Assembly: GCF_003233725.1 (NCBI RefSeq)
Contig: NZ_QKQV01000007.1
Coordinates: 1-64,000, forward strand
Origin: Mesonia sp. K7
Lineage (GTDB): Bacteria; Bacteroidota; Bacteroidia; Flavobacteriales; Flavobacteriaceae
Direction of reading: 5' to 3'
DNA length: 64,000 nt
In this document: positions 1 to 64,000 of the stretch, piece after piece
Position numbering within the stretch: position 1 is the stretch's first letter
How the letters are laid out: every line of letters begins with the position of its first letter
The notes under the pieces: model-generated
The model's database searches: none
What the model was told of the DNA's origin: nothing
The model's input: the letters and a program-made list of their open reading frames with translations, nothing else
Program-made: the position numbers and the translations under genes

Positions 1-30
1 TGCTTATTGTGGGAGAGTAGGTCGCCGCCT
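1..30 (+). rRNA. rrf: 5S ribosomal RNA, 3' end only (partial)
   Basis: The first 29 bases match the conserved 3' end of Bacteroidota 5S rRNA, including GGGAGAGTAGGTCGCCGCC, and a terminator hairpin follows at once. The rest of the gene and the rRNA operon would lie left of the window. The exact last base is uncertain by a few nucleotides. Confidence 0.8.
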
Positions 31-35
31 TTTTT

Positions 36-66
36 AAGCCCTCATCTTTTGATGGGGGCTTTTTGT
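36..66 (+). terminator. Rho-independent terminator of the rRNA operon
   Basis: An 11-bp stem (AAGCCCTCATC with GATGGGGGCTT, one G-U pair) closes a TTTT loop and is followed by a T run. It lies just after the 5S end. Confidence 0.85.
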
Positions 67-151
67 TTTTATGGACTCCTATAGAAACAATACCAAACAA
101 AAAACCCGATGAAAACTCATCGGGTGGTTTTCCTTATTTTTGGAATAAAGC

Positions 152-940
152 CTATTTCCACTCTTCAGGAATTTCACAAACCGGTATCGGAATCATTTTA
201 TGAAGGTTGGCTCGGTGTCGTTGTTGGTATATTTTAAAAACTTCCGCTTGACGACCCGAAAAATCATCTAAAATCTTTCCTTGGGCAACTATTTTCATCG
301 CCCATTCCAGTTCGTCGTATGAAGCACCAATTTGGTCTTCATCGGTTCTGCTGTCGCCAAATAAACCATCGGTTGGAGCTGCTTTTTGTATCGAACTCAC
401 AACGCCAAGGTACTCCGCGACAGCGTAAACTTCACTTTTCATCAAATCGGCAATCGGACTCAAATCGACACCGCCGTCACCATATTTAGTGAAAAATCCT
501 ACACCAAAATCTTCAACTTTGTTTCCTGTTCCGCAAACTAAAAATCCGTTAATTCCTGCCAAATAATAAAGTGTGGTCATACGTAACCTTGCACGGGTAT
601 TGGCAAGTGAAAGTTGATAGCTGTCTTCATTTTTGGCAACAGGCAAACTCGCTTTGATGCTTTCGAACGCATTTGTTAAATCTAGGTCTTCGTTAAGGAC
701 ATTGTCATAATTTTCCATCAACCAGTCGATATGTTCTTGCGCACGATTTACCTGACTCTTTGCTTGATGTATGGGCAATTCTACACACAGAGTGGGTAAA
801 CCAGTCCTGGCACAAAGGGTTGAAGTTACCGCAGAGTCAATTCCACCACTGATTCCAACCACAAAACCTTTAGTTTTACTTTTTTCAACATAATTTTTTA
901 GCCAATTGGTGATGTGTTGTACAACTTTTTCGGTTTGCAT
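152..940 (-). CDS. nadE: NH3-dependent NAD+ synthetase
   Basis: Catalyses the last step of NAD synthesis, amidating nicotinic acid adenine dinucleotide with ATP and ammonia in the cytoplasm. The 262-aa product has the ATP-pyrophosphatase P-loop SGGIDS at residues 31-36 and the downstream FGVGFFTKYGDGGVDLSPI region that binds the substrate. Its length fits the short ammonia-dependent class; there is no nitrilase-like glutaminase domain, so ammonia must come from elsewhere. It is divergent from gldB, an arrangement also found in other flavobacteria. A candidate -7 box (TATTTTTG on the minus strand, 971-978) lies about 30 bases upstream of the start. Confidence 0.96.
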   Translation of the reverse strand: MQTEKVVQHITNWLKNYVEKSKTKGFVVGISGGIDSAVTSTLCARTGLPTLCVELPIHQAKSQVNRAQEHIDWLMENYDNVLNEDLDLTNAFESIKASLPVAKNEDSYQLSLANTRARLRMTTLYYLAGINGFLVCGTGNKVEDFGVGFFTKYGDGGVDLSPIADLMKSEVYAVAEYLGVVSSIQKAAPTDGLFGDSRTDEDQIGASYDELEWAMKIVAQGKILDDFSGRQAEVFKIYQQRHRANLHKMIPIPVCEIPEEWK

Positions 941-966
941 GACGTTGTTTTTTTAGGTTACCTTTG
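935..966 (+). promoter_or_regulatory. Promoter of gldB-gldC
   Basis: TTG at 935-937, a 21-base spacer and TACCTTTG at 959-966 match the Bacteroidota TTG/TAnnTTTG promoter. The gldB ATG follows at 999. The -33 element overlaps the first codons of divergent nadE. Confidence 0.65.
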
Positions 967-970
967 TCAA

Positions 971-978
971 CAAAAATA
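971..978 (-). promoter_or_regulatory. -7 box of the nadE promoter
   Basis: Minus-strand TATTTTTG matches TAnnTTTG and lies 30 bases upstream of the nadE ATG. No clear TTG is seen at the -33 distance. Confidence 0.45.
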
Positions 979-998
979 AGCAAAGCGAAAGAAATAAT

Positions 999-1955
999 AT
1001 GAAAAATCTTATTCCTCTATTTTTTGTACTTTTTTTAGTTTCCTGTCAGGAAGACAATAAATTGGAAGCAGAAATTGCAACAATTCCTATGGATGTTGAA
1101 GTGCATCGTTTTGACCAAAAATTTGCGAAAGCAACTCCAGAAACTTTACCACACCTGAAGGACGAATATCCGTATTTGTTTCCAGAAAATATTGCTGATT
1201 CGGTTTGGGTCGAAATGTTGAGTGATACTTTGCAAAATGAGTTAGAAAGTGAAGTGAATATCGCTTTCGCGGATTTTAACTCAGAAACAGAAGAACTAGA
1301 AAATGCTTTTCGTCATTTTAAATACTATTTCCCAGAGTTTATAACACCAAAAGTGGTGACGGTAATTTCTGAAGTAGATTATCGAAATAAAGTGATTGCA
1401 GCAGATGATTTACTTTTAATAGGTTTAGATAATTATTTAGGCGAAGACCATAAGTTTTACGTAGGCATACAAGATTACATCGCCAAAAATCTTAAAAAAG
1501 AACGTATTGTAAATGACGTTGTTGAAGTTTATGGCAAGCAACTGATCAATCAACCGAAAGATCGTACTTTCTTAGCGCAAATGGTTTACTACGGAAAAAT
1601 TCTTTACCTAAAAGACAAAATACTTCCCGAGAGTTCAGATGCTTTAAAAATAGGTTATACAGAAAAAGAAATGGACTGGGCAAATACTAATGAGGAAGAA
1701 ATTTGGCGTTATTTTATCGAAAACGAATTGTTGTACGACACCGATTCACAGTTACAATCTCGTTTTATCAATTTGGCTCCTTTCAGTAAGTTTAGGTTGC
1801 AGTTAGATAATGAAAGTCCACCACAATTGGGGCAATACATCGGTTGGCAGATTGTACGACAATTTGCTGAGAAAAATGAAGCGATGAGTCTTCGGAAAGT
1901 CTTAAATTTGCCAGCTAAAACCATTTTTGAAAATTCAAGTTACAGACCAAAATAA
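999..1955 (+). CDS. gldB: Gliding motility lipoprotein GldB
   Basis: A 318-aa lipoprotein of the flavobacterial gliding apparatus. The signal peptide ends in the lipobox LVSC with Cys16 as the lipidated residue, followed by an acidic sequence (QEDN) as expected for an anchored envelope lipoprotein. The rest matches the GldB family in length and in motifs such as EVHRFDQKF near residue 34 and the C-terminal GQYIGWQIVRQF. In Flavobacterium johnsoniae gldB is required for gliding, which is tied to the type IX secretion machinery. Six bases separate it from gldC, and the two share the promoter at 935-966. The molecular function of GldB is not established. Confidence 0.92.
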   Translation: MKNLIPLFFVLFLVSCQEDNKLEAEIATIPMDVEVHRFDQKFAKATPETLPHLKDEYPYLFPENIADSVWVEMLSDTLQNELESEVNIAFADFNSETEELENAFRHFKYYFPEFITPKVVTVISEVDYRNKVIAADDLLLIGLDNYLGEDHKFYVGIQDYIAKNLKKERIVNDVVEVYGKQLINQPKDRTFLAQMVYYGKILYLKDKILPESSDALKIGYTEKEMDWANTNEEEIWRYFIENELLYDTDSQLQSRFINLAPFSKFRLQLDNESPPQLGQYIGWQIVRQFAEKNEAMSLRKVLNLPAKTIFENSSYRPK

Positions 1956-1960
1956 GCTAG

Positions 1961-2293
1961 ATGAACAAGAAATCTGAAATAAAAATACAAGTAGAAGTAG
2001 ACGAAAATAATATTCCTGAGAATTTACACTGGACGGCTCGTGATGGTGGCGTTGCCAACGAAAAAGCCAAAGCCATGTTGCTCTCTATTTGGGACAGCAA
2101 AGCCCAGGAAACCTTACGGATCGATTTGTGGACAAAAGATATGCCCGTAGATGAAATGAAAGTTTTCTTTCATCAAACTTTAGTAGCGATGAGCGATACG
2201 TTTTACCGTGCGACCGACGACCAAAAAATGATGGAAACCATGAAGGATTTCTGTGATTATTTTGCCGATAAACTAGAGTTGAAAAAGAATTAA
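1961..2293 (+). CDS. gldC: Gliding motility protein GldC
   Basis: A 110-aa soluble protein with no signal peptide or membrane segment. It matches the GldC family throughout (an N-terminal [23 protein letters not shown] stretch split over residues 7-29, then a C-terminal helical half). Family knowledge: GldC supports gliding in Flavobacterium but is less strictly required than GldB, and is thought to act in the cytoplasm. It directly follows gldB in an operon and ends four bases into the 3' end of convergent engB. Confidence 0.92.
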
Positions 2294-2889
2294 TTCAATG
2301 AATTATTAATCTCTCCAATATAGTTCAACACTTCATCGGCTCCAATTTTATTAGAGGAAGAAGTCAAAAAATAAGGCGGTAATTCTTCCCATGTTTCCAA
2401 AAGAGTAGCGTTATAACTATTGATTTTATTTTCTAAGGCTTTGGGTTTTACTTTGTCGATTTTAGTAAAAATAATCGCAAAAGGAATCGCGTTTTCTCCC
2501 AACCATTGCATAAACTCCAAATCTATTTTTTGCGGCTCGTGCCTACTGTCAATTAACACAAATGCCGATATCAGTTGTTTACGTTTGTTAAAATAGTCGG
2601 TAATAAACTTCTGGAAAGTCTTTTTGGATTGTTTGCTTACTCTGGCATAACCATAACCTGGTAAATCTACCAAATGCCAGTTTCCGTTAATCAAAAAATG
2701 ATTGATAAGCTGTGTTTTTCCAGGTCTTGCAGAAGTTTTTGCAAGATTTTTTCTGTTGGTCAACATATTGATGAGCGAAGATTTCCCAACATTACTACGG
2801 CCGATAAAGGCATATTCTGGCAAGTTGTTGTTAGGGCATTTAGCGACATCGCTATTGCTCATCACAAAAGTAGCCGACTTGATTTCCAT
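2290..2889 (-). CDS. engB: Ribosome biogenesis GTPase YsxC/EngB
   Basis: A 199-aa GTPase of the EngB (YihA) family, needed for assembly of the large ribosomal subunit. Visible motifs are the P-loop GRSNVGKS at residues 30-37, the G2 threonine region around 58, G3 DLPG at 75-78 and G4 TKID at 142-145. Length is normal for the family. It starts three bases after the stop of the upstream alpha/beta hydrolase gene, so the two form one minus-strand transcript. Confidence 0.95.
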
Positions 2890-2892
2890 AGC

Positions 2893-3657
2893 TTAAAACT
2901 TTTTGCGTTGCAGCCATTTTAATAAAATCGCGTTGAATTCATCAGGGTGTTCCATCATTGCGGCGTGACCACATTTGTCTATCCAATACAAATGGGAATC
3001 GGGTAATAAATCGTGAAATTCTTCTGCCACTCGAGGTGGAGTTACATTATCTTGCTTTCCCCAAATAATGCAAGTTGGCGTCTTCATTTTAGGCAAATCT
3101 TTAGCCATATTGTGGCGTATTGCACTTTTTGCAATCGCTAAAGTTTTGATAAGCTTGTTGCGATCGTTTACAGTTGCATAAACCTCATCTACAATTTCTT
3201 TGGTCGCTACTTTTGGATCATAAAAAACGTTTTCTGCTTTTTTCTTGATGTAATCGTAATCGCCTCTTTTGGGATACGTTTCACCCATTGCACTTTCGTA
3301 AAGACCAGAACTTCCCGTAATAACCAAGGCTTTTATTGATTCAGGGTAAAGTTTGGTGGCCAACAAAGCAATGTGTCCGCCAAGCGAGTTCCCTAAAAGA
3401 ATCACTTCATCATAGCCTTTGTGATCGATAAACTCTTTAATGAATTTTGCAAAATTACCGACACTCGTTTTAAGAAGTGACATGGTATAGAGCGGTAACT
3501 CTGGGATAACAACTTTATAACCGTGTTGCGGAAAAAAATGAGTGACTCCATCAAAATTACTCAATCCACCCATCAAACCGTGAAGAACAATAATTGGAGT
3601 TCCTTCTCCAATTTCTAAGTAGGTAAACTTCCCTTCCGATTTAAGATGTTTTTCCAT
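2893..3657 (-). CDS. Alpha/beta-fold hydrolase
   Basis: A 254-aa cytoplasmic hydrolase with a complete triad: nucleophile Ser91 in GNSLGG, Asp203 in GKQDNVTPP and His231 in KCGHAAMMEHP. The oxyanion-hole motif HGLMGG is at residues 26-31. It belongs to the broad family of small-ester, MhpC-like or aminoacrylate hydrolases; the substrate cannot be read from the sequence. It is the first gene of the operon with engB, a pairing seen in related genomes. A TATATTTG -7 box on the minus strand lies at 3682-3689. Confidence 0.85.
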   Translation of the reverse strand: MEKHLKSEGKFTYLEIGEGTPIIVLHGLMGGLSNFDGVTHFFPQHGYKVVIPELPLYTMSLLKTSVGNFAKFIKEFIDHKGYDEVILLGNSLGGHIALLATKLYPESIKALVITGSSGLYESAMGETYPKRGDYDYIKKKAENVFYDPKVATKEIVDEVYATVNDRNKLIKTLAIAKSAIRHNMAKDLPKMKTPTCIIWGKQDNVTPPRVAEEFHDLLPDSHLYWIDKCGHAAMMEHPDEFNAILLKWLQRKKF

Positions 3658-3681
3658 TCAGTAGTTACTAGTTAGTTATCG

Positions 3682-3689
3682 CAAATATA
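3682..3689 (-). promoter_or_regulatory. -7 box of the hydrolase-engB promoter
   Basis: Minus-strand TATATTTG, a full match to TAnnTTTG, 25 bases upstream of the hydrolase ATG. No TTG at the right spacing is seen. Confidence 0.5.
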
Positions 3690-3860
3690 AATATTCTTTC
3701 ACAAGTATAGGCTTTTTAACAAAATCAAACAATTTATTTTATCACATTCAAGCAAAACTTTACCTCAATCAATTCACAATCAAGCCTCAGCAATTTTCCA
3801 TTATTTCACCAAAAAAATCAACCTTCGTAGGCTGCTTTTACTTAAAAACTTATTAACAAA

Positions 3861-3890
3861 GTGGTAAAAAGTGGTAAAAAGTGGTAAAAA
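3861..3890 (+). promoter_or_regulatory. MraZ-box operator: three direct repeats upstream of mraZ
   Basis: The 10-base unit GTGGTAAAAA occurs three times in a row with no interruption, so GTGGT recurs once per helical turn. MraZ proteins bind several short G-rich direct repeats spaced about 10 bp apart in front of their own operon, and this fits that rule. A fourth GTGGTAAA falls at 3923-3930 and supplies the mraZ start codon. The block ends 6 bases before the -7 box, so bound MraZ would cover the -33 region and repress. Confidence 0.85.
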
Positions 3891-3896
3891 AATCAA

Positions 3897-3904
3897 TATA
3901 TTTG
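3897..3904 (+). promoter_or_regulatory. -7 box of the dcw cluster promoter
   Basis: TATATTTG matches TAnnTTTG and lies 18 bases before the mraZ start. The usual TTG at -33 is absent; its place is taken by the MraZ-box repeats. Confidence 0.65.
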
Positions 3905-3922
3905 ACCTAATAAAGAAACGAA

Positions 3923-4393
3923 GTGGTAAACCTCATAGGAACATACGAATGTAAAATCGATGCAAAAGGTAGGCTCATGCTACCTTCTGCACTGAAAAAG
4001 CAATTGTTACCTGTGTTGGAAAAGGGTTTTGTTGTCAAACGCGCTGTTTTTCAGCCATGTTTAGAGATTTATCCGATGGATGAATGGAATTCGCTGATGA
4101 CGAGAGTCAATCAGTTAAACCGATTTAAAAAGAAGAACAACGACTTTATTCGTCGTTTTACTGCAGGAGTAAAAATGATTGAGATTGATGCCAACGGAAG
4201 ATTGTTGGTACCAAAAGACTTATACACTTTTGCGGGATTAGAAAAAGAAATCGTGCTGTCATCGGCGATTAACATTGTAGAAATTTGGGATAAATCGAAA
4301 TACGAAAAAGCCATAGAAGATGCCGCAGGAGATTTTGCTGATTTAGCCGAAGAAGTAATGGGAAACACAGATGATGAATTTGGAATATCATAA
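3923..4393 (+). CDS. mraZ: Division/cell wall cluster transcriptional repressor MraZ
   Basis: A 156-aa DNA-binding protein with two SpoVT/AbrB-like halves. Each holds the family DxxGR motif: DAKGRLMLP near residues 13-21 and DANGRLLVP near 89-97. In other bacteria MraZ represses its own dcw operon by binding repeats in the promoter; here the repeats are present at 3861-3890. The start is GTG at 3923, which gives the conserved beginning MVNLIGTYECKIDAKGRL. It is the first gene of the cluster and overlaps rsmH by 23 bases. Confidence 0.95.
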   Translation: MVNLIGTYECKIDAKGRLMLPSALKKQLLPVLEKGFVVKRAVFQPCLEIYPMDEWNSLMTRVNQLNRFKKKNNDFIRRFTAGVKMIEIDANGRLLVPKDLYTFAGLEKEIVLSSAINIVEIWDKSKYEKAIEDAAGDFADLAEEVMGNTDDEFGIS

Positions 4394-5285
4394 ACCGGTC
4401 TTACTACAAGAGTCTGTTGACGGATTAGGCATCCGACCAAACGGAATCTATGTAGACGTCACTTTTGGTGGCGGTGGTCATTCTTCTGAAATCCTGAAAA
4501 GACTTGGTGATAAAGGAAAACTTTTTGCTTTCGATCAAGATAAAGACGCGCAAGCCAATATTATAGACGATGCACGATTTGCACTTATTCCGGAAAACTT
4601 CAGGTACCTCAAAAAATTCTTACGCTTTCACGGAATTAAAAAAGTTGATGGTATTCTAGGTGATTTTGGCGTTTCTTCACATCAATTCGATGTGGCAGAA
4701 AGAGGTTTCTCCACCCGATTTGATGGCGAGCTCGATATGCGCATGAACCAAGAAAGCGAGCTTTCGGCTTATCAAGTGATTAATAATTATGCTGAAGCGG
4801 ATTTGCGTCAAGTGTTTTACGAATACGGCGAACTGAAAAACGCACCAAAACTAGCGCGAACAATTGTAGAAAGCAGAAGTAAGCAGCCTATAAGAACCAG
4901 TGAGCAACTAAAAGAGCTATTAATGCCTTTGCTGTTTAAAGGAAAAGAGTTTAAAATTTTAGCACAGATTTTCCAAGCCATTCGCATTGAAGTCAACCAA
5001 GAAATACAAGTGCTGAAAGAGTTTCTGCAGCAAACCGAAGAAGTATTAAAACCAGGTGGAAGATTGAGCTTGATTTCTTATCACTCACTAGAAGATAGAT
5101 TAGTAAAAAGGTACATTAGAAGTGGTTTGTTTGAAGGTGAACCCGAAAGAGATTTCTATGGAAATATTAGAGTTCCTTTCAAGAAAGTGGGTGGTTTGAT
5201 CATTCCTTCGGAAGAGGAGAAAGAAAAAAACAACAGAGCGAGAAGTGCCAAATTACGAATAGCAGAAAGATTAAAAGATGAGTAG
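4371..5285 (+). CDS. rsmH: 16S rRNA (cytosine-1402-N4)-methyltransferase
   Basis: Methylates N4 of C1402 in the 16S rRNA decoding centre, using S-adenosylmethionine. The 304-aa product starts with the family sequence YHKPVLLQESVDGL. It has the SAM-binding motif VDVTFGGGGHS near residues 28-38 and the C-terminal SYHSLEDR and NNRARSAKLR blocks. Two ATGs stand in tandem (4371 and 4374); either could be used. It overlaps mraZ upstream and ftsL by 8 bases downstream, as usual for the second gene of a dcw cluster. Confidence 0.96.
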   Translation: MMNLEYHKPVLLQESVDGLGIRPNGIYVDVTFGGGGHSSEILKRLGDKGKLFAFDQDKDAQANIIDDARFALIPENFRYLKKFLRFHGIKKVDGILGDFGVSSHQFDVAERGFSTRFDGELDMRMNQESELSAYQVINNYAEADLRQVFYEYGELKNAPKLARTIVESRSKQPIRTSEQLKELLMPLLFKGKEFKILAQIFQAIRIEVNQEIQVLKEFLQQTEEVLKPGGRLSLISYHSLEDRLVKRYIRSGLFEGEPERDFYGNIRVPFKKVGGLIIPSEEEKEKNNRARSAKLRIAERLKDE

Positions 5286-5592
5286 GGTTTACGATTTTTT
5301 AAAAGGGAAATTTCTGATTAGTGATGACGCGATACATAACTGGCGTTTCATTTTGTTTTGTACAGCTTTGGCAATTTTTATGATTGCTTGTTCGCACGAT
5401 GCAGAACGAAAAGTGCATCAGATTGCTCAACTCAATAAAGAAGTAAAAGACTTAAGGTCAGAATCGATAGAAGCAAAGAAAAACGTGATGAAACTCAAAA
5501 TGAAATCGGCGGTAGAAGAAAAAGTATTGCCCTTGGGAATCATTACCGCTAACGAACCGCCAAAAAAACTTAAAATCTTAGTAGAAAAATAA
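5278..5592 (+). CDS. ftsL: FtsL-like cell division protein
   Basis: A 104-aa bitopic membrane protein: a short cytoplasmic N-terminus, one membrane segment at about residues 25-39, then a charged, heptad-rich helix (about 45-80) that is probably a coiled coil. Sequence similarity in this family is low, so the call rests on size, topology and position between rsmH and ftsI, where ftsL always sits. FtsL joins FtsQ and FtsB in the complex that activates FtsWI septal peptidoglycan synthesis. Its stop overlaps the ftsI start by one base (TAATG). Confidence 0.85.
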   Translation: MSRVYDFLKGKFLISDDAIHNWRFILFCTALAIFMIACSHDAERKVHQIAQLNKEVKDLRSESIEAKKNVMKLKMKSAVEEKVLPLGIITANEPPKKLKILVEK

Positions 5593-7556
5593 TGACCACA
5601 GAAAAAAAGGTGTTGAATAGACTTTACATCATCGCGGCAGGAATTTTCTTGTTTGCGGTTGCTATTGCTGTAAAGTTGGTCAATATACAAGTGGTCGAAG
5701 GTGATAAATACCGTGAACTATCAGAACAAAGGGTTTTCAAAAGTTTTGTAATTCCTGCCAACAGAGGAAACCTTTACGATGCCAACGGAAATTTATTGGC
5801 GATTTCAGTACCCGAATATGAAATAAGGTTTGATGCCGAAACCGTTTCTCAGGAAAATTTTGAAAAAAATTTGATGCCACTTTCTAAAGAGTTGGGAAAA
5901 ATGTTTGGTAAACCAGCCAGTCATTATGCGGCAAGACTAAGAAAAGCGAGAATAGACAAGAACCGATATTACCTTATCGAAAAGAATGTAGGTTACTCTG
6001 ATTATATCAAAATCAAGAGTTTTCCGATGTTTGAGTTGGGTGCTTACAAGGGTGGTTTTATTGCTGAGCAACATACGGTAAGAGAATTGCCTTTAGGAAA
6101 AATTGCCGAAAGAACTGTAGGACGCGGTCAAGCCGGATTAGAAGGTGCTTACAACGAATATTTAACAGGTCAAGACGGAAGAAGGCTTAAGCAAAAAATT
6201 GCTAAAGGGCAATGGAAACCGATTGGCGATGAAAATGAGTTGGAGCCAGAAGATGGTCTCGATGTGGTTTCTACCATCGATATTTCTATTCAAGACATTG
6301 CGCATCACGCTTTATTAGGTCAATTGGAAAAATACAAAGCCGATCACGGAACAGTTGTCGTGATGGAGACCAAAACAGGTGAGATCAAAGCCATGGCGAA
6401 CTTAGGTCGTACCGAAGAAGGAAAATATTATGAAAAGAGAAATTATGCCATTTGGGAATCGCAAGAGCCAGGATCAACCTATAAGTTGATGACTTTGGTG
6501 GCAGCACTCGAGGACAAAGTAGTCGATTCTGCTGATGTTTTTGATTCTGAAGGTGGAAAAATAAAATATTACGACCGTACGGTAAAAGATTCGCGTGTTG
6601 GTGGTTACGGTGAAATTACTGTTGCTAAAGCGTTTGAAGTATCCTCAAACACGGTTTTTTCAAAATTTATTGTCGAAGGTTATAAGGACAATCCAGAAAA
6701 ACTGGTGAACCGTCTCAACTATATGGGCTTAAACCAAAAAATTGGCCTAGAAATAAAAGGAGAAGGAACTCCAACAATTCCGCATCCGGATGATAAAAAC
6801 TGGTATGGGACGACACTTCCGTGGATGTCTTTTGGTTACGGAGTGACGATTACGCCTTTGCAAACCTTAGCTTTTTATAATGCTATTGCAAATGATGGCG
6901 TTATGATCAAACCAAGATTAATCAAAGAGATAAGAAATAGAGATCAAGTGATTCAGAAGTTTGAAGAAGGTCAGATCAAAAACACGATTTGTTCGAAAGA
7001 GACGGCGGCTGTAGTTCGAGAAATGATGAAAAATACGGTTATCAGAGGAACGGCAGCAAATATTCATACCGAAGATTTTAGTATGGCAGGAAAAACGGGA
7101 ACGTGTTTGACAGGTTATGGGAAAAACAAATCAGGCGAATATGTTTCTTCGTTTGCGGGTTATTTTCCAGCGGAAAACCCGCAATATTCCTGTATTGTTG
7201 TGATTACCAAACCCGATAAAAGTATTGGTTATTACGGAAATATTGTGGCAGCGCCGGTTTTCAAAAAAATTGCCAAAGAAATTTATACCGACACGCCAAA
7301 TGTGCAAGAGGTAAAACCATCCGAAAATTTGAAAAGACAAATCGATAAGAGTTTTAACGGCTATTACGATATCACCCAAAACTATAAAACAGTCATGCCG
7401 AATGTCACAGGTTTACCAGCGATGGATGCGGTTTCTATTTTAGAAAATTTAGGCTTGACCGTAAAAGTTTCTGGAATGGGTAAGGTTACCAAGCAATCGG
7501 TCGCTAAAGGAGAAAAAATAAAGTCGAACCAAATCATTTTTTTACAAACAAGTTGA
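5592..7556 (+). CDS. ftsI: Septal peptidoglycan transpeptidase FtsI (PBP3) with C-terminal PASTA domain
   Basis: Class B penicillin-binding protein of 654 aa that cross-links septal peptidoglycan with FtsW. Order: cytoplasmic tail, membrane anchor at about residues 11-31, dimerisation domain starting at NRGNLYD (57-63), then the transpeptidase domain with catalytic Ser295 in STYK, the SSN motif in FEVSSNTVF and the KTGT motif in MAGKTGTC. A PASTA domain fills about the last 60 residues (VMPNVTGLPAMDAVSILENLG). PASTA tails are common in Bacteroidota FtsI, unlike that of E. coli. The stop overlaps the murE TTG start by four bases, indicating translational coupling. Confidence 0.95.
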   Translation: MTTEKKVLNRLYIIAAGIFLFAVAIAVKLVNIQVVEGDKYRELSEQRVFKSFVIPANRGNLYDANGNLLAISVPEYEIRFDAETVSQENFEKNLMPLSKELGKMFGKPASHYAARLRKARIDKNRYYLIEKNVGYSDYIKIKSFPMFELGAYKGGFIAEQHTVRELPLGKIAERTVGRGQAGLEGAYNEYLTGQDGRRLKQKIAKGQWKPIGDENELEPEDGLDVVSTIDISIQDIAHHALLGQLEKYKADHGTVVVMETKTGEIKAMANLGRTEEGKYYEKRNYAIWESQEPGSTYKLMTLVAALEDKVVDSADVFDSEGGKIKYYDRTVKDSRVGGYGEITVAKAFEVSSNTVFSKFIVEGYKDNPEKLVNRLNYMGLNQKIGLEIKGEGTPTIPHPDDKNWYGTTLPWMSFGYGVTITPLQTLAFYNAIANDGVMIKPRLIKEIRNRDQVIQKFEEGQIKNTICSKETAAVVREMMKNTVIRGTAANIHTEDFSMAGKTGTCLTGYGKNKSGEYVSSFAGYFPAENPQYSCIVVITKPDKSIGYYGNIVAAPVFKKIAKEIYTDTPNVQEVKPSENLKRQIDKSFNGYYDITQNYKTVMPNVTGLPAMDAVSILENLGLTVKVSGMGKVTKQSVAKGEKIKSNQIIFLQTS

Positions 7557-9019
7557 TTTTTTTAAAAGACATATTATATAAAGTAGCTATCAATTCTGTG
7601 GTGGGAAATACGAATATCAGTATCAATAACCTGTATTTCGATTCGCAGAAAGTAGAACTCAATGATGTTTTTATTGCTATAAAAGGCGAAAATGCAGATG
7701 GCCATAATTACATCAAAAGTGCAGAGGATAATGGAGCTTTGGCGATTATTTGTGAGCAATTACCAGCGAGACAAGTAAGTGGCATCACTTACGTTGAAGT
7801 GGAAAATTCAAAAAGAGCTTTGGCAATCATAGCAAGCAATTATTACGGAAACCCCTCTTCAAAATTAAAACTTGTGGGGATTACCGGAACCAACGGTAAG
7901 ACCACCGTTTCGACACTGTTGTACCAACTTTTTACCAATTTAGGTTATAAAACAGGTCTGATTTCTACCATTAAAATTATGGTGGCAGATCAAGAGTATG
8001 CAACCTATCTCACCACGCCAGATTCACTTGCCATCAATAAATATTTGGCAGAAATGGTAGAAGAAGGTGTCGATTATTGCTTTATGGAAGTAAGCTCACA
8101 CGGGATTGCTCAGCATAGAACAACTGCTTTACAATTTGCAGGTGGAGTGTTCACCAACCTTTCTCACGACCATCTCGATTATCATAAAACATTTAAAGAA
8201 TATCGGGATGTGAAGAAAATATTCTTTGATGAATTGTCTAAAAATGCATTTGCACTCACCAATCAAGATGATAAAAACGGTGAATTTATGGTGCAAAACA
8301 CCATTGCTAACAAGAAAACTTATGCTTTAAAAACCAACGCCGATTACAAAGCACATATTTTAGAAAACGAAATCAGCGGATTGTTACTTAAAATAAACAA
8401 CCACGAAGTTTGGACGAAGCTTATCGGAAGTTTTAATGCATATAACTTAACAGCCATTTTCGCTGTAGCGGATTTACTTGGAGTTGATATGTTAGAAAAT
8501 CTCCGCCACTTAAGTCAACTAAATTCTGTGAGCGGAAGATTTCAGTATTTCATTTCCGATAAAGAAAAAGTCACGGCGATTGTAGATTATGCACACACAC
8601 CTGATGCGCTTAAAAACGTTTTGGATACCATCAACACGATAAGAACCAAAAACGAGACTTTGATTACCGTTGTGGGTTGTGGTGGAAATAGAGATGCTAC
8701 CAAAAGACCAAAAATGGCACATATCGCTTCCGCAAATAGCGATAAAAGCATTTTTACGAGTGACAACCCTAGAAACGAAGATCCTGATGCCATCATTAGA
8801 GATATGGAAAAAGGCGTTGAGTCGCAACATGTGTCGAAAGTCATTTCGATCGCAGACCGGAAACAAGCCATCCAAACCGCATGTGTTTTGGCCAACAAAA
8901 ATGACATCATTCTTATTGCAGGAAAAGGTCACGAAACTTATCAAATTATCAAAAATGAACGATTGGATTTTGATGATATGAAAATTGTAAAAGAAATTTT
9001 AGAACAACTCGATAAATAA
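7553..9019 (+). CDS. murE: UDP-MurNAc-L-Ala-D-Glu: meso-diaminopimelate ligase
   Basis: Adds the third amino acid to the peptidoglycan stem peptide in the cytoplasm. The 488-aa product has the ATP motif GTNGKTT at residues 112-118, the conserved [12 protein letters not shown] and a DNPR motif at 404-407. DNPR marks the meso-diaminopimelate-specific class rather than the L-lysine class, so the wall should be of the DAP type. The start is TTG at 7553 inside the ftsI stop (TTGA); no in-frame ATG lies near the N-terminus, and TTG gives the family's usual beginning (KDILYKV). Confidence 0.95.
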
Positions 9020-9024
9020 AAACT

Positions 9025-10263
9025 ATGCTGTACTATTTGTTTCAATATTTAGAAGAACAATACCAGTTTCCAGGAGCCCAGATATTTGAGTTTATCTCTT
9101 TTAGAGCGGCCATGGCTGTGATTTTTTCTTTGTTGATTTCTACCATTTTCGGTAAGAAAATTATCAATATTTTATTAGCAAAACAAGTAGGAGAAAGTGT
9201 AAGGGAGTTGGGTCTTGAAGGGCAATCAGAAAAAGCGGGAACTCCAACAATGGGGGGAATCATCATCATTATGGCAACGCTTATTCCTGTCTTGCTATTT
9301 TCCAAATTAGAAAACATCTATATCATTTTACTGATTGTGACCACACTTTGGATGGGAGCCATTGGTTTTTTAGACGATTATATCAAAACCTTTAAGAAAA
9401 ACAAAGAAGGCTTAAAGGGGAAATTCAAAGTATTTGGACAAGTTGGTTTAGGGATTATTGTTGGTGTCACGATGTATTTTCATCCCGATATCACCATTAA
9501 GGAAAAACCAAAAGTAGATCAAGTAGAAGTGGTAGAAAACACGATGGAAGTCCAAGAGAAAAGCTATAGCTCTGTCGAAGAAAAATCAATAAAAACAACA
9601 ATTCCGTTTTTTAAAAATAATGAGTTTGATTACGAAAGTCTCATCACCTGGATAAATCCAGCTTATGCCAAGTATGCTTGGTTGGTTTTTATTCCCATAG
9701 TGATTTTTATTGTGACTGCTATTTCCAACGGAGCGAATCTTACCGACGGTATCGATGGCTTAGCCGCAGGTTCGTCGGCAATTATTGTACTTACTTTAGG
9801 TCTGTTTGCTTGGGTTTCGGGTAATATTATTTTCTCCGATTACCTCAATATCATGAACATTCCCAATTCGGGTGAAATGACCATTTATATTGCTGCTTTT
9901 GCAGGAGCTTTAGTTGGGTTTTTATGGTACAATACCTATCCAGCACAAGTATTTATGGGTGATACCGGTAGTTTAACCATTGGTGGAATTATTGCGGTAT
10001 TGGCAATTGCTACCCGTAAGGAATTATTGATTCCTCTCTTATGCGGAATTTTCTTTGTCGAAAATTTATCGGTTATTCTTCAGGTAGGCTGGTTTAAGTA
10101 CACCCGAAAGAAAACAGGTACAGGAAGACGCATCTTTTTGATGTCGCCATTACACCACCATTACCAAAAACGAGGTTACCACGAAAGTAAAATTGTGGTT
10201 CGCTTCTGGATTGTAGGCGTATTCTTAGCCATTTTAACTGTCATTACCCTAAAACTAAGATAA
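9025..10263 (+). CDS. mraY: Phospho-N-acetylmuramoyl-pentapeptide transferase MraY
   Basis: Integral membrane enzyme that transfers phospho-MurNAc-pentapeptide to undecaprenyl phosphate, making lipid I. It has about ten membrane segments, the catalytic aspartates in [10 protein letters not shown] (Asp117/Asp118), the [10 protein letters not shown] loop at 238-247 and the C-terminal MSPLHHHYQ. At 412 aa it is about 50 residues longer than the E. coli enzyme. The extra part is a charged, Glu/Lys/Val-rich insert at about residues 158-210, after the segment ending YFHPDITI, as found in Bacteroidota MraY. Five bases separate it from murE. Confidence 0.96.
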
Positions 10264-11600
10264 TGAGCAAACGATTGGTCATATTAGGAGGAGGAGAAAG
10301 TGGTGTAGGAACAGCTTTGTTGGGCAAGCAAAAAGGCTATGAAGTTTTTTTGTCTGATAAAGGTGTATTGACTGATAAATATAAAGAAGTTTTAAAAAAT
10401 GAGGCCATAGATTTTGAAGAGAATCAGCATACAGAAAAGAAAATACTAAATGCAGCTTTAGTGGTAAAAAGTCCGGGAATACCAGATAGTGCTTCATTAA
10501 TTGTTTCGCTTAAAGCGGAAAAGATACCCGTAATTTCTGAAATCGAGTTTGCTTCTTGGTTTACCGATGCTACCCTTGTGGGAATTACCGGAAGTAACGG
10601 AAAAACCACGGTAACGAGTTGGACAGATTATACCTTAAAAAAGGGTGGACTGGAAACTATTATGGCGGGAAATATTGGGGAAAGTTTCGCGAAAAGCGTA
10701 GCCACCAAAAACTCAGATTATTATGTGTTGGAGTTGAGTAGTTTTCAATTGGACGGAATCGAAAAGTTTCATCCGCATATTTCGGTGATTACCAATATCA
10801 CACCCGATCACCTCGATCGATACAATTATGATTTTGAGGCATATATCGCTTCTAAACTTAGGATTACCAAAAACCAAACCTCGGCAGATTATTTTATTTA
10901 CGATGCCGATGACAAAGCCATTTCTGGTTGGTTGGAAAAAAATGAGGTAAAAGCACAACAGCTTCCGCTCAAATTTGAAAAGCACAACCAAAACGGAGGC
11001 TATATAGACAACAACCAATTACATATAATTATTAACGATAACCATTTTACTATGCCACAAGACACCTTAGCACTAAAAGGCCAACACAACACCAAAAATG
11101 CAATGGCAGCAGCAACAGTTGCACAGCTTCTCAAAATTAGAAAACAAACCATTAGAGAGAGTTTAGAACGTTTTCACGGAGTAGAACACCGTTTAGAGTT
11201 TGTGCTAAAAATCAATAACGTACAATACATCAACGACTCTAAAGCAACCAACGTCAACGCAACTTATTATGCATTAGAAAGTATGAAATCAGACACGGTT
11301 TGGATTGTCGGAGGAGTAGATAAAGGAAATGATTACAGCGAGTTGCTTCCTTTTGTGAATGAAAAAGTAAAAGCTATTATTTGTTTAGGCTTAGACAACC
11401 AAAAAATCATCGATGCTTTTAGTAATTGTGTCGACCTGATCATAGAAACCAACAGTATGGAAGAAGCAGTGCATCAAGCTTACCATATTGCCGAAAAAGG
11501 CAATAATGTGTTGCTTTCTCCAGCTTGTGCGAGTTTTGATTTGTTTAAGAATTACGAAGAACGAGGCAGACAATTTAAAGAACAAGTAAGAAGATTATAA
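10263..11600 (+). CDS. murD: UDP-N-acetylmuramoyl-L-alanine: D-glutamate ligase
   Basis: Cytoplasmic Mur ligase that adds D-glutamate to UDP-MurNAc-L-Ala. The 445-aa product begins with a Rossmann-like UDP-binding motif (LGGGESGVGTA), has the ATP motif GSNGKTT near residue 113 and the conserved ITNITPDHLDRY and INDSKATN blocks that distinguish MurD from its sister ligases. It starts on the last base of the mraY stop codon (TAATG) and ends three bases before ftsW. Confidence 0.96.
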   Translation: MSKRLVILGGGESGVGTALLGKQKGYEVFLSDKGVLTDKYKEVLKNEAIDFEENQHTEKKILNAALVVKSPGIPDSASLIVSLKAEKIPVISEIEFASWFTDATLVGITGSNGKTTVTSWTDYTLKKGGLETIMAGNIGESFAKSVATKNSDYYVLELSSFQLDGIEKFHPHISVITNITPDHLDRYNYDFEAYIASKLRITKNQTSADYFIYDADDKAISGWLEKNEVKAQQLPLKFEKHNQNGGYIDNNQLHIIINDNHFTMPQDTLALKGQHNTKNAMAAATVAQLLKIRKQTIRESLERFHGVEHRLEFVLKINNVQYINDSKATNVNATYYALESMKSDTVWIVGGVDKGNDYSELLPFVNEKVKAIICLGLDNQKIIDAFSNCVDLIIETNSMEEAVHQAYHIAEKGNNVLLSPACASFDLFKNYEERGRQFKEQVRRL

Positions 11601-11603
11601 ATT

Positions 11604-12839
11604 TTGGCGATCAGCACCAACATATCAAAAAAGAATATTTTTTATTACCTCAAAGGGGATAAGATGATTTGGGCATTGACCGTGCTTTTAGCGATATTTT
11701 CTTTTATTCCGGTCTATAGTTCCAGTAGCAACTTGGCTTACCTTTATGGAGACGGTGGTACTTTTGGCTACTTGCTGAAGCATTTTGTTCACCTCTTCTT
11801 AGGCTTTGTCATGCTCTTTTTTGTGCATAAAATACCCTATCATTATTTCAAGGCATTTTCTATTTTACTCATGCCGGTGATTGTCGTATTGCTTGTTTAT
11901 ACTTTAGCTCAAGGTGAAACGATGGGCGGAGCAAATGCAAGCCGTTGGATAAAAATCCCATTTTTAGGTGCAGGTTTCCAGACTTCAAACGTAGCATCGG
12001 TGGTTTTGATGATTTATGTGGCAAGGTATTTATCAAAAATCTATCAAAAAGAAATCACTTTTAAAGAAACACTGCTTCCGCTTTGGGTGCCGGTGGGTAT
12101 CGTTTTGGCATTAATATTACCAGCAAACTTTTCGACTACAGCGATTATATTTTCTATGGTGATTGTACTGGTATTTTTAGGAGGTTATCCGTTAAAATAT
12201 ATTGGAATTATCTTATTGGCTGGACTTATTGCATTGTCTTTATTTGTGCTTGCGGCAAAAGCATTTCCAGATGTTTTTCTGAACCGTGTAGACACATGGA
12301 TAAGTCGTGTCGAAAACTTTACCAAAGAAGGAGATTCAAAAGAAGATTACCAAATAGAAAGAGCAAAAATAGCAATTGCCAATGGTGGTTTTGCAGGTGA
12401 AGGCATCGGAAAAAGTATCCAACGTAACTTTTTACCCCAATCTTCCTCCGATTTTATTTTTGCCATTATTATAGAGGAAATGGGACTTATTGGTGGTTTT
12501 GGGGTGATGTTAGCTTACTTGCTGATCCTATTTCGACTAGTGATTATTTCTACCAAAGCGAATACTATTTTCGGAAAACTGCTCGTCATAGGGGTTGGTT
12601 TACCTATTATTTTTCAGGCTTTGATCAATATGGCAGTTGCGGTCGAGTTGTTTCCCGTTACAGGGCAAACTTTACCACTAATTAGTAGCGGAGGAACTTC
12701 TATTTGGATGACGTGTATTGCGTTGGGAATTGTACAAAGTGTAAGTGCAAAACGCGAAGAGATTAGAGAAAAGGAAGAATCAGAAAATGCGGAAAGCAGT
12801 ATTGAAAATCCGCTAGATATATTGAGTGAAACATTATGA
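11604..12839 (+). CDS. ftsW: Septal peptidoglycan polymerase FtsW
   Basis: SEDS-family glycosyltransferase that polymerises lipid II at the septum as partner of FtsI. The 411-aa product is mostly membrane segments and carries the SEDS landmarks: the periplasmic [13 protein letters not shown] block, the long central loop with [15 protein letters not shown] and [17 protein letters not shown], and [10 protein letters not shown] near the end. The start is TTG at 11604; an internal ATG at MIWAL would remove about 20 residues. It overlaps murG by four bases. Confidence 0.95.
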
Positions 12840-13924
12840 GCAGTCCAAGATTTATCATATCAGGAGGAGGAACAGGAGGACATATATTTCCGGCAATTGC
12901 GATTGCAGATGAACTGAAATCGAGATTTCCTGAAGCAGACATTTTATTTGTAGGAGCCAAAGATCGTATGGAAATGCAAAAAGTTCCTGCGGCAGGTTAT
13001 CCTATCAAGGGACTTTGGATTAGTGGAATCCAACGTAAGTTGACGTTAGATAACTTAAGCTTTCCGTTAAAGCTTATCAAGAGTATTGCTAAATCACGTC
13101 AGATCATCAAGCAATTTAAGCCTGATGTAGTGATTGGTACGGGTGGTTTTGCAAGCGGTCCGTTGCTAAGGGCGGCTAACCAAAAAAAGGTTCCTACCGT
13201 TATTCAAGAGCAAAATTCTTATGCAGGGGTAACCAACAAATGGGTGGCAGCAAAAGCTAATGCCATTTGTGTGGCCTATGACGGAATGGAAAAATATTTT
13301 CCGAAGCATAAACTCAGGTTCACAGGGAACCCTGTGAGACAGGATTTGTTGGAAATCAATTCAAAAAGGGAGAAAGCCATCAGCTATTTTGAGTTAGACC
13401 AAAACAAAAAAACACTCTTGGTTTTAGGGGGAAGTCTAGGTGCTCGAACCATCAACGAATTGATAGAGAAACACCTGGATTTTTTCGAGGAACAAGATAT
13501 TCAGGTTGTTTGGCAAACAGGCAAGTTATATTTCGATCGATTTCAGCAATATAATGACAAAAAGCATGTCAAAGTGCACCAGTTTCTTGATAAAATGGAT
13601 TATGCTTACGCTTGTGCGGATTTAATTATTTCACGTTCGGGAGCAGGTACGGTAAGCGAGTTGTGTGTGGTAGGAAAACCGGTCATTTTTATTCCTTCAC
13701 CAAATGTAGCTGAAGATCATCAAACCAAAAATGCCAAAGCCATTGCAGAAAAAGAAGCAGCAATTTTACTGAAAGAATCGGAGTTGGAAAACTTTTTCAA
13801 ATCCCTTTTTCTCGCTTTAATGAACGACGAAAAGAAGCAGAAGAAAATGGCGAAAAACATACAAGATTTGGCCAAGCCAAATGCAACCAGAGATATTGTC
13901 AACGAAATTATTAAACTATTGTAA
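12836..13924 (+). CDS. murG: UDP-GlcNAc: lipid I N-acetylglucosaminyltransferase MurG
   Basis: Peripheral inner-membrane GT28 enzyme that adds GlcNAc to lipid I to give lipid II, the FtsW substrate. The 362-aa product shows the N-terminal glycine-rich loop [13 protein letters not shown] (residues 8-20), [17 protein letters not shown] and the UDP-GlcNAc-binding [12 protein letters not shown] followed by [15 protein letters not shown]. It overlaps ftsW by four bases and ends eight bases before murC. Confidence 0.96.
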
Positions 13925-13932
13925 ATAAGCGC

Positions 13933-15291
13933 TTGAAAAATTTAAGTCACATACAGCATTTTGTATTTCTCGGCATCGGTGGAATAGGAATGAGTGCCAT
14001 TGCACGTTATTTTGCGCTGCAAAACAAGCAAGTTTGTGGTTATGACAGAACACAAACCCAACTGACGACGACCTTGCAAAATGAAGGAGTAGATGTGATT
14101 TATACGCAAGAGATACAGCAGCTATTCGTAAATAAAAATATTGAAAAAGAAAACACCATAGTGATATTTACTCCCGCTGTTTCAAAGGATAATCTTTTGT
14201 ATATCTATTTCCTTGAAAAAGGATTTAGGATGATGAAACGAGCACAGATTTTAGGCGAAATCACAAAAGATTTACCAACTTTAGCGGTTGCTGGTACCCA
14301 TGGGAAAACCACGACAACTGCCATCTTAGCACATATTTTGAAACAGTGTGGAGTTAAATTAACCGCTTTTCTGGGCGGAATTTCAGAAAATTATAAGACC
14401 AATTTTATCTCAGACGGGAACGAAGTGGTTGTAGTAGAAGCCGACGAGTTTGATCGCTCTTTTCTGCAACTCACGCCAAATATTGCAGCCATCACTTCTA
14501 TGGATGCCGATCATTTGGATATTTACCAAGAAAGAAACCTATTAGAGACTTCGTTTAGAGACTTTGCAGCAAAAGTAAGTTCAGAAGATTTGTATGTTGC
14601 TCAAGGTTTGCCTTTACAAGGGAAAACTATTGGTTTTGAAGCCTCAGCGGATATTCATATCACAAACATCAAAATAAAAAACGGAACTTACATTTTCGAT
14701 GTGATTTCACAAGATTTTCAACTTACAAACATCCAGTCTTTTTTGCCGGGAAGGCATAATCTTTTTAATGCCACAGTTGCAATTGTTTTGGCAATTGCTT
14801 TTGGATTAGATGCTACAGAAGTAGCGTCAAAAGTAGAAAGTTTTAAAGGGGTAGAACGAAGATTTACCTACCACCTCAAAACCAATAATTTGTTAATTAT
14901 TGAAGATTATGCTCATCATCCAAACGAAATCAGTGCGGTATATGAGGCAGCACGAGAATTATATCCCAATAAAAAAATAAGTGTGATTTTTCAGCCGCAT
15001 TTATATAGCCGAACCAAAGATTTTGCAGACGATTTTGCTACTAGTTTAAGTGCTTTTGATGAGGTAAACTTATTAGAAATTTACCCAGCTAGAGAAATAC
15101 CCATCGAGGGAATTAACGCCCAGTTTTTATTAGAAAAAATCAATAATAAAGATAAAAAAATAGTCAAAAAAGAAGCATTGTCTGCTCTTGTGAAACACAG
15201 TGATGCACAAGTGTTTATGTTTTTGGGTGCAGGAGATATTGGTGACGAAGTACCAAAAGTTATAAAAAAATTACCGTATGAAAAAGTTTAA
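13933..15291 (+). CDS. murC: UDP-N-acetylmuramate: L-alanine ligase
   Basis: First Mur ligase of the pathway, adding L-alanine to UDP-MurNAc. The 452-aa product has the Rossmann-like start FLGIGGIGMSAIARYF, the ATP motif GTHGKTTT near residues 121-128 and the conserved DYAHHPNEI and FQPHLYSRT. GTHGKTT, with His in place of Asn, is typical of MurC and Mpl; the cluster position and DYAHHP favour MurC. The start is TTG at 13933. It overlaps ftsQ by 14 bases. Confidence 0.95.
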   Translation: MKNLSHIQHFVFLGIGGIGMSAIARYFALQNKQVCGYDRTQTQLTTTLQNEGVDVIYTQEIQQLFVNKNIEKENTIVIFTPAVSKDNLLYIYFLEKGFRMMKRAQILGEITKDLPTLAVAGTHGKTTTTAILAHILKQCGVKLTAFLGGISENYKTNFISDGNEVVVVEADEFDRSFLQLTPNIAAITSMDADHLDIYQERNLLETSFRDFAAKVSSEDLYVAQGLPLQGKTIGFEASADIHITNIKIKNGTYIFDVISQDFQLTNIQSFLPGRHNLFNATVAIVLAIAFGLDATEVASKVESFKGVERRFTYHLKTNNLLIIEDYAHHPNEISAVYEAARELYPNKKISVIFQPHLYSRTKDFADDFATSLSAFDEVNLLEIYPAREIPIEGINAQFLLEKINNKDKKIVKKEALSALVKHSDAQVFMFLGAGDIGDEVPKVIKKLPYEKV

Positions 15292-15994
15292 AGAACTCTT
15301 CTTTTTTTTGGTGTTGTTGGGCGTCATTGCTTTTCTCTACAGCTTTTCTGTAAAGAGAAATGCCAAGAAACCCATAGCAGAAATTGCTATCGAATTTACC
15401 AACGGTGACAATTTATATATCAACGAATTAGACGTTAATAACTTGTTGATACAAAATAAGACCGAGTTTAAAAATCAATCAAAAGATGTTTTAGATTTGA
15501 ATGAGTTGGAGCGTAAACTCGAAAAAAATCCAATGATTTACGATGCAGAAGTTTACATAGATGTCGAAGGAAAATTAGGGGCAATTATCACACAAAGACA
15601 ACCTGTGGCAAGGGTTTTTGGAGAACAAGGGTTTTACATCGATACGCATGGTGAAAAAATGCCTTTATCAGAGAATTATGCAGCGAGAGTTCCGTTGGTG
15701 AAAAATGTGAGTGAGAAACAGATGATGGCAATTCATCCTTTTCTGATGAAAATTCAAGAAGATGAGTTTTTGAAAAAAGAAGTCATCGCCATGAGTATAG
15801 AAAAAAACAACGAATTGGTTTTGTTGCTGCGCGATTACGATTTTGAAGTTTTTTTTGGCAAGCTTCAGCAAATAGATGAAAAAGTAGAAAAACTAAAAGT
15901 GTTTTGTCAAAACTATAGTCAACAACCAGTAAAAGTAGCTTACGACAAAATCAGTTTAAAGTATAAAAATCAAGTAGTAGGTACTAGAAAATAA
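15278..15994 (+). CDS. ftsQ: Cell division protein FtsQ/DivIB
   Basis: Bitopic division protein of 238 aa: a short cytoplasmic tail, a membrane segment at about residues 7-24, then a periplasmic POTRA-like region (about 35-105, ending with the family signature AIITQRQPVARVF) and a beta domain. FtsQ bridges FtsL/FtsB to the divisome. Sequence conservation is low, so the call depends on topology, the QRQPVARV motif and the place between murC and ftsA. It overlaps murC by 14 bases. Confidence 0.92.
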   Translation: MKKFKELFFFLVLLGVIAFLYSFSVKRNAKKPIAEIAIEFTNGDNLYINELDVNNLLIQNKTEFKNQSKDVLDLNELERKLEKNPMIYDAEVYIDVEGKLGAIITQRQPVARVFGEQGFYIDTHGEKMPLSENYAARVPLVKNVSEKQMMAIHPFLMKIQEDEFLKKEVIAMSIEKNNELVLLLRDYDFEVFFGKLQQIDEKVEKLKVFCQNYSQQPVKVAYDKISLKYKNQVVGTRK

Positions 15995-16006
15995 CCTGAA
16001 TTAAGA

Positions 16007-17377
16007 ATGGAAAATAACCAAATTGCAGTAGGATTAGACATTGGAACTACAAAAATTGTAGCCATGATTGGTCGCAATAATGAGTACGGTAAAATGGAAA
16101 TTCTTGGGGTAGGAAAATCAAAGAGTTTGGGTGTTCATCGCGGTGTGGTCAACAATATTACGCAAACCATACAGTCGATACAGCAAGCTGTACAAGAAGC
16201 AGAAGACAATTCTGGGGTGAAGATAGAAGATGTGGTCGTTGGTATCGCTGGTCAGCATATTAGAAGTTTGCAACATAGCGATTACATCACTAGGCCTAAT
16301 TCAGACGAGGTAATTAGTGCCAAAGATATCGATAAGCTCTGCAATCAGGTACACAAATTGGTCATGCTTCCGGGAGAGGAAATTATCCATGTGTTGCCGC
16401 AAGAATTTAAAGTAGACGGTCAAGCCGAAATCAATGAACCGATCGGAATGTATGGCGGAAGGTTAGAAGCCAATTTCCACGTGGTAGTGGGGCAGATTTC
16501 TTCGATAAGAAATATTGGCAGGTGTGTAAAGAGTGCAGGTTTAGAGCTTTCAGGGGTAACTTTAGAACCACTGGCTTCCGCGCAAGCGGTCTTGAGCCAA
16601 GAAGAAAAAGAAGCAGGAGTTGCGCTCATCGATATTGGTGGCGGAACAACCGATCTCGCTATTTTTAAAGACGGTATTATCCGACATACGGCTGTCATCC
16701 CTTTTGGTGGAAATGTGATTACAGAAGATATCAAAGAAGGTTGTTCGATTATTGAGAAGCAGGCTGAGATGCTAAAAATAAAATTTGGTTCGGCTTGGCC
16801 AGGAGAAAACAAAGACAATGAGATTGTTTCTATTCCCGGACTCAGGGGTAGAGAGCCAAAAGAAATTACACTAAAAAACCTTTCTAAGATCATACATTAC
16901 CGTGTGGTTGAAATTATCGAACAGGTTTATTTGGAAATCAAAAATTACGGCCACGAAGAACAAAAGAAAAAACTTATTGCCGGTATTGTGATTACAGGAG
17001 GAGGAGCACAACTCAAACACCTCAAGCAATTGGTAGAGTACATTACGGGGATGGATACGAGAGTAGGCTTTCCTAACGAACATTTGGCTGGTGATACGAG
17101 CGAAGAGGCAACTAGCCCGATGTTTGCCACGGCAGTTGGTTTGGTGATGAACAGTTTAGAGAAAAAGAAAAATAAAGAAAACGATTCTGACCAAGATAAA
17201 GAAGTAGAGGAAAAAGTTACGGAAGGCGCCAAAGAAATGAATGTTGATGCAGCCACACCGTCAGAAAATACCATAGAAGAGGAAGAGCAAAAACCATCTT
17301 CTAAAAAGGAAATCAGAAAAAATATTTTCGAAAAATGGTTCGAAAACTTTAAAGATTTTTTAGACAACGCAGAATAA
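16007..17377 (+). CDS. ftsA: Cell division protein FtsA
   Basis: Actin-like ATPase that ties FtsZ filaments to the membrane and recruits later division proteins. The 456-aa product begins with the phosphate-1 motif VGLDIGTTKI (residues 8-17), has phosphate-2 IDIGGGTTDLA near 208-218 and the adenosine motif IVITGGGAQLK. The tail is a highly charged linker (about 385-430) followed by an amphipathic helix, IFEKWFENFKDFL, fitting a membrane-targeting sequence. It is spaced 12 bases after ftsQ and 47 bases before ftsZ. Confidence 0.96.
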   Translation: MENNQIAVGLDIGTTKIVAMIGRNNEYGKMEILGVGKSKSLGVHRGVVNNITQTIQSIQQAVQEAEDNSGVKIEDVVVGIAGQHIRSLQHSDYITRPNSDEVISAKDIDKLCNQVHKLVMLPGEEIIHVLPQEFKVDGQAEINEPIGMYGGRLEANFHVVVGQISSIRNIGRCVKSAGLELSGVTLEPLASAQAVLSQEEKEAGVALIDIGGGTTDLAIFKDGIIRHTAVIPFGGNVITEDIKEGCSIIEKQAEMLKIKFGSAWPGENKDNEIVSIPGLRGREPKEITLKNLSKIIHYRVVEIIEQVYLEIKNYGHEEQKKKLIAGIVITGGGAQLKHLKQLVEYITGMDTRVGFPNEHLAGDTSEEATSPMFATAVGLVMNSLEKKKNKENDSDQDKEVEEKVTEGAKEMNVDAATPSENTIEEEEQKPSSKKEIRKNIFEKWFENFKDFLDNAE

Positions 17378-17424
17378 AAAGAAGCTAAGAAAAAGAAAAA
17401 AGATAAACCCAAAAATAAATTATT

Positions 17425-19362
17425 ATGAGCAGCACAGATTTTGACATTTCATTCGATCTCCCCAAAAACCAATCCAATGTGATCAAAGTAATTGGAGTTG
17501 GCGGCGGCGGCTCTAATGCCATCAATCACATGTTTGAGCAAGGTATTAAAGGAGTAGACTTTGTGGTATGTAATACCGATGCACAAGCCCTACAAAACAG
17601 TCCTGTGCCCATTAAAATTCAATTGGGTGTTAACCTTACCGAAGGTTTAGGTGCAGGTGCAAATCCAGAAGTAGGGGAAAAAGCAGCTTTAGAAAGTTTC
17701 GACGAACTTAAAAATATGCTCACCACCAATACAAAAATGGTTTTTATCACGGCTGGAATGGGTGGCGGAACGGGAACGGGAGCAGCACCAATTATCGCTA
17801 AGCAAGCCAAAGATATGGATATCTTAACGGTGGGTATTGTAACCATTCCGTTTATGTTTGAGGGTAAAACCAGAAACGAACAAGCACAAATTGGTGTAGA
17901 AAAACTACGTAAAAATGTAGATTCGCTTATCGTCATCAACAACAACAAGCTTAGAGAAGTATACGGAAATTTAGGGTTTAAAGCCGGTTTCTCAAAAGCA
18001 GATGAGGTTTTAGCTACCGCTTCACGCGGAATTGCAGAAGTTATCACGCACCACTATACACAAAACATCGATTTACGTGACGCCAAAACCGTTCTTGCCA
18101 ATAGCGGAACAGCGATTATGGGTTCTGCGGTAGCTTCAGGAACCAATCGTGCACAATTGGCTATCAGCAAAGCATTGGATTCACCATTGCTAAATGACAA
18201 TAAAATACAAGGTGCCAAAAACGTATTGCTATTGATTGTTTCCGGCTCTGAAGAAATTACGATTGATGAAATCGGAGAAATCAACGACCACATCCAGCAA
18301 GAAGCGGGTCACAGTGCCAATATCATCATGGGTGTTGGTGACGACGAGAGTTTAGAAGACTCTATTTCGGTTACCATTATTGCCACGGGTTTTAACCTTG
18401 AGCAACAAAACGTGATTGTAAATACCGAGGCAAAAAAAATCATTCATACGTTAGAAGATGAACAAAAGGCAGAACACGATTTGTCTCCGAAGTCTACAGG
18501 AATGAGCAAACCTGTTTCACAACCACTTCCAAAGGAGGAGGAACAAGTGCAAAACAGAATTGTTCATACCTTAGAAGAAGAAGTTCAGCCCGTAACAAAA
18601 GTAAAAGAAGTAAAAAATGAAAATTCGCTTGAAGCGGAAATGAATTTGATTCCCACTTCAGAATTGATTAGAAATATGGAAGTTTCTTACGAAGAAATTA
18701 ACTACAACGAAGAAGATTTTGTGATTATCGATACAACAGAAGACATTCAAGAAATTGAAGTGAATAATGCGGTAGAAGTTGAGAGTGATTTTAAGGAAGA
18801 ACAGAACTTATTTTCGTTTGATTTTCCGATGGAAAAAGAAGAGAAGAAAATACCTGTCGAAAGTGAGGAAAAAGTGGTGTATCGTTTAGATGATGATACA
18901 GAAGCTAAACAAACACCAAAAGCGGAAGAAAATGTAAACAATGATGAAGCGGTAAAATATAATCTTGATGATTATATGGAGTTAGAAGAAAAACTGACCA
19001 ATGCTCAACCAAGTGTACAAGAACCAAAGGAAGAAATCAAAGTAGAAACAAAAGAAATTCCAGCGAAAGCGGAAGAAAAAGCAGACGAAGAAATAGATCC
19101 TTTTAACAATCCAATTTCAGAAGAGCTGATAGCCAGAGCTGCAGAACGTCGGGCAAAGATGAAAAACTTTAATTATAAGTTTAGAAACCAAGCCAATATC
19201 GACGAGATTGAGAAACAACCAGCTTACAAAAGAGCAGGAATGGAATTGGACAACGATAAAAAACCATCCGAAAAACTTTCAAGAACATCGGTAAGCAATG
19301 ATAGCAATGATGAAATAAGTTTACGTACCAACAACTCTTTTCTACACGATAATGTAGACTAA
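17425..19362 (+). CDS. ftsZ: Cell division GTPase FtsZ with long C-terminal extension
   Basis: Tubulin homologue that forms the Z ring. The GTPase core (about residues 15-335) has the glycine-rich loop GGGGSNA at 26-32 and the tubulin signature GGGTGTG at 113-119. At 645 aa the protein is far longer than E. coli FtsZ (383 aa). The excess is an acidic Glu/Lys/Val-rich linker of some 260 residues. It is followed by QPAYKRAG at about 598-605, which resembles the conserved FtsA-binding peptide, and then 40 further polar residues. A terminator follows at 19386. Confidence 0.97.
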   Translation: MSSTDFDISFDLPKNQSNVIKVIGVGGGGSNAINHMFEQGIKGVDFVVCNTDAQALQNSPVPIKIQLGVNLTEGLGAGANPEVGEKAALESFDELKNMLTTNTKMVFITAGMGGGTGTGAAPIIAKQAKDMDILTVGIVTIPFMFEGKTRNEQAQIGVEKLRKNVDSLIVINNNKLREVYGNLGFKAGFSKADEVLATASRGIAEVITHHYTQNIDLRDAKTVLANSGTAIMGSAVASGTNRAQLAISKALDSPLLNDNKIQGAKNVLLLIVSGSEEITIDEIGEINDHIQQEAGHSANIIMGVGDDESLEDSISVTIIATGFNLEQQNVIVNTEAKKIIHTLEDEQKAEHDLSPKSTGMSKPVSQPLPKEEEQVQNRIVHTLEEEVQPVTKVKEVKNENSLEAEMNLIPTSELIRNMEVSYEEINYNEEDFVIIDTTEDIQEIEVNNAVEVESDFKEEQNLFSFDFPMEKEEKKIPVESEEKVVYRLDDDTEAKQTPKAEENVNNDEAVKYNLDDYMELEEKLTNAQPSVQEPKEEIKVETKEIPAKAEEKADEEIDPFNNPISEELIARAAERRAKMKNFNYKFRNQANIDEIEKQPAYKRAGMELDNDKKPSEKLSRTSVSNDSNDEISLRTNNSFLHDNVD

Positions 19363-19385
19363 AGTAAACTTATATGGTCATGGTT

Positions 19386-19417
19386 AACCCGAAGTTGATG
19401 ATCACTTCGGGTTTTTT
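19386..19417 (+). terminator. Rho-independent terminator closing the dcw operon
   Basis: A perfect 10-bp stem, AACCCGAAGT with ACTTCGGGTT, an 8-base loop and a T run. It lies 24 bases after the ftsZ stop and separates ftsZ from yqeY. Confidence 0.9.
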
Positions 19418-19444
19418 ATTTATCTTCGTAAAAATTTTTGAAAA

Positions 19445-19894
19445 ATGAGTTTAGAACAAGACGTCATGCAGCAAATGAAAGCTGCGATGAAAAATAAAGA
19501 TACGGTTGCGTTAGAGGCTCTTAGAGCTGTAAAAAGTGCTATTTTATTGGCTAAAACCGATGCGGGTGCTCAAGAATTGAGTGGCGATGACGAGCTAAAA
19601 TTGGTGCAAAAATTGGTAAAACAACGTAAAGATAGTGCGCAAATCTATCAAGAACAAGGACGTGAAGATTTAGCGGCACCAGAAATCGAACAAGCCAAAG
19701 TCATCGAGCAGTTTTTACCAGAACAATTAAGCGAAGAGAAAATTGCGGCTATTGTCAAAGATATTATCCAGCAAACAGGAGCTACAGGAATGCAAGATAT
19801 GGGGAAAGTGATGGGTGCCGCTTCTCAAGAAATGGCGGGTAAAGCTGACGGAAAAACCATTTCTACAATTGTAAAACAACAATTGAGTAAGTAA
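19445..19894 (+). CDS. yqeY: GatB/YqeY-domain protein
   Basis: A 149-aa cytoplasmic protein matching the YqeY family over its whole length, with landmarks such as MKNKDTVALEALRAVKSAI near residues 15-33, the central KQRKDSAQIYQEQGR and the C-terminal GKVMGAASQEMAGKADG. The domain resembles the tRNA-binding tail of the GatB amidotransferase subunit, but no enzyme activity has been shown for free-standing members. A variant -7 box (TATCTTCG at 19421-19428) lies between the ftsZ terminator and the start, so it is probably transcribed on its own. Confidence 0.92.
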   Translation: MSLEQDVMQQMKAAMKNKDTVALEALRAVKSAILLAKTDAGAQELSGDDELKLVQKLVKQRKDSAQIYQEQGREDLAAPEIEQAKVIEQFLPEQLSEEKIAAIVKDIIQQTGATGMQDMGKVMGAASQEMAGKADGKTISTIVKQQLSK

Positions 19895-19920
19895 AAGTAT
19901 AGAGCCTTATTAATATTAAA

Positions 19921-19946
19921 AAAGGATGCAGAACAGCATCCTTTTT
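19921..19946 (+). terminator. Terminator downstream of yqeY
   Basis: A 9-bp perfect stem (AAAGGATGC with GCATCCTTT), a six-base loop and a T run, 26 bases after the yqeY stop. Confidence 0.85.
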
Positions 19947-20020
19947 CATTTTAGGTAATAACGGAAGGATTTTATTTCCTGACAAAGCTCCGCTTTGAAA
20001 ATCAAAAACAAACTAAAATA

Positions 20021-20053
20021 AAAAAGCAAGCTTTATATTTTAGCTTGCTTTTA
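20021..20053 (-). terminator. Terminator downstream of tRNA-Arg
   Basis: AAAAAGCAAGCT and AGCTTGCTTTT form a long perfect stem about 10 bases past the 3' end of the minus-strand tRNA gene. Confidence 0.7.
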
Positions 20054-20062
20054 ATTTATTCG

Positions 20063-20136
20063 TGACCCCGGCAGGATTCAAACCTGCAACCCTCAGAGCC
20101 GAAATCTGATGCGCTATTCAGTTGCGCCACGGAGCC
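20063..20136 (-). tRNA. tRNA-Arg (anticodon TCG)
   Basis: The 74-base minus-strand gene folds into a full cloverleaf: acceptor GGCTCCG with CGGGGTC, D stem GCGC, anticodon stem TCAGA/TCTGA around loop TTTCGGC (anticodon TCG) and T arm GCAGG-TTTGAAT-CCTGC. The discriminator is A; CCA is not encoded. It would read CGA and related Arg codons. It has its own promoter at 20149-20179. Confidence 0.95.
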
Positions 20137-20148
20137 TTAAAGTCCTTG

Positions 20149-20179
20149 CAAAAATAGCAATCTAAAATTATTTTTCCAA
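20149..20179 (-). promoter_or_regulatory. Promoter of tRNA-Arg
   Basis: On the minus strand, TTG (20177-20179), a 20-base spacer and TATTTTTG (20149-20156) match the flavobacterial consensus, 13 bases upstream of the mature tRNA. The -33 part overlaps the 3' end of the DUF192 gene. Confidence 0.65.
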
Positions 20180-20650
20180 TTGAAACTCCACTGAATCATT
20201 CACCTGTATATTCCACTGGTCGGTAAAACCAGCATTTACTTCCAACACATATTTGGCAGGAGCTTGTGCAGATATAGGTTGTGAACTTCTCGGTGTAGTA
20301 TTTTTATTGATTTCTACGACTTGATTTTTGGCATTGATATACACTAGATCTAAAGCAATATAGGTGTTTTTCATATAAAAGTTTGGACGTGGTCGCTCGT
20401 TTTCGTAGATAAACAACATGCCTTGGTGAGGTTGCATGCTTTCGCGATACATCAAACCTGTTTGCTGTTCATAATCAGAAACGGCGGTTTCGATGTCAAT
20501 TTTGGTAAGTATTTCGCTGTTCTTATAAAAAGTGAGTTCGCCGTCTTTGGTAAAACTTACTTCAGACGTTTCAACCTTGTTTTTTTTATTATCTTCTTTA
20601 CAAGCAATGATGACGCTTAGGCTGAATAACACAAAAATAAACTTATGCAT
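20168..20650 (-). CDS. DUF192 domain lipoprotein
   Basis: A 160-aa protein with a lipoprotein signal peptide (lipobox IIAC, Cys17) and a DUF192 domain over about residues 35-155. Visible family motifs are TGLMYRESMQPHQGMLFIYE, the central NFYMKNTYIALDLVYI and the C-terminal AKYVLEVNAGF. The domain is a small conserved beta fold found in many bacteria and archaea; its function is not known. It overlaps the upstream lgt gene by eight bases and is probably co-transcribed with it. Confidence 0.85.
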   Translation of the reverse strand: MHKFIFVLFSLSVIIACKEDNKKNKVETSEVSFTKDGELTFYKNSEILTKIDIETAVSDYEQQTGLMYRESMQPHQGMLFIYENERPRPNFYMKNTYIALDLVYINAKNQVVEINKNTTPRSSQPISAQAPAKYVLEVNAGFTDQWNIQVNDSVEFQLEK

Positions 20651-21470
20651 CTTGAGGAGTATTAGATTTTCTAAACAACAAGTATAAGCCTATCAGAATA
20701 AACGGAATACTCAACCATTGTCCGGTATTGAGTGCCCAAGTAGCGCGTTCTTCTACTTGTGCTTCTTTCCAGAATTCGATGACCAATCGTACGGTCCAAA
20801 GCATCACGAGAAACAATCCAAAAATAAAGCCTAATTTTTCACTTTTGTTGGTTTTCCAATAAGTGAAATATAAAATCAAGAAAACCACCACATAACAAGC
20901 AGCTTCATACAATTGAGTAGGATGTCTTGGGAAATCTTCGCCCAATTGTTTAAAGATGACACCAAAATCACTGTTGGTAGGCTTTCCGATAATTTCTGAG
21001 TTGATAAAATTTCCCAAACGGATAAAAACGCCACCCGAAGCTACCGCAATGACAATGCGGTCTAAAATCCATAAAATAGGTTTCTGAATCACCTTTTTCG
21101 AATAAAAATACATTGCCAAGATGATTCCAATTGCGGCTCCGTGACTTGCCAAACCTTGAAAGCCCGTAAACTCAAATTCAGGGTTAAAACTCACCGGTAG
21201 AATAATCGATAACGGATCTTCAACAAACAATTCTTGCTGATAAAAAATAACGTGCCCTAATCTTGCACCTACCAAGGTCGCAATAACGGTATACATAAAA
21301 AGCTTGTCGAGTTTTTCTTGGCTGAGGTTTTCTCTTTTATATATCGCTTTCATCAGGTACCAACCTAAACCAAAAGCTACAAGGTACATCAAACTGTAAT
21401 AGCGAACCATAAAAAAACCTAAGTCGATACCCTTAGAAGGGTCCCAAGTAATTGCGTCGAAAATCATCAC
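20643..21470 (-). CDS. lgt: Prolipoprotein diacylglyceryl transferase
   Basis: Inner-membrane enzyme that adds diacylglycerol to the lipobox cysteine of prolipoproteins, the first step of lipoprotein maturation. The 275-aa product has about seven membrane segments, the conserved SHGAAIG loop near residue 109 and the Lgt signature RLGNFINSEIIGKPT (near residues 151-165), then HPTQLYEA. Lipoproteins in this window (GldB, the DUF192 protein, the 25639-26718 protein, the EEP protein) would be its substrates. Confidence 0.96.
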   Translation of the reverse strand: MMIFDAITWDPSKGIDLGFFMVRYYSLMYLVAFGLGWYLMKAIYKRENLSQEKLDKLFMYTVIATLVGARLGHVIFYQQELFVEDPLSIILPVSFNPEFEFTGFQGLASHGAAIGIILAMYFYSKKVIQKPILWILDRIVIAVASGGVFIRLGNFINSEIIGKPTNSDFGVIFKQLGEDFPRHPTQLYEAACYVVVFLILYFTYWKTNKSEKLGFIFGLFLVMLWTVRLVIEFWKEAQVEERATWALNTGQWLSIPFILIGLYLLFRKSNTPQDA

Positions 21471-21522
21471 GTAATTTTAAAATTTTGGTAAATATAGGTT
21501 GAATAATACGGATTTGTAGTAA

Positions 21523-21762
21523 TTATTCTTCTTTTTTGGGCACAGGATCATAACCGCTTTTTCCCCAAGGATGACATTTACTTATACGTTTAATTGCTAA
21601 CAGCAAACCTCTTCCTAGTCCATGAACTTCTAGGGCTTCTTTGGCGTAATGTGAACAAGTAGGGGTAAACCGACAACTTGCAGGTGTCAAAGGTGAAATA
21701 AGCGTTTGGTAGAATTTTATCAGTAACAAAAAAGGCGCTATGAGTATTTTTTTGAGCGACAT
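21523..21762 (-). CDS. yidD: Membrane protein insertion efficiency factor YidD
   Basis: A 79-aa protein of the YidD family, with an amphipathic N-terminal helix, the cysteine motif [16 protein letters not shown] and the C-terminal [12 protein letters not shown]. YidD helps YidC-dependent membrane protein insertion at the inner membrane. It starts one base after the cysS stop, so it is the downstream gene of a folE-cysS-yidD operon. Confidence 0.93.
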
Positions 21763-21763
21763 C

Positions 21764-23257
21764 TTATTTGATACTAAAAGTCGTCCCGTCTTTGCCGTCT
21801 TTCAGTTCGATACCCATTCTAGCAAGTTCGTCTCTTATTTGATCGCTTAAAGCGAAATCTTTATCGTCACGGGCTTTTTTACGTAACGTAATCAGTAAAT
21901 CGATCACTTGACTGAGCTTGTTGTCTTTTCCGTTTTCAGAAGTACTTCCATTCATCACGGGAACCAAGCCTAACACCTCAAAAGTAAAATCGTGTAGGGT
22001 CTTTTCTAACGTCGCTTTATCGGTTTCCGAAATTGTCGCTTGGTTAGTCGCTACCGAATTGATAAATTTTACTGCTTCAAATAAATGTGCAATTAAAACA
22101 GGGCTGTTAAAATCGTCATTCATTGCATCGTAGCAATCTTGTTTCCATTTTGAGATGTCAAAACTCGATGGCTCACTGGTCGAAAGATTGGGTAATAAAG
22201 CAATCGCTTCCATCAAACGGAAAAAACCTTTTTCAGAAGCTTGCAATGCATCATCTGAAAAGTCTAAAATGCTTCTGTAGTTTGCCTGAAGCATAAAAAA
22301 GCGTGTTACCGAGGGATGATATGCTTTGCTTAAAATATTATTGTCTCCAGAAAAAATTTCCTCTGGAAGGATATTGTTCCCGGTACTTTTTGCCATTTTC
22401 TTTCCGTTAAGGGTAAGCATATTGGCGTGCATCCAGTAATTGACAGGGTCGTGACCTGTTCCGGCTTTTCCTTGTGCGATTTCACACTCGTGGTGCGGGA
22501 ATTTTAAATCCATTCCGCCGCCGTGAATGTCAAAACGTTCGCCGAGATATTTAGTGCTCATCACAGAACACTCCAAATGCCAGCCCGGAAACCCAACGCC
22601 CCACGGCGAAGGCCAACGCATAATGTGTTGCGGTTCGGCTTTTTTCCATAAAGCAAAATCCTGCGGGTTTTTCTTATCCGATTGGGCGGTAAGTTCACGT
22701 GTGTTGGCAATCATATCTTCCAACTTACGCTTGCTTAAAGTGCCATAATGGTTGGTTTCGTTGTATTTTAACACATCAAAATAGACAGAGCCTTGAGCTT
22801 CGTAGGCGAACCCGTTATTGATGATTTCTTTGATAAATTCTATTTGCTCGACAATATGACCAGTGGCGGTAGGCTCGATACTTGGCGCAATATTGTTAAA
22901 TTTTTGTAAGGTATTGTGAAAATCGACAGTGTACATTTGTACAATTTCCATCGGTTCGAGCTCTTCGAGGCGTGCTTTTTTGGCAATTCTGTCTTCGCCT
23001 TCTTCTGCATCGTTCTCGAGGTGTCCGGCATCGGTAATATTTCGCACATAGCGAACTTTATACCCCAAATGTTTGAGGTACCTAAATACTAAATCAAAAG
23101 AAATAAAAGTGCGGCAATTTCCTAAATGTACGTTGCTGTAAACGGTTGGCCCACAAACGTACATCCCAACATAGCCTGGAGTAATCGATTGAAACACTTC
23201 TTTTTCTCCCGTAAGGGAATTGTATATTTTTAAATTTTGATTTTCGTATAAAGGCAT
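21764..23257 (-). CDS. cysS: Cysteinyl-tRNA synthetase
   Basis: Class I synthetase that charges tRNA-Cys. From the ATG at 23257 the product is 497 aa, the usual length, beginning [18 protein letters not shown]. It shows the first zinc-binding Cys region ([16 protein letters not shown], containing the HIGH-like HLGN), the zinc ligands in [10 protein letters not shown] and HHECEIAQ, and the KMSKS-like KMAKS. An upstream in-frame start at 23347 would add 30 residues overlapping folE with no family match, so it was not used. Confidence 0.96.
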
Positions 23258-23273
23258 TTTGTTGATGCGTTTT

Positions 23274-23954
23274 TTAAAATTCGGTATCCATATTGATGTA
23301 GTCGAGAAATTCTCTTTTGGTAGCGGCTTCTTTAAACTTTCCGCCAAATTCGCTAGTCACGGTACTGCTTTCTATATCCCTGATACCGCGACTGTTCACG
23401 CATAAATGCTTGGCATCGATCACACAAGCGACGTCTTGAGTGCCTAAAACTTCTTGGAGCTCTCTCACAATTTGCATGGTCATGCGTTCTTGTACTTGCG
23501 GTCTTTTGGCATAATAATCGACAATACGGTTCATTTTTGATAAACCAACAACGGTTCCGTTAGAAATATAAGCGACGTGAGCTCTTCCAACGATAGGTAA
23601 CAAATGATGCTCGCAGGTAGAATAAACCGTAATGTTTTTTTCGACCAGCATTTCGCCGTATTTATATTTGTTTTCAAAGGTAGAGGCTTTTGGCTTTTTA
23701 TCTGGATGTAATCCATCAAAAAGCTCTTTCACAAACATCTTTGCCACCCGTTTTGGTGTACCTTTTAGACTGTCGTCGGTTAGGTCCATTCCTAAAGTCT
23801 CTAACATGTTTTTGACGTCCTGTTCAATAAGGTCAATTTTTTCTTCATCAGACTTTTCGAAAGCGTCTTTTCTTATCGGATTTTCTGTACTCGATGAAAT
23901 ATGATTGTCACCTTGCTCTTCAATCTCCTCAAATAATTTATCTATTTTCATCAA
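23274..23954 (-). CDS. folE: GTP cyclohydrolase I
   Basis: Converts GTP to 7,8-dihydroneopterin triphosphate, the first step of folate (tetrahydropterin) synthesis. The 226-aa product has a variable acidic N-terminus (about 40 residues) and then the full enzyme domain with the zinc motif TCEHHLLPI, the [20 protein letters not shown] block and CVNSRGI. FolP, which acts later in the same pathway, is encoded at 36097 in this window. A TATCTTTG -7 box on the minus strand lies at 23979-23986. Confidence 0.96.
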
Positions 23955-23978
23955 TCTTTAATTCTAATAAATTGGGTG

Positions 23979-23986
23979 CAAAGATA
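23979..23986 (-). promoter_or_regulatory. -7 box of the folE-cysS-yidD promoter
   Basis: Minus-strand TATCTTTG matches TAnnTTTG, 25 bases upstream of the folE ATG. No -33 TTG at proper spacing. Confidence 0.5.
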
Positions 23987-24037
23987 AGTAATTTGAACGG
24001 TTTTTGAATTATTTATAATTTCAAATTGCTGTAGCTG

Positions 24038-24067
24038 AAAAAAGCTGCTCAAAGAGACAGCTTTTTG
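24038..24067 (-). terminator. Terminator downstream of the FadL-type barrel gene
   Basis: A perfect 9-bp stem, AAAAAGCTG with CAGCTTTTT, around a 10-base loop. On the minus strand it ends in a T run, 25 bases past the stop at 24092. Confidence 0.75.
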
Positions 24068-24091
24068 TAGTGTCTTCACGAAAGTGATTTT

Positions 24092-25624
24092 TTAAAAATC
24101 GAACGAAAGCGAAAGGATGATATTATGCCTTTCGTTTTCTATCTGAATAGGTTGGCTAATACCTGAATCTGAAGCGAAGGTCTGAAAATCTTGTGATGAA
24201 TAGTCATAAGCTGCATCGAGTTTTATTTCGCCAAAGTCATAGCCAATTCCACCGGAATAACCATTTAAATCGCTCATTAAATCCTTGTTTTCATAAGGGC
24301 TTTCTTCCATACGGTAACCTGCTCTAAAACTCCATTTATTGTAACGGTATTCACCACCAAGTCGGTAAGTTGAAGCCGAAGTGAATAAAGTTTCCATTGC
24401 TTGATTTTGTGCGTCGTAATCATAAGTGCCCTCAGTTGCCGAAAGTCGAGTGTTGCTATAATCTTTATAGCTGTAGTCAAAACTAATCAAGCCAAACTGT
24501 TTGAACACCAGTCCTAAACTACCGGTTACTTTTCCAGGATTTTTCAGTCTATAATTAGGGTATACATTAATAACGTTCGGATCTGCATAAACTTCGCCAA
24601 ACTCGTTACTATAAGTATATAGGAATTGGGTGGTTTCATCAGAAATGCTGTACCAAGTGGGTGAGTGGTAAGTGGCACCTACACGAACATAATCATTGAG
24701 GTTGGCAATCGCACCCACTTGTGTGGAAAAACCAATCCCAACAGAGGAAAGGCTGTTTTGAAAGTAGATGTTGTTGATCTCACTTTGATTTCCAATAATT
24801 TCGTCAAAACCGGTCGTTCTTTCGTAATAAAGGGTATGTAAATTAAGATTTACACCCACATTCAATTTCTCATATAGCTGTATCGAACCGTTAAAGGATA
24901 ACTTTCCGTTATAACCTCGTGAGGAATGACTGTAAAATTGGTCAAAACTTGAGCCCGTTACATTGGAAGTATAAGCAGTGTTATCTAAATTGTTTGGGTC
25001 ATTTGCATCAAATAAAAAAGCTTCATACCCTAAATAAGCACTTTGTAATTCTGAGTTGGAAATATTTAGATTGTCAAAGCGGGTTTCTCCTAAATAAATA
25101 TATAAATCTTGTAAACTTTCACCATTTCTTGGAGTGAAGTAATCTAGCGGAACACCGTTGGCTAAACCTTCAAAATAGCTAGCAATAGACGTTGAATTTT
25201 CTCCTTGAGCATTATAGCGTCTATTCAAACCATTAAGCATATCGTAAGTAATACCAAACGCTAGCTTGTTGATGGTAGCTGCTTCGTTGGTATTGTTAAA
25301 GACAAAAACGGCACCCGCTTGCTCGATGTTAAACGAATTGTTTCGTCTATTTTCAAGGTTGTCTATAAAAGTAGCATCGTTGGTATAAGTTTCGCTGGAA
25401 AGCGTAAAGGTTGCATAATTATGGAGGAAGATTGCCGAACCTGCAGGGTTGACCTTCAAAGCGGATAAATCACCGCCCAGTGAACCGAAAGCTCCTCCCA
25501 TTCCGATAAAACGCGCACTTCCCGATAGTCGCTCTTGCGAAAAGAGCAAAGCATCTTCTGTAGTTTGACTAAAAAGACTTAAGCTTGAGAGTCCAACTAA
25601 TAAAAGGGTAAAAATAGGTTTCAT
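24092..25624 (-). CDS. OMPP1/FadL/TodX family outer membrane protein
   Basis: A 510-aa outer membrane beta-barrel. It has a cleavable signal peptide (about residues 1-20, ending SLFSQ), then the family's N-terminal segment ARFIGMGGAFGSLGGDLSALKVNPAG, typical of FadL-like channels for hydrophobic compounds. The rest is alternating amphipathic strands ending with an aromatic residue (LSLSFDF), as needed for barrel assembly. The substrate is unknown. It follows the 25639-26718 lipoprotein gene by 14 bases and is probably in one transcript with it. Confidence 0.85.
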   Translation of the reverse strand: MKPIFTLLLVGLSSLSLFSQTTEDALLFSQERLSGSARFIGMGGAFGSLGGDLSALKVNPAGSAIFLHNYATFTLSSETYTNDATFIDNLENRRNNSFNIEQAGAVFVFNNTNEAATINKLAFGITYDMLNGLNRRYNAQGENSTSIASYFEGLANGVPLDYFTPRNGESLQDLYIYLGETRFDNLNISNSELQSAYLGYEAFLFDANDPNNLDNTAYTSNVTGSSFDQFYSHSSRGYNGKLSFNGSIQLYEKLNVGVNLNLHTLYYERTTGFDEIIGNQSEINNIYFQNSLSSVGIGFSTQVGAIANLNDYVRVGATYHSPTWYSISDETTQFLYTYSNEFGEVYADPNVINVYPNYRLKNPGKVTGSLGLVFKQFGLISFDYSYKDYSNTRLSATEGTYDYDAQNQAMETLFTSASTYRLGGEYRYNKWSFRAGYRMEESPYENKDLMSDLNGYSGGIGYDFGEIKLDAAYDYSSQDFQTFASDSGISQPIQIENERHNIILSLSFDF

Positions 25625-25638
25625 AGCAATGTTTAAAA

Positions 25639-26718
25639 TTATCTTCTTCTGCTTCCGCCACTTCGTGTAGCACCTCCGCTACTTCTAGACGAGCTTCCAC
25701 TTCTTACAGAGCCACTACTTCTTGTAGAGCCAGATCGCGATGGCGATACCGATCGTGTAGGCGAACTAGATCTCGATCTTACAGAATTATTGTTAGAACT
25801 TCTTCTGGTAGAAGAGTTATAGTAAGTGTTTCTAGAAGAACGACTAGTATTTCTATAAGTAGAACTCCTATTGGTTCTTGTCGTTGCCGAATTTCTTCTC
25901 GCATTTACTCCATTAGAATTTCTCACTCTACTTGTGTTTTGAGATCTTGGGCTATAGCGAGGTGAATCGGTTATTCTGGAATCCCTTCTACCAATATTGT
26001 TAGCATCCCTTCTTCCGTTATAGGTTCTCGCGTAAGAACTTCTATAGTTTCTGCCATAAGATTGATAAGCTACACCATAATTTGCACCATAATGATATGG
26101 GTGATAATAACCCCAATTGTTCCAGCCGTAGTAACCCCAGCCGCCATAACCATAGTAACCAGGCCAACCCCACGCATATCCTACTCTCCAGCCTGGGCCG
26201 TAATAAGGGCCATAATAACCCCAGCCGCCCCAAGCGTTATACATCCAAGGGTCATACCAGCCACCGTACCAACCGCCCCACATATAAGGGTTATTGTTAT
26301 AATAATTTACATTTACAGTGGAGGCATTACTTCCCCAACTTCCGTAACTGTTATAATCGTCGGTTTGGTAGTTTTGACTATCCGTATAAACCTGATTGTC
26401 CTCATAATTCTGATTATTCTGATTAGAAGAATAACTGTCTATATCTGTAAAAACAGCATTTTGGTCGTTGTAATCTTTTGCTTCAGAGATTTGCTGACCT
26501 TGTTCTCTAAAATAATTTTGATAATAATTACCTTCCGTATTTGGAGTGGCACTGATGTTTTCTGTGTTTTCAACTTCCGTTACGTTTTCACTTGAAGTGG
26601 AATAAATACCATCGTTACTAGCGTTTTCGTAGCTTCCGCAGCCGAAAAGCACAGAGAAGACCAAAACCCCAAGAGGTAATCTTAGTAGTTTTTGTATATA
26701 TGAGTTGTTGTTCATCAT
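25639..26718 (-). CDS. Low-complexity lipoprotein: Gly/Tyr/Trp-rich centre, Arg/Ser-rich tail
   Basis: A 359-aa protein of unknown function. The N-terminus is a lipoprotein signal peptide with lipobox LFGC at about residues 24-27. Residues about 30-135 are Asn/Gln/Asp/Tyr-rich and probably disordered. Residues about 135-220 consist of GYYGYGGW-like repeats very rich in Gly, Tyr and Trp. The last 135 residues are made mostly of Arg, Ser, Asn, Thr and Gly. There is no catalytic motif. The strongly basic tail may bind an acidic polymer such as LPS or DNA; that is inference. A minus-strand TAAATTTG -7 box is at 26748-26755. Confidence 0.8.
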   Translation of the reverse strand: MMNNNSYIQKLLRLPLGVLVFSVLFGCGSYENASNDGIYSTSSENVTEVENTENISATPNTEGNYYQNYFREQGQQISEAKDYNDQNAVFTDIDSYSSNQNNQNYEDNQVYTDSQNYQTDDYNSYGSWGSNASTVNVNYYNNNPYMWGGWYGGWYDPWMYNAWGGWGYYGPYYGPGWRVGYAWGWPGYYGYGGWGYYGWNNWGYYHPYHYGANYGVAYQSYGRNYRSSYARTYNGRRDANNIGRRDSRITDSPRYSPRSQNTSRVRNSNGVNARRNSATTRTNRSSTYRNTSRSSRNTYYNSSTRRSSNNNSVRSRSSSPTRSVSPSRSGSTRSSGSVRSGSSSRSSGGATRSGGSRRR

Positions 26719-26747
26719 TTCTCAGGAGTTTTTAGTTAAACATTATT

Positions 26748-26755
26748 CAAATTTA
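26748..26755 (-). promoter_or_regulatory. -7 box upstream of the low-complexity lipoprotein
   Basis: Minus-strand TAAATTTG matches TAnnTTTG, 30 bases upstream of the start at 26718. Confidence 0.45.
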
Positions 26756-26818
26756 CTTAGTTTTGCTGAAATTTGAAATTTACTAATAAAACACAATATT
26801 TGTGCCAAAATACAGACA

Positions 26819-28297
26819 ATGGGTAATAAGCTAACGTCAAGAAGTCAAGATTATTCTAAATGGTATAACGAATTGGTTGTCAAAGCAGACCTTGCAGAAA
26901 ACTCTGCGGTAAGGGGTTGTATGGTCATTAAACCCTACGGTTTTGCTATTTGGGAAAAAATGCAAGCTGAGCTCGATAAAAAATTCAAGGCTACAGGACA
27001 TCAAAACGCTTATTTTCCGCTGTTTGTACCTAAAAGTTTGTTTGAGGCAGAAGAAAAAAACGCCGAAGGTTTTGCCAAAGAATGTGCAGTTGTAACGCAT
27101 TACCGTTTAAAAACCGACCCTGATAATCCTTCAAAACTTATTGTCGATCCAGAGGCTAAACTCGAAGAGGAATTAGTGGTAAGACCAACTTCCGAGGCGA
27201 TTATCTGGAACACGTATAAAGGTTGGATACAGTCGTATCGTGACTTGCCTATCTTGATTAACCAATGGGCAAATGTGGTTCGTTGGGAAATGCGTACCCG
27301 TTTGTTTTTACGTACAGCAGAATTCCTTTGGCAAGAAGGTCATACAGCACACGCAACAAAGGAAGAAGCGCTACAAGAAACCGAACAAATGAATGATATT
27401 TACGCCGATTTTGTAGAGAATTTTATGGCAATTCCGGTAATAAAAGGTGTGAAAACTGCAAGTGAGCGTTTTGCTGGCGCGGAAGAAACCTATTGTATAG
27501 AAGCGCTGATGCAAGACGGAAAGGCCTTGCAAGCGGGTACTTCACACTTTTTGGGTCAAAATTTCGCTAAAGCTTTTGATGTGAAGTTTACGAGCAAAGA
27601 AGGAAAATTAGAACATGTCTGGGCGACCAGCTGGGGTGTTTCTACACGATTGATGGGTGCGTTGATTATGACGCATAGTGACGATAACGGCTTGGTGTTA
27701 CCGCCAAAATTAGCACCGATACAAGTGGTTATTGTTCCTATATATAAAGGAGAAGAGCAATTGGCTCAAATTTCTGAAGTTGCCAATCAACTGGCTGATG
27801 ATTTGAGAAATGCTGGTGTTTCGGTAAAATATGACGATCGGGATACCCAGAAACCAGGATGGAAATTTGCCCAATATGAATTACAAGGCGTTCCGATTCG
27901 TTTGGCCATTGGTCCTAAAGATTTGGAGAAAGGAAGTGTAGAGTTGGCAAGAAGAGATACCTTGACAAAGGAGTTTGTCAATCAAAGTGATGTGGTAGCG
28001 AAGGTGCAAGTTTTGTTGGAAGAAATGCAAAAGAGTTTATACCAAAAAGCTTTTGATTTCAGAAAAGCGCATACTACTGAAGTCAATTCTTTTGAAGAAT
28101 TTAAAAAAGTACTGAAAGAAAAAGGAGGTTTTATTTCGGCTCATTGGGACGGAACTTCGGAAACCGAAGAGAAAATCAAAGAACTTACAAAAGCGACGAT
28201 CAGATGCATTCCTGTAGGAAATAAATTGGAAGAAGGAAGCTGTGTTTTTTCAGGGAAAGCCTCGAAACAGCGTGTGCTTTTTGCGAAAGCTTATTAA
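26819..28297 (+). CDS. proS: Prolyl-tRNA synthetase (archaeal/eukaryote-like short type)
   Basis: Class II synthetase charging tRNA-Pro. The 492-aa product has motif 2 ([22 protein letters not shown], about residues 156-177), the catalytic-site segment [26 protein letters not shown] and the anticodon-binding domain beginning [13 protein letters not shown]. It lacks the roughly 180-residue editing insertion of the E. coli type, and so belongs to the shorter ProRS type common in Bacteroidota, which ends in a C-terminal zinc-like domain. It is divergent from the lipoprotein at 26718. Confidence 0.95.
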
Positions 28298-28321
28298 TTT
28301 AAAGAAAAAACAAAATAATTT

Positions 28322-28351
28322 TTGGTGCATTAAAAATAAATATTATTTTTG
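28322..28351 (+). promoter_or_regulatory. Promoter of the tRNA-Glu array
   Basis: TTG (28322-28324), a 19-base spacer and TATTTTTG (28344-28351) match the Bacteroidota consensus exactly. The first tRNA begins 24 bases later. Confidence 0.8.
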
Positions 28352-28374
28352 CATCCGCATTTATGGCGAAAAAT

Positions 28375-28446
28375 GGTCCGTTCGTCTAGGGGTTAGGACG
28401 CCAGGTTTTCATCCTGGTAACAGGGGTTCGATTCCCCTACGGACTA
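28375..28446 (+). tRNA. tRNA-Glu (anticodon TTC), copy 1
   Basis: A 72-base cloverleaf: acceptor GGTCCGT with ACGGACT, anticodon stem CCAGG/CCTGG with loop TTTTCAT (anticodon TTC), and T arm AGGGG-TTCGATT-CCCCT. The discriminator is A; CCA is not encoded. Copies 2 and 3 are identical. Confidence 0.97.
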
Positions 28447-28479
28447 CAAAAAATAAAGTTCATCAAATATTAAGTTAAT

Positions 28480-28551
28480 GGTCCGTTCGTCTAGGGGTTA
28501 GGACGCCAGGTTTTCATCCTGGTAACAGGGGTTCGATTCCCCTACGGACTA
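28480..28551 (+). tRNA. tRNA-Glu (anticodon TTC), copy 2
   Basis: Identical to the copy at 28375, shifted by 105 bases. Confidence 0.97.
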
Positions 28552-28584
28552 CAAAAAATAAAGTTCATCAAATATTAAGTTAAT

Positions 28585-28656
28585 GGTCCGTTCGTCTAGG
28601 GGTTAGGACGCCAGGTTTTCATCCTGGTAACAGGGGTTCGATTCCCCTACGGACTA
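28585..28656 (+). tRNA. tRNA-Glu (anticodon TTC), copy 3
   Basis: Identical to the copies at 28375 and 28480. The ribosomal protein gene rpsT starts 32 bases downstream, so read-through into rpsT is possible because no terminator intervenes. Confidence 0.97.
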
Positions 28657-28687
28657 CAAAGAAAATTAAGAAATTAAACTAGGAGTT

Positions 28688-28936
28688 ATGGCAAATCATA
28701 AGTCGGCATTAAAGAGAATACGTAGTAATGATGTGAAGCGTTTGAGAAACCGTTATCAACACAAGACTGCGCGTACTGCCATCAAAAAATTGAAAGAAGC
28801 AGACAAGAAGGAAGCAGAAAAAATGTTTCCTGGTGTAGTTTCTATGATCGATAAATTAGCAAAACGCAATATTATACATTCTAACAAAGCTGCAAACTTA
28901 AAGTCGCAATTAGCGAAACACGTAGCTGCTTTATAA
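28688..28936 (+). CDS. rpsT: 30S ribosomal protein bS20
   Basis: An 82-aa basic protein matching bS20: it starts ANHKSALKRIRSN, has the central KTARTAIKKLKEA, and the C-terminal IDKLAKRNIIHSNKAANLKSQLAKHV. It binds 16S rRNA in the small subunit. There is no promoter box between it and the last tRNA-Glu, so it may share the tRNA transcript. A strong terminator follows. Confidence 0.97.
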   Translation: MANHKSALKRIRSNDVKRLRNRYQHKTARTAIKKLKEADKKEAEKMFPGVVSMIDKLAKRNIIHSNKAANLKSQLAKHVAAL

Positions 28937-28967
28937 GTCAGTGTAATTTTAGTGTTCAAAATTTTAG

Positions 28968-28993
28968 AGCTCCCAAATTGGGGGCTTTTTTTG
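28968..28993 (+). terminator. Terminator after rpsT
   Basis: AGCTCCC and GGGGGCT form a 7-bp stem (one G-U pair) with a 5-base loop, followed by a seven-T run. Confidence 0.85.
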
Positions 28994-29016
28994 TTTTGAA
29001 ATAAGTTAAGAGAGGT

Positions 29017-29622
29017 TTAAGAATTAAGCTTTACACCAAAAACCTGATCTTCTGCTTTAAGGTATTTGTTGAGGTGGATAAGCAGCCAGCTTACTCCCGT
29101 ATGAAAGACGACCAATAAGCCAATCGCGTATAAAGGAACACCTAGAATTTGATAGGGCCAAGCATAAGTCCATACACCAAGATAAATAGTAATCATTTCA
29201 CCTAACGTAGGAAAGATAGCCGCAACTAAAACGGTAAGGAGTAATTTTGATTTTAGTGAATTTAAACGATACTTCTTAACAAAGAACAACTCTATTTTGT
29301 ATAAAAATTTAAAGGCCCAAGCCCAAGCAAAAACTAACCAGTAAGGAAACATTTTCCCATCGATGTTATGATATTCCCAATGGTTATTGTAAACACCCCA
29401 AAATTCGGCGAGTAAACCTAAGACTCCCGTAGTGATAATGCCGATAAAATAAATCTGTTTGTGCTTTTTCCTTCTTTTTAGAAAAAAATCCAATCCTAAA
29501 AGAGTTGCTAAAAATAACATGAGTGCAAAGTCATGTTCATGAAAAATCCCAATAACCGCACCGGCTGCTACCAACTTAAGTGTTTGTAGCGTTAAAAATA
29601 ACCACGTGTTATTGGGATTCAT
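29017..29622 (-). CDS. Polytopic membrane protein of unknown function
   Basis: A 201-aa integral membrane protein that I do not recognise. About six hydrophobic segments are visible, with a basic RRKKHKQ loop near residues 50-56 and Trp/Tyr-rich stretches (FWGVYNNHWEYHN, PYWLVFAWAWAFKF, YLGVWTYAWPYQI). There is no known catalytic motif. It follows rho on the minus strand with a 23-base gap and may be co-transcribed with it. The layout loosely resembles carotenoid-hydratase-like membrane proteins, but that is not supported well enough to name it. Confidence 0.75.
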   Translation of the reverse strand: MNPNNTWLFLTLQTLKLVAAGAVIGIFHEHDFALMLFLATLLGLDFFLKRRKKHKQIYFIGIITTGVLGLLAEFWGVYNNHWEYHNIDGKMFPYWLVFAWAWAFKFLYKIELFFVKKYRLNSLKSKLLLTVLVAAIFPTLGEMITIYLGVWTYAWPYQILGVPLYAIGLLVVFHTGVSWLLIHLNKYLKAEDQVFGVKLNS

Positions 29623-29645
29623 ATTTTAGTGTATCGGGATACTAC

Positions 29646-31292
29646 TTATCCGTTCATCGAAATCAAAAACTCTTCGTTGTTACGGGTTTGTTTAATTCTG
29701 TCATGAATAAACTCCATCGCTTCAACTGGATTCATATCGGCAAGGTATTTTCTTAAAATCCACATGCGTTGTATGGTGTTTTCGTCAAGTAATAAGTCAT
29801 CACGACGTGTACTCGAAGAAACCAAATCTATCGCAGGGAAAATACGTTTGTTGGAAATACGACGGTCTAATTGAAGTTCCATATTTCCAGTTCCTTTGAA
29901 TTCTTCGAAAATCACTTCGTCCATTTTTGATCCCGTATCGGTTAAGGCCGTTGCGATAATCGATAATGAACCACCGCCTTCTATATTTCTTGCGGCACCG
30001 AAGAAACGTTTAGGTTTGTGTAAGGCATTCGCATCTACACCGCCACTTAAAACCTTTCCGCTGGCAGGTTGTACCGTATTGTAGGCTCTTGCCAAACGCG
30101 TAATCGAATCTAACAAAATCACCACATCGTGACCGCACTCTACCAAACGCTTTGCTTTTTCTAACACAATATTCGCAACTCTTACGTGTTCGTTGGCTTC
30201 TTTATCGAAAGTAGAAGCAACAACTTCACCTTTTACGTTGCGTTGCATATCGGTTACTTCTTCCGGACGTTCGTCAATCAATAATATAATCTGGTAAACT
30301 TCTGGATGGTTCGCTGCAATTGCATTTGCCACGTCTTTTAGCAACATGGTTTTACCTGTTTTGGGTTGCGATACGATCATTCCTCTTTGTCCTTTTCCTA
30401 TCGGAGAAAACAAATCGATGATACGGGTAGAAAGTGTGCTTTGCTTTTCGGCAATGTTAAACTTTTCGTTAGGGAAAAGCGGTGTTAAATGATCAAAAGA
30501 AACACGATCTCTCACCACTTGTGGGTCTAGACCATTAATTTTTGAAATCTTAATTAGAGGGAAATATTTCTCGCCTTCTTTTGGGGGTCTTATTTGTCCC
30601 AAAACGGTATCTCCGGTTTTTAAACCAAACAATCTAATCTGCGATTGTGATACATAAATATCGTCTGGTGAAGAAAGGTAATTGTAATCGCTCGACCTTA
30701 AAAAACCATAACCATCTTGCATGATATCTAAAACACCTTCGCTTTCTACAATGGCGTCAAACTCATAATCGGGTTCGCGGTAACGGTTTCTATTGTCTTT
30801 GTTTCCGTTGTTTTTATTGGAATTATCGTTTTTGTTTTGACCTGGGTTGTTTTTTTTCTGAGGAGGATTATTAGTTCTCTTCGTATTTTGAGTAGACGAT
30901 GACTCTTTTTTATCTTGTCTTTTTGTATCGTCTTTGTCAGCTCTTTTAGGGTCTTCCTTTTTACTATCACTGCTTTTATTGCTATTTTTAGCGCTCGGTG
31001 CAGATTGCTGTTTAGGCTCAGGTTTTTGTTCTTGCGTTTTTGCAGGCTTTCTAGTTCTAGTTCTTTTCTTTTTTACGGTAGTATTGTCTTTTTTATCCGC
31101 GGAAGCTGGAGTTTTACTCTCGTCACTGCTCAACTTTTCCTTAGTTTTTACAGGGTTGGCCGCTTGGTAATCTAAGATTTGATAGACCAAATCTAATTTT
31201 TTTAATGTCTTGTATTTAGGAACATTAAGAGATGCAGCTATTTCTTGCAACTCTGGCAATTTCTTAGCTTTTAATTCTGAAATTTCTAACAT
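29646..31292 (-). CDS. rho: Transcription termination factor Rho with long disordered insert
   Basis: RNA-dependent ATPase helicase that ends transcription. The 548-aa product has an N-terminal Rho-N helix domain (about residues 1-45, [16 protein letters not shown]), then about 130 residues of Lys/Asn/Ser/Gln low-complexity sequence. The RNA-binding fold follows ([15 protein letters not shown]), then the ATPase domain with P-loop PKTGKTMLL, the Walker B region [16 protein letters not shown] and [20 protein letters not shown]. The insert makes it roughly 130 residues longer than E. coli Rho (419 aa). Similar inserts occur in other Bacteroidota, where the disordered region has been linked to condensate formation. 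Confidence 0.96.
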
Positions 31293-31446
31293 TTATATTG
31301 GGTAATAAATAAATTTATAAAGAATAGATACACTTGTTTTTTGTATCGTGGGTTTTTTGAAAAAAAATTGGAATTATAAGTAACCTTAATTGAGTTGGTT
31401 ACGAATTGATATTGCAATAATACAACTTTATTTTAAATATTGGTAA

Positions 31447-31476
31447 TTGTAGAATAAAATTAATATTCTATTTTTG
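31447..31476 (+). promoter_or_regulatory. Promoter of the DUF4293 gene
   Basis: TTG (31447-31449), a 19-base spacer and TATTTTTG (31469-31476). It rules out the in-frame GTG at 31474 as a start, since that codon lies inside the -7 box. Confidence 0.75.
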
Positions 31477-31494
31477 TGGCGAAAACAAGCTGTG

Positions 31495-31902
31495 ATGATA
31501 CAACGTATACAAAGTATATACCTTTTTATAGTCGTACTGATAAGTGCCGTTGGCTCTCACTTTTTGTATTTATGGAATACTGCTAACAATGTGCCTATCT
31601 ATGCCATCGATAAACCCATGGTTTTGGCAGCATTTTTGTTCAGTGCTTTATTGGCATTGGTTACCATATTTTTATTTAAAAACAGAAAACTTCAATTTGT
31701 GATGAACAGATTGAACATCATATTAAACCTTATTTTACTAGGATTTTTTGTTTACTGGTTGCTAACTATACCTGGAGAATTGATTTCTGAGAAAGGTATT
31801 GGGATGTTTCTTCCGATCATTTCTATCGTTTTTTTAGTGATGGCCAATAAAGCCATCAAAAAGGACGAAGCACTCGTAAAATCTGTCGACCGTTTACGAT
31901 AA
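31495..31902 (+). CDS. DUF4293 family membrane protein
   Basis: A 135-aa protein with four membrane segments, beginning MIQRIQSIYLF, the typical start of the Bacteroidota DUF4293 family, and ending in a short charged tail (KAIKKDEALVKSVDRLR). Function is unknown. An in-frame GTG at 31474 was rejected because it lies in the promoter -7 box. The gene is divergent from rho and converges on the phosphodiesterase gene through a bidirectional terminator. Confidence 0.85.
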   Translation: MIQRIQSIYLFIVVLISAVGSHFLYLWNTANNVPIYAIDKPMVLAAFLFSALLALVTIFLFKNRKLQFVMNRLNIILNLILLGFFVYWLLTIPGELISEKGIGMFLPIISIVFLVMANKAIKKDEALVKSVDRLR

Positions 31903-31932
31903 ACCTAACATCTTAGTAGTATTAGTGCGAAG

Positions 31933-31962
31933 AAACCCCAAAAGCTTGCTTTTGGGGTTTTG
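31933..31962. terminator. Bidirectional terminator between the DUF4293 and phosphodiesterase genes
   Basis: AAACCCCAAAA and TTTTGGGGTTT form a perfect 11-bp stem, extended by GC/GC, flanked by A and T runs. It lies between two convergent genes. Confidence 0.9.
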
Positions 31963-31965
31963 TTT

Positions 31966-32463
31966 TTATCCTTTGCCCAATTCGATTACTTCCAGGTTTT
32001 TGATGTCACTTTCGTGGATTTCGAATCGTAGCATCGTTCGTACTTGGTGAAAACCGTGTTTTCCTGCTGCTCCAGGATTCATGTGCAACAAACCTAAATC
32101 TTTATCGGGCATGACTTTTAAAATGTGTGAGTGTCCGCAAATAAATAACTTCGGAGGGTTCTGTCTGATTTCTTCTCTTATCGCAGGACTGTATTTTTTG
32201 GGATAACCGCCAATATGTGTGATCCAAACATTTACATTTTCGCAAGTAAAACGTTGGTGTAACGGAAATTCCTTTCTCGCTTTGGCATCGTCTATGTTTC
32301 CGTAAACCGCTTTGAGCGGAGCCTTTTGTTGTAGTAAATCGGTTACTTGTAAATCACCAATATCACCCGCATGCCAAATTTCATCGGCTTTTTCCGCGTA
32401 AGCGAGGATGCGATCATCAATATAACTGTGGGTATCACTCAATAACAAGATTTTTGTGGGCAT
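31966..32463 (-). CDS. YfcE/MJ0936-type metallophosphoesterase
   Basis: A 165-aa calcineurin-like phosphoesterase. Metal-binding motifs are visible in order: LLSDTHSYID (DxH, residues 7-16), WHAGDIGD (GD near 33), YGNIDDA (GNxD, 54-60), and the C-terminal CGHSHI and MNPGAAG. The family hydrolyses phosphodiesters with two bound divalent metals; the natural substrate is not known. Its probable promoter (minus-strand TACTTTTG at 32500-32507) overlaps that of divergent truA. Confidence 0.92.
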   Translation of the reverse strand: MPTKILLLSDTHSYIDDRILAYAEKADEIWHAGDIGDLQVTDLLQQKAPLKAVYGNIDDAKARKEFPLHQRFTCENVNVWITHIGGYPKKYSPAIREEIRQNPPKLFICGHSHILKVMPDKDLGLLHMNPGAAGKHGFHQVRTMLRFEIHESDIKNLEVIELGKG

Positions 32464-32466
32464 AGG

Positions 32467-32496
32467 TTGAGAAAATAGAGATTGGTGTTATCTTTG
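32467..32496 (+). promoter_or_regulatory. Promoter of truA
   Basis: TTG (32467-32469), a 19-base spacer and TATCTTTG (32489-32496), 18 bases before the TTG start of truA. Confidence 0.75.
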
Positions 32497-32499
32497 TCG

Positions 32500-32507
32500 C
32501 AAAAGTA
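32500..32507 (-). promoter_or_regulatory. -7 box of the metallophosphoesterase gene
   Basis: Minus-strand TACTTTTG matches TAnnTTTG, 36 bases upstream of the start at 32463; it lies just past the truA -7 box on the opposite strand. Confidence 0.45.
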
Positions 32508-32514
32508 AAATAAA

Positions 32515-33270
32515 TTGAGGTATTTTATAGAATTGGCGTTTAACGGAGCAGATTTTTACGGTTGGCAACGGCAACCCAATGTCATTTCGGTGCAAGAAAC
32601 CCTAGAAGAAAAATTGGCTATCGTCTTGCAAAAAGATACCGAAATTATTGGCGCAGGAAGAACCGATACTGGTGTTCACGCTAGACAAATTTTTGCTCAT
32701 TTTGAAGCCGAAGAAATACCAGATTACCAACTGTTTTTATACAAACTCAACGGAATGCTTCCGAAAAGTATTGCTGTAAAAAATGTGTATAAAATGTTTC
32801 CGGAAGCGCACGCAAGGTTCGATGCGACCGCTAGAGAATACCAATATTTTATCGATTTAGAGAAAAATCCGTTTACGGAAAAATATGCCTTATTTATAAA
32901 GAATAAGCTTGATGTAGAAGCGATGAACGAAGCTGCAGGAATTTTATTGGCGTATAAAGATTTTCAATGCTTTTCTAAGTCACGAACAGATGTTTTTACT
33001 TATAATTGTGACATCGAATATGCTTATTGGAAAAAGAAAGATCACCAATTGGTTTTTACCATCAAAGCCAACCGATTTTTAAGGAATATGGTGCGTGCTA
33101 TTGTCGGAACGTTGATTGAAATTGGTTCGGGTAAAAAAACCGTGGAACAAATGCACGAAATCATACAGAGTAAAAGTAGGAGCGAAGCAGGAGTTTCGGT
33201 CGAAGCCAAAGGGCTTTTTTTAACCAAGGTAGAATATCCGTCATCAATTTTTTTAACAGAAAATGAGTAA
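32515..33270 (+). CDS. truA: tRNA pseudouridine(38-40) synthase
   Basis: Isomerises uridines 38-40 in the anticodon arm of tRNAs. The 251-aa product begins with the family's RYFIELAFNGADFYGWQRQPN and has the catalytic aspartate in GAGRTDTGVHA (near residues 46-56), then RFDATAREYQYFI and FLRNMVRAIVGTL. The start is TTG at 32515, which gives the conserved N-terminus. It overlaps the next gene by eight bases. Confidence 0.95.
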   Translation: MRYFIELAFNGADFYGWQRQPNVISVQETLEEKLAIVLQKDTEIIGAGRTDTGVHARQIFAHFEAEEIPDYQLFLYKLNGMLPKSIAVKNVYKMFPEAHARFDATAREYQYFIDLEKNPFTEKYALFIKNKLDVEAMNEAAGILLAYKDFQCFSKSRTDVFTYNCDIEYAYWKKKDHQLVFTIKANRFLRNMVRAIVGTLIEIGSGKKTVEQMHEIIQSKSRSEAGVSVEAKGLFLTKVEYPSSIFLTENE

Positions 33271-35029
33271 AACCGGAAACGCATTTGATTTAAAGCTTTT
33301 TAAAAGACTCTTGAGTTATACCAAGCCGTATCGACTCACCTTCTTTTTTGTAGGCTTTACCGCGATTCTTATTTCCGGATTGGCGATTTTACGGCCTTAC
33401 CTGACCAAAGTGACCATCAACGAAAGTATTCTGTACAAAGACCAAGAAGACTTGTTGTTTTATGTGGTGATGATGATGGTGGTATTGATTTTCGAAGTCT
33501 TGGCTCAATTTAGTTTTGTATTTTACTCCAATTGGTTGGGGCAAGAAGTGATCAGGGATATTCGTGTGAAGTTGTTTGATCATATGTTGCAATTCAAAAA
33601 GCAATATTTTGACAACACTCCTGTCGGAAGATTGGTCACTCGTGCGGTGAGCGATATCGAGACCATTGCTAGTATTTTTAGTGAAGGTTTGTTTATGATT
33701 GCGAGTGATTTACTAAAAATGTTGGTCGTTCTTGGGTTTATGTTTTACCAAAACTGGCGATTTACACTTTTGGTTTTGATCATTCTTCCTTTTATTTTAT
33801 ATGCTACGCGTGTTTTCCAGAAGAAAATGAAAATTGCTTTTGAAGAAGTGCGTACGCAAGTATCTAATCTCAATTCGTTTGTGCAAGAGCGTATTACCGG
33901 AATGAAAATATTACAGCTTTTCAACCGTGAAAAAGTAGAATATGAAAAGTTTAAGGAAATTAATGAAAAGCATAAAAAAGCTTGGGTGAAAACGGTTTGG
34001 TACAACTCTATTTTCTTTCCGATTGCCGAAATGTCGAGCTCTATTGCGATTGGTTTGGTAGCTTGGTATGGCGGATTACGGGTTATTGCTGGGCAAGAAG
34101 CAACAGTTGGAGATATTGTGATGTTTATTTACCTGATAGAATTATTGTTTAGACCACTTCGCCAAATTGCCGATAAGTTCAATACCCTACAAATGGGAAT
34201 GGTGGCTGCCAATCGTGTGTTTGGAATTTTGGATACCGATGCTAAAATACAAAATGGAGGGAAAAAGATTGCCCATGATTTTAGAGGTGATATTCAGTTT
34301 GAAAATGTGGTGTTCAGTTATATTGAAGGCGAAGAAGTGCTTAAAAATATCTCTTTTGAAGTCAAGTCGGGTGAAACCATTGCCATTGTCGGGGCGACTG
34401 GAGCTGGTAAAAGTACCATCATCAATCTGTTGAGTCGTTTTTACGAAATCGATAGTGGCGTCATTAAAATAGACGGAACGGATATTAACGAGTTTACTTT
34501 GGAATCGTTGCGAAGTGAAATTGCAGTGGTGTTACAAGACGTGTTTTTATTTGCCGATAGTATTTTGCAAAACATCACGCTCAACCATCCCGAAATTACA
34601 GAAGCGCAAGTAGTCGCTGCGGCAAAAGAAATAGGTGTACACGATTTTATCAATTCATTGCCCAACCAATACCAGTATAATGTCAAAGAACGCGGTGCGA
34701 TGTTGTCGAGCGGGCAACGTCAGTTGATCTCTTTTTTACGCGCTTATGTGAGCAATCCCTCAATTTTGGTGTTGGATGAAGCTACTTCTTCGGTCGATAG
34801 TTATAGCGAACATCTCATCCAGCAAGCAACCAACAAAATTACCGAAGGACGAACTTCTATTGTGATTGCCCATCGTTTGGCCACCATCAAACAAGCCGAT
34901 AAAATCTTGGTCATGGATGCAGGAAAAATTGTGGAAATGGGTAATCATCAAGAACTGCTGCAAATCGAAAACGGTTACTACCGAAATCTTTACGAAGTAC
35001 AGTTTATGCAGGAGGAAAGTCAGGTGTAA
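33263..35029 (+). CDS. ABC exporter (fused permease and ATPase, MsbA-like)
   Basis: A 588-aa half-transporter that works as a homodimer or heterodimer. The N-terminal half has six membrane segments (about residues 20-310). The ATPase has Walker A GATGAGKST near residue 376, a degenerate signature LSSGQRQL (Ser in place of the usual second Gly), Walker B ILVLDEATSSVD and H-loop IAHRLAT. It belongs to the lipid/multidrug exporter class; the substrate is unknown. The overlap with truA suggests co-transcription. Confidence 0.9.
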   Translation: MSKTGNAFDLKLFKRLLSYTKPYRLTFFFVGFTAILISGLAILRPYLTKVTINESILYKDQEDLLFYVVMMMVVLIFEVLAQFSFVFYSNWLGQEVIRDIRVKLFDHMLQFKKQYFDNTPVGRLVTRAVSDIETIASIFSEGLFMIASDLLKMLVVLGFMFYQNWRFTLLVLIILPFILYATRVFQKKMKIAFEEVRTQVSNLNSFVQERITGMKILQLFNREKVEYEKFKEINEKHKKAWVKTVWYNSIFFPIAEMSSSIAIGLVAWYGGLRVIAGQEATVGDIVMFIYLIELLFRPLRQIADKFNTLQMGMVAANRVFGILDTDAKIQNGGKKIAHDFRGDIQFENVVFSYIEGEEVLKNISFEVKSGETIAIVGATGAGKSTIINLLSRFYEIDSGVIKIDGTDINEFTLESLRSEIAVVLQDVFLFADSILQNITLNHPEITEAQVVAAAKEIGVHDFINSLPNQYQYNVKERGAMLSSGQRQLISFLRAYVSNPSILVLDEATSSVDSYSEHLIQQATNKITEGRTSIVIAHRLATIKQADKILVMDAGKIVEMGNHQELLQIENGYYRNLYEVQFMQEESQV

Positions 35030-35061
35030 ACGTCATTATGTACTTGACAAGGTATTTAATT

Positions 35062-35847
35062 TTACCTCAAATCCTTTTTAATTTTCTCAGTCAACTCATC
35101 AATGTCTTCAAAGAGTTCAAACGAACCGTTTTTTATATAGGAGATCTGTCCGCTTTCTTCACTCACGACAATTGCCAGTGCATCTGTTTTTTCGGTAATA
35201 CCAATTGCCGCACGGTGGCGTAAACCAAAACGCAGGGGAATGTTTCTATCGTTAGAAACGGGTAAAATCACACGTGTTGCGGTGATTTTATTATCTTCGA
35301 TAGTTATTGCCCCATCATGAAGGGTAGAGTTTTTGTAAAATATAGATTCGATAATCGGTTGGTTGACCTCAATCTGCATTTTGTCGCCTGAAGTCTTCAC
35401 AAAATCGAGGCTTGTATTTCTCCGAATGACAATGAGCGCACCCGTATAAGTTTTTCCTAGATTTTCGCAGGCTTTGGTAATGGCGTTGATGTTGGTTAGG
35501 ATTTCTTGTTCGTTCTCACGGCTGAATTTAAACTGCTTTAAAAAATTACGTCTCGCACCAAAATTGGTCGAACCAATCATGAGTAAAAACTTTCTGATTT
35601 CTTGTTGGAAGACCACAATCAGCGCAAACATCCCTACGCCAATAAATTGTCCGAGTATGCTGCTGAGCATTTCCATCTCCAGTAATTGGGTGAGTTTCCA
35701 GATGAGGTAAATCATCACAATTCCGATAAAAATATTGATGGCAGCCGTACCTTTTACGAGTTTGTAAACGTAGTACAATAAGATAGCGACCAAGACAATA
35801 TCGATGATGTCTAAAATTCTAAGGTCAAGAAATTGAAGTGAATCCAA
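35062..35847 (-). CDS. cdaA: Diadenylate cyclase CdaA (c-di-AMP synthase)
   Basis: Makes cyclic di-AMP from two ATP. The 261-aa product has three N-terminal membrane segments (about residues 12-85), a short linker and the DAC domain with the catalytic DGA motif (HDGAITIEDNK) and the RHR motif (GLRHRAAIGITE). Length and topology match CdaA. Its neighbour folP is placed next to cdaA in many Bacteroidota. No YbbR-domain partner (CdaR) is seen in the window. Confidence 0.94.
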   Translation of the reverse strand: MDSLQFLDLRILDIIDIVLVAILLYYVYKLVKGTAAINIFIGIVMIYLIWKLTQLLEMEMLSSILGQFIGVGMFALIVVFQQEIRKFLLMIGSTNFGARRNFLKQFKFSRENEQEILTNINAITKACENLGKTYTGALIVIRRNTSLDFVKTSGDKMQIEVNQPIIESIFYKNSTLHDGAITIEDNKITATRVILPVSNDRNIPLRFGLRHRAAIGITEKTDALAIVVSEESGQISYIKNGSFELFEDIDELTEKIKKDLR

Positions 35848-35920
35848 ACGTTGCTTTTTTGTAAAAATAAAAAATTTAATTGACGTGTTGTGCTTTTTGA
35901 GTTAAGTCAACTCTAAAAAT

Positions 35921-35966
35921 GTCAGTTCGAGTGATTTTTTGATAAAAAAATTGTATCGAGAACTAT
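35921..35966. repeat. Imperfect inverted repeat, intergenic
   Basis: CAGTTCGAGTGATTTTTT and AAAAAATTGTATCGAGAACT can pair with a few bulges around a short loop. It lies between cdaA and folP. From memory, similar sequences are scattered in intergenic regions of flavobacteria; not verified. Confidence 0.45.
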
Positions 35967-35993
35967 TCCATAAACTAAAATTCTTATTCTCGA

Positions 35994-36045
35994 CTTGTCT
36001 GCCGACAAGCAGGTATAAATTTTACTGATTTCACTTGTAAAATTT
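35994..36045. repeat. Two small palindromes between cdaA and folP
   Basis: CTTGTC-TGCC-GACAAG (35994-36009) is a perfect 6-bp stem. AAATTTTAC (36017-36025) and GTAAAATTT (36037-36045) form a perfect 9-bp stem with an 11-base loop. No clear T run marks either as a normal terminator; one could end the folP transcript on the minus strand. Confidence 0.5.
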
Positions 36046-36096
36046 ACTCGTTCCGAGATTTCGGCAGAAAGAATTTTATCAAAATACATATAGACT

Positions 36097-36921
36097 TTAA
36101 TTGATTATATTCTGCATCAGCCTCACACATTCTTTGGCTTCTTTTACATCGTGCACCCGCAAAATGTTAGCTTTGTTATACAAAGCAATCGCGTTAAGCG
36201 CGGTCGTTCCGTTTAAAGCATTTTCGGGTGTGGTTTTTAGGGTTTTATAAATCATCGACTTTCGTGAAAGTCCAGCCAGAAGAGGTAAATCTAATATTTT
36301 GAAACTTTCGAGATGGTTTAATAATTCGAAATTCTGTTGGATATTTTTGGAAAATCCAAAACCAGGATCGATGATTATATCGTTAATTTGATGTTGCCTC
36401 GCTTTTGCCACCTGTTGTGAAAAATAATAGATGATGTCTTGAATCAAATTTTCATAATGATTGTTATCTTTCATATTCTGCGGATTCCCCTGCATATGCA
36501 TCATCACAAAAGGTACTTGTAATTTTCCGACGGTCTCCAACATATTTTCATCCAAGCATCCGCCAGAAATATCATTGACAATCGCTGCGCCGGTTTCCAC
36601 ACATTTTTGGGCGACTTTACTTCTGAACGTATCGATAGAAAGAAGAATCTCTGGAAATTTTTTTAGCAGTAATTCAACGATAGGTAAAATTCGCGAAAGC
36701 TCTTCTTCTGTCGAAATATCATCTGCTCCGGGCCGCGAGCTATAAGCACCAACATCAACACAAAAAGCACCTTCGGTAAGCATTTTTTCAGTTTGTGTGA
36801 GAATTTCTTTGTCAGATTTATATTTTCCACCGTCGTAAAAAGAGTCGGGCGTGAGGTTTAAAATGCCCATGATTTGGGGTGAGTCTAAACAGATTAACTT
36901 GCCTTTACAATTGATCTCCAT
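36097..36921 (-). CDS. folP: Dihydropteroate synthase
   Basis: Joins p-aminobenzoate to the pterin precursor in folate synthesis; target of sulfonamides. From the ATG at 36921 the product is 274 aa, with the two family signatures MGILNLTPDSFYDGGKY and DVGAYSSRPGA, then NDISGG, MHMQGNPQNM and DPGFGFSKN. An in-frame TTG at 36975 would add 18 basic residues and leave only 14 bases to the divergent gene, so the ATG was chosen. Confidence 0.95.
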   Translation of the reverse strand: MEINCKGKLICLDSPQIMGILNLTPDSFYDGGKYKSDKEILTQTEKMLTEGAFCVDVGAYSSRPGADDISTEEELSRILPIVELLLKKFPEILLSIDTFRSKVAQKCVETGAAIVNDISGGCLDENMLETVGKLQVPFVMMHMQGNPQNMKDNNHYENLIQDIIYYFSQQVAKARQHQINDIIIDPGFGFSKNIQQNFELLNHLESFKILDLPLLAGLSRKSMIYKTLKTTPENALNGTTALNAIALYNKANILRVHDVKEAKECVRLMQNIIN

Positions 36922-36989
36922 GCTTTTTTTAAAATAACCTTGAATATTCAAAATAATTCTACGAAATTTACGCAAAATACAGTGTTTTT

Positions 36990-37538
36990 ATGCAAAAAAC
37001 TTCTCAACAATACGATGCGGTGGTTCAAAAATGCCGTCAATTGTTTGAAAATAAACTCAAAGACTACGGTGCCGCTTGGCGTATTTTACGTTTGCCTTCA
37101 TTGACGGATCAGATTTTCATCAAGGCACAACGCATTAGAAGTTTACAAGAAAACGCTGTTAGAAAAGTAGATGAGGATGAGGTTGCTGAATTTATTGCTA
37201 TTTTCAATTATTCTGCTATCGCTTTGATCAATCTCGAAAAAGGAGTGGTCGATCAACCCGATATGTCTGCCGAAGAAGCCATAGAATTATACGATAAGCA
37301 CATCCAAACCACACGTGATTTGATGCTTAACAAAAACCATGATTATGGCGAAGCTTGGCGTGATATGCGGGTGAGTTCCCTTACCGATTTGATTTTACAG
37401 AAAATTTTACGCGTCAAGCAAATAGAAGACAATAGCGGCAAAACCTTGGTGAGTGAAGGCATCGATGCCAATTACCAAGATATGATCAATTATGCGGTTT
37501 TTGCCTTAATTCATTTAAATTACCATCAAGAAAATTAA
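36990..37538 (+). CDS. DUF1599 domain protein
   Basis: A 182-aa soluble protein with two copies of a roughly 60-residue unit. The first contains NKLKDYGAAWRILRLPSLTDQI (near residues 22-43), the second NKNHDYGEAWRDMRVSSLTDLI (near 118-139). This internal duplication is the DUF1599 pattern of Bacteroidota. Function is unknown. It is divergent from folP and begins a run of plus-strand genes continuing to clpS. Confidence 0.85.
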   Translation: MQKTSQQYDAVVQKCRQLFENKLKDYGAAWRILRLPSLTDQIFIKAQRIRSLQENAVRKVDEDEVAEFIAIFNYSAIALINLEKGVVDQPDMSAEEAIELYDKHIQTTRDLMLNKNHDYGEAWRDMRVSSLTDLILQKILRVKQIEDNSGKTLVSEGIDANYQDMINYAVFALIHLNYHQEN

Positions 37539-37547
37539 ACTTATTAT

Positions 37548-38513
37548 ATGAACGTATTAGTCAATTTTGCAAGAGTATTTGTAGGGATTTTATTTATTTT
37601 TAGTGGATTTGTGAAGCTTAACGATCCGCTCGGGTTTTCGTATAAACTGCAAGAATATTTTAGTCCTGGGGTGTTGGATATCCCATTTTTGGTGCCTTAT
37701 GCGCTAGGTTTGGCCATAATTTTGGTCATTGCCGAAATTCTGTTAGGTGTAGCACTTCTATTGGGGTATGCTAAAAAATTTACCAAATGGTCGTTGCTAT
37801 TGATGATTTTATTCTTCACCTTTTTGACGTTTTATTCGGCCTATTTCAATAAGGTGACCGATTGTGGCTGTTTTGGTGATGCGATCCCGTTAACACCGTG
37901 GCAATCGTTTTATAAGGATATTATTTTGTTGGTTTTGATTTTGATTATTTTCTTTTATGATCAACATATCAAACCATTTTTCAGTAAAAAAGCCAACAGT
38001 GGAATTATTTTTTTAGTGTTTATAGCCTGCCTTAGTTTTGCGTATTATGTGTTGATGCACTTACCGGCAATCGACTTTAGAGCCTATAAAGAAGGAACGA
38101 ACATTGAGGAAAATATGATTCCGAAAAAGGGTGAGTTGCTACCGCCAATCAATGATTTCGGTTTCTACAATCAAGAAGGCGATTTTACCGATGAAATTTT
38201 AAACGAAGAAAAAATCTTGATGATTGCAGCGTATAATTTGGCAAAATCTGAAGACGAAGGATGGTCTAAAATCCAAGAGGTTATTAACAGAGCTAAAGAA
38301 AATGGGTATCGTGTGATTGCATTGTCCGCTTCTGGATTACAAGACATAGAATCGCTTAAGTCAAAACATCATATGGATATTGATTTCTACTTTACCGATG
38401 AGACGGCAATTAAAACCATTGTTCGGTCTAACCCCGGTTTGGTAACTATTAAAAAAGGAGTTATCATTCAAAAGGCTCACTGGAACGATGCCAACGACAT
38501 CGAGTTAAAGTAA
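37548..38513 (+). CDS. DoxX/MauE-like membrane protein (BT_3928 family)
   Basis: A 321-aa protein with four to five N-terminal membrane segments (about residues 1-165). They contain GFVKLNDPLGFSYKLQEYF and the cysteine motif DCGCFGD, shared with the MauE/DoxX group, which is linked to quinones or thiol-redox chemistry. The C-terminal 130 residues are soluble and resemble a thioredoxin-like fold without a CxxC active site. The role is unknown; the gene sits stably between the DUF1599 and permease genes in related bacteria. Confidence 0.82.
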   Translation: MNVLVNFARVFVGILFIFSGFVKLNDPLGFSYKLQEYFSPGVLDIPFLVPYALGLAIILVIAEILLGVALLLGYAKKFTKWSLLLMILFFTFLTFYSAYFNKVTDCGCFGDAIPLTPWQSFYKDIILLVLILIIFFYDQHIKPFFSKKANSGIIFLVFIACLSFAYYVLMHLPAIDFRAYKEGTNIEENMIPKKGELLPPINDFGFYNQEGDFTDEILNEEKILMIAAYNLAKSEDEGWSKIQEVINRAKENGYRVIALSASGLQDIESLKSKHHMDIDFYFTDETAIKTIVRSNPGLVTIKKGVIIQKAHWNDANDIELK

Positions 38514-38523
38514 TTTTTGGAAT

Positions 38524-39600
38524 TTGATCACGCTGGTTTTACATAAAATAGGCTATGCCTTACTAACGCTCATCGGTGTGATTACGGTTATTTTCTTGTT
38601 GTTTACGGTATTACCTGGCGATCCAGCCCAGATGATGTTGGGACAAAACCAAAGCGAAGAGCAACTGAAAGTCGTTCGCGCCAAATATGGCTTTGATCAA
38701 CCACTTTCCAAACAGTATTTGTATTATTTGAATGATTTATTACCCATTTCGTTCCATTCAACAAATCCTGAGGATTATACTTACTTAAATGAAAAAAAAT
38801 ACGCTGCTCAAGCTCTTTTTGGTACAGAGAAAACAGTTTTAGCAATTAAGTTTCCGTATTTACGGGAGTCTTTTCAGAAAAACGATAAAAAAGTTTCTAC
38901 CGTGATTGCCGAGACCTTGCCCAATACGATGATTCTTGCTATCTCGGCTATCGGAATTGCGATGTTGGTGGGCGTTTTTCTAGGTATTGTTTCGGCACTA
39001 CAAAAAGACAGTTGGTTGGATAAAACCATTCAGGTAGTAAGTACCATCGGGATGAGTGTTCCATCGTTTTTTAGTGCGATTATTTTTGCTTGGTTTTTTG
39101 CTTATGTTTTACACGAATATACTAATTTGAATACCACAGGCTCACTTTATGAACTCGACGATTTTGGTGAAGAAAACCAGCTGGTTTTAAAAAACCTGAT
39201 TTTACCGGCATTTGTGTTGGGAATTCGTCCGTTGGCAGTTATTGTGCAGCTGATGCGAAACTCTTTACTCGAAGTGATGGAACAAGATTACATCAGAACA
39301 GCCAAAGCCAAAGGTTTGTCGCCTTTTAGGGTAGTGTATAAACATGCTTTTAAAAATGCTTTGAATCCTGTGATTACAGCTATTTCGGGTTGGTTTGCCT
39401 CGATGTTGGCGGGTGCTGTTTTTGTAGAATATATTTTTGGGTGGAATGGTCTTGGAAAAGAGATTGTAAATGCTCTAAATACCTTAGATTTGCCAATTAT
39501 AATGGGTTCGGTCTTGATTATTGCCATGATGTTTATCCTTATCAATATTTTGGTGGATATTATTTATGGCTGGTTGGATCCGCGAATAAGAACTTCATAA
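38524..39600 (+). CDS. DppB/OppB-type ABC transporter permease
   Basis: A 358-aa inner-membrane permease. It has an N-terminal membrane segment, a large periplasmic loop (about residues 45-125) and five further segments. The permease signature EQDYIRTAKAKGLSPFRVVYKHAFKNAL lies at about residues 254-281. It matches the DppB half of peptide/nickel importers. No DppC, ATPase or binding protein is nearby, so the partners must be encoded elsewhere. The start is TTG at 38524. Confidence 0.9.
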   Translation: MITLVLHKIGYALLTLIGVITVIFLLFTVLPGDPAQMMLGQNQSEEQLKVVRAKYGFDQPLSKQYLYYLNDLLPISFHSTNPEDYTYLNEKKYAAQALFGTEKTVLAIKFPYLRESFQKNDKKVSTVIAETLPNTMILAISAIGIAMLVGVFLGIVSALQKDSWLDKTIQVVSTIGMSVPSFFSAIIFAWFFAYVLHEYTNLNTTGSLYELDDFGEENQLVLKNLILPAFVLGIRPLAVIVQLMRNSLLEVMEQDYIRTAKAKGLSPFRVVYKHAFKNALNPVITAISGWFASMLAGAVFVEYIFGWNGLGKEIVNALNTLDLPIIMGSVLIIAMMFILINILVDIIYGWLDPRIRTS

Positions 39601-39613
39601 AAAAATAATGGAA

Positions 39614-40363
39614 ATGAGACAGAAAATAGTTGCTGGAAACTGGAAAATGAATAATGATTTACCGCAAAGTATTTCACTTTTATCAAGCTTAGTGAGTAAG
39701 GAATTGCACAACGAAGTAAAAGTAATGGTGGCACCAGCTTTTCCATTGTTGTATCCTGCCAAAGAAATAGTAAAAGAATCGAACATAGAAGTGATTGCCC
39801 AGAATATCAACGAAAATAAGAATGGTGCTTTTACAGGTGAAGTCGCTGCTTCGATGTTAAAAAGTATTGGAGTAACAACGGTTATTATAGGGCATTCTGA
39901 ACGTAGAGCGATTTATAATGAGACTTATTCGATTTTGGCAAAAAAAGTAGAGGCAGCTTTGGCGCAAAACTTTCGAGTGATTTTTTGCGTAGGAGAGGAG
40001 TTAGATGCGAGAAAGAAAAATGAGCATTTTAGTGTGGTTGAAAATCAGTTGGCAGAGAGTTTATTCCAAGTCAGTGAAAACGACATGAAAAATGTGGTGA
40101 TTGCCTACGAACCCGTTTGGGCAATTGGTACCGGCGAAACGGCAACTCCAGCCGAAGCACAAGAAATGCATGCTTTTATTAGAACTAAAATTTCAGAAAA
40201 GTACAATAATGCTGTTGCGGAAAGTATTTCGATTTTATACGGGGGAAGTGTGAAACCCGATAACGCTCAAGAAATTTTCTCTCAACCCGATGTCGATGGA
40301 GGTTTGATTGGTGGAGCTTCACTTAACGCGGATGATTTTACAGCAATAATTAAGGCTTTTTAG
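39614..40363 (+). CDS. tpiA: Triose-phosphate isomerase
   Basis: Interconverts dihydroxyacetone phosphate and glyceraldehyde 3-phosphate. The product (249 aa from this ATG) starts RQKIVAGNWKMN, with the catalytic Lys in GNWKMN, His in IIGHSERR and Glu in AYEPVWAIGTG, and the phosphate-gripping YGGSVKP and GGLIGGASL. A second ATG two codons upstream (39608) is possible. It follows the permease gene closely. Confidence 0.96.
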   Translation: MRQKIVAGNWKMNNDLPQSISLLSSLVSKELHNEVKVMVAPAFPLLYPAKEIVKESNIEVIAQNINENKNGAFTGEVAASMLKSIGVTTVIIGHSERRAIYNETYSILAKKVEAALAQNFRVIFCVGEELDARKKNEHFSVVENQLAESLFQVSENDMKNVVIAYEPVWAIGTGETATPAEAQEMHAFIRTKISEKYNNAVAESISILYGGSVKPDNAQEIFSQPDVDGGLIGGASLNADDFTAIIKAF

Positions 40364-40365
40364 AG

Positions 40366-41199
40366 ATGACGCCTAGCTATATTGGTTACTTTTTTACGGT
40401 AAACCCGCCACAACCTGCTTCCGAAATTCTGATGGCGGAACTGGCAGAAATCGATTTTGAAAGTTTTGTAGAAACCGAAACAGGTCTCGAAGCTTATGTG
40501 TTAGAAGGTTTACACAATGCAGAAAAAGTGAAAGGGATTCAGATTTTAAATACGGATGAATTTGAAATTTCTTACGAAAGTAAAATTATTGAGCAAGTCA
40601 ACTGGAATGAAGAGTGGGAAAAGAACTTTCAACCCATCGAAGTGAACCAAGAATGCCACGTGAGAGCACCTTTTCATCCTTCCAAAAATGTAAAATACGA
40701 TATTGTCATCGAGCCAAAAATGTCTTTTGGTACGGGTCATCACGCTACTACGCATATGATGATTGAATATATTTTAGAAAACCAATGGCAAGACAAAAAA
40801 GTCTTGGATATGGGTTGCGGAACCGGAGTTTTGGCGATTCTTGCAGCGATGAAAGGAGCCAAACCTATTGATGCCATCGATATCGATAATTGGTGTTACC
40901 TCAATACCTTAGAAAATATTGAGCGCAACCGTTGCCAACATATTACTGCTGTAGAAGGTGAAAAATCGCTGTTAAAAGGAAGAAGTTATGATGTAGTCAT
41001 TGCGAACATCAACCGTAATATTTTGTGGGAAGATTTGCCCACTTACGTGAAAACACTTACCGAGAAAGGCGAGGTTTATCTTAGCGGATTTTATCAGGAA
41101 GATTTGCCGATCATAAGGGAAAAATGTGAATCTTTAGGTTTGAGTTATCAAAGTCACAAAGAAAAGGAGAACTGGGTAGCCGCTAAATTTGTAAAATAA
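40366..41199 (+). CDS. prmA: Ribosomal protein L11 methyltransferase
   Basis: Trimethylates ribosomal protein uL11 with SAM. The 277-aa product has an N-terminal substrate-binding domain and a Rossmann methyltransferase domain with FGTGHHATT (near residues 122-130), motif I VLDMGCGTGVLAI and the post-motif IVANINRNIL (catalytic NxNR). It begins three bases after the tpiA stop. Confidence 0.94.
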   Translation: MTPSYIGYFFTVNPPQPASEILMAELAEIDFESFVETETGLEAYVLEGLHNAEKVKGIQILNTDEFEISYESKIIEQVNWNEEWEKNFQPIEVNQECHVRAPFHPSKNVKYDIVIEPKMSFGTGHHATTHMMIEYILENQWQDKKVLDMGCGTGVLAILAAMKGAKPIDAIDIDNWCYLNTLENIERNRCQHITAVEGEKSLLKGRSYDVVIANINRNILWEDLPTYVKTLTEKGEVYLSGFYQEDLPIIREKCESLGLSYQSHKEKENWVAAKFVK

Positions 41200-41223
41200 T
41201 TTAGCTATCATTTTAAAATTTAT

Positions 41224-41231
41224 TATTTTTG
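41224..41231 (+). promoter_or_regulatory. -7 box of clpS
   Basis: TATTTTTG, a full TAnnTTTG match, 19 bases before the ATG at 41250. It overlaps the in-frame TTG at 41229, which therefore cannot be the start. Confidence 0.6.
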
Positions 41232-41249
41232 AAAGGTAAACTTATCAAA

Positions 41250-41525
41250 ATGAGCGTACAAGAAGAAGTTTTAGAAAAAGTACTCACCGTCGAAAAGACA
41301 AATAAAGAATACGAGATTATTGTGTATAACGATGATTACAACACTTTTGATCACGTCATCGACACGCTTATTTCTACTTGTGACCATAATCCTATTCAGG
41401 CAGAGCAATGTACTTTACTTATTCATTATACAGGAAAATGTGCTGTAAAAACAGGAGAAATGAACGACTTAAAACCTAGATGTAGCAAAATTTTGGATGC
41501 TGGCATTACTGCAGAAATTTTATAA
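41250..41525 (+). CDS. clpS: ATP-dependent Clp protease adaptor ClpS
   Basis: Adaptor that hands N-degron substrates to ClpAP or ClpCP. The 91-aa product has the ClpS core YEIIVYNDDYNTFDHVIDTL, including the DDYNTF loop that binds the N-terminal residue, and the later CTLLIHYTGKCAVKTG. An in-frame TTG at 41229 was rejected because it lies in the -7 box; the ATG at 41250 gives the usual MSVQEE start. Its 3' end overlaps the convergent DUF4130 gene by six bases. Confidence 0.93.
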   Translation: MSVQEEVLEKVLTVEKTNKEYEIIVYNDDYNTFDHVIDTLISTCDHNPIQAEQCTLLIHYTGKCAVKTGEMNDLKPRCSKILDAGITAEIL

Positions 41526-42275
41526 ATATTTTTCACTTAAATACTTCCAATAGCGTTTAGGTACGTGTTGTTGGTGCAATTTCACGTTTTTTCGAGATTT
41601 GATATTCGTACTGTCAAAATAGTTTTTCCATAAGTGTTGGAATTCTATTTCTTCAGAGGTAAAAAACTCAGATGAAGATTGTAAAATATTTTTTGGTAAT
41701 TCTAAATGCACAATATTCACCTTTTCCAAATCATAGTAGATTCCATAATTTCGTTTTAAATCATAGATACACCATTTTTGATCGGCATAACGATTTTTAA
41801 AATGTTTCACATTGAGTGGAAGCACATTAAAATCAGGTTCTATCGTGGCAAAATAGATACCGTCTCTGGTTTTTCTAAAACGAACAAAAGCATCCATTCG
41901 GTGTTTTTCTCTACCTACTTTTTTTACCGTTTGTACCACTTCTAAAACTGCAGGATGAGCATAATCTTTAGTGATGTTTTTTGAGGAACTCATGGCGTGT
42001 CGGATGTATTGAAAAAGTGTGTTTTCAATTCCTTCTATTTCGCTTAAAAAAGCTCGGTAGATCTGGTTACAACCTGATTTCCCACAATTTTTTTCTAATT
42101 TTTTCCAGACTCGTTTGGCCTTTTCTTGTGAAGTAAAAACGGTCTCACTTTCTTCAAAAAAACTTTCTATAAATTGGTGATGCTTTAGAATTTTAGGATT
42201 GTTACATCTTTGTTCGTAAGCAGAAAACACCGTGGTTAAAAACCCCTCGAAAGAGGCGTCATAGATGAAAATCAT
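41520..42275 (-). CDS. DUF4130 protein, partner of the radical SAM DNA-linked protein (TIGR03915-type)
   Basis: A 251-aa protein beginning IFIYDASFEGFLTTVFSAYE, the hallmark start of the DUF4130 (TIGR03915) family, with the central RMDAFVRFRKTRDGIYFATIEPDFNVLPL and a C-terminal YWKYLSEKYL. In many bacteria this domain is fused to a uracil-DNA-glycosylase-like (UdgX) domain. Here the protein ends after DUF4130, with no glycosylase. It starts seven bases after the stop of the radical SAM gene, with which it forms an operon. Family annotation suggests DNA metabolism; the reaction is unknown. Confidence 0.88.
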   Translation of the reverse strand: MIFIYDASFEGFLTTVFSAYEQRCNNPKILKHHQFIESFFEESETVFTSQEKAKRVWKKLEKNCGKSGCNQIYRAFLSEIEGIENTLFQYIRHAMSSSKNITKDYAHPAVLEVVQTVKKVGREKHRMDAFVRFRKTRDGIYFATIEPDFNVLPLNVKHFKNRYADQKWCIYDLKRNYGIYYDLEKVNIVHLELPKNILQSSSEFFTSEEIEFQHLWKNYFDSTNIKSRKNVKLHQQHVPKRYWKYLSEKYL

Positions 42276-42282
42276 AGTTTTT

Positions 42283-43569
42283 TTAAATACTTATTAATTG
42301 ATCATGTTTATCGAACAAATTCAGTTGGTTGCCATAGGTATTTCTGAATTTACTTTGTGAATTTTGTAAAATCAAATTCTTTATTGAGGCAGCAGACAAA
42401 TCTCTTTTTTCGAAATCTCGAGAATCACACACCATAAAATACCTAGCTCGATTTAAGGCAACACCAATTTTTTTTAAATGTTCCCAATTAAGGTTTCTGT
42501 ACTTTCTGGCACCTAATATTTTATAGACAGATTTCATCCCAAGCCCAGGAATACGAGCTAACATTTGCTTATCGGCTTTGTTGACATCTACTGGGAAAAG
42601 GTGTAAATTTCGCAGTGCCCAACTCAGTTTTGGATCGACATCACTATCGAGGTTAGGATGCTCTTTATTAAGTAATTCCTCAATCGAAAACCCATAAAAA
42701 CGCATGAGCCAATCGGCTTGGTAAAGTCGGTTTTCTCGTAATAAAGGCACATCGGTACCGATAGACGGTAATCTAGGGTCGTAACTAATGGGAATATAGC
42801 CAGAATAATATACACGTTTCATCTGGTATTTTTTGTAGAAATATGCAGCGGTGTACATTACCTGTGCATCGGTCTCGTTGGTAGCTCCCACAATCATTTG
42901 GGTGCTTTGCCCTGCAGGAGCATACTTTGGCGTGCTTTTAATGATTTTCTTTTCTGCTTTGTAGCGTATAATTTCATTTTTCACTTTGTTCATGGGTTGC
43001 AGAAAATCTTTTCGATCTTTATCGGGAGCTAAAAGCTTTAAGCCTTCCCTTGTCGGAATTTCAATATTTACCGAAAGGCGATCGGCATAAAGTCCCGCTT
43101 CAAACATGAGTTCATCGCTCGCTCCTGGAATTGATTTTAAATGGATATAACCATTGTAATTTTCTTCTAAACGCAGTTTTTTAGCAACTTGCACCAAGCG
43201 TTCCATTGTATGATCTGGACTTTTAAAGATACCCGAACTCAAAAAAAGTCCTTCGATATAATTTCTGCGATAAAAGTGAATGGTTAAATCGACTACTTCT
43301 TGAACTTTAAACGCTGCTCTTTTAATATCGTTACTTTTTCTTGTCACACAATAAGCACAATCAAAAATACAGTGATTGGTCAGTAAAATTTTAAGCAAAG
43401 AAACGCAACGACCATCTTCTGTATAGGTATGACAAATACCCGAACCACTTGAGTCACCTAAACCCTTATTGGTGTTTTTTCGCTTACTTCCGCTGCTGGA
43501 ACAGGAAACATCATATTTTGCTGCATCTGCAAGAATATTTAATTTCTCTTTTATTCTTTCGTAATTCAT
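42283..43569 (-). CDS. Putative DNA repair/modification radical SAM protein (TIGR03916-type)
   Basis: A 428-aa radical SAM enzyme. The 4Fe-4S motif C-x3-C-x2-C is in NHCIFDCAYCVTRKSN (near residues 66-81), preceded by an N-terminal motif with two cysteines (YDVSCSSSGS, GSGICHTYTEDGRC). The C-terminal part holds a helix-hairpin-helix-like DNA-binding unit (MLARIPGLGMKSVYKILGARKY, about residues 336-357). The family is always found with DUF4130 and is annotated as DNA-linked, but its chemistry is unproven. Its -7 box and candidate operators lie in the divergent gap to the XRE-S24 regulator. Confidence 0.9.
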   Translation of the reverse strand: MNYERIKEKLNILADAAKYDVSCSSSGSKRKNTNKGLGDSSGSGICHTYTEDGRCVSLLKILLTNHCIFDCAYCVTRKSNDIKRAAFKVQEVVDLTIHFYRRNYIEGLFLSSGIFKSPDHTMERLVQVAKKLRLEENYNGYIHLKSIPGASDELMFEAGLYADRLSVNIEIPTREGLKLLAPDKDRKDFLQPMNKVKNEIIRYKAEKKIIKSTPKYAPAGQSTQMIVGATNETDAQVMYTAAYFYKKYQMKRVYYSGYIPISYDPRLPSIGTDVPLLRENRLYQADWLMRFYGFSIEELLNKEHPNLDSDVDPKLSWALRNLHLFPVDVNKADKQMLARIPGLGMKSVYKILGARKYRNLNWEHLKKIGVALNRARYFMVCDSRDFEKRDLSAASIKNLILQNSQSKFRNTYGNQLNLFDKHDQLISI

Positions 43570-43585
43570 ATATTTGGATATAATA

Positions 43586-43593
43586 CAAACTTA
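43586..43593 (-). promoter_or_regulatory. -7 box of the radical SAM-DUF4130 operon
   Basis: Minus-strand TAAGTTTG matches TAnnTTTG, 16 bases upstream of the radical SAM ATG. The -33 position falls inside the dyad at 43610-43627. Confidence 0.6.
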
Positions 43594-43648
43594 TGGAAAT
43601 ATTCTTTTGTTTAGGAAAAAATCCGAATATTTAGGATAAATTCCTATA
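43594..43648. promoter_or_regulatory. Candidate operator array between the radical SAM operon and the XRE-S24 gene
   Basis: Two near-identical dyads fit TTTAGGA-N5-TCC: one at 43610-43624 and one at 43630-43644, exactly 20 bases apart. A weaker GGA-N5-TC copy at 43595-43604 is 19 bases further left. All lie between two divergent -7 boxes, so a dimeric repressor could shut both promoters. The obvious candidate binder is the adjacent XRE-S24 protein; that is inference. Confidence 0.6.
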
Positions 43649-43654
43649 AATTGT

Positions 43655-43662
43655 TATTTTTG
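43655..43662 (+). promoter_or_regulatory. -7 box of the XRE-S24 regulator
   Basis: TATTTTTG, a full match to TAnnTTTG, ends only four bases before the ATG at 43667, so the transcript is predicted to be leaderless or nearly so. Confidence 0.6.
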
Positions 43663-43666
43663 AATT

Positions 43667-44428
43667 ATGGAACTACCAATAGAGACCCTTCGTTTTAAAG
43701 AAATTAGAGAAGAGAACAATTACACCCAAAGTGATTTTGCAGATTTACTAGGAGTAAAAAACTCTACGGCAGATATAGAAAGAGGCCGCACTAAACTGCC
43801 AGGCTATGTGGTCATGGGATTGTTGAAACATTTTCAAATCAATCCTTTATGGCTGTTTGGCGAAAGTCATCAAAAGCAGATTCCGTTGAATAGAATTGAT
43901 ACCTTGCCAAAATTCATCACGCTTAATTCAGAAGAAAATGAGAATATGTTGTTGGTGAACCAAAAAGCGGCTGCAGGTTATCCGCATAATGTGCAAGATG
44001 CTCATTTTTACCAACAATTGCCCGCTTTCGATATGCCTTTACCGCAGTTTAGAAATGCCACTTACCGTGGATTTCAAATAGAAGGGGATAGCATGTTGCC
44101 CGACTTTTATCCAGAAGATTGGGTGTTGGCAAAAGCGATCTCGAGTTTGGACGAAGCCAGCGATCATAAAGTATATGTATTTGTGTTATATGATACAGTC
44201 GTCATCAAAAAATTACAGAAACTCTCCGACCCTTCAAAAATTCAACTGATTTCTTTAAACAAAGAATATGCTCCTTTTGAAATCGAGGTTTCTGATATCC
44301 AGGAAATTTGGCAAGTGAGTAGTAAGCTCACGTTTAATCTTTCTAGCCATTCTGAAAATAGTGTGCTTCGAGAATTACAAGCCTCGATGGAAGAGCTGAA
44401 ACAGCAGTTCAATCAAATAAGAAAATAA
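43667..44428 (+). CDS. XRE-family regulator with S24 (LexA-like) peptidase domain
   Basis: A 253-aa repressor-like protein. Residues about 6-65 are an XRE helix-turn-helix (NNYTQSDFADLLGVKNSTADIERG). Residues about 95-210 are a LexA/CI-type S24 domain with a possible self-cleavage site Ala103-Gly104 (KAAAGYP), catalytic Ser142 in EGDSM and Lys181 in TVVIKKL. The spacings (38 and 39 residues) are close to those in E. coli LexA. The C-terminus is a short helix, perhaps a coiled coil. It is divergent from the radical SAM operon across the dyad array. It could instead be a non-cleaving metabolic regulator, but the AG bond argues for autolysis. Confidence 0.9.
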   Translation: MELPIETLRFKEIREENNYTQSDFADLLGVKNSTADIERGRTKLPGYVVMGLLKHFQINPLWLFGESHQKQIPLNRIDTLPKFITLNSEENENMLLVNQKAAAGYPHNVQDAHFYQQLPAFDMPLPQFRNATYRGFQIEGDSMLPDFYPEDWVLAKAISSLDEASDHKVYVFVLYDTVVIKKLQKLSDPSKIQLISLNKEYAPFEIEVSDIQEIWQVSSKLTFNLSSHSENSVLRELQASMEELKQQFNQIRK

Positions 44429-44461
44429 AAAAAGCGAGATTTTAAATCTCGCTTTTTTTAT
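44429..44461. terminator. Bidirectional terminator between the XRE-S24 gene and tmRNA
   Basis: GCGAGAT and ATCTCGC form the core stem, flanked on both sides by A and T runs. It can end the plus-strand regulator transcript and the minus-strand tmRNA. Confidence 0.9.
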
Positions 44462-44466
44462 AATAG

Positions 44467-44863
44467 TGGAGTCGGGGAGACTCGAACTCCCGTCCTAACA
44501 AGCAACTCAACAGCTTTCTACACGTTTAGTTTTTATTTGGGTTTTCGAGAAAATGCTGGCAAAAAACTTCCTACATTTTCCTTAACCTTTATGGTTTAAG
44601 TAGCCCTTAAAGGTGTCGAACTACCTAGATTTATTTTACCGGTGCCTCTTTGTAGAACGCCATAAATCAAGGCTTTCTAGAGACATCTTGGCTCTCTACC
44701 TTGTAGAGACTAAGCAAATCTTACTATGATTCAGATTATGCAGCCAAGGCGTAGTTATTCTCGCCGTTTAAAAAAGTGTGAAACATGAGATTAACGAGCT
44801 ATGTTCCGGCGCTCGACGTGCTTACGATTCAGTTTTACTCGCAGTCAAAACCAAGTCGACCCC
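44467..44863 (-). ncRNA. ssrA: Transfer-messenger RNA (tmRNA)
   Basis: A minus-strand RNA of about 397 bases that rescues stalled ribosomes. The ends form the tRNA-like acceptor GGGGTCG with CGACTCC, and the 3' part has a T arm (GGGAGTTCGAGTCTCCC-like). The tag reading frame is at 44736-44765 and reads GENNYALAA then TAA, with GGC as resume codon. The tag fits the Bacteroidota type. CCA is not encoded. The exact ends are read from the acceptor pairing. Confidence 0.95.
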
Positions 44864-44972
44864 ATAATTTCAAAGAGCGCGTATAAATTCCGCTTAAAGC
44901 CAAAAGATATACCTTAACAATTGAATGGCGAATATACTAATATTATTATATATTTACCCAAAATGATAGGGT

Positions 44973-46181
44973 ATGATAAAATTTGCACTAATCAAAGAAC
45001 GAAAAACACCACCAGATAGAAGAGTCGTATTTTCTCCACAAAAATTACAAGAATTAAAGTCAAAGTTTCCTGATTGTGAGATTTTAGTAGAATCTTCAGC
45101 TATTAGAGTATTTTCTGATAAAGCTTATGAAGAAGCAGGATTTAAAGTAACAAGTGATGTTTCTGATTGTGATGTTTTGCTGGGCGTCAAAGAAGTGCCC
45201 ATCGAAGCCTTAATACCCGACAAAAAATATTTTTTCTTTTCGCACACCATCAAAGAGCAACCTTATAACAGGGATTTGTTGCGAGCCATTCTCGATAAAA
45301 ATATCGAACTCTACGATCACGAAACCATTGTAGACGAGCGAGGTAATCGACTCATCGGTTTTGGTCGTTATGCGGGAATTGTCGGTGCCTACAATGGTTT
45401 TCGAGCATTGGGTTTGCGTGACGGTTTGTTTGATTTGCCTAAGGTAGAAAATTTACCGGATTACACTTCCGTGAAAAAAGAGCTGTCGCGAATACAGCTT
45501 CCGAACCTAAAAATTTTATTGACAGGCTCTGGAAAAGTAGCTTATGGAGCGAAAGAAATTCTGGATTACCTTAATATCAAAAAAGTGGGTATTGAAAGTT
45601 ATTTGTCTGATAATTTTGATGAGCCTGTGTATTGTATGGTTGATGTGTTGGATTACAACAAGCGAAAAGACGGTCAACTATTAGATAAATATGATTTTTA
45701 CAATAATCCGACAGCTTATGAAAGTGATTTTATGCGTTTTGCTAAAGTAACCGATTATTTTATAGCGGGGCACTTTTACGATCAAGATGCACCTTTTTTG
45801 TTTACAAGAGAAGATGCAAAAAGAAAAGACTTTAACATCAATCTTATTGCTGATGTGAGCTGTGATATCGATGGTCCAGTAGCGTCAACCATAAGACCAT
45901 CGACAATTGCTGAGCCTTTTTATGGCTATCATCCTAAAACTGAAAACGAAGTTGAATATAATGATCCTAAAGCGATTACGGTTATGGCGGTAGATAATTT
46001 ACCTTGTGAATTGCCTAAAGATGCAAGTGAAGGCTTTGGAGAAATGTTTTTACAACATGTCATTCCTGCTTTTTTTAATAATGATAAAGATGGTATTTTA
46101 AAGAGAGCAAAAATCACCGAGAATGGTCAACTCACTCAAAGATTTTCATATTTGCAAAATTACGTTGATGGAAAAAATTAA
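44973..46181 (+). CDS. Saccharopine dehydrogenase-like NAD(P)-dependent oxidoreductase
   Basis: A 402-aa protein of the alanine dehydrogenase / saccharopine dehydrogenase (Lys1-type) fold. The N-terminus reads FALIKERKTPPDRRVVFSP, like the substrate domain of that fold. A dinucleotide-binding stretch, KILLTGSGKVAYGAKEIL, sits near residues 180-197, followed by DVSCDIDGPVASTIRPSTI, the family's conserved block. MurE here uses meso-DAP, so a fungal-type lysine pathway is unlikely and the true substrate is open. It overlaps the next gene by 14 bases. Confidence 0.82.
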   Translation: MIKFALIKERKTPPDRRVVFSPQKLQELKSKFPDCEILVESSAIRVFSDKAYEEAGFKVTSDVSDCDVLLGVKEVPIEALIPDKKYFFFSHTIKEQPYNRDLLRAILDKNIELYDHETIVDERGNRLIGFGRYAGIVGAYNGFRALGLRDGLFDLPKVENLPDYTSVKKELSRIQLPNLKILLTGSGKVAYGAKEILDYLNIKKVGIESYLSDNFDEPVYCMVDVLDYNKRKDGQLLDKYDFYNNPTAYESDFMRFAKVTDYFIAGHFYDQDAPFLFTREDAKRKDFNINLIADVSCDIDGPVASTIRPSTIAEPFYGYHPKTENEVEYNDPKAITVMAVDNLPCELPKDASEGFGEMFLQHVIPAFFNNDKDGILKRAKITENGQLTQRFSYLQNYVDGKN

Positions 46182-47013
46182 GTTTCTAATCTTATTAGTT
46201 TTACTTAGTAGTTGTGCGAGTAAGAAAATCCCTGAAAAGAAAACAATAACGCTTCTAAATTATAATATAAGGTATGCACAAGAAGATGTAGGTGATATAA
46301 GTTGGAGTAATAGAAATGTTAACTTTTTACAGCTTATAAAAGACAATCCTGCTGAGATCTATTTGTTTCAGGAGCCTACAAAAGATCAAGTCTTTTTTTT
46401 GGAAAATCAATTTCCTGCATTTCATCTTATTGAGAATGGATTAAGGCCTTTTGATTCTTTGTCAACCCATAATGTGATGTTGATTCATGAAAGTCTAAAA
46501 ATTATAAAACATGATGCTTTTTGGCTTTCCGAAACTCCGGATAAAATCTCAAGAGGCTGGGATGCCTCTACCGAAAGAATCTGTCAATATGTTTTAGTGA
46601 AAGATAAGATTAGCAAAAAAGAGTTTTATGTGTTTAATGTTCATTTAGACCGTAAAGGGGAAGAGTCTAAAAGAAAAAGTCTTGAGCTAATTAAGCAGAA
46701 GGCTAAAGAAATTAATACAAAAAACTTACCCATTTTTATAGGTGGGGATTTCAACTCTATGGAACACACGAGTCAAATCCAAGATTTTAAAGATTTCCTA
46801 AGAGATAGTAAAGAAGTGTCTTTGACACCGCCAAAGGGACCCTCAGGAACATTTAATTTTTTTGATGTTAACCGAGAAAATTTCCCTTACCGCATAGATT
46901 ATATTTTTGTATCAGACAGTATTAAAGTTAAGAAATATGAAGTGATTGATACAAAGTACAATAATCAATTTCCATCCGATCATTTTCCTGTAAAAATAGA
47001 AGTGGAGTTTTAA
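46168..47013 (+). CDS. Endonuclease/exonuclease/phosphatase family lipoprotein
   Basis: A 281-aa member of the EEP superfamily, with a lipoprotein signal peptide (lipobox LSSC) at about residues 13-16. Motifs in order: LNYNIRYAQED, FQEP (metal-binding Glu), FNVHLDR, GGDFNS (Asp/Asn) and SDHFPV (catalytic His) near the C-terminus. It would act outside the cytoplasm on a phosphodiester or phosphomonoester; the substrate is unknown. The ATG at 46168 is chosen because an earlier in-frame start at 46123 lies inside the preceding gene and would mask the signal peptide. Confidence 0.88.
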   Translation: MEKIKFLILLVLLSSCASKKIPEKKTITLLNYNIRYAQEDVGDISWSNRNVNFLQLIKDNPAEIYLFQEPTKDQVFFLENQFPAFHLIENGLRPFDSLSTHNVMLIHESLKIIKHDAFWLSETPDKISRGWDASTERICQYVLVKDKISKKEFYVFNVHLDRKGEESKRKSLELIKQKAKEINTKNLPIFIGGDFNSMEHTSQIQDFKDFLRDSKEVSLTPPKGPSGTFNFFDVNRENFPYRIDYIFVSDSIKVKKYEVIDTKYNNQFPSDHFPVKIEVEF

Positions 47014-47828
47014 AACTTATGAATGGTTTGTCTAATTGCGACTAAATGAGAAAGCAATTTTTCTAGGTGTTTTAGATCGAGCATATTGGCGCCATCACTT
47101 TTGGCGTTTGCTGGATCACAGTGTGTTTCGATAAATAAACCATCGACATTATTCACCACACCAGCTCTAGCAATGGTTTCAATCATATCAGGTCTTCCAC
47201 CGGTTACGCCAGAGCTTTGGTTAGGTTGTTGTAACGAGTGGGTAATGTCTAAAACCACAGGAGCATATTGTTGCATGGTCGGAATTCCACGATAATCTAC
47301 AATCATATCTTGGTAACCAAACATCGTACCTCGATCGGTTACCATCACTTGGTTATTTTTGCTGTCGGTTACTTTTTTAACCGCATGTTGCATACTTTCA
47401 GGACTCATAAATTGTCCTTTTTTAAGGTTAACCACTCTACCCGTTTCCGCAGCAGCAACCACCAAATCGGTTTGACGCACCAAAAAAGCGGGAATCTGTA
47501 AGACATCTACATATTCCGCAGCCATTTTTGCATCTTCGCTTTCATGAATGTCTGTTACTGTAGGGATATGAAAAGTTTCGGAAACCTTACGAAGAATTTT
47601 TAACGCCTTTTCATCACCAATACCTGTAAAACTGTCAATACGGCTGCGGTTTGCTTTCTTAAAACTTCCTTTAAAAATATAGGGTATTTTTAAATCGTCT
47701 GTAATTTTTACTACGCGTTCTGCAATACGCAGAGCCATTTCTTCCCCTTCAATGGCACAAGGCCCAGAAAGTAAAAAGAAGTTGTTGCTGTTGGTATGTT
47801 TTAACTGTGGGATTTTATCTAATTGCAT
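47010..47828 (-). CDS. kdsA: 3-deoxy-8-phosphooctulonate synthase (KDO-8-P synthase)
   Basis: Condenses arabinose 5-phosphate with phosphoenolpyruvate to give KDO 8-phosphate, a precursor of the LPS inner core. The 272-aa product has the family's FFLLSGPCAIEGEEMALRIAE start, GSFKKANRSR (phosphate binding) and TDRGTMFGYQDMIVD, and ends within DGANMLDLKHLEKLL. It implies a KDO-containing LPS, consistent with the glycosyltransferase block that follows. A TATCTTTG -7 box is at 47848-47855 (minus strand). Confidence 0.95.
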   Translation of the reverse strand: MQLDKIPQLKHTNSNNFFLLSGPCAIEGEEMALRIAERVVKITDDLKIPYIFKGSFKKANRSRIDSFTGIGDEKALKILRKVSETFHIPTVTDIHESEDAKMAAEYVDVLQIPAFLVRQTDLVVAAAETGRVVNLKKGQFMSPESMQHAVKKVTDSKNNQVMVTDRGTMFGYQDMIVDYRGIPTMQQYAPVVLDITHSLQQPNQSSGVTGGRPDMIETIARAGVVNNVDGLFIETHCDPANAKSDGANMLDLKHLEKLLSHLVAIRQTIHKF

Positions 47829-47847
47829 CTTGCTCTATTTGATAAGA

Positions 47848-47855
47848 CAAAGATA
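47848..47855 (-). promoter_or_regulatory. -7 box of kdsA
   Basis: Minus-strand TATCTTTG matches TAnnTTTG, 20 bases upstream of the kdsA start. Confidence 0.5.
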
Positions 47856-47958
47856 AGTTTTTATCACTAAAGTCGGTTGAAAGTTAACTTTATGATATGT
47901 AGTTGTTTCAGAAACATAAAAATGCTTTTTTCTGTAATGTTTATATCAAAATAAAGAC

Positions 47959-47966
47959 TACATTTG
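47959..47966 (+). promoter_or_regulatory. -7 box of typA
   Basis: TACATTTG matches TAnnTTTG, 26 bases before the typA ATG. No -33 TTG at consensus spacing. Confidence 0.55.
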
Positions 47967-47992
47967 CACGCTTTTAAAAGAGGGCTCAGATT

Positions 47993-49792
47993 ATGACTAA
48001 AATCAAAAACATTGCAATTATTGCGCACGTAGACCACGGTAAAACTACTTTGGTAGATAAAATTATGTATCACTGTCAGTTGTTCCGTGAAAACGAAAAC
48101 ACGGGTGATCTTATTTTAGATAACAACGATTTAGAACGTGAAAGAGGGATTACCATCACTTCTAAGAACGTCTCGGTAACCTATAAAGATACCAAGATTA
48201 ATATTATCGATACACCTGGTCACGCCGATTTTGGAGGTGAAGTAGAGCGTGTTCTAAATATGGCAGATGGTGTTTTGTTGTTGGTTGATGCTTTTGAAGG
48301 ACCAATGCCACAAACGCGTTTTGTATTGCAAAAAGCCATTAGTTTGGGCTTAAAGCCTTGCGTGGTCGTGAATAAAGTAGATAAGGAAAACTGTACGCCA
48401 GAAGAAGTGCACGAAAAAGTTTTCGATTTGATGTTTGAGCTAGGAGCAGAAGAATGGCAATTAGACTTTCCAACAGTTTACGGTTCAGCAAAACAAAACT
48501 GGATGAGCGAAGATTGGAAAGTGAAAACCGAAAATATCGAACCATTGTTGGATATGGTTTTAGAACACATTCCGTCTCCAAAAATAGAAGAAGGAAATAC
48601 ACAATTGTTAATCACGTCGTTAGATTATTCTTCTTTTACAGGAAGAATCGCTATCGGTAGATTGCAACGTGGTGTTTTAAAAGAAGGGATGCCGGTTTCT
48701 TTGATAAAAAGAGATGGAAAGATTGTAAAGTCAAGAATAAAAGAATTACATACGTTTGAAGGTTTAGGAAGGAAGAAAGTAGCAGAGATTCAAGCGGGAG
48801 ATATCTGTGCTTTGGTAGGATTAGAAGGGTTTGAAATTGGCGATACGGTTGCCGATTTTGAAAATCCAGAAGCTTTAAAAACTATCGCCATCGATGAGCC
48901 AACGATGAGTATGTTGTTTACGATTAACGATTCGCCTTTCTTTGGGAAAGATGGTAAGTTTGTAACTTCACGCCATATCAAAGAACGTTTGACCAAAGAA
49001 TTGGAGAAAAACTTGGCCCTTCGCGTAGAAGAAACCGATAGTGCCGATAAATTTATGGTTTACGGTCGTGGGGTACTGCACTTATCGGTATTGATAGAAA
49101 CCATGCGTCGGGAAGGCTACGAGTTACAAATTGGTCAACCACAGGTAATCATTAAAAAAATTGATGGGGTCGAGTGTGAACCGGTAGAAGAATTAACGAT
49201 AGATTTACCAGAAGAAGTTTCTGGAAAAGCCGTAGAAATGGTAACCATGCGTAAAGGTGAAATGCTAAGTATGGAAGCCAAAGGTGATCGTATGGTTTGT
49301 GAGTTTATAATCCCATCACGCGGAATTATAGGTTTGCGTAACCAATTGCTTACCGCTACGGCTGGAGAAGCGATTATGGCACATCGTTTTAAAGAGTTTC
49401 AACCTTTAAAAGGAGGTATTCCAGAGCGTCTAAACGGAAGTTTAGTTTCTATGGAAAAAGGAACAGCCATTCCTTATTCGATAGATAAATTACAAGAAAG
49501 AGGAAAGTTCTTTATCGATCCAGGAGAAGATATTTACGAAGGTCAGGTCATTGGTGAGAATTCACGTCAAGACGATATGGTGGTGAATGTAACCAAAACC
49601 AAAAAACTGACCAACGTTCGTTCTGCAGGTGCCGATGATAAAGCTAAAATTGTTCCGGCGATTAAATTTAGTTTGGAAGAAGCTTTAGAATATATCCAAA
49701 AAGATGAATACGTAGAGGTGACTCCTAATCACTTGCGATTACGAAAAATTCTGCTGAAGGAAGTAGATCGAAAAAGAGCGAAAGCGATATAA
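47993..49792 (+). CDS. typA: Ribosome-associated GTPase TypA/BipA
   Basis: Translational GTPase of the EF-G family linked to stress responses and ribosome assembly. The 599-aa product has G1 AHVDHGKTTL near residues 11-20, the switch region RERGITITSKN, G3 DTPGHADFGGEV, G4 NKVDKE, then the EF-G-like domains and the BipA-specific C-terminal domain (GQVIGENSRQDDMVVNVTKTKKLTN). The length is normal for the family. A terminator follows directly. Confidence 0.96.
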   Translation: MTKIKNIAIIAHVDHGKTTLVDKIMYHCQLFRENENTGDLILDNNDLERERGITITSKNVSVTYKDTKINIIDTPGHADFGGEVERVLNMADGVLLLVDAFEGPMPQTRFVLQKAISLGLKPCVVVNKVDKENCTPEEVHEKVFDLMFELGAEEWQLDFPTVYGSAKQNWMSEDWKVKTENIEPLLDMVLEHIPSPKIEEGNTQLLITSLDYSSFTGRIAIGRLQRGVLKEGMPVSLIKRDGKIVKSRIKELHTFEGLGRKKVAEIQAGDICALVGLEGFEIGDTVADFENPEALKTIAIDEPTMSMLFTINDSPFFGKDGKFVTSRHIKERLTKELEKNLALRVEETDSADKFMVYGRGVLHLSVLIETMRREGYELQIGQPQVIIKKIDGVECEPVEELTIDLPEEVSGKAVEMVTMRKGEMLSMEAKGDRMVCEFIIPSRGIIGLRNQLLTATAGEAIMAHRFKEFQPLKGGIPERLNGSLVSMEKGTAIPYSIDKLQERGKFFIDPGEDIYEGQVIGENSRQDDMVVNVTKTKKLTNVRSAGADDKAKIVPAIKFSLEEALEYIQKDEYVEVTPNHLRLRKILLKEVDRKRAKAI

Positions 49793-49795
49793 GTT

Positions 49796-49827
49796 AAAAC
49801 CCGAAATGAAAGTTCCGGGTTTTTTTA
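49796..49827 (+). terminator. Terminator of typA
   Basis: AAACCCG and CGGGTTT form a 7-bp stem followed by a T run, starting four bases past the typA stop. Confidence 0.85.
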
Positions 49828-49877
49828 TACTTTTTCAAATCTGTGATTGTTGTATATTCGTATGACAACAACAAACA

Positions 49878-51170
49878 ATGATAAAATCCTTTTTCAATAA
49901 AAACAATTCATTAATTAAAGCTTCTTATTATAATGTTATTATTGTTATTGTAAAAGTAATCTCAGGGGTTATAACTTCAAATGTTTTAGCAAAAGTTGGT
50001 CCTTCTGGCTTTGCCATAATTGGAAACTTTCGGAACTTTATAGAAGGAGCTTCTAGTTTTACTGCAGAAGGTTATCAAAACGGGACTATTCGATATATTT
50101 CTGAAAATCAAAATAACAGCGTAAAACAAAAGCAATTGTTGGCAACTGTTTTTCAGTTGAGTTTAAGCTTTTCTATAATTGTAGGCCTTGTTCTTTTTTT
50201 GTTTTGTGATTTTTGGTCACAGATGGTTTTTCATCATCAAGAGTACAATAGCATTATAAAAATTACTGGTATTGGACTACCTTTTCTATCCTTCAACCTT
50301 TTACTGATATATATATTTAATGGATTTGAAAAGTATAAAAAACTAGCGATTCTCAATTCTATTTTAAGTTTGGGTAATATGGTTGTTACCGTTCTTTTAA
50401 CCATAGAATTTGGGTTAGAAGGGGCTTTATATGGAATAATACTTGGGCCTTTTTTTGTTTTTTTAATATTTCTAATCGTTTTAGGAGAACAACGAAACAT
50501 TTTACTTCACCTTTTTAAATTTCAATATTTTAAGTTCAATGTGGTCAGAAACCTAAGTAGCTATTTATTTATGGCTTTGTACTCTGTACTTATTGTGTCT
50601 TCATCATTTTTAATCATTAGAAATTTTATTATTGAGAAATTAGGTGCTGACCAAGCAGGTTATTGGGAGGCGATGAATAAAATATCTAGTTTTTATTTGA
50701 TGTTCTTTGTTAGCTTAACTACATTTTATTTGTTACCTAAATTTTCTAAAAGTAACCTGTTTTCCGAATTCATCGAAGAATGTAAACGGTTTTACAGCTT
50801 AATAATACCTGTAGTTGTTTTTGGGTTCATAGTTATTTATTTTCTTCGTTTTTTTGTTTTGGATATAGTTTTAAATAAAGACTTTTATCCAACAGAAGAA
50901 CTTTTTTTATGGAAATTGATAGGTGACTTTTTTAATATTTTATCACTTGTGCTTATCAAAAAAATACTTTCTAAAAAAAATGTAATAGCTTATTTAGTGA
51001 GTAACGGAATGTTAAACCTTATGTTTGTCATTTTTAGTTATTTTTTCTTGGATATTTTTGGTTTAGAAGGTGTGTTAAAAGCGCAGGCTTTAAGTTATTT
51101 TTTATATTTGTGGATAGTGGTTTTCTTTTTAAGAATCTATTTTAAAAAACAAAACAATAGCTTTGGATAG
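49878..51170 (+). CDS. Polysaccharide flippase (Wzx/MATE-like)
   Basis: A 430-aa integral membrane protein with about twelve membrane segments and little else. The N-terminal KASYYNVIIVIVKVISGVITSNVLAKVGPSGFAIIGNFRN is typical of O-antigen/teichoic-type flippases of the polysaccharide transport family. It would move lipid-linked sugar repeats across the inner membrane. Base composition is clearly more AT-rich than in typA next door. It opens a block of surface-glycan genes; its stop overlaps the next gene by eight bases. A variant -7 box TATATTCG is at 49853-49860. Confidence 0.85.
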   Translation: MIKSFFNKNNSLIKASYYNVIIVIVKVISGVITSNVLAKVGPSGFAIIGNFRNFIEGASSFTAEGYQNGTIRYISENQNNSVKQKQLLATVFQLSLSFSIIVGLVLFLFCDFWSQMVFHHQEYNSIIKITGIGLPFLSFNLLLIYIFNGFEKYKKLAILNSILSLGNMVVTVLLTIEFGLEGALYGIILGPFFVFLIFLIVLGEQRNILLHLFKFQYFKFNVVRNLSSYLFMALYSVLIVSSSFLIIRNFIIEKLGADQAGYWEAMNKISSFYLMFFVSLTTFYLLPKFSKSNLFSEFIEECKRFYSLIIPVVVFGFIVIYFLRFFVLDIVLNKDFYPTEELFLWKLIGDFFNILSLVLIKKILSKKNVIAYLVSNGMLNLMFVIFSYFFLDIFGLEGVLKAQALSYFLYLWIVVFFLRIYFKKQNNSFG

Positions 51171-52698
51171 GATTTTCAATATTGATGAAAAGAAATTATG
51201 TATACTGCTATTGTTTCCAATACTTATATCTTTCCTTTTAGAGTTAATTGTCGGGTTAAATAATACAAGCGGATTAAATCTTACAGAAAATTTTTTATTC
51301 GGGACGATCGTATTCTTTTTAACTAATATTTTTTCTAATAATCGTATTTTAAGAAAAATTGCTGTTGCGGGTGTTTTTTTATATTATTTATCTTTTGTCA
51401 TCGAGTCTGCAGTTTATCTTCTTTTTGAAACTCGAATAAACGCATCTTATATTTATGTTACTCTTAATACCAATGCTCAAGAAACTCTAGAATTTTCAGA
51501 AGTTTATTTCACTTATCAAATAGCGTGGCTTTTTTTATACTTAATTTCAATTACTCCAATTATTTCAAAAAAAATTTTCCGGAGAGAAACTTTAAGACTA
51601 AAGTTTAGTTTTCTAAGTTTTATCGTTATAGTAATAACGATCTTATTTTTAAAACTTTCTACACTGATTATTTATAACTTACCTTACACCGTTATAAAGT
51701 CTATTTCTCAGTACAAAGAGCAAATAGCGGCAATCAAAAACTTTAAAACAAACACACCAAAATTAGACCTAAAACACAAAACCAATAATGATTTGACTGT
51801 TGTTGTTATAGGTGAGTCTCTTTCAAGAAACCATATGAGTTTGTACGGTTATGATAGAAAAACCAATCTATTATTAGAAAGACAGAAAGATGAGATATGG
51901 GTTTATGACAATGTGATTTCACCTCATGTTTATACCACTGGTTCAATAAATAAAATTCTTACTTTCTCAAGCCATGAAAAAGAAGACGTTGCTACTTTAA
52001 TTTCCTATTTAAAAAGTGCTGAAAATCAAGTTTTATGGCTTTCAAACCAGCGACCAGTTGGATTTCATGATAATTTAGTTTCATTATTAGCATCTGAAGC
52101 AGATGAAACTTTGTTTTTAAACTACAATGAGTACCAATCAAAAACTAATTTTGATGAAATTTTATTACCTATTTATAAAGAAAAAATTTACAAACCTGGT
52201 AAAAAAGTAGTTTTTGTGCATCTTACAGGAAGTCATTATGACTATAAACTTCGATCTCCTGAAAAGCTAAAGAAATTTAATGAATACCTAAATGATGAAA
52301 AAAAATCAGTTGTTAATGCCTATGATAATTCGGTGATATATAATGACTTTATTATATCAGAAATTATAAATATAACACGAGAAGCCAACCTAAAAAGTAC
52401 AGTGGTTTATTTTTCTGATCATGGGGAAGAAGTTTATGATACTAAAGATTTCATTGGTCATTTTGAAAATAAACCAACCAGAAACATGTTCGAAGTTCCT
52501 TTTTTGATTTGGATGTCTAAGGATTTTGAAAAACCAGATGATTTTCAGTTTGATAGTGACCGATCCTTTATGTTAGATGATTTTCCACATAGTCTATTAC
52601 ACTTAATGGGGATTGAAGGAGATAAAATAAATAAAGAAAGAAGTATTTTTAGTAATTATTTTATAGAAAAAGATAGAGGAACATACGATAATTTATAA
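51163..52698 (+). CDS. EptA-like phosphoethanolamine transferase (sulfatase fold)
   Basis: A 511-aa membrane enzyme with about five N-terminal segments and a large periplasmic alkaline-phosphatase-like domain (about residues 205-500). Metal and active-site motifs: VVVIGESLSRNHMSLYGY (Glu ligand), the YTTGS segment holding the candidate nucleophile Thr, FSDHGEEVYD (Asp/His) and GHFENKPTRNMFEVPF (His). It is related to enzymes that add phosphoethanolamine to lipid A or core sugars. The target here is not known. The start is TTG at 51163, inside the flippase gene. Confidence 0.85.
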   Translation: MDRIFNIDEKKLCILLLFPILISFLLELIVGLNNTSGLNLTENFLFGTIVFFLTNIFSNNRILRKIAVAGVFLYYLSFVIESAVYLLFETRINASYIYVTLNTNAQETLEFSEVYFTYQIAWLFLYLISITPIISKKIFRRETLRLKFSFLSFIVIVITILFLKLSTLIIYNLPYTVIKSISQYKEQIAAIKNFKTNTPKLDLKHKTNNDLTVVVIGESLSRNHMSLYGYDRKTNLLLERQKDEIWVYDNVISPHVYTTGSINKILTFSSHEKEDVATLISYLKSAENQVLWLSNQRPVGFHDNLVSLLASEADETLFLNYNEYQSKTNFDEILLPIYKEKIYKPGKKVVFVHLTGSHYDYKLRSPEKLKKFNEYLNDEKKSVVNAYDNSVIYNDFIISEIINITREANLKSTVVYFSDHGEEVYDTKDFIGHFENKPTRNMFEVPFLIWMSKDFEKPDDFQFDSDRSFMLDDFPHSLLHLMGIEGDKINKERSIFSNYFIEKDRGTYDNL

Positions 52699-52700
52699 TA

Positions 52701-53819
52701 GTGAATACAAAGAAAATATGCATACTGGTAGAACAACTCAATAAAGGAGGTGCGGAACGAGCTTCAGGTCTTATTTCTTCTATTCTTTCTGGTTTAGGCT
52801 ATCAAGTTTTTATTTTTATTTTTTTTGATGATACTGGTTATCCTTATGAGGGTAAACTAATAAATTTAGGGAAGCATGAGGATGGTTCAAGGTCTTTCAA
52901 ATCTAAATATGGAAGATACAAACAACTTCATATTGAACTTAAAGAAATAAATCCAGATTTAATATTAGATTTTAGGATGAAAAATTTTTTGCTAAGAGAA
53001 ATATTATTAAATCTGATAGTTTTTAAGTATCCTATCATAAACATGGTTCGTAGTTATAAGCTAGATTGGTATTTTTCTAAACCAAAGCCTCTATCATTTT
53101 TAATTTATAGAAATTATACAAAAATTATTTCGGTTTCTAAGGCGATTTCAATGAAAATAAAAAAGGATTATGGATTTTCAAACGTTGCAACAATTTACAA
53201 TGCTGTAGATATACAAAGAATTAGTAGTGAGTCTAAAAAACAAAAATTAAGAATAGAAGGAGACTATATACTAGCTGTTGGAAGATTTGATAAAAACAAA
53301 CAATTCAAAAACTTAATTGAGTCTTACGCAAAGAGTCACTTGGTAAGACCTAAAATAAAACTTCTTATTCTCGGAGAAGGAACAGAAGCTGAAAATCTTA
53401 AAAAGAAAATAAAAGCATTACGTCTTGAAAGTTTGGTTAATTTAGTTCCTTTTCAGGAAAACCCTTTTGTCTATATGAAATCTGCCAAGTTTTTAGTGCT
53501 TTCTAGTAAACATGAGGGTTTCCCTAACGTAATTATAGAAGCACTTGCTTGTGGAGCTCCAGTAGTTTCTTTTGACTGTGAAACAGGACCAAACGAAATT
53601 ATTGAAGACAGAAAAAATGGGTTATTGGTAGAAAATCAAAATTTTGAAGCTTTAACGGAAGCTATGAATAATATGGTTTTTGATAAAGAGCTGTATCAAA
53701 CCTGTAAAGAAAATAGCAAACAAAGTATAGAACGATTTTCGTTAGAAAATATCAAAGAAGATTGGCGTAAACTTTTTGATGATATTTTTAGTAAGGATGA
53801 ACGTGAACCCCTTTCTTAA
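52701..53819 (+). CDS. Glycosyltransferase family 4 protein
   Basis: A 372-aa GT-B glycosyltransferase. The N-terminus has VEQLNKGGAERASGLISSIL. The donor-binding half shows AVGRFDKNKQFKNLIESYAK, LLILGEGTEAENL and the E-x7-E region (SKHEGFPNVIIEALACGAPVVSFDCETGPNEII). It would extend a surface glycan in the cytoplasm; donor and acceptor cannot be read. The start is GTG at 52701, two bases after the preceding stop. Its 3' end overlaps the convergent GT2 gene by 32 bases. Confidence 0.88.
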   Translation: MNTKKICILVEQLNKGGAERASGLISSILSGLGYQVFIFIFFDDTGYPYEGKLINLGKHEDGSRSFKSKYGRYKQLHIELKEINPDLILDFRMKNFLLREILLNLIVFKYPIINMVRSYKLDWYFSKPKPLSFLIYRNYTKIISVSKAISMKIKKDYGFSNVATIYNAVDIQRISSESKKQKLRIEGDYILAVGRFDKNKQFKNLIESYAKSHLVRPKIKLLILGEGTEAENLKKKIKALRLESLVNLVPFQENPFVYMKSAKFLVLSSKHEGFPNVIIEALACGAPVVSFDCETGPNEIIEDRKNGLLVENQNFEALTEAMNNMVFDKELYQTCKENSKQSIERFSLENIKEDWRKLFDDIFSKDEREPLS

Positions 53820-54729
53820 TCAAACTCGACTTTACTTTCTTTAAGATTCTGTATAACCACAACGGACTTTTTATCATAACTTTCTGTTTATAAGAAAGCT
53901 CAGAAAAATCTATTTCTTTGCTGAACTTTTTAAATAAATTCTGCTGACCATAATTTTTAAACTGTGAAGCATAATAGTACCTTAGACTATTGAGGTATTT
54001 TTTAAGACTTGTATTCTTTTCCGCTTGACGGTCAAACTTTTTAAAATCGATAATTCTCTTTTGAGCAATAGTACTGTTGGTCATTTGTTCTGGAATATCG
54101 GCATGATAAATCACACATGCTTTATTGCAATACGCTAAAGAAAAGTTGGAGTTTACCCTAATATTAAAGTCAAGGTCTTCACCTAAATCTAAAGATGTGT
54201 CAAAACCACCAATTTTATCAAAAACATTTTTCTTGAATGCTACGCTGCTATAATTATAAATAGGATGGTGTGTGTTAGCCTCAAAAAAATCGGCGATTTT
54301 TACTTGATCATTTGATGAGATATGAGTAGGTAAATTTTTTTTAGTCTGATATCTTTTTTGGTCGATTTCTATTTCGTAGTCAGTTCCATAAATGGCGCAA
54401 TCAACAAAACTTTCAGAGAGCTGAAGAATTTCGGACAAGAAAAAAGGCTTCCATTTATCATCTGCATCTATAAAAGTAATTATTTCGCTTAAAGCGGAAT
54501 GAATACCCGTATTTCTTGCTGCAGATAAACCTTTGTTTTTAGGGTGTTCAATTATTCTAATACGCTTATCTTGTATGTTTTTGACACGTTCAAGACTTTT
54601 GTCTTTAGAAGCGTCATTAACAATAATTACCTCAAAATCAGAAAAAGTTTGTTGTAGCACCGAATTTAAAGTTCTTTCTATATACTTTTCCTTATTATAA
54701 AGTGGTATGACAACAGAGATTTTAGGCAT
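53788..54729 (-). CDS. Glycosyltransferase family 2 protein
   Basis: A 313-aa GT-A enzyme. It begins KISVVIPLYNKEKYIERTLNSVLQQ and has VNDASKD, NTGIHSALSEIITFIDADDKW (DxD) and FDTSLDLGEDLDFNIRV (ED motif near residue 190). The final residues are basic and may lie on the membrane face. It is the second gene of a minus-strand pair with the 54722-55615 gene, with which it overlaps by eight bases. Confidence 0.88.
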   Translation of the reverse strand: MPKISVVIPLYNKEKYIERTLNSVLQQTFSDFEVIIVNDASKDKSLERVKNIQDKRIRIIEHPKNKGLSAARNTGIHSALSEIITFIDADDKWKPFFLSEILQLSESFVDCAIYGTDYEIEIDQKRYQTKKNLPTHISSNDQVKIADFFEANTHHPIYNYSSVAFKKNVFDKIGGFDTSLDLGEDLDFNIRVNSNFSLAYCNKACVIYHADIPEQMTNSTIAQKRIIDFKKFDRQAEKNTSLKKYLNSLRYYYASQFKNYGQQNLFKKFSKEIDFSELSYKQKVMIKSPLWLYRILKKVKSSLIKKGVHVHPY

Positions 54730-55615
54730 TTTTCTCTAACTGAATAAGATGATATAAACGATAGAAATCAAATAGGCGTAAAGAAGGTTTGTTGCCAAGT
54801 AAATTTCGTTCTATTTTTCTGATTATTTTTTGAGGAATTATTGAAATACCGCTCTCTAATTTTACTTTTTTAAGTTTCTGTCGAATTGAAAGAAGCTTGA
54901 TATAATTTGGGTCGATGAGCTTATGGTTTTGTAAGTATAATGCTCCTTCAATAGATTCGATAGATTTTCTTAAAAATACTTTGCTGCTTTCAATACCTAA
55001 GTGATACACCGGGTTTTCGATATGAAAAATTGGTACTTTAGCTTGCTTTAGTTGATATGAGAATAGCGTGTCTTCGTGTCTTAAATTGGGTATCTCTTCG
55101 TTAAAACGAACTTTTTGAAAGACTGATTTTTTAATGAGAAAATTGAGTGTTAGGAAAGAAATATATGGTTTCTCGTTTCTTTTCTTTGCATCAAGAGCCT
55201 CTCTTGCATTTCCATAATGCCATCGCAAATTTGACGAATTATCAATCTGTGGTTCATATCTAATTCCTCCATAAACAATATCATAATGAGCAGAAGTGTA
55301 ATTTAAATAATTTTTTATAAAATTATTTTTTATTGGTATTACATCGGCATCAAGAAACAGCAGCCAATCATATTTTGCAGTATCTGCCAAAAGATTTCTA
55401 ATTTTACTTCTTCCGATATTTTCGGGTAAAACATGGTAACTAGAATTGGAAAGGCTATTGATTTTTTTGTTTGCTTCAATAAAACTTATTTCAGGAGAAC
55501 CATCATCAAAGCAAATAATTTCGAATTCTATTTTTTCTCTCTCTAAAAGTAAGTGAATTTTCTGCACTAATGGGAAAATAGGATAATTATATGTCGGAAT
55601 AAGCACAGAAATCAT
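54722..55615 (-). CDS. Glycosyltransferase family 2 protein
   Basis: A 297-aa GT-A enzyme with SVLIPTYNYPIFPLVQKI, CFDDGSPE, RSKIRNLLADTAKYDWLLFLDADVIP (DxD near residues 92-94) and RHEDTLFSYQLKQ. It is different from the neighbouring GT2 gene; the pair probably add successive sugars. It starts 15 bases after the stop of the FtsE-like gene on the same strand. Confidence 0.88.
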   Translation of the reverse strand: MISVLIPTYNYPIFPLVQKIHLLLEREKIEFEIICFDDGSPEISFIEANKKINSLSNSSYHVLPENIGRSKIRNLLADTAKYDWLLFLDADVIPIKNNFIKNYLNYTSAHYDIVYGGIRYEPQIDNSSNLRWHYGNAREALDAKKRNEKPYISFLTLNFLIKKSVFQKVRFNEEIPNLRHEDTLFSYQLKQAKVPIFHIENPVYHLGIESSKVFLRKSIESIEGALYLQNHKLIDPNYIKLLSIRQKLKKVKLESGISIIPQKIIRKIERNLLGNKPSLRLFDFYRLYHLIQLEKNA

Positions 55616-55630
55616 AGGAAAGTAAAAATT

Positions 55631-56314
55631 TTAAGCACTTTTCTGCACCACCTCAAATACTTTTTGACCGTCACATTTTAAAGTTTTGCTCGGGTACTTT
55701 AGCAGTAAAGCATAATCGTGAGTTGCCATTAAAATGGTGTTTCCGTTTTTATTAATCTCCTGTAATACTTCCATCACTTCAACCGAAGTTTGGGGGTCGA
55801 GGTTTCCCGTAGGCTCATCGGCAAGAATTAACTCCGGGTCATTAAGCAGAGCTCTCGCAATGGCAATACGCTGTTGCTCACCTCCAGAAAGCTGATAAGG
55901 ATATTTAAAATTTTTGGTTTTCATATCTACTTTCGCCAAAACTTCATCTATTTTCTTTTCCATCGCTGGTTTTTCTTTCCAGCCCGTAGCTTTCAAAACA
56001 AACATTAAATTGTCTTTTACTGTTCTGTCATTCAGTAGCTTGAAGTCTTGGAAGACAACACCGAGTTTTCTTCTTAAAAACGGAATTTGTTTTTCTTTGA
56101 GCTTTCGTAAATCAAATCCCACAATGTTCCCTTCACCTTCTTTTAGTGGAATGTCACCATAAAGGGTTTTCATAAAACTACTTTTTCCTGTCCCGGTTTT
56201 ACCGATGAGGTAAACAAATTCTCCTTTCTGAATTTCGATATTCACATCAGATAAGATGAGATTTTCCCGTTGGTATATCGAAGCATTATTTAAAGCTAAC
56301 ATAGCATCTGCCAT
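55631..56314 (-). CDS. ftsE: FtsE-like cell division ABC ATPase
   Basis: A 227-aa stand-alone ABC ATPase with Walker [12 protein letters not shown] near residues 36-46, Q-loop FQDFKLL, signature [18 protein letters not shown], Walker [13 protein letters not shown] and H-loop ATHDYALL. It matches FtsE, which with FtsX controls peptidoglycan hydrolases at the division site. FtsX is not next to it, so a different LolD-like role cannot be excluded. Confidence 0.85.
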
Positions 56315-56486
56315 AGGTGTAAAATTTAGATGTAAAGTAGTTTGGTTCCCAAAAATAGTAAAATCAAATTTACCAATAAACTTAAGATAATAAAATAGAA
56401 GTAAAACCGAGTTATTAATAATTTATTGTTGATAGGATTATTGATAACTCATACTTAAACCGCAAATTTAGCGTTAGCTAATAAAG

Positions 56487-56494
56487 TATATTTG
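56487..56494 (+). promoter_or_regulatory. -7 box of the TPR-barrel gene pair
   Basis: TATATTTG matches TAnnTTTG, 23 bases before the ATG at 56518. Confidence 0.6.
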
Positions 56495-56517
56495 AGTATT
56501 AAATAAATATCAACTTG

Positions 56518-59500
56518 ATGATTAAGAAAGTAATTTTCTCTATGGCCGCGTCAGTTATCATCGCTACAACTGTTCAGGCACAGCAAACCGAAATTTATAC
56601 CAACAACCTCGCCGATTATAACAAGGCGTTACGATTATACAACAGCAATCAATTTGCTGCTGCACAACTGTTGTTTAAAAAGGTAAATGACAAAGCAGAA
56701 AGCCACGAGCTTAAAGCCGATTGTGCTTTTTATATTGCCGATTGTGCCGTGAAACTCAACCATCCCGATGCTGATGAATTGGTCGAAGGTTTTGTGGAAG
56801 ATTACCCTACGAGCACACGTCGTAATTCCGCTTATGCGAATGCAGCGATGTACTATTTTAATACCGGCGATTACGAGTCTGCAGGCGAGTGGTACAACAA
56901 AGTAGACATCAGCAGTTTGTCTAAAAAAGAACAAGAAACCTATTACTTTCAAAGAGGTTACGTTCATTTTAAAAACGGGAAAACCGCCCAAGCGAAAAAA
57001 GATTTCAATCAGGTTGTAGATTCAGAACAATATGGGCGTCAAGCGAAATATTATTTAGGTTTTATGGCATACGAAGGCAACAACCTGGAAGAGGCCGATG
57101 AACTTTTTGAGGCAATAAAAACAGGAGATCGTTCCGATAAAAACCTATCTTATTTCCAGAGTAATATTCGCTTTAAACAAGGAAAATTTCAAGAAGCCAT
57201 CGATTTGGGAGTTCCGCGGTTAGAGCGTTCTAATCGAGTTGAGCAGTCGGAGTTAAATAAAATTATCGGCGAAAGTTATTTTAACCTTGGCGAGTACGAA
57301 AAAGCTATTCCTTATTTAAAAGCATACGACGGCAAAGACCGCAAATGGAGCAATACCGATTATTATCAGCTCGGTTATGCCTATTATAAGCAAGGCGATT
57401 ACCAAAATGCTGTAAAAGAATTCAGTAAGATTATCGATGGTAAGGATGCGATTTCTCAAAATGCGTATTATCATTTAGCAGAGTCGTACATCAATTTGGG
57501 GCAAAAACAACAGGCTTTAAATGCGTTTAAAAATGCTTCGGAAATGAGTTTCGATAAGGAAATTCAGCAAGATGCGGCATTCAATTACGCCAAGTTGAGC
57601 TACGATATCGGAAACAGTTACAAAGCAACCCCAGAAGTTTTAACCGATTTCCTTCAGAATTATCCAAACCATAAAGCTAAAAGCGAGATCGAGAGTTTAC
57701 TCATCGATTCGTATATTACTTCTAAAAACTACGATAAAGCCCTCTCGTTATTAGAAAACAGCAATGATTTTTCGGATAAAATCGTCTATCAAAAAGTAAC
57801 TTACTTCAGAGGTGTTGAACTCTATAACCAGGGTAAATACAGCGAAGCCATAACCATGTTCGATAAATCCTTGGCACAACGAAAAGATGCAGCTTTTACC
57901 GCGAAAGCTACCTTTTGGAAAGCCGAAAGTGAATATAATCTCGACAATTTCGATCAGGCACTTATCGGCTACAAAGAATTTAAAGGAATGCCGGGAGCTA
58001 ACCAGACAGATGAGTTTACCAACATCGATTACAACTTGGGATATGCTTACTTCAAGAAAAAAGATTATGCTGCGGCAGCAAAGCATTTGAAGGCATTTAC
58101 CCAAAAATCCACTTCAAGTGAAATCAAGCACGATGCTTACCAACGTTTAGGCGATAGTTTTTTTGCAGAAAGAACTTATTGGGAAGCGATGGAAGCCTAC
58201 AATTCGGCGATCAAAATAGATGCGGCAAGATCAGATTATGCCGCTTTTCAGAAGGGAATCAGTTATGGTTTTGTCGATAGAAACAGTAAGAAAATTGAAG
58301 ATTTAGAAAATTTTGCCAATACCTACAACCAAAGTGTTTACCGTGATGATGCTTTGTACGAATTGGCCAACACATATGTGGCAGAAGATAAAAGTGCCGA
58401 TGCCATTCGGGTTTATCAAAAACTTCAAAGCGAAATGCCCAACAGCGCTTTTGTTTCCCGTGCGATGCTTAAAGAAGGCTTGATTTATTACAACGATAAC
58501 CAATCACAAAAAGCATTAGATAAATTTAAAGCAGTAGTGGCAAAATATCCCAAAAGTGATGAGGCCCTGCAAGCGGTAAAAACAGCGAGGACGATTTACA
58601 TCGACCTCGGACAAACAGACGAGTATGCCAATTGGGTAAAAAATATCGATTTTGTTGAAGTTGCCGATGCCGATATCGACAATGCAACATACGAGGCCGC
58701 CGAACAACAGTTTATCAATAACAATTCCGCGGAAGCAATCAAAGGTTTTGAAAAATACTTACAGCAATTCCCAAATGGAGTACACGTACAATCGGCTCAT
58801 TTTTACTTGGCACAACTGTATTTCGATGCCAATCAAAAAGGCAAAGCAACTCCGCATTACGAATACGTAGTGAAACAAGCCAGACACCAATATACAGAAC
58901 AAGCCTTGGCGAGACTTTCACAAATTTATTTAGAGCAAAAAGATTACAACAAGGCGATACCGGTGTTGCAACAGTTAGAAACACAAGCTGAGTTTCCGCA
59001 AAACATCACTTTTGCCCAATCTAATTTGATGAAGGCCTTTTACCAGCAAGAAAATTATCAAAAGACGGTAGCGTATGCCGAAAAAGTTTTACAAAACAAT
59101 AAAATCGAAGACCGGGTAAAGAGTGATGCACAGATTTTTATCGCACGCTCGTCTATCAAAACAGGTGATGAAGCTAGGGCTAGAAAAGCTTATGCGGAAG
59201 TAAAGAAAACCGCTACAGGCGAACTTGCTGCAGAAGCACAGTATTACGATGCCTATTTCTTGCGTCAAGATAAAAAATATAAGGCATCAAACGAATCGGT
59301 ACAAGTGATTGCCAAAGACTACTCAGGTTATAAAAAATTTGCTTCGAAAGGCTTAATTGTGATGGCAAAAAACTTTTATGATCTAGGCGATGCTTTTCAG
59401 GCGACTTATATTTTAGAAGGCGTGATCAAAGGTTTTGAAGATTACCCTGAGGTGGTCGAAGAAGCCAAACAAGAACTTATTCGCATTAAAACCGAAGAAG

Positions 59501-59538
59501 CAAAAACCAATTCCTCTGTACAATCGGGTTCAAACTAA
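56518..59538 (+). CDS. Large exported tetratricopeptide-repeat protein
   Basis: A 1006-aa protein with a signal peptide (about residues 1-22, ending TTVQAQQ) and then TPR helices over nearly the whole length. More than fifteen units of the AxxxYxxAxxxFxxxxxxxP kind are visible (for example YNKALRLYNSNQFAAAQLLFKKV and YYQLGYAYYKQGDYQNAVKEF). It is predicted to be periplasmic and to act as a scaffold. It lies 26 bases before the barrel gene at 59565, with no terminator between. A TTG just upstream (56515) is also in frame, but the ATG is preferred. Confidence 0.88.
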   Translation: MIKKVIFSMAASVIIATTVQAQQTEIYTNNLADYNKALRLYNSNQFAAAQLLFKKVNDKAESHELKADCAFYIADCAVKLNHPDADELVEGFVEDYPTSTRRNSAYANAAMYYFNTGDYESAGEWYNKVDISSLSKKEQETYYFQRGYVHFKNGKTAQAKKDFNQVVDSEQYGRQAKYYLGFMAYEGNNLEEADELFEAIKTGDRSDKNLSYFQSNIRFKQGKFQEAIDLGVPRLERSNRVEQSELNKIIGESYFNLGEYEKAIPYLKAYDGKDRKWSNTDYYQLGYAYYKQGDYQNAVKEFSKIIDGKDAISQNAYYHLAESYINLGQKQQALNAFKNASEMSFDKEIQQDAAFNYAKLSYDIGNSYKATPEVLTDFLQNYPNHKAKSEIESLLIDSYITSKNYDKALSLLENSNDFSDKIVYQKVTYFRGVELYNQGKYSEAITMFDKSLAQRKDAAFTAKATFWKAESEYNLDNFDQALIGYKEFKGMPGANQTDEFTNIDYNLGYAYFKKKDYAAAAKHLKAFTQKSTSSEIKHDAYQRLGDSFFAERTYWEAMEAYNSAIKIDAARSDYAAFQKGISYGFVDRNSKKIEDLENFANTYNQSVYRDDALYELANTYVAEDKSADAIRVYQKLQSEMPNSAFVSRAMLKEGLIYYNDNQSQKALDKFKAVVAKYPKSDEALQAVKTARTIYIDLGQTDEYANWVKNIDFVEVADADIDNATYEAAEQQFINNNSAEAIKGFEKYLQQFPNGVHVQSAHFYLAQLYFDANQKGKATPHYEYVVKQARHQYTEQALARLSQIYLEQKDYNKAIPVLQQLETQAEFPQNITFAQSNLMKAFYQQENYQKTVAYAEKVLQNNKIEDRVKSDAQIFIARSSIKTGDEARARKAYAEVKKTATGELAAEAQYYDAYFLRQDKKYKASNESVQVIAKDYSGYKKFASKGLIVMAKNFYDLGDAFQATYILEGVIKGFEDYPEVVEEAKQELIRIKTEEAKTNSSVQSGSN

Positions 59539-59564
59539 TTATTAAAAATAAACTTTCTATATAG

Positions 59565-61304
59565 ATGATTCGTATCACAAAAAATAGCATTTTTACTCTA
59601 TTAGCGACTGTTTTTATCGCTTTCGCTGGATTTTCCCAAGAAGATGATGAAATCGATACCGAACGGTTGATTATTGTCAAACCTTATTCGCCAACGGTGA
59701 GCGACGCCAATAAAATCAAGCAAAAAGCCACGATTAACGATTCGCTGGAGCGAAAGAAAAAAGAAGTGAAATACAATATTTTTTCTTTTCCGGTTGCTTC
59801 TACTTTTGTGCCCGATAAAGGCCGAGCAGCGGGTGTGTCTACACAAAGACCTCCAATGTCTTACCAAAATTATGCTTCGCTTGGTTTTGGAAATTACAGT
59901 CGTGTAGAGGCCGAGTTTTATAGCAATATGAAACTCGATAACAACGCCGATTTTAATGTGTTCTTCAATCACAATTCTTCGCAAGGCGGAATAGAAGAAG
60001 TAATGCTCGATGATAAGTACTACGATACCGATATAGAATTGGGCTATGCTTCACAGCAAAATGGTTTCAATTGGGGCACACAATTGGGTTTTCAGCACCA
60101 ACTTTTTAATTGGTATGGCATACCTGATTACCATCAACCCACAGCAGAAGTTTTAGGTGCTATCGAGCCACAACACAGTTTTATGAGTGTATTTTTAGGT
60201 GGAGATATCAATGTGCACGAAGGAGTTTTTGATCAAGCCGATTTTAAGTACCGTCGCTTTTTCGATAATTTTGAGAGTGGTGAAAATTTAGTGCTTTTTA
60301 CGCCCAAGTTTTCTTTTCCTGTAGGTGAAAATAAAATTGATGCCGAAGTAAGTTTCGATTTTGTCAATGGTGATTTCGCGAAAGCTTACGAAACCATGCC
60401 TTATACCGAAAAATATGGCTTTTTGAATATGGGCGTTCTACCGAGCTACCAAATCAACACCGAAGATGTTTCGGTAACCTTTGGGGCGCAATTAGTATAT
60501 TCCTTAGATATTCAGAACAGTGATAACAACATGTATATTTACCCAAAATTTACAGGGAGTTACCGTTTGGCGGGAGATTATTTTATTGTTTATGGTGGGG
60601 TAGAAGGTGAGTTAAGACAAAATTCCTATTATAACTTTAGCCAAGAAAATCCGTTTGTGTCACCAACCTTAGCCGTAGCTCCAACCAATAGCGAATATGA
60701 TATTTACCTTGGCGGAAAAGGAAAGTTTACCGAGCAACTGAGCTATAATATTCGAGCGAACTATTTGTCGGAAAAAAACACGCCACTTTTTGTACATAAT
60801 CCGTATATCGAAAGTATAGCGGACAAAGAAGCTTATGAAAATTTCAATTCGTTTGGAGTCGTTTATGACGATATGACGACCTTCTCCTTTTTTGGCGAAT
60901 TACAAGCGCAGGTCAACAACGATTTTTCGATGTTTGTGAATGCGACCTTCAATAGCTATAGTGTTGATAACCAAGAAGAAGCCTGGAATTTACCAAGCAT
61001 CAAAGGAACTTTAGGAGCCAACTACAAACTCATGGGCAAATGGAATTTTGGACTCAGTATGTTTGCGATTGGAGAAAGACACGTTTGGTTAGATTACCGA
61101 TCGTCAGCAAACACCTTTGCCGTTCCCGGAAAATTAGACGGTTATATCGATGCCAATGCCAGAATCGATTATCAAATCAACGAACGATTAGGGGTTTTCC
61201 TAAAAGGAAACAATCTCTTTACCGAGCATTACCGACCTTGGCTGGGTTATCCGATGCAAAGCGTACAAGTTTTGGGTGGCTTAAGCTACCAGTTTGATTG
61301 GTAG
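59565..61304 (+). CDS. TonB-dependent-receptor-like outer membrane barrel lacking a plug domain
   Basis: A 579-aa protein with a signal peptide (about residues 1-24, ending AGFSQ), a short charged N-terminal region (IIVKPYSPTVSDANKIKQ) and beta-strands to the end, closing with GGLSYQFDW, whose terminal aromatic residue is typical for barrel assembly. The C-terminus resembles TonB receptor barrels (NERLGVFLKGNNLFTEHYRPWLGYP). At 579 aa there is no room for a roughly 150-residue plug, and no TonB box is obvious. It is co-transcribed with the TPR gene, so the two may form an envelope complex. Confidence 0.82.
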   Translation: MIRITKNSIFTLLATVFIAFAGFSQEDDEIDTERLIIVKPYSPTVSDANKIKQKATINDSLERKKKEVKYNIFSFPVASTFVPDKGRAAGVSTQRPPMSYQNYASLGFGNYSRVEAEFYSNMKLDNNADFNVFFNHNSSQGGIEEVMLDDKYYDTDIELGYASQQNGFNWGTQLGFQHQLFNWYGIPDYHQPTAEVLGAIEPQHSFMSVFLGGDINVHEGVFDQADFKYRRFFDNFESGENLVLFTPKFSFPVGENKIDAEVSFDFVNGDFAKAYETMPYTEKYGFLNMGVLPSYQINTEDVSVTFGAQLVYSLDIQNSDNNMYIYPKFTGSYRLAGDYFIVYGGVEGELRQNSYYNFSQENPFVSPTLAVAPTNSEYDIYLGGKGKFTEQLSYNIRANYLSEKNTPLFVHNPYIESIADKEAYENFNSFGVVYDDMTTFSFFGELQAQVNNDFSMFVNATFNSYSVDNQEEAWNLPSIKGTLGANYKLMGKWNFGLSMFAIGERHVWLDYRSSANTFAVPGKLDGYIDANARIDYQINERLGVFLKGNNLFTEHYRPWLGYPMQSVQVLGGLSYQFDW

Positions 61305-61392
61305 GATAAAGTCCTGGGGTTCGCTGAAGCTTTAGCAGAGGCGCAAAAGCAGGAATCTCTTTGATTTCCATTCTATTTTTTCAAAATTTTAC

Positions 61393-61421
61393 AAAGGATT
61401 TACTTTTCGTGAATCCTTTTT
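61393..61421 (+). terminator. Terminator after the barrel gene
   Basis: AAAGGATTTAC and GTGAATCCTTT pair over 11 bp (one G-U) around a 5-base loop, followed by T residues. It lies between the barrel and the BspA-like gene. Confidence 0.75.
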
Positions 61422-61474
61422 AAGTGTATGCTCTGTTTTTTTTAGTATATTGTTGTGCTTTAAATCAAATAGTT

Positions 61475-64000
61475 ATGAGACATTTTTACCTAACAATTTT
61501 TTTTATTTTTTTCACTTTTTTCACTTTTTCCCAAAATCAACCATTTATTACGACCTGGGATGCAACTAATAATACTACAATTACTATCCCTACTCATCCT
61601 GGCTCAACTTATAATTACACTATTGATTTTGGTGATGGAACCGTTTTGAATAATCAAACAGGAGATGCAGTACATACCTATAATGTTCCAGGTAGTTATA
61701 CGGTTAATATTACAGGTACTTTTCCTCGTATTTATTTTGATTATAATCATCCTGGAAGTAATATCGTTTCAGTTGATCAATGGGGGGATATTCAATGGCA
61801 ATCGATGGAATCCGCCTTTAAAGGTTGTACAAATTTAGTTGTTAATGCTATAGATGCTCCAGATTTGACACAAGTGACAGATATGTCATATATGTTTTTT
61901 AACTGTGGTAGTTTAAACCAATCAATAAATCACTGGGATGTTTCTAATGTGGAAAATATGGAGCGTTTATTTTATCAAGCAACTTCATTTAATCAACCCT
62001 TAAATAATTGGGACGTTTCTAGCGTGACAAATATGAATCGTACATTTGCATACCTACCTTATTTTAATCAACCGCTTAATAATTGGGATGTTTCAAATGT
62101 AACCAATATGGCTGGGATGTTTAGAGAGTCACCATCATTTAATCAGCCTTTAAATAACTGGGATGTTTCTAATGTGACTTCGATGAGAAGTATGTTTATA
62201 GGAGGACATTCTTTTAATCAAAACATTAATAATTGGGATGTGTCCAATGTTACTAACATGGCTTATATGTTTAGTGATGCTATGTCTTACAATCAACCAC
62301 TTAATGGCTGGGATGTTTCTAGTGTAATAGATATGAATAGTATTTTTGATAAAGCTATTTCTTTCAATCAGCCTCTAAATAATTGGGATGTATCAAATGC
62401 TGTTTCTTTACACTATGCTTTTGATGGGGCAGTTCAATTTAATCAGCCTTTAGATGATTGGAATATTATATCAACTTATTTGGCTGGGTTTATAGATGAT
62501 ACAGCTTTAAGTACTCATAATTATGATAATTTTTTATCAAAATTGGTGACCTTAGGTCTACAGCAGGTAAGTCTAGGTGCAACAGGGTTAGAGTATTGCA
62601 ATGTGGCTGCTAGAGATGAATTAATAAATAATCAAGGCTGGAATATATCTGGAGATATTGCATCTCAAAACTGTAACTCAATAATAGGAGAAGTAGTTTA
62701 CGACGAAAACAATAACGGTTGTGATCCCAGTGATGTAGGTGTTTCTGGGTTTATGGTGAATGCTCATGATGGAGTTAATAATATTATTTCATATAGTAAT
62801 AATGGAAATTATGAAATAGGAGCTATAGGTACTAATTTTACGGTTTCATTGATGAATACCCCTGGTTATTATACAGTCACACCAGTAAGTCAACAAGTAA
62901 ATTTTACGACGACAAATATCCAGATAGTTGATTTTTGTGTCACTGCTAATCAAACCATCGAAGATTTAAATGTCACTCTGTTGCCAACAAGAGAAGCTCG
63001 CCCTGGATTTGAAGCCGATTATAGACTTATCGTCGAAAATATAGGTACACAAGCCGTTGCTAATGCATCCATAACTTTAGATTTTGACGATACCATGCAA
63101 AGTTTTGTAAGTGCTAGTGTGACACCGATTTCTACCACTGCGAATCAGTTGACTTTTGATATCACCAATTTACAACCTTTGACCTATCAAACGGTAGATA
63201 TCACGATGCAAACCTTTCAGCCGCCAACGGTAAATGGTGATGATGTTTTAAGTTTTACGACGAAGGTTACTCCAGACACCAATGATTATACACCTAATGA
63301 CAATACCTTTTTATATGATCAAATCGTAGTGAATTCTTACGACCCAAACGACAAACAAGTTTTACAAGGGGAAGAAGTAGAAATCAAAAATGCAGATGAA
63401 TATTTAGATTATTTGATTCGTTTTCAAAACACAGGAACCGCTAGTGCAATCAATGTAAGGATTTTAGATACCTTGCATCCAAAATTAGATTATAGCACCT
63501 TAAAGCCGGTCAACGCAAGTCATAATTACCGTATTGAAATCACCAATGATCATGAAGTAGAGTTTATTTTTGACGGTATCAACCTTCCGCACGAAAGTGC
63601 CAACGAACCTGCAAGCCACGGTTTTGTAGCTTACAAAATCAAACCAAAAAGTGATGTAGTTGTGGGTGATTTTATTACGGGCGACGCCAACATCTATTTC
63701 GATTTTAATGCCCCAATTATCACCAATATGGTTTCTACTGAAATCATTGATAACATCGTTGGAACGGAAAATCCTATAGCTAACCAAATTGTGATTTATC
63801 CCAATCCAACGCAAAGCGTTTTAAATATCGAAGCCGGAAACACCCAACAAATCGAGGAAATAAAAATTTATAACCTCCATGGTTTAGAAATTCAAAGTCT
63901 TAAAGGTAATCAAGAGCAAATAAATTTAGAGAGATTAAGTTCGGGAGTTTATTTTATACAAATCACCACCAATAAAGGCGTGGTTACCAAGAGAATTTTG
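61475..64000 (+). CDS. BspA-like repeat surface protein with type IX secretion sorting domain (3' end cut by window edge)
   Basis: An 842-codon open reading frame with no stop before the window edge. Order: signal peptide (about residues 1-20, very Phe-rich, encoded by T runs); a PKD-like domain (DFGDG, HTYNVPGSYTVNI, about 25-95); eight repeats of about 25 residues around FNQPLNNWDVSNVTNM (from residue 148 to about 335), which is the BspA/DUF285 pattern; then Ig-like and DUF11-like domains; and a C-terminal type IX sorting domain (IVIYPNPTQSVLNIE, then SSGVYFIQI and GVVTKRIL). The final motif normally ends within a few residues, so only a short piece is missing. It would be secreted by T9SS and anchored or released at the surface, perhaps as an adhesin. 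Confidence 0.85.
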   Translation, partial: MRHFYLTIFFIFFTFFTFSQNQPFITTWDATNNTTITIPTHPGSTYNYTIDFGDGTVLNNQTGDAVHTYNVPGSYTVNITGTFPRIYFDYNHPGSNIVSVDQWGDIQWQSMESAFKGCTNLVVNAIDAPDLTQVTDMSYMFFNCGSLNQSINHWDVSNVENMERLFYQATSFNQPLNNWDVSSVTNMNRTFAYLPYFNQPLNNWDVSNVTNMAGMFRESPSFNQPLNNWDVSNVTSMRSMFIGGHSFNQNINNWDVSNVTNMAYMFSDAMSYNQPLNGWDVSSVIDMNSIFDKAISFNQPLNNWDVSNAVSLHYAFDGAVQFNQPLDDWNIISTYLAGFIDDTALSTHNYDNFLSKLVTLGLQQVSLGATGLEYCNVAARDELINNQGWNISGDIASQNCNSIIGEVVYDENNNGCDPSDVGVSGFMVNAHDGVNNIISYSNNGNYEIGAIGTNFTVSLMNTPGYYTVTPVSQQVNFTTTNIQIVDFCVTANQTIEDLNVTLLPTREARPGFEADYRLIVENIGTQAVANASITLDFDDTMQSFVSASVTPISTTANQLTFDITNLQPLTYQTVDITMQTFQPPTVNGDDVLSFTTKVTPDTNDYTPNDNTFLYDQIVVNSYDPNDKQVLQGEEVEIKNADEYLDYLIRFQNTGTASAINVRILDTLHPKLDYSTLKPVNASHNYRIEITNDHEVEFIFDGINLPHESANEPASHGFVAYKIKPKSDVVVGDFITGDANIYFDFNAPIITNMVSTEIIDNIVGTENPIANQIVIYPNPTQSVLNIEAGNTQQIEEIKIYNLHGLEIQSLKGNQEQINLERLSSGVYFIQITTNKGVVTKRIL
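61916..62470 (+). repeat. Eight tandem BspA/DUF285 repeats within the surface protein gene
   Basis: Codons for the core NQPLNNWDVSNVTNM recur about every 75 bases, with the central WDVS kept in seven of eight copies. The last copy has WNII in place of WDVS. The DNA copies differ at synonymous sites, so this is an old, selected repeat. Confidence 0.85.

Follow-up and report, generated by a model that had tools for sequence, protein, structure and literature searches.

A regulator gene that stands back to back with an enzyme operon raises the question of how far the regulator reaches: to itself and its neighbour, or to a wider set of genes. Such an arrangement, a self-cleaving-type repressor facing a radical SAM-DUF4130 operon, lies in a 64,000-nucleotide stretch of the Mesonia sp. 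K7 genome (hereafter the window), for which a preliminary description had proposed a small damage-responsive switch that would induce the operon together with its own regulator. We instead favour, with a probability of roughly 0.9, the reading that the locus is an autoregulated SOS master repressor, a non-canonical LexA of the GGA-N5-TCC group, facing one of the operons that it controls.

The locus and its operators

The features of the locus, with their coordinates in the window, are as follows.

41229-41525, + strand: clpS, from the ORF list and a family match; first gene of the left-to-right layout
41520-42275, - strand: DUF4130/TIGR03915 gene, operon gene 2, 251 aa, from profile matches
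42283-43569, - strand: radical SAM gene, TIGR03916 (rSAM_link_UDG), operon gene 1, 428 aa, from profile matches
43576-43586, no strand assigned: second one-mismatch GGA-N5-TCC site, GGATATAATAC, from a pattern match
43593-43586, - strand: -7-like element TAAGTTTG of the radical SAM-DUF4130 operon, a TAnnTTTG match
43595-43605, no strand assigned: degenerate box 3, GGAAATATTCT, one mismatch, broken arm; proximal to the radical SAM gene, at -36 to -26
43614-43624, no strand assigned: SOS box 1, GGAAAAAATCC, a perfect GGA-N5-TCC pattern match
43634-43644, no strand assigned: SOS box 2, GGATAAATTCC, perfect GGA-N5-TCC, lexA-proximal, at -33 to -23 relative to the start of lexA
43655-43662, + strand: -7-like element TATTTTTG of lexA, a TAnnTTTG match
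43667-44428, + strand: regulator gene (lexA), HTH_3 plus Peptidase_S24 by Pfam matches, 253 aa, very probably a non-canonical (Bacteroidetes-type) LexA
44464-44863, - strand: tmRNA gene, directly 3' of lexA and convergent with it

The divergent layout is as it had been described, except that the gap between the radical SAM and regulator genes measures 97 bp (43570-43666) and not 98. The DUF4130 gene, separated from the radical SAM gene by 7 bp on the same strand, lies just beyond the interval that the description covered (42283-44428). Elsewhere in the window, three tRNA genes of equal score are spaced at 105 bp (28375-28656), perhaps one unit tandemly repeated.

Inspection of the gap confirmed a -7-like box (consensus TAnnTTTG) for each direction; among 17 directly divergent genomes such a box was present on the radical SAM side in 16 and on the lexA side in 13, as compared to 0.11 per gap and strand in shuffled gaps. 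Only 4 bases separate the end of the lexA box from the ATG, which predicts a very short leader. The dyads noticed between the two promoters proved to be two perfect GGA-N5-TCC boxes accompanied by one-mismatch copies, with start-to-start spacings of 19 and 20 bp for the boxes at 43595, 43614 and 43634. Searching up to 250 bp from the regulator gene revealed GGA-N5-TCC at 43 of 43 loci (mean 2.02 versus 0.017 in letter shuffles), a set that includes the window's own locus, counts one species twice (L027 and L038) and is without L044, a weak locus from Bacilli with no usable match. Twelve of 12 further loci likewise had at least one such box within this distance, giving 55 of 55; together these loci represent every one of the 42 relatives in which a close ortholog occurs (our genome included), as well as 13 contig records.

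Analysis of the regulator itself revealed a number of clues to its class: firstly, it matches both HTH_3 (30.1 bits) and Peptidase_S24 (48.1 bits) over their cut-offs; secondly, the Ala103-Gly104 cleavage site and the Ser142/Lys181 dyad are invariant in all 51 distinct regulator sequences, in agreement with the earlier remark that the residues for RecA-type autocleavage are kept; thirdly, no regulator match to the classical LexA model TIGR00498 was found at E up to 0.001, the N-terminal domain being HTH_3. The S24 matches across this genome are two, this regulator and an UmuD, which extends to the whole genome the absence of a classical LexA reported for the window. A sequence search of the regulator against solved structures gave no match at E up to 0.01. 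Orthologs of at least 45% identity occur in 42 of 149 relatives (our genome included), among them all 16 genomes of the genus, and the regulators of three Salegentibacter species are 65–67% identical to that of the window. On the basis of this identity and of the motif, the regulator very probably belongs to the GGA-N5-TCC group of Bacteroidetes non-canonical LexA proteins, although the S. agarivorans protein with published binding is not among the three Salegentibacter records compared.

The LexA proteins of Bacteroidetes have been described as two groups of CI-like S24 repressors that bind either GGA-N5-TCC or CTAA-N5-TTAG (PMC8565304). In that work, the S. agarivorans regulator bound GGA-N5-TCC by EMSA and was mitomycin-induced, substitutions in the motif arms abolished EMSA binding, and recA of S. 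agarivorans was without induction (PMC8565304). The window's regulator shares with the published GGA group the CI-like HTH_3 and S24 domains, the Ala-Gly and Ser/Lys residues, a GGA-N5-TCC box at its own promoter, targets of the umuDC and splB type, and occurrence in Flavobacteriaceae. It departs from that group in that both recA and dinB of this genome lack a box, and in that the repressor gene is faced directly by the radical SAM-DUF4130 operon, a layout that we did not find stated in the text of PMC8565304 consulted here. The switch is therefore not new, as the regulator class, the motif and mitomycin induction had already been published there, and very probably also the operon's place in the regulon; the present regulator is one more well-supported case of that class.

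The CI-like HTH_3 domain, together with the phage origin that PMC8565304 proposes for the family, would also suit the repressor of a prophage or mobile element carrying the operon as cargo. Such a repressor is at odds with the close orthologs in 42 of the 149 relatives and throughout the genus, and with a core gene context in which clpS borders the far end of the operon in the window, and lexA directly in three relatives, and in which the next gene is that for tmRNA; by eye, moreover, no phage gene was recognised among the ORFs of 37.5–51 kb. We rejected this explanation, which is extremely unlikely, on the strength of the orthologs and the clpS context.

For the LexA reading, we propose that dimers of the repressor occupy two or three of the GGA-N5-TCC boxes, which are spaced by about two helical turns and lie just upstream of both -7-like boxes, so that lexA and the radical SAM-DUF4130 operon would be repressed together. 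The operators are seen in the sequence, and we infer repression from the tested Salegentibacter ortholog. Upon DNA damage, RecA filaments would be expected to stimulate cleavage at Ala103-Gly104 by Ser142/Lys181, residues that can be read directly from the sequence, and cleavage would free umuDC, a splB-like gene and the radical SAM-DUF4130 operon from repression. Partnered by DUF4130, the radical SAM/HhH protein would then probably act on damaged DNA by radical chemistry.

Regulon sites and pairing across relatives

Scanning the genome for the box with a W spacer returned 36 sites as compared to 35 for a reversed control pattern. With no enrichment by count, a lone box is weak evidence, and we therefore judged each box on its position and conservation. 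Eight of the 36 are intergenic and 28 fall inside ORFs under a rule of at least 60 aa, which can hide intergenic boxes behind chance ORFs; five of these 28 also sit 18–184 bp before a start. Two of the intergenic boxes are those of the gap, and one each precedes umuD (followed by umuC), a radical SAM gene of the PA0069 family, which we take to be splB-like, and a tyrosine recombinase gene; of the remainder, one is flanked by two other genes, 106 and 151 bp away, and two are without a nearby start. Of the 16 genomes of the genus, 13 carry the splB-like gene, all 13 with the box before it, and umuD is preceded by the box at 11 of 11 loci in 10 genomes (0.008 in shuffles). For recA, by contrast, a search from -300 into the gene that tolerated one mismatch found no site, nor was there a perfect GGA-N5-TCC site at the dinB locus.

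These data bear on whether the regulator controls itself and the facing operon alone. The gap does hold two of the genome's 36 boxes, 28 of which are inside ORFs, and compact divergent units of this kind exist in Francisella, where FddR is likewise an S24 repressor with a divergent damage-regulated gene (PMC13148647). FddR, however, forms a clade apart with lambdoid phage repressors, has another partner gene and acts in a small network of fddR units (PMC13148647). A private two-gene circuit does not account for boxes kept genus-wide before umuD and the splB-like gene; we rejected it on these grounds and consider it very unlikely. Of the switch first proposed, the self-cleaving-type repressor, the operators between both promoters and the DNA-repair-type operon all stand, while its restriction to two genes does not. 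The observation was sound and its logic largely right, and it is mostly explained already by the published LexA class.

The radical SAM protein (TIGR03916) is found in 35 of the 149 relatives and DUF4130 in 41; all 35 radical SAM genomes also have DUF4130, on the same strand within 1.2 kb in 34. Among the 25 genomes with both the radical SAM gene and a close LexA ortholog, the two are directly divergent in 17, separated by one gene in four and apart in four. The pairing that a synteny survey had been suggested to check is thus conserved, directly in 17 of 25 and with one gene between in four. The intervening gene is an MFS transporter in L002 and L007, both of which were scanned, and the other two look alike. 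In three loci (L014, L015 and L018), clpS immediately precedes lexA, as though the radical SAM-DUF4130 pair had either been excised or never arrived there; two of these three genomes (G005 and G010) carry the pair elsewhere, with its own box kept.

Eight radical SAM promoters in this set do not directly face lexA, and six of them (G002, G005, G009, G010, G013 and G014, each from the genus to which the window belongs) retain one perfect box at -36 to -41. The other two genomes with this LexA, G025 and G077, lack a box in the 250 bp next to the radical SAM gene; so does Aquimarina pacifica (L040, outside the 25-genome set), in which that gene is 573 bp from lexA. In the 10 radical SAM genomes without a close LexA ortholog, the 250 bp searched contained neither CTAA-N5-TTAG nor a proximal GGA box, a single GGA site being at -186. 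The resulting contrast, 23 of 25 versus 0 of 10 (Fisher 4e-7), owes part of its strength to shared gaps and kinship, and the six non-facing promoters, though from a single genus, are the cleaner evidence for the predicted control of the radical SAM gene. In the window itself the box proximal to this gene, at the position where those six promoters have their perfect box, is degenerate, so that in this genome the middle box may be what controls the gene. Together, these comparisons argue on independent grounds for SOS control of the radical SAM-DUF4130 pair.

The radical SAM and DUF4130 proteins

The family assignments of the putative DNA repair or modification pair held up: the radical SAM protein scores 672 bits against TIGR03916 (cut-off 343.5), and the DUF4130 protein 281.5 bits against TIGR03915 (cut-off 112.25) and 185 against Pfam DUF4130 (cut-off 27). 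A literature search under the names of these models found no paper. As in the known TIGR03916/TIGR03915 pair, both proteins are far over cut-off and encoded in a two-gene operon; unlike in that pair, the DUF4130 proteins of this clade have no detected uracil-DNA glycosylase (UDG) domain. We aligned 33 of 38 distinct DUF4130 and 24 of 35 distinct radical SAM sequences, near-copies having been dropped. In all 24 radical SAM proteins the CxxxCxxC motif (C67/C71/C74) is invariant, as are C23, C46 and C55, which, judging from this conservation, could bind a second cluster or metal. An HhH model likewise gave a match in every one of the 24 (E of 0.1 or less), the motif of the window's protein being at 327–356 and below the Pfam cut-off. 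Comparison of the radical SAM sequence with solved structures gave a weak RuvA match, and its structure model is poor (pLDDT 62). Spore photoproduct lyase (SplB) is a radical SAM enzyme in a DNA-repair context; the window's protein is alike in both respects but has no SPL model among its NCBIfam matches, and has in addition the extra invariant cysteines and the HhH motif.

With SOS control retained, the pair might make or remove a DNA modification, such as a hypermodified base, or serve a defence function, rather than repair lesions. TIGR03916 is itself named 'DNA modification/repair', the distribution is patchy (35 of 149), and a 2013 figure legend suggests that associated enzymes might modify thymines (PMC3765255). 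SOS control and the HhH match in 24 of 24 proteins fit repair, and no adjacent defence or modification gene was recognised by eye; we regard modification as possible, if unlikely, and lesion repair as the preferred function.

We take COG1573 and COG4277 to be DUF4130 and this radical SAM protein, respectively. An operon labelled COG1573-COG4277 is listed in the LexA regulon of PMC8565304 with a base-excision reading, and is very probably the pair described here; if so, that reading misfits this clade. With an E limit of 1, the 33 DUF4130 proteins matched 30 Pfam families, and none of the 25 listed is a UDG family; the full Pfam table of the window's protein has none either, and the sole PF03167 match of the genome sits elsewhere, on contig C22. 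The absence of the domain from the families listed argues against a glycosylase in this clade, and base excision by a UDG, which the COG label would suggest, was rejected on this account as highly improbable.

DUF4130 had no match to solved structures by sequence at E up to 1. Its structure model is good (pLDDT 84.7) apart from a low-confidence C-terminal tail, and Foldseek returned PDB and viral-library top matches mostly of DHH/RecJ/Cdc45 type, none at E of 0.001 or below and with TM up to about 0.42. DHH phosphoesterases are marked by a DHH motif with catalytic Asp and His; this motif is not evident in DUF4130, and the model offers a hint of a DHH-type fold.

Six genomes (G033, G041, G045, G047, G052 and G070) have a DUF4130 match without a TIGR03916 match, and all six of these orphan genes are transcribed away from lexA, three or four boxes lying in the space that separates them. 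From a set of 17 tail columns that are conserved across 27 partnered proteins, the orphans keep 0–13, and seven left-out partnered controls 16–17. Decay extends beyond the tail, with corresponding figures of 21–30 of 39 and 32–36 of 36–38 for conserved core columns, 1–5 and 7–9 of nine for conserved columns at 200–225, and 12–15 of 16 and 11–12 of 12–14 for the N-terminal domain. We read this as a radical SAM-dependent constraint on DUF4130 that weighs most heavily on the tail; the low confidence of the tail in the model is as would be expected of a disordered docking segment. On the DUF4130 tree the partner-loss label needs three changes, and several orphan genes are on long branches; given the long-branch flag (L116 with L040), three separate changes are a count on one tree and no proof. 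Orphan genes of this kind, still next to lexA and with their greatest decay at the C-terminal tail, are those of loci L021, L028, L029, L030, L116 and L118. More speculatively, DUF4130 may be a dead DHH/RecJ-like scaffold whose tail (~226–251) docks the radical SAM protein, with orphans kept under LexA for an enzyme-free SOS role, a proposal that we hold to be doubtful. The decay of the tail in genomes that lack the radical SAM gene makes it a feature open to testing. Beyond the published work, the additions made here are modest: the conserved divergent pairing, the boxes at split radical SAM promoters, the lack of a UDG domain and the decay of orphan DUF4130.

A recombinase box and integron-like arrays

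LexA controls integron integrases in other systems. In this genome an SOS-type box, GGATTATTTCC (G000:C22:224609-224619), lies 55 bp upstream of the tyrosine recombinase gene mentioned above. The other 29 recombinase homologs examined have no box within 90 bp of the start, with one at -92 and four at -205 to -234; we accordingly did not retain the recombinase as a regulon member, and its box is possibly due to chance.

The recombinase (G000:C22:224664-225860, L126; ~400 aa) scores 197.7 bits against TIGR02249 and that of L157 213.4 bits, both below the cut-off of 265; at E 1e-60 the recombinase is matched in 44 of the 149 relatives. At L157 it is followed mostly by same-strand ORFs separated by ~130-bp attC-like repeats. 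Matches to these repeats, counted by a regular expression on one strand with overlaps included, number 26 at L157, 11 at L158, 18 at L159, four at our genome's L156 and two at L161; in nine of 30 recombinase loci the sequence runs out no more than 900 bp past the gene. Folding gave z of -4.8 to -5.8 for three of four repeats and -1.6 for the fourth, as compared to 0.8 for a repeat-free control stretch just behind our genome's own recombinase. Judged from these sequence features, the Flavobacteriaceae arrays are integron-like, and integrons have already been listed in Bacteroidota (PMC8618304).
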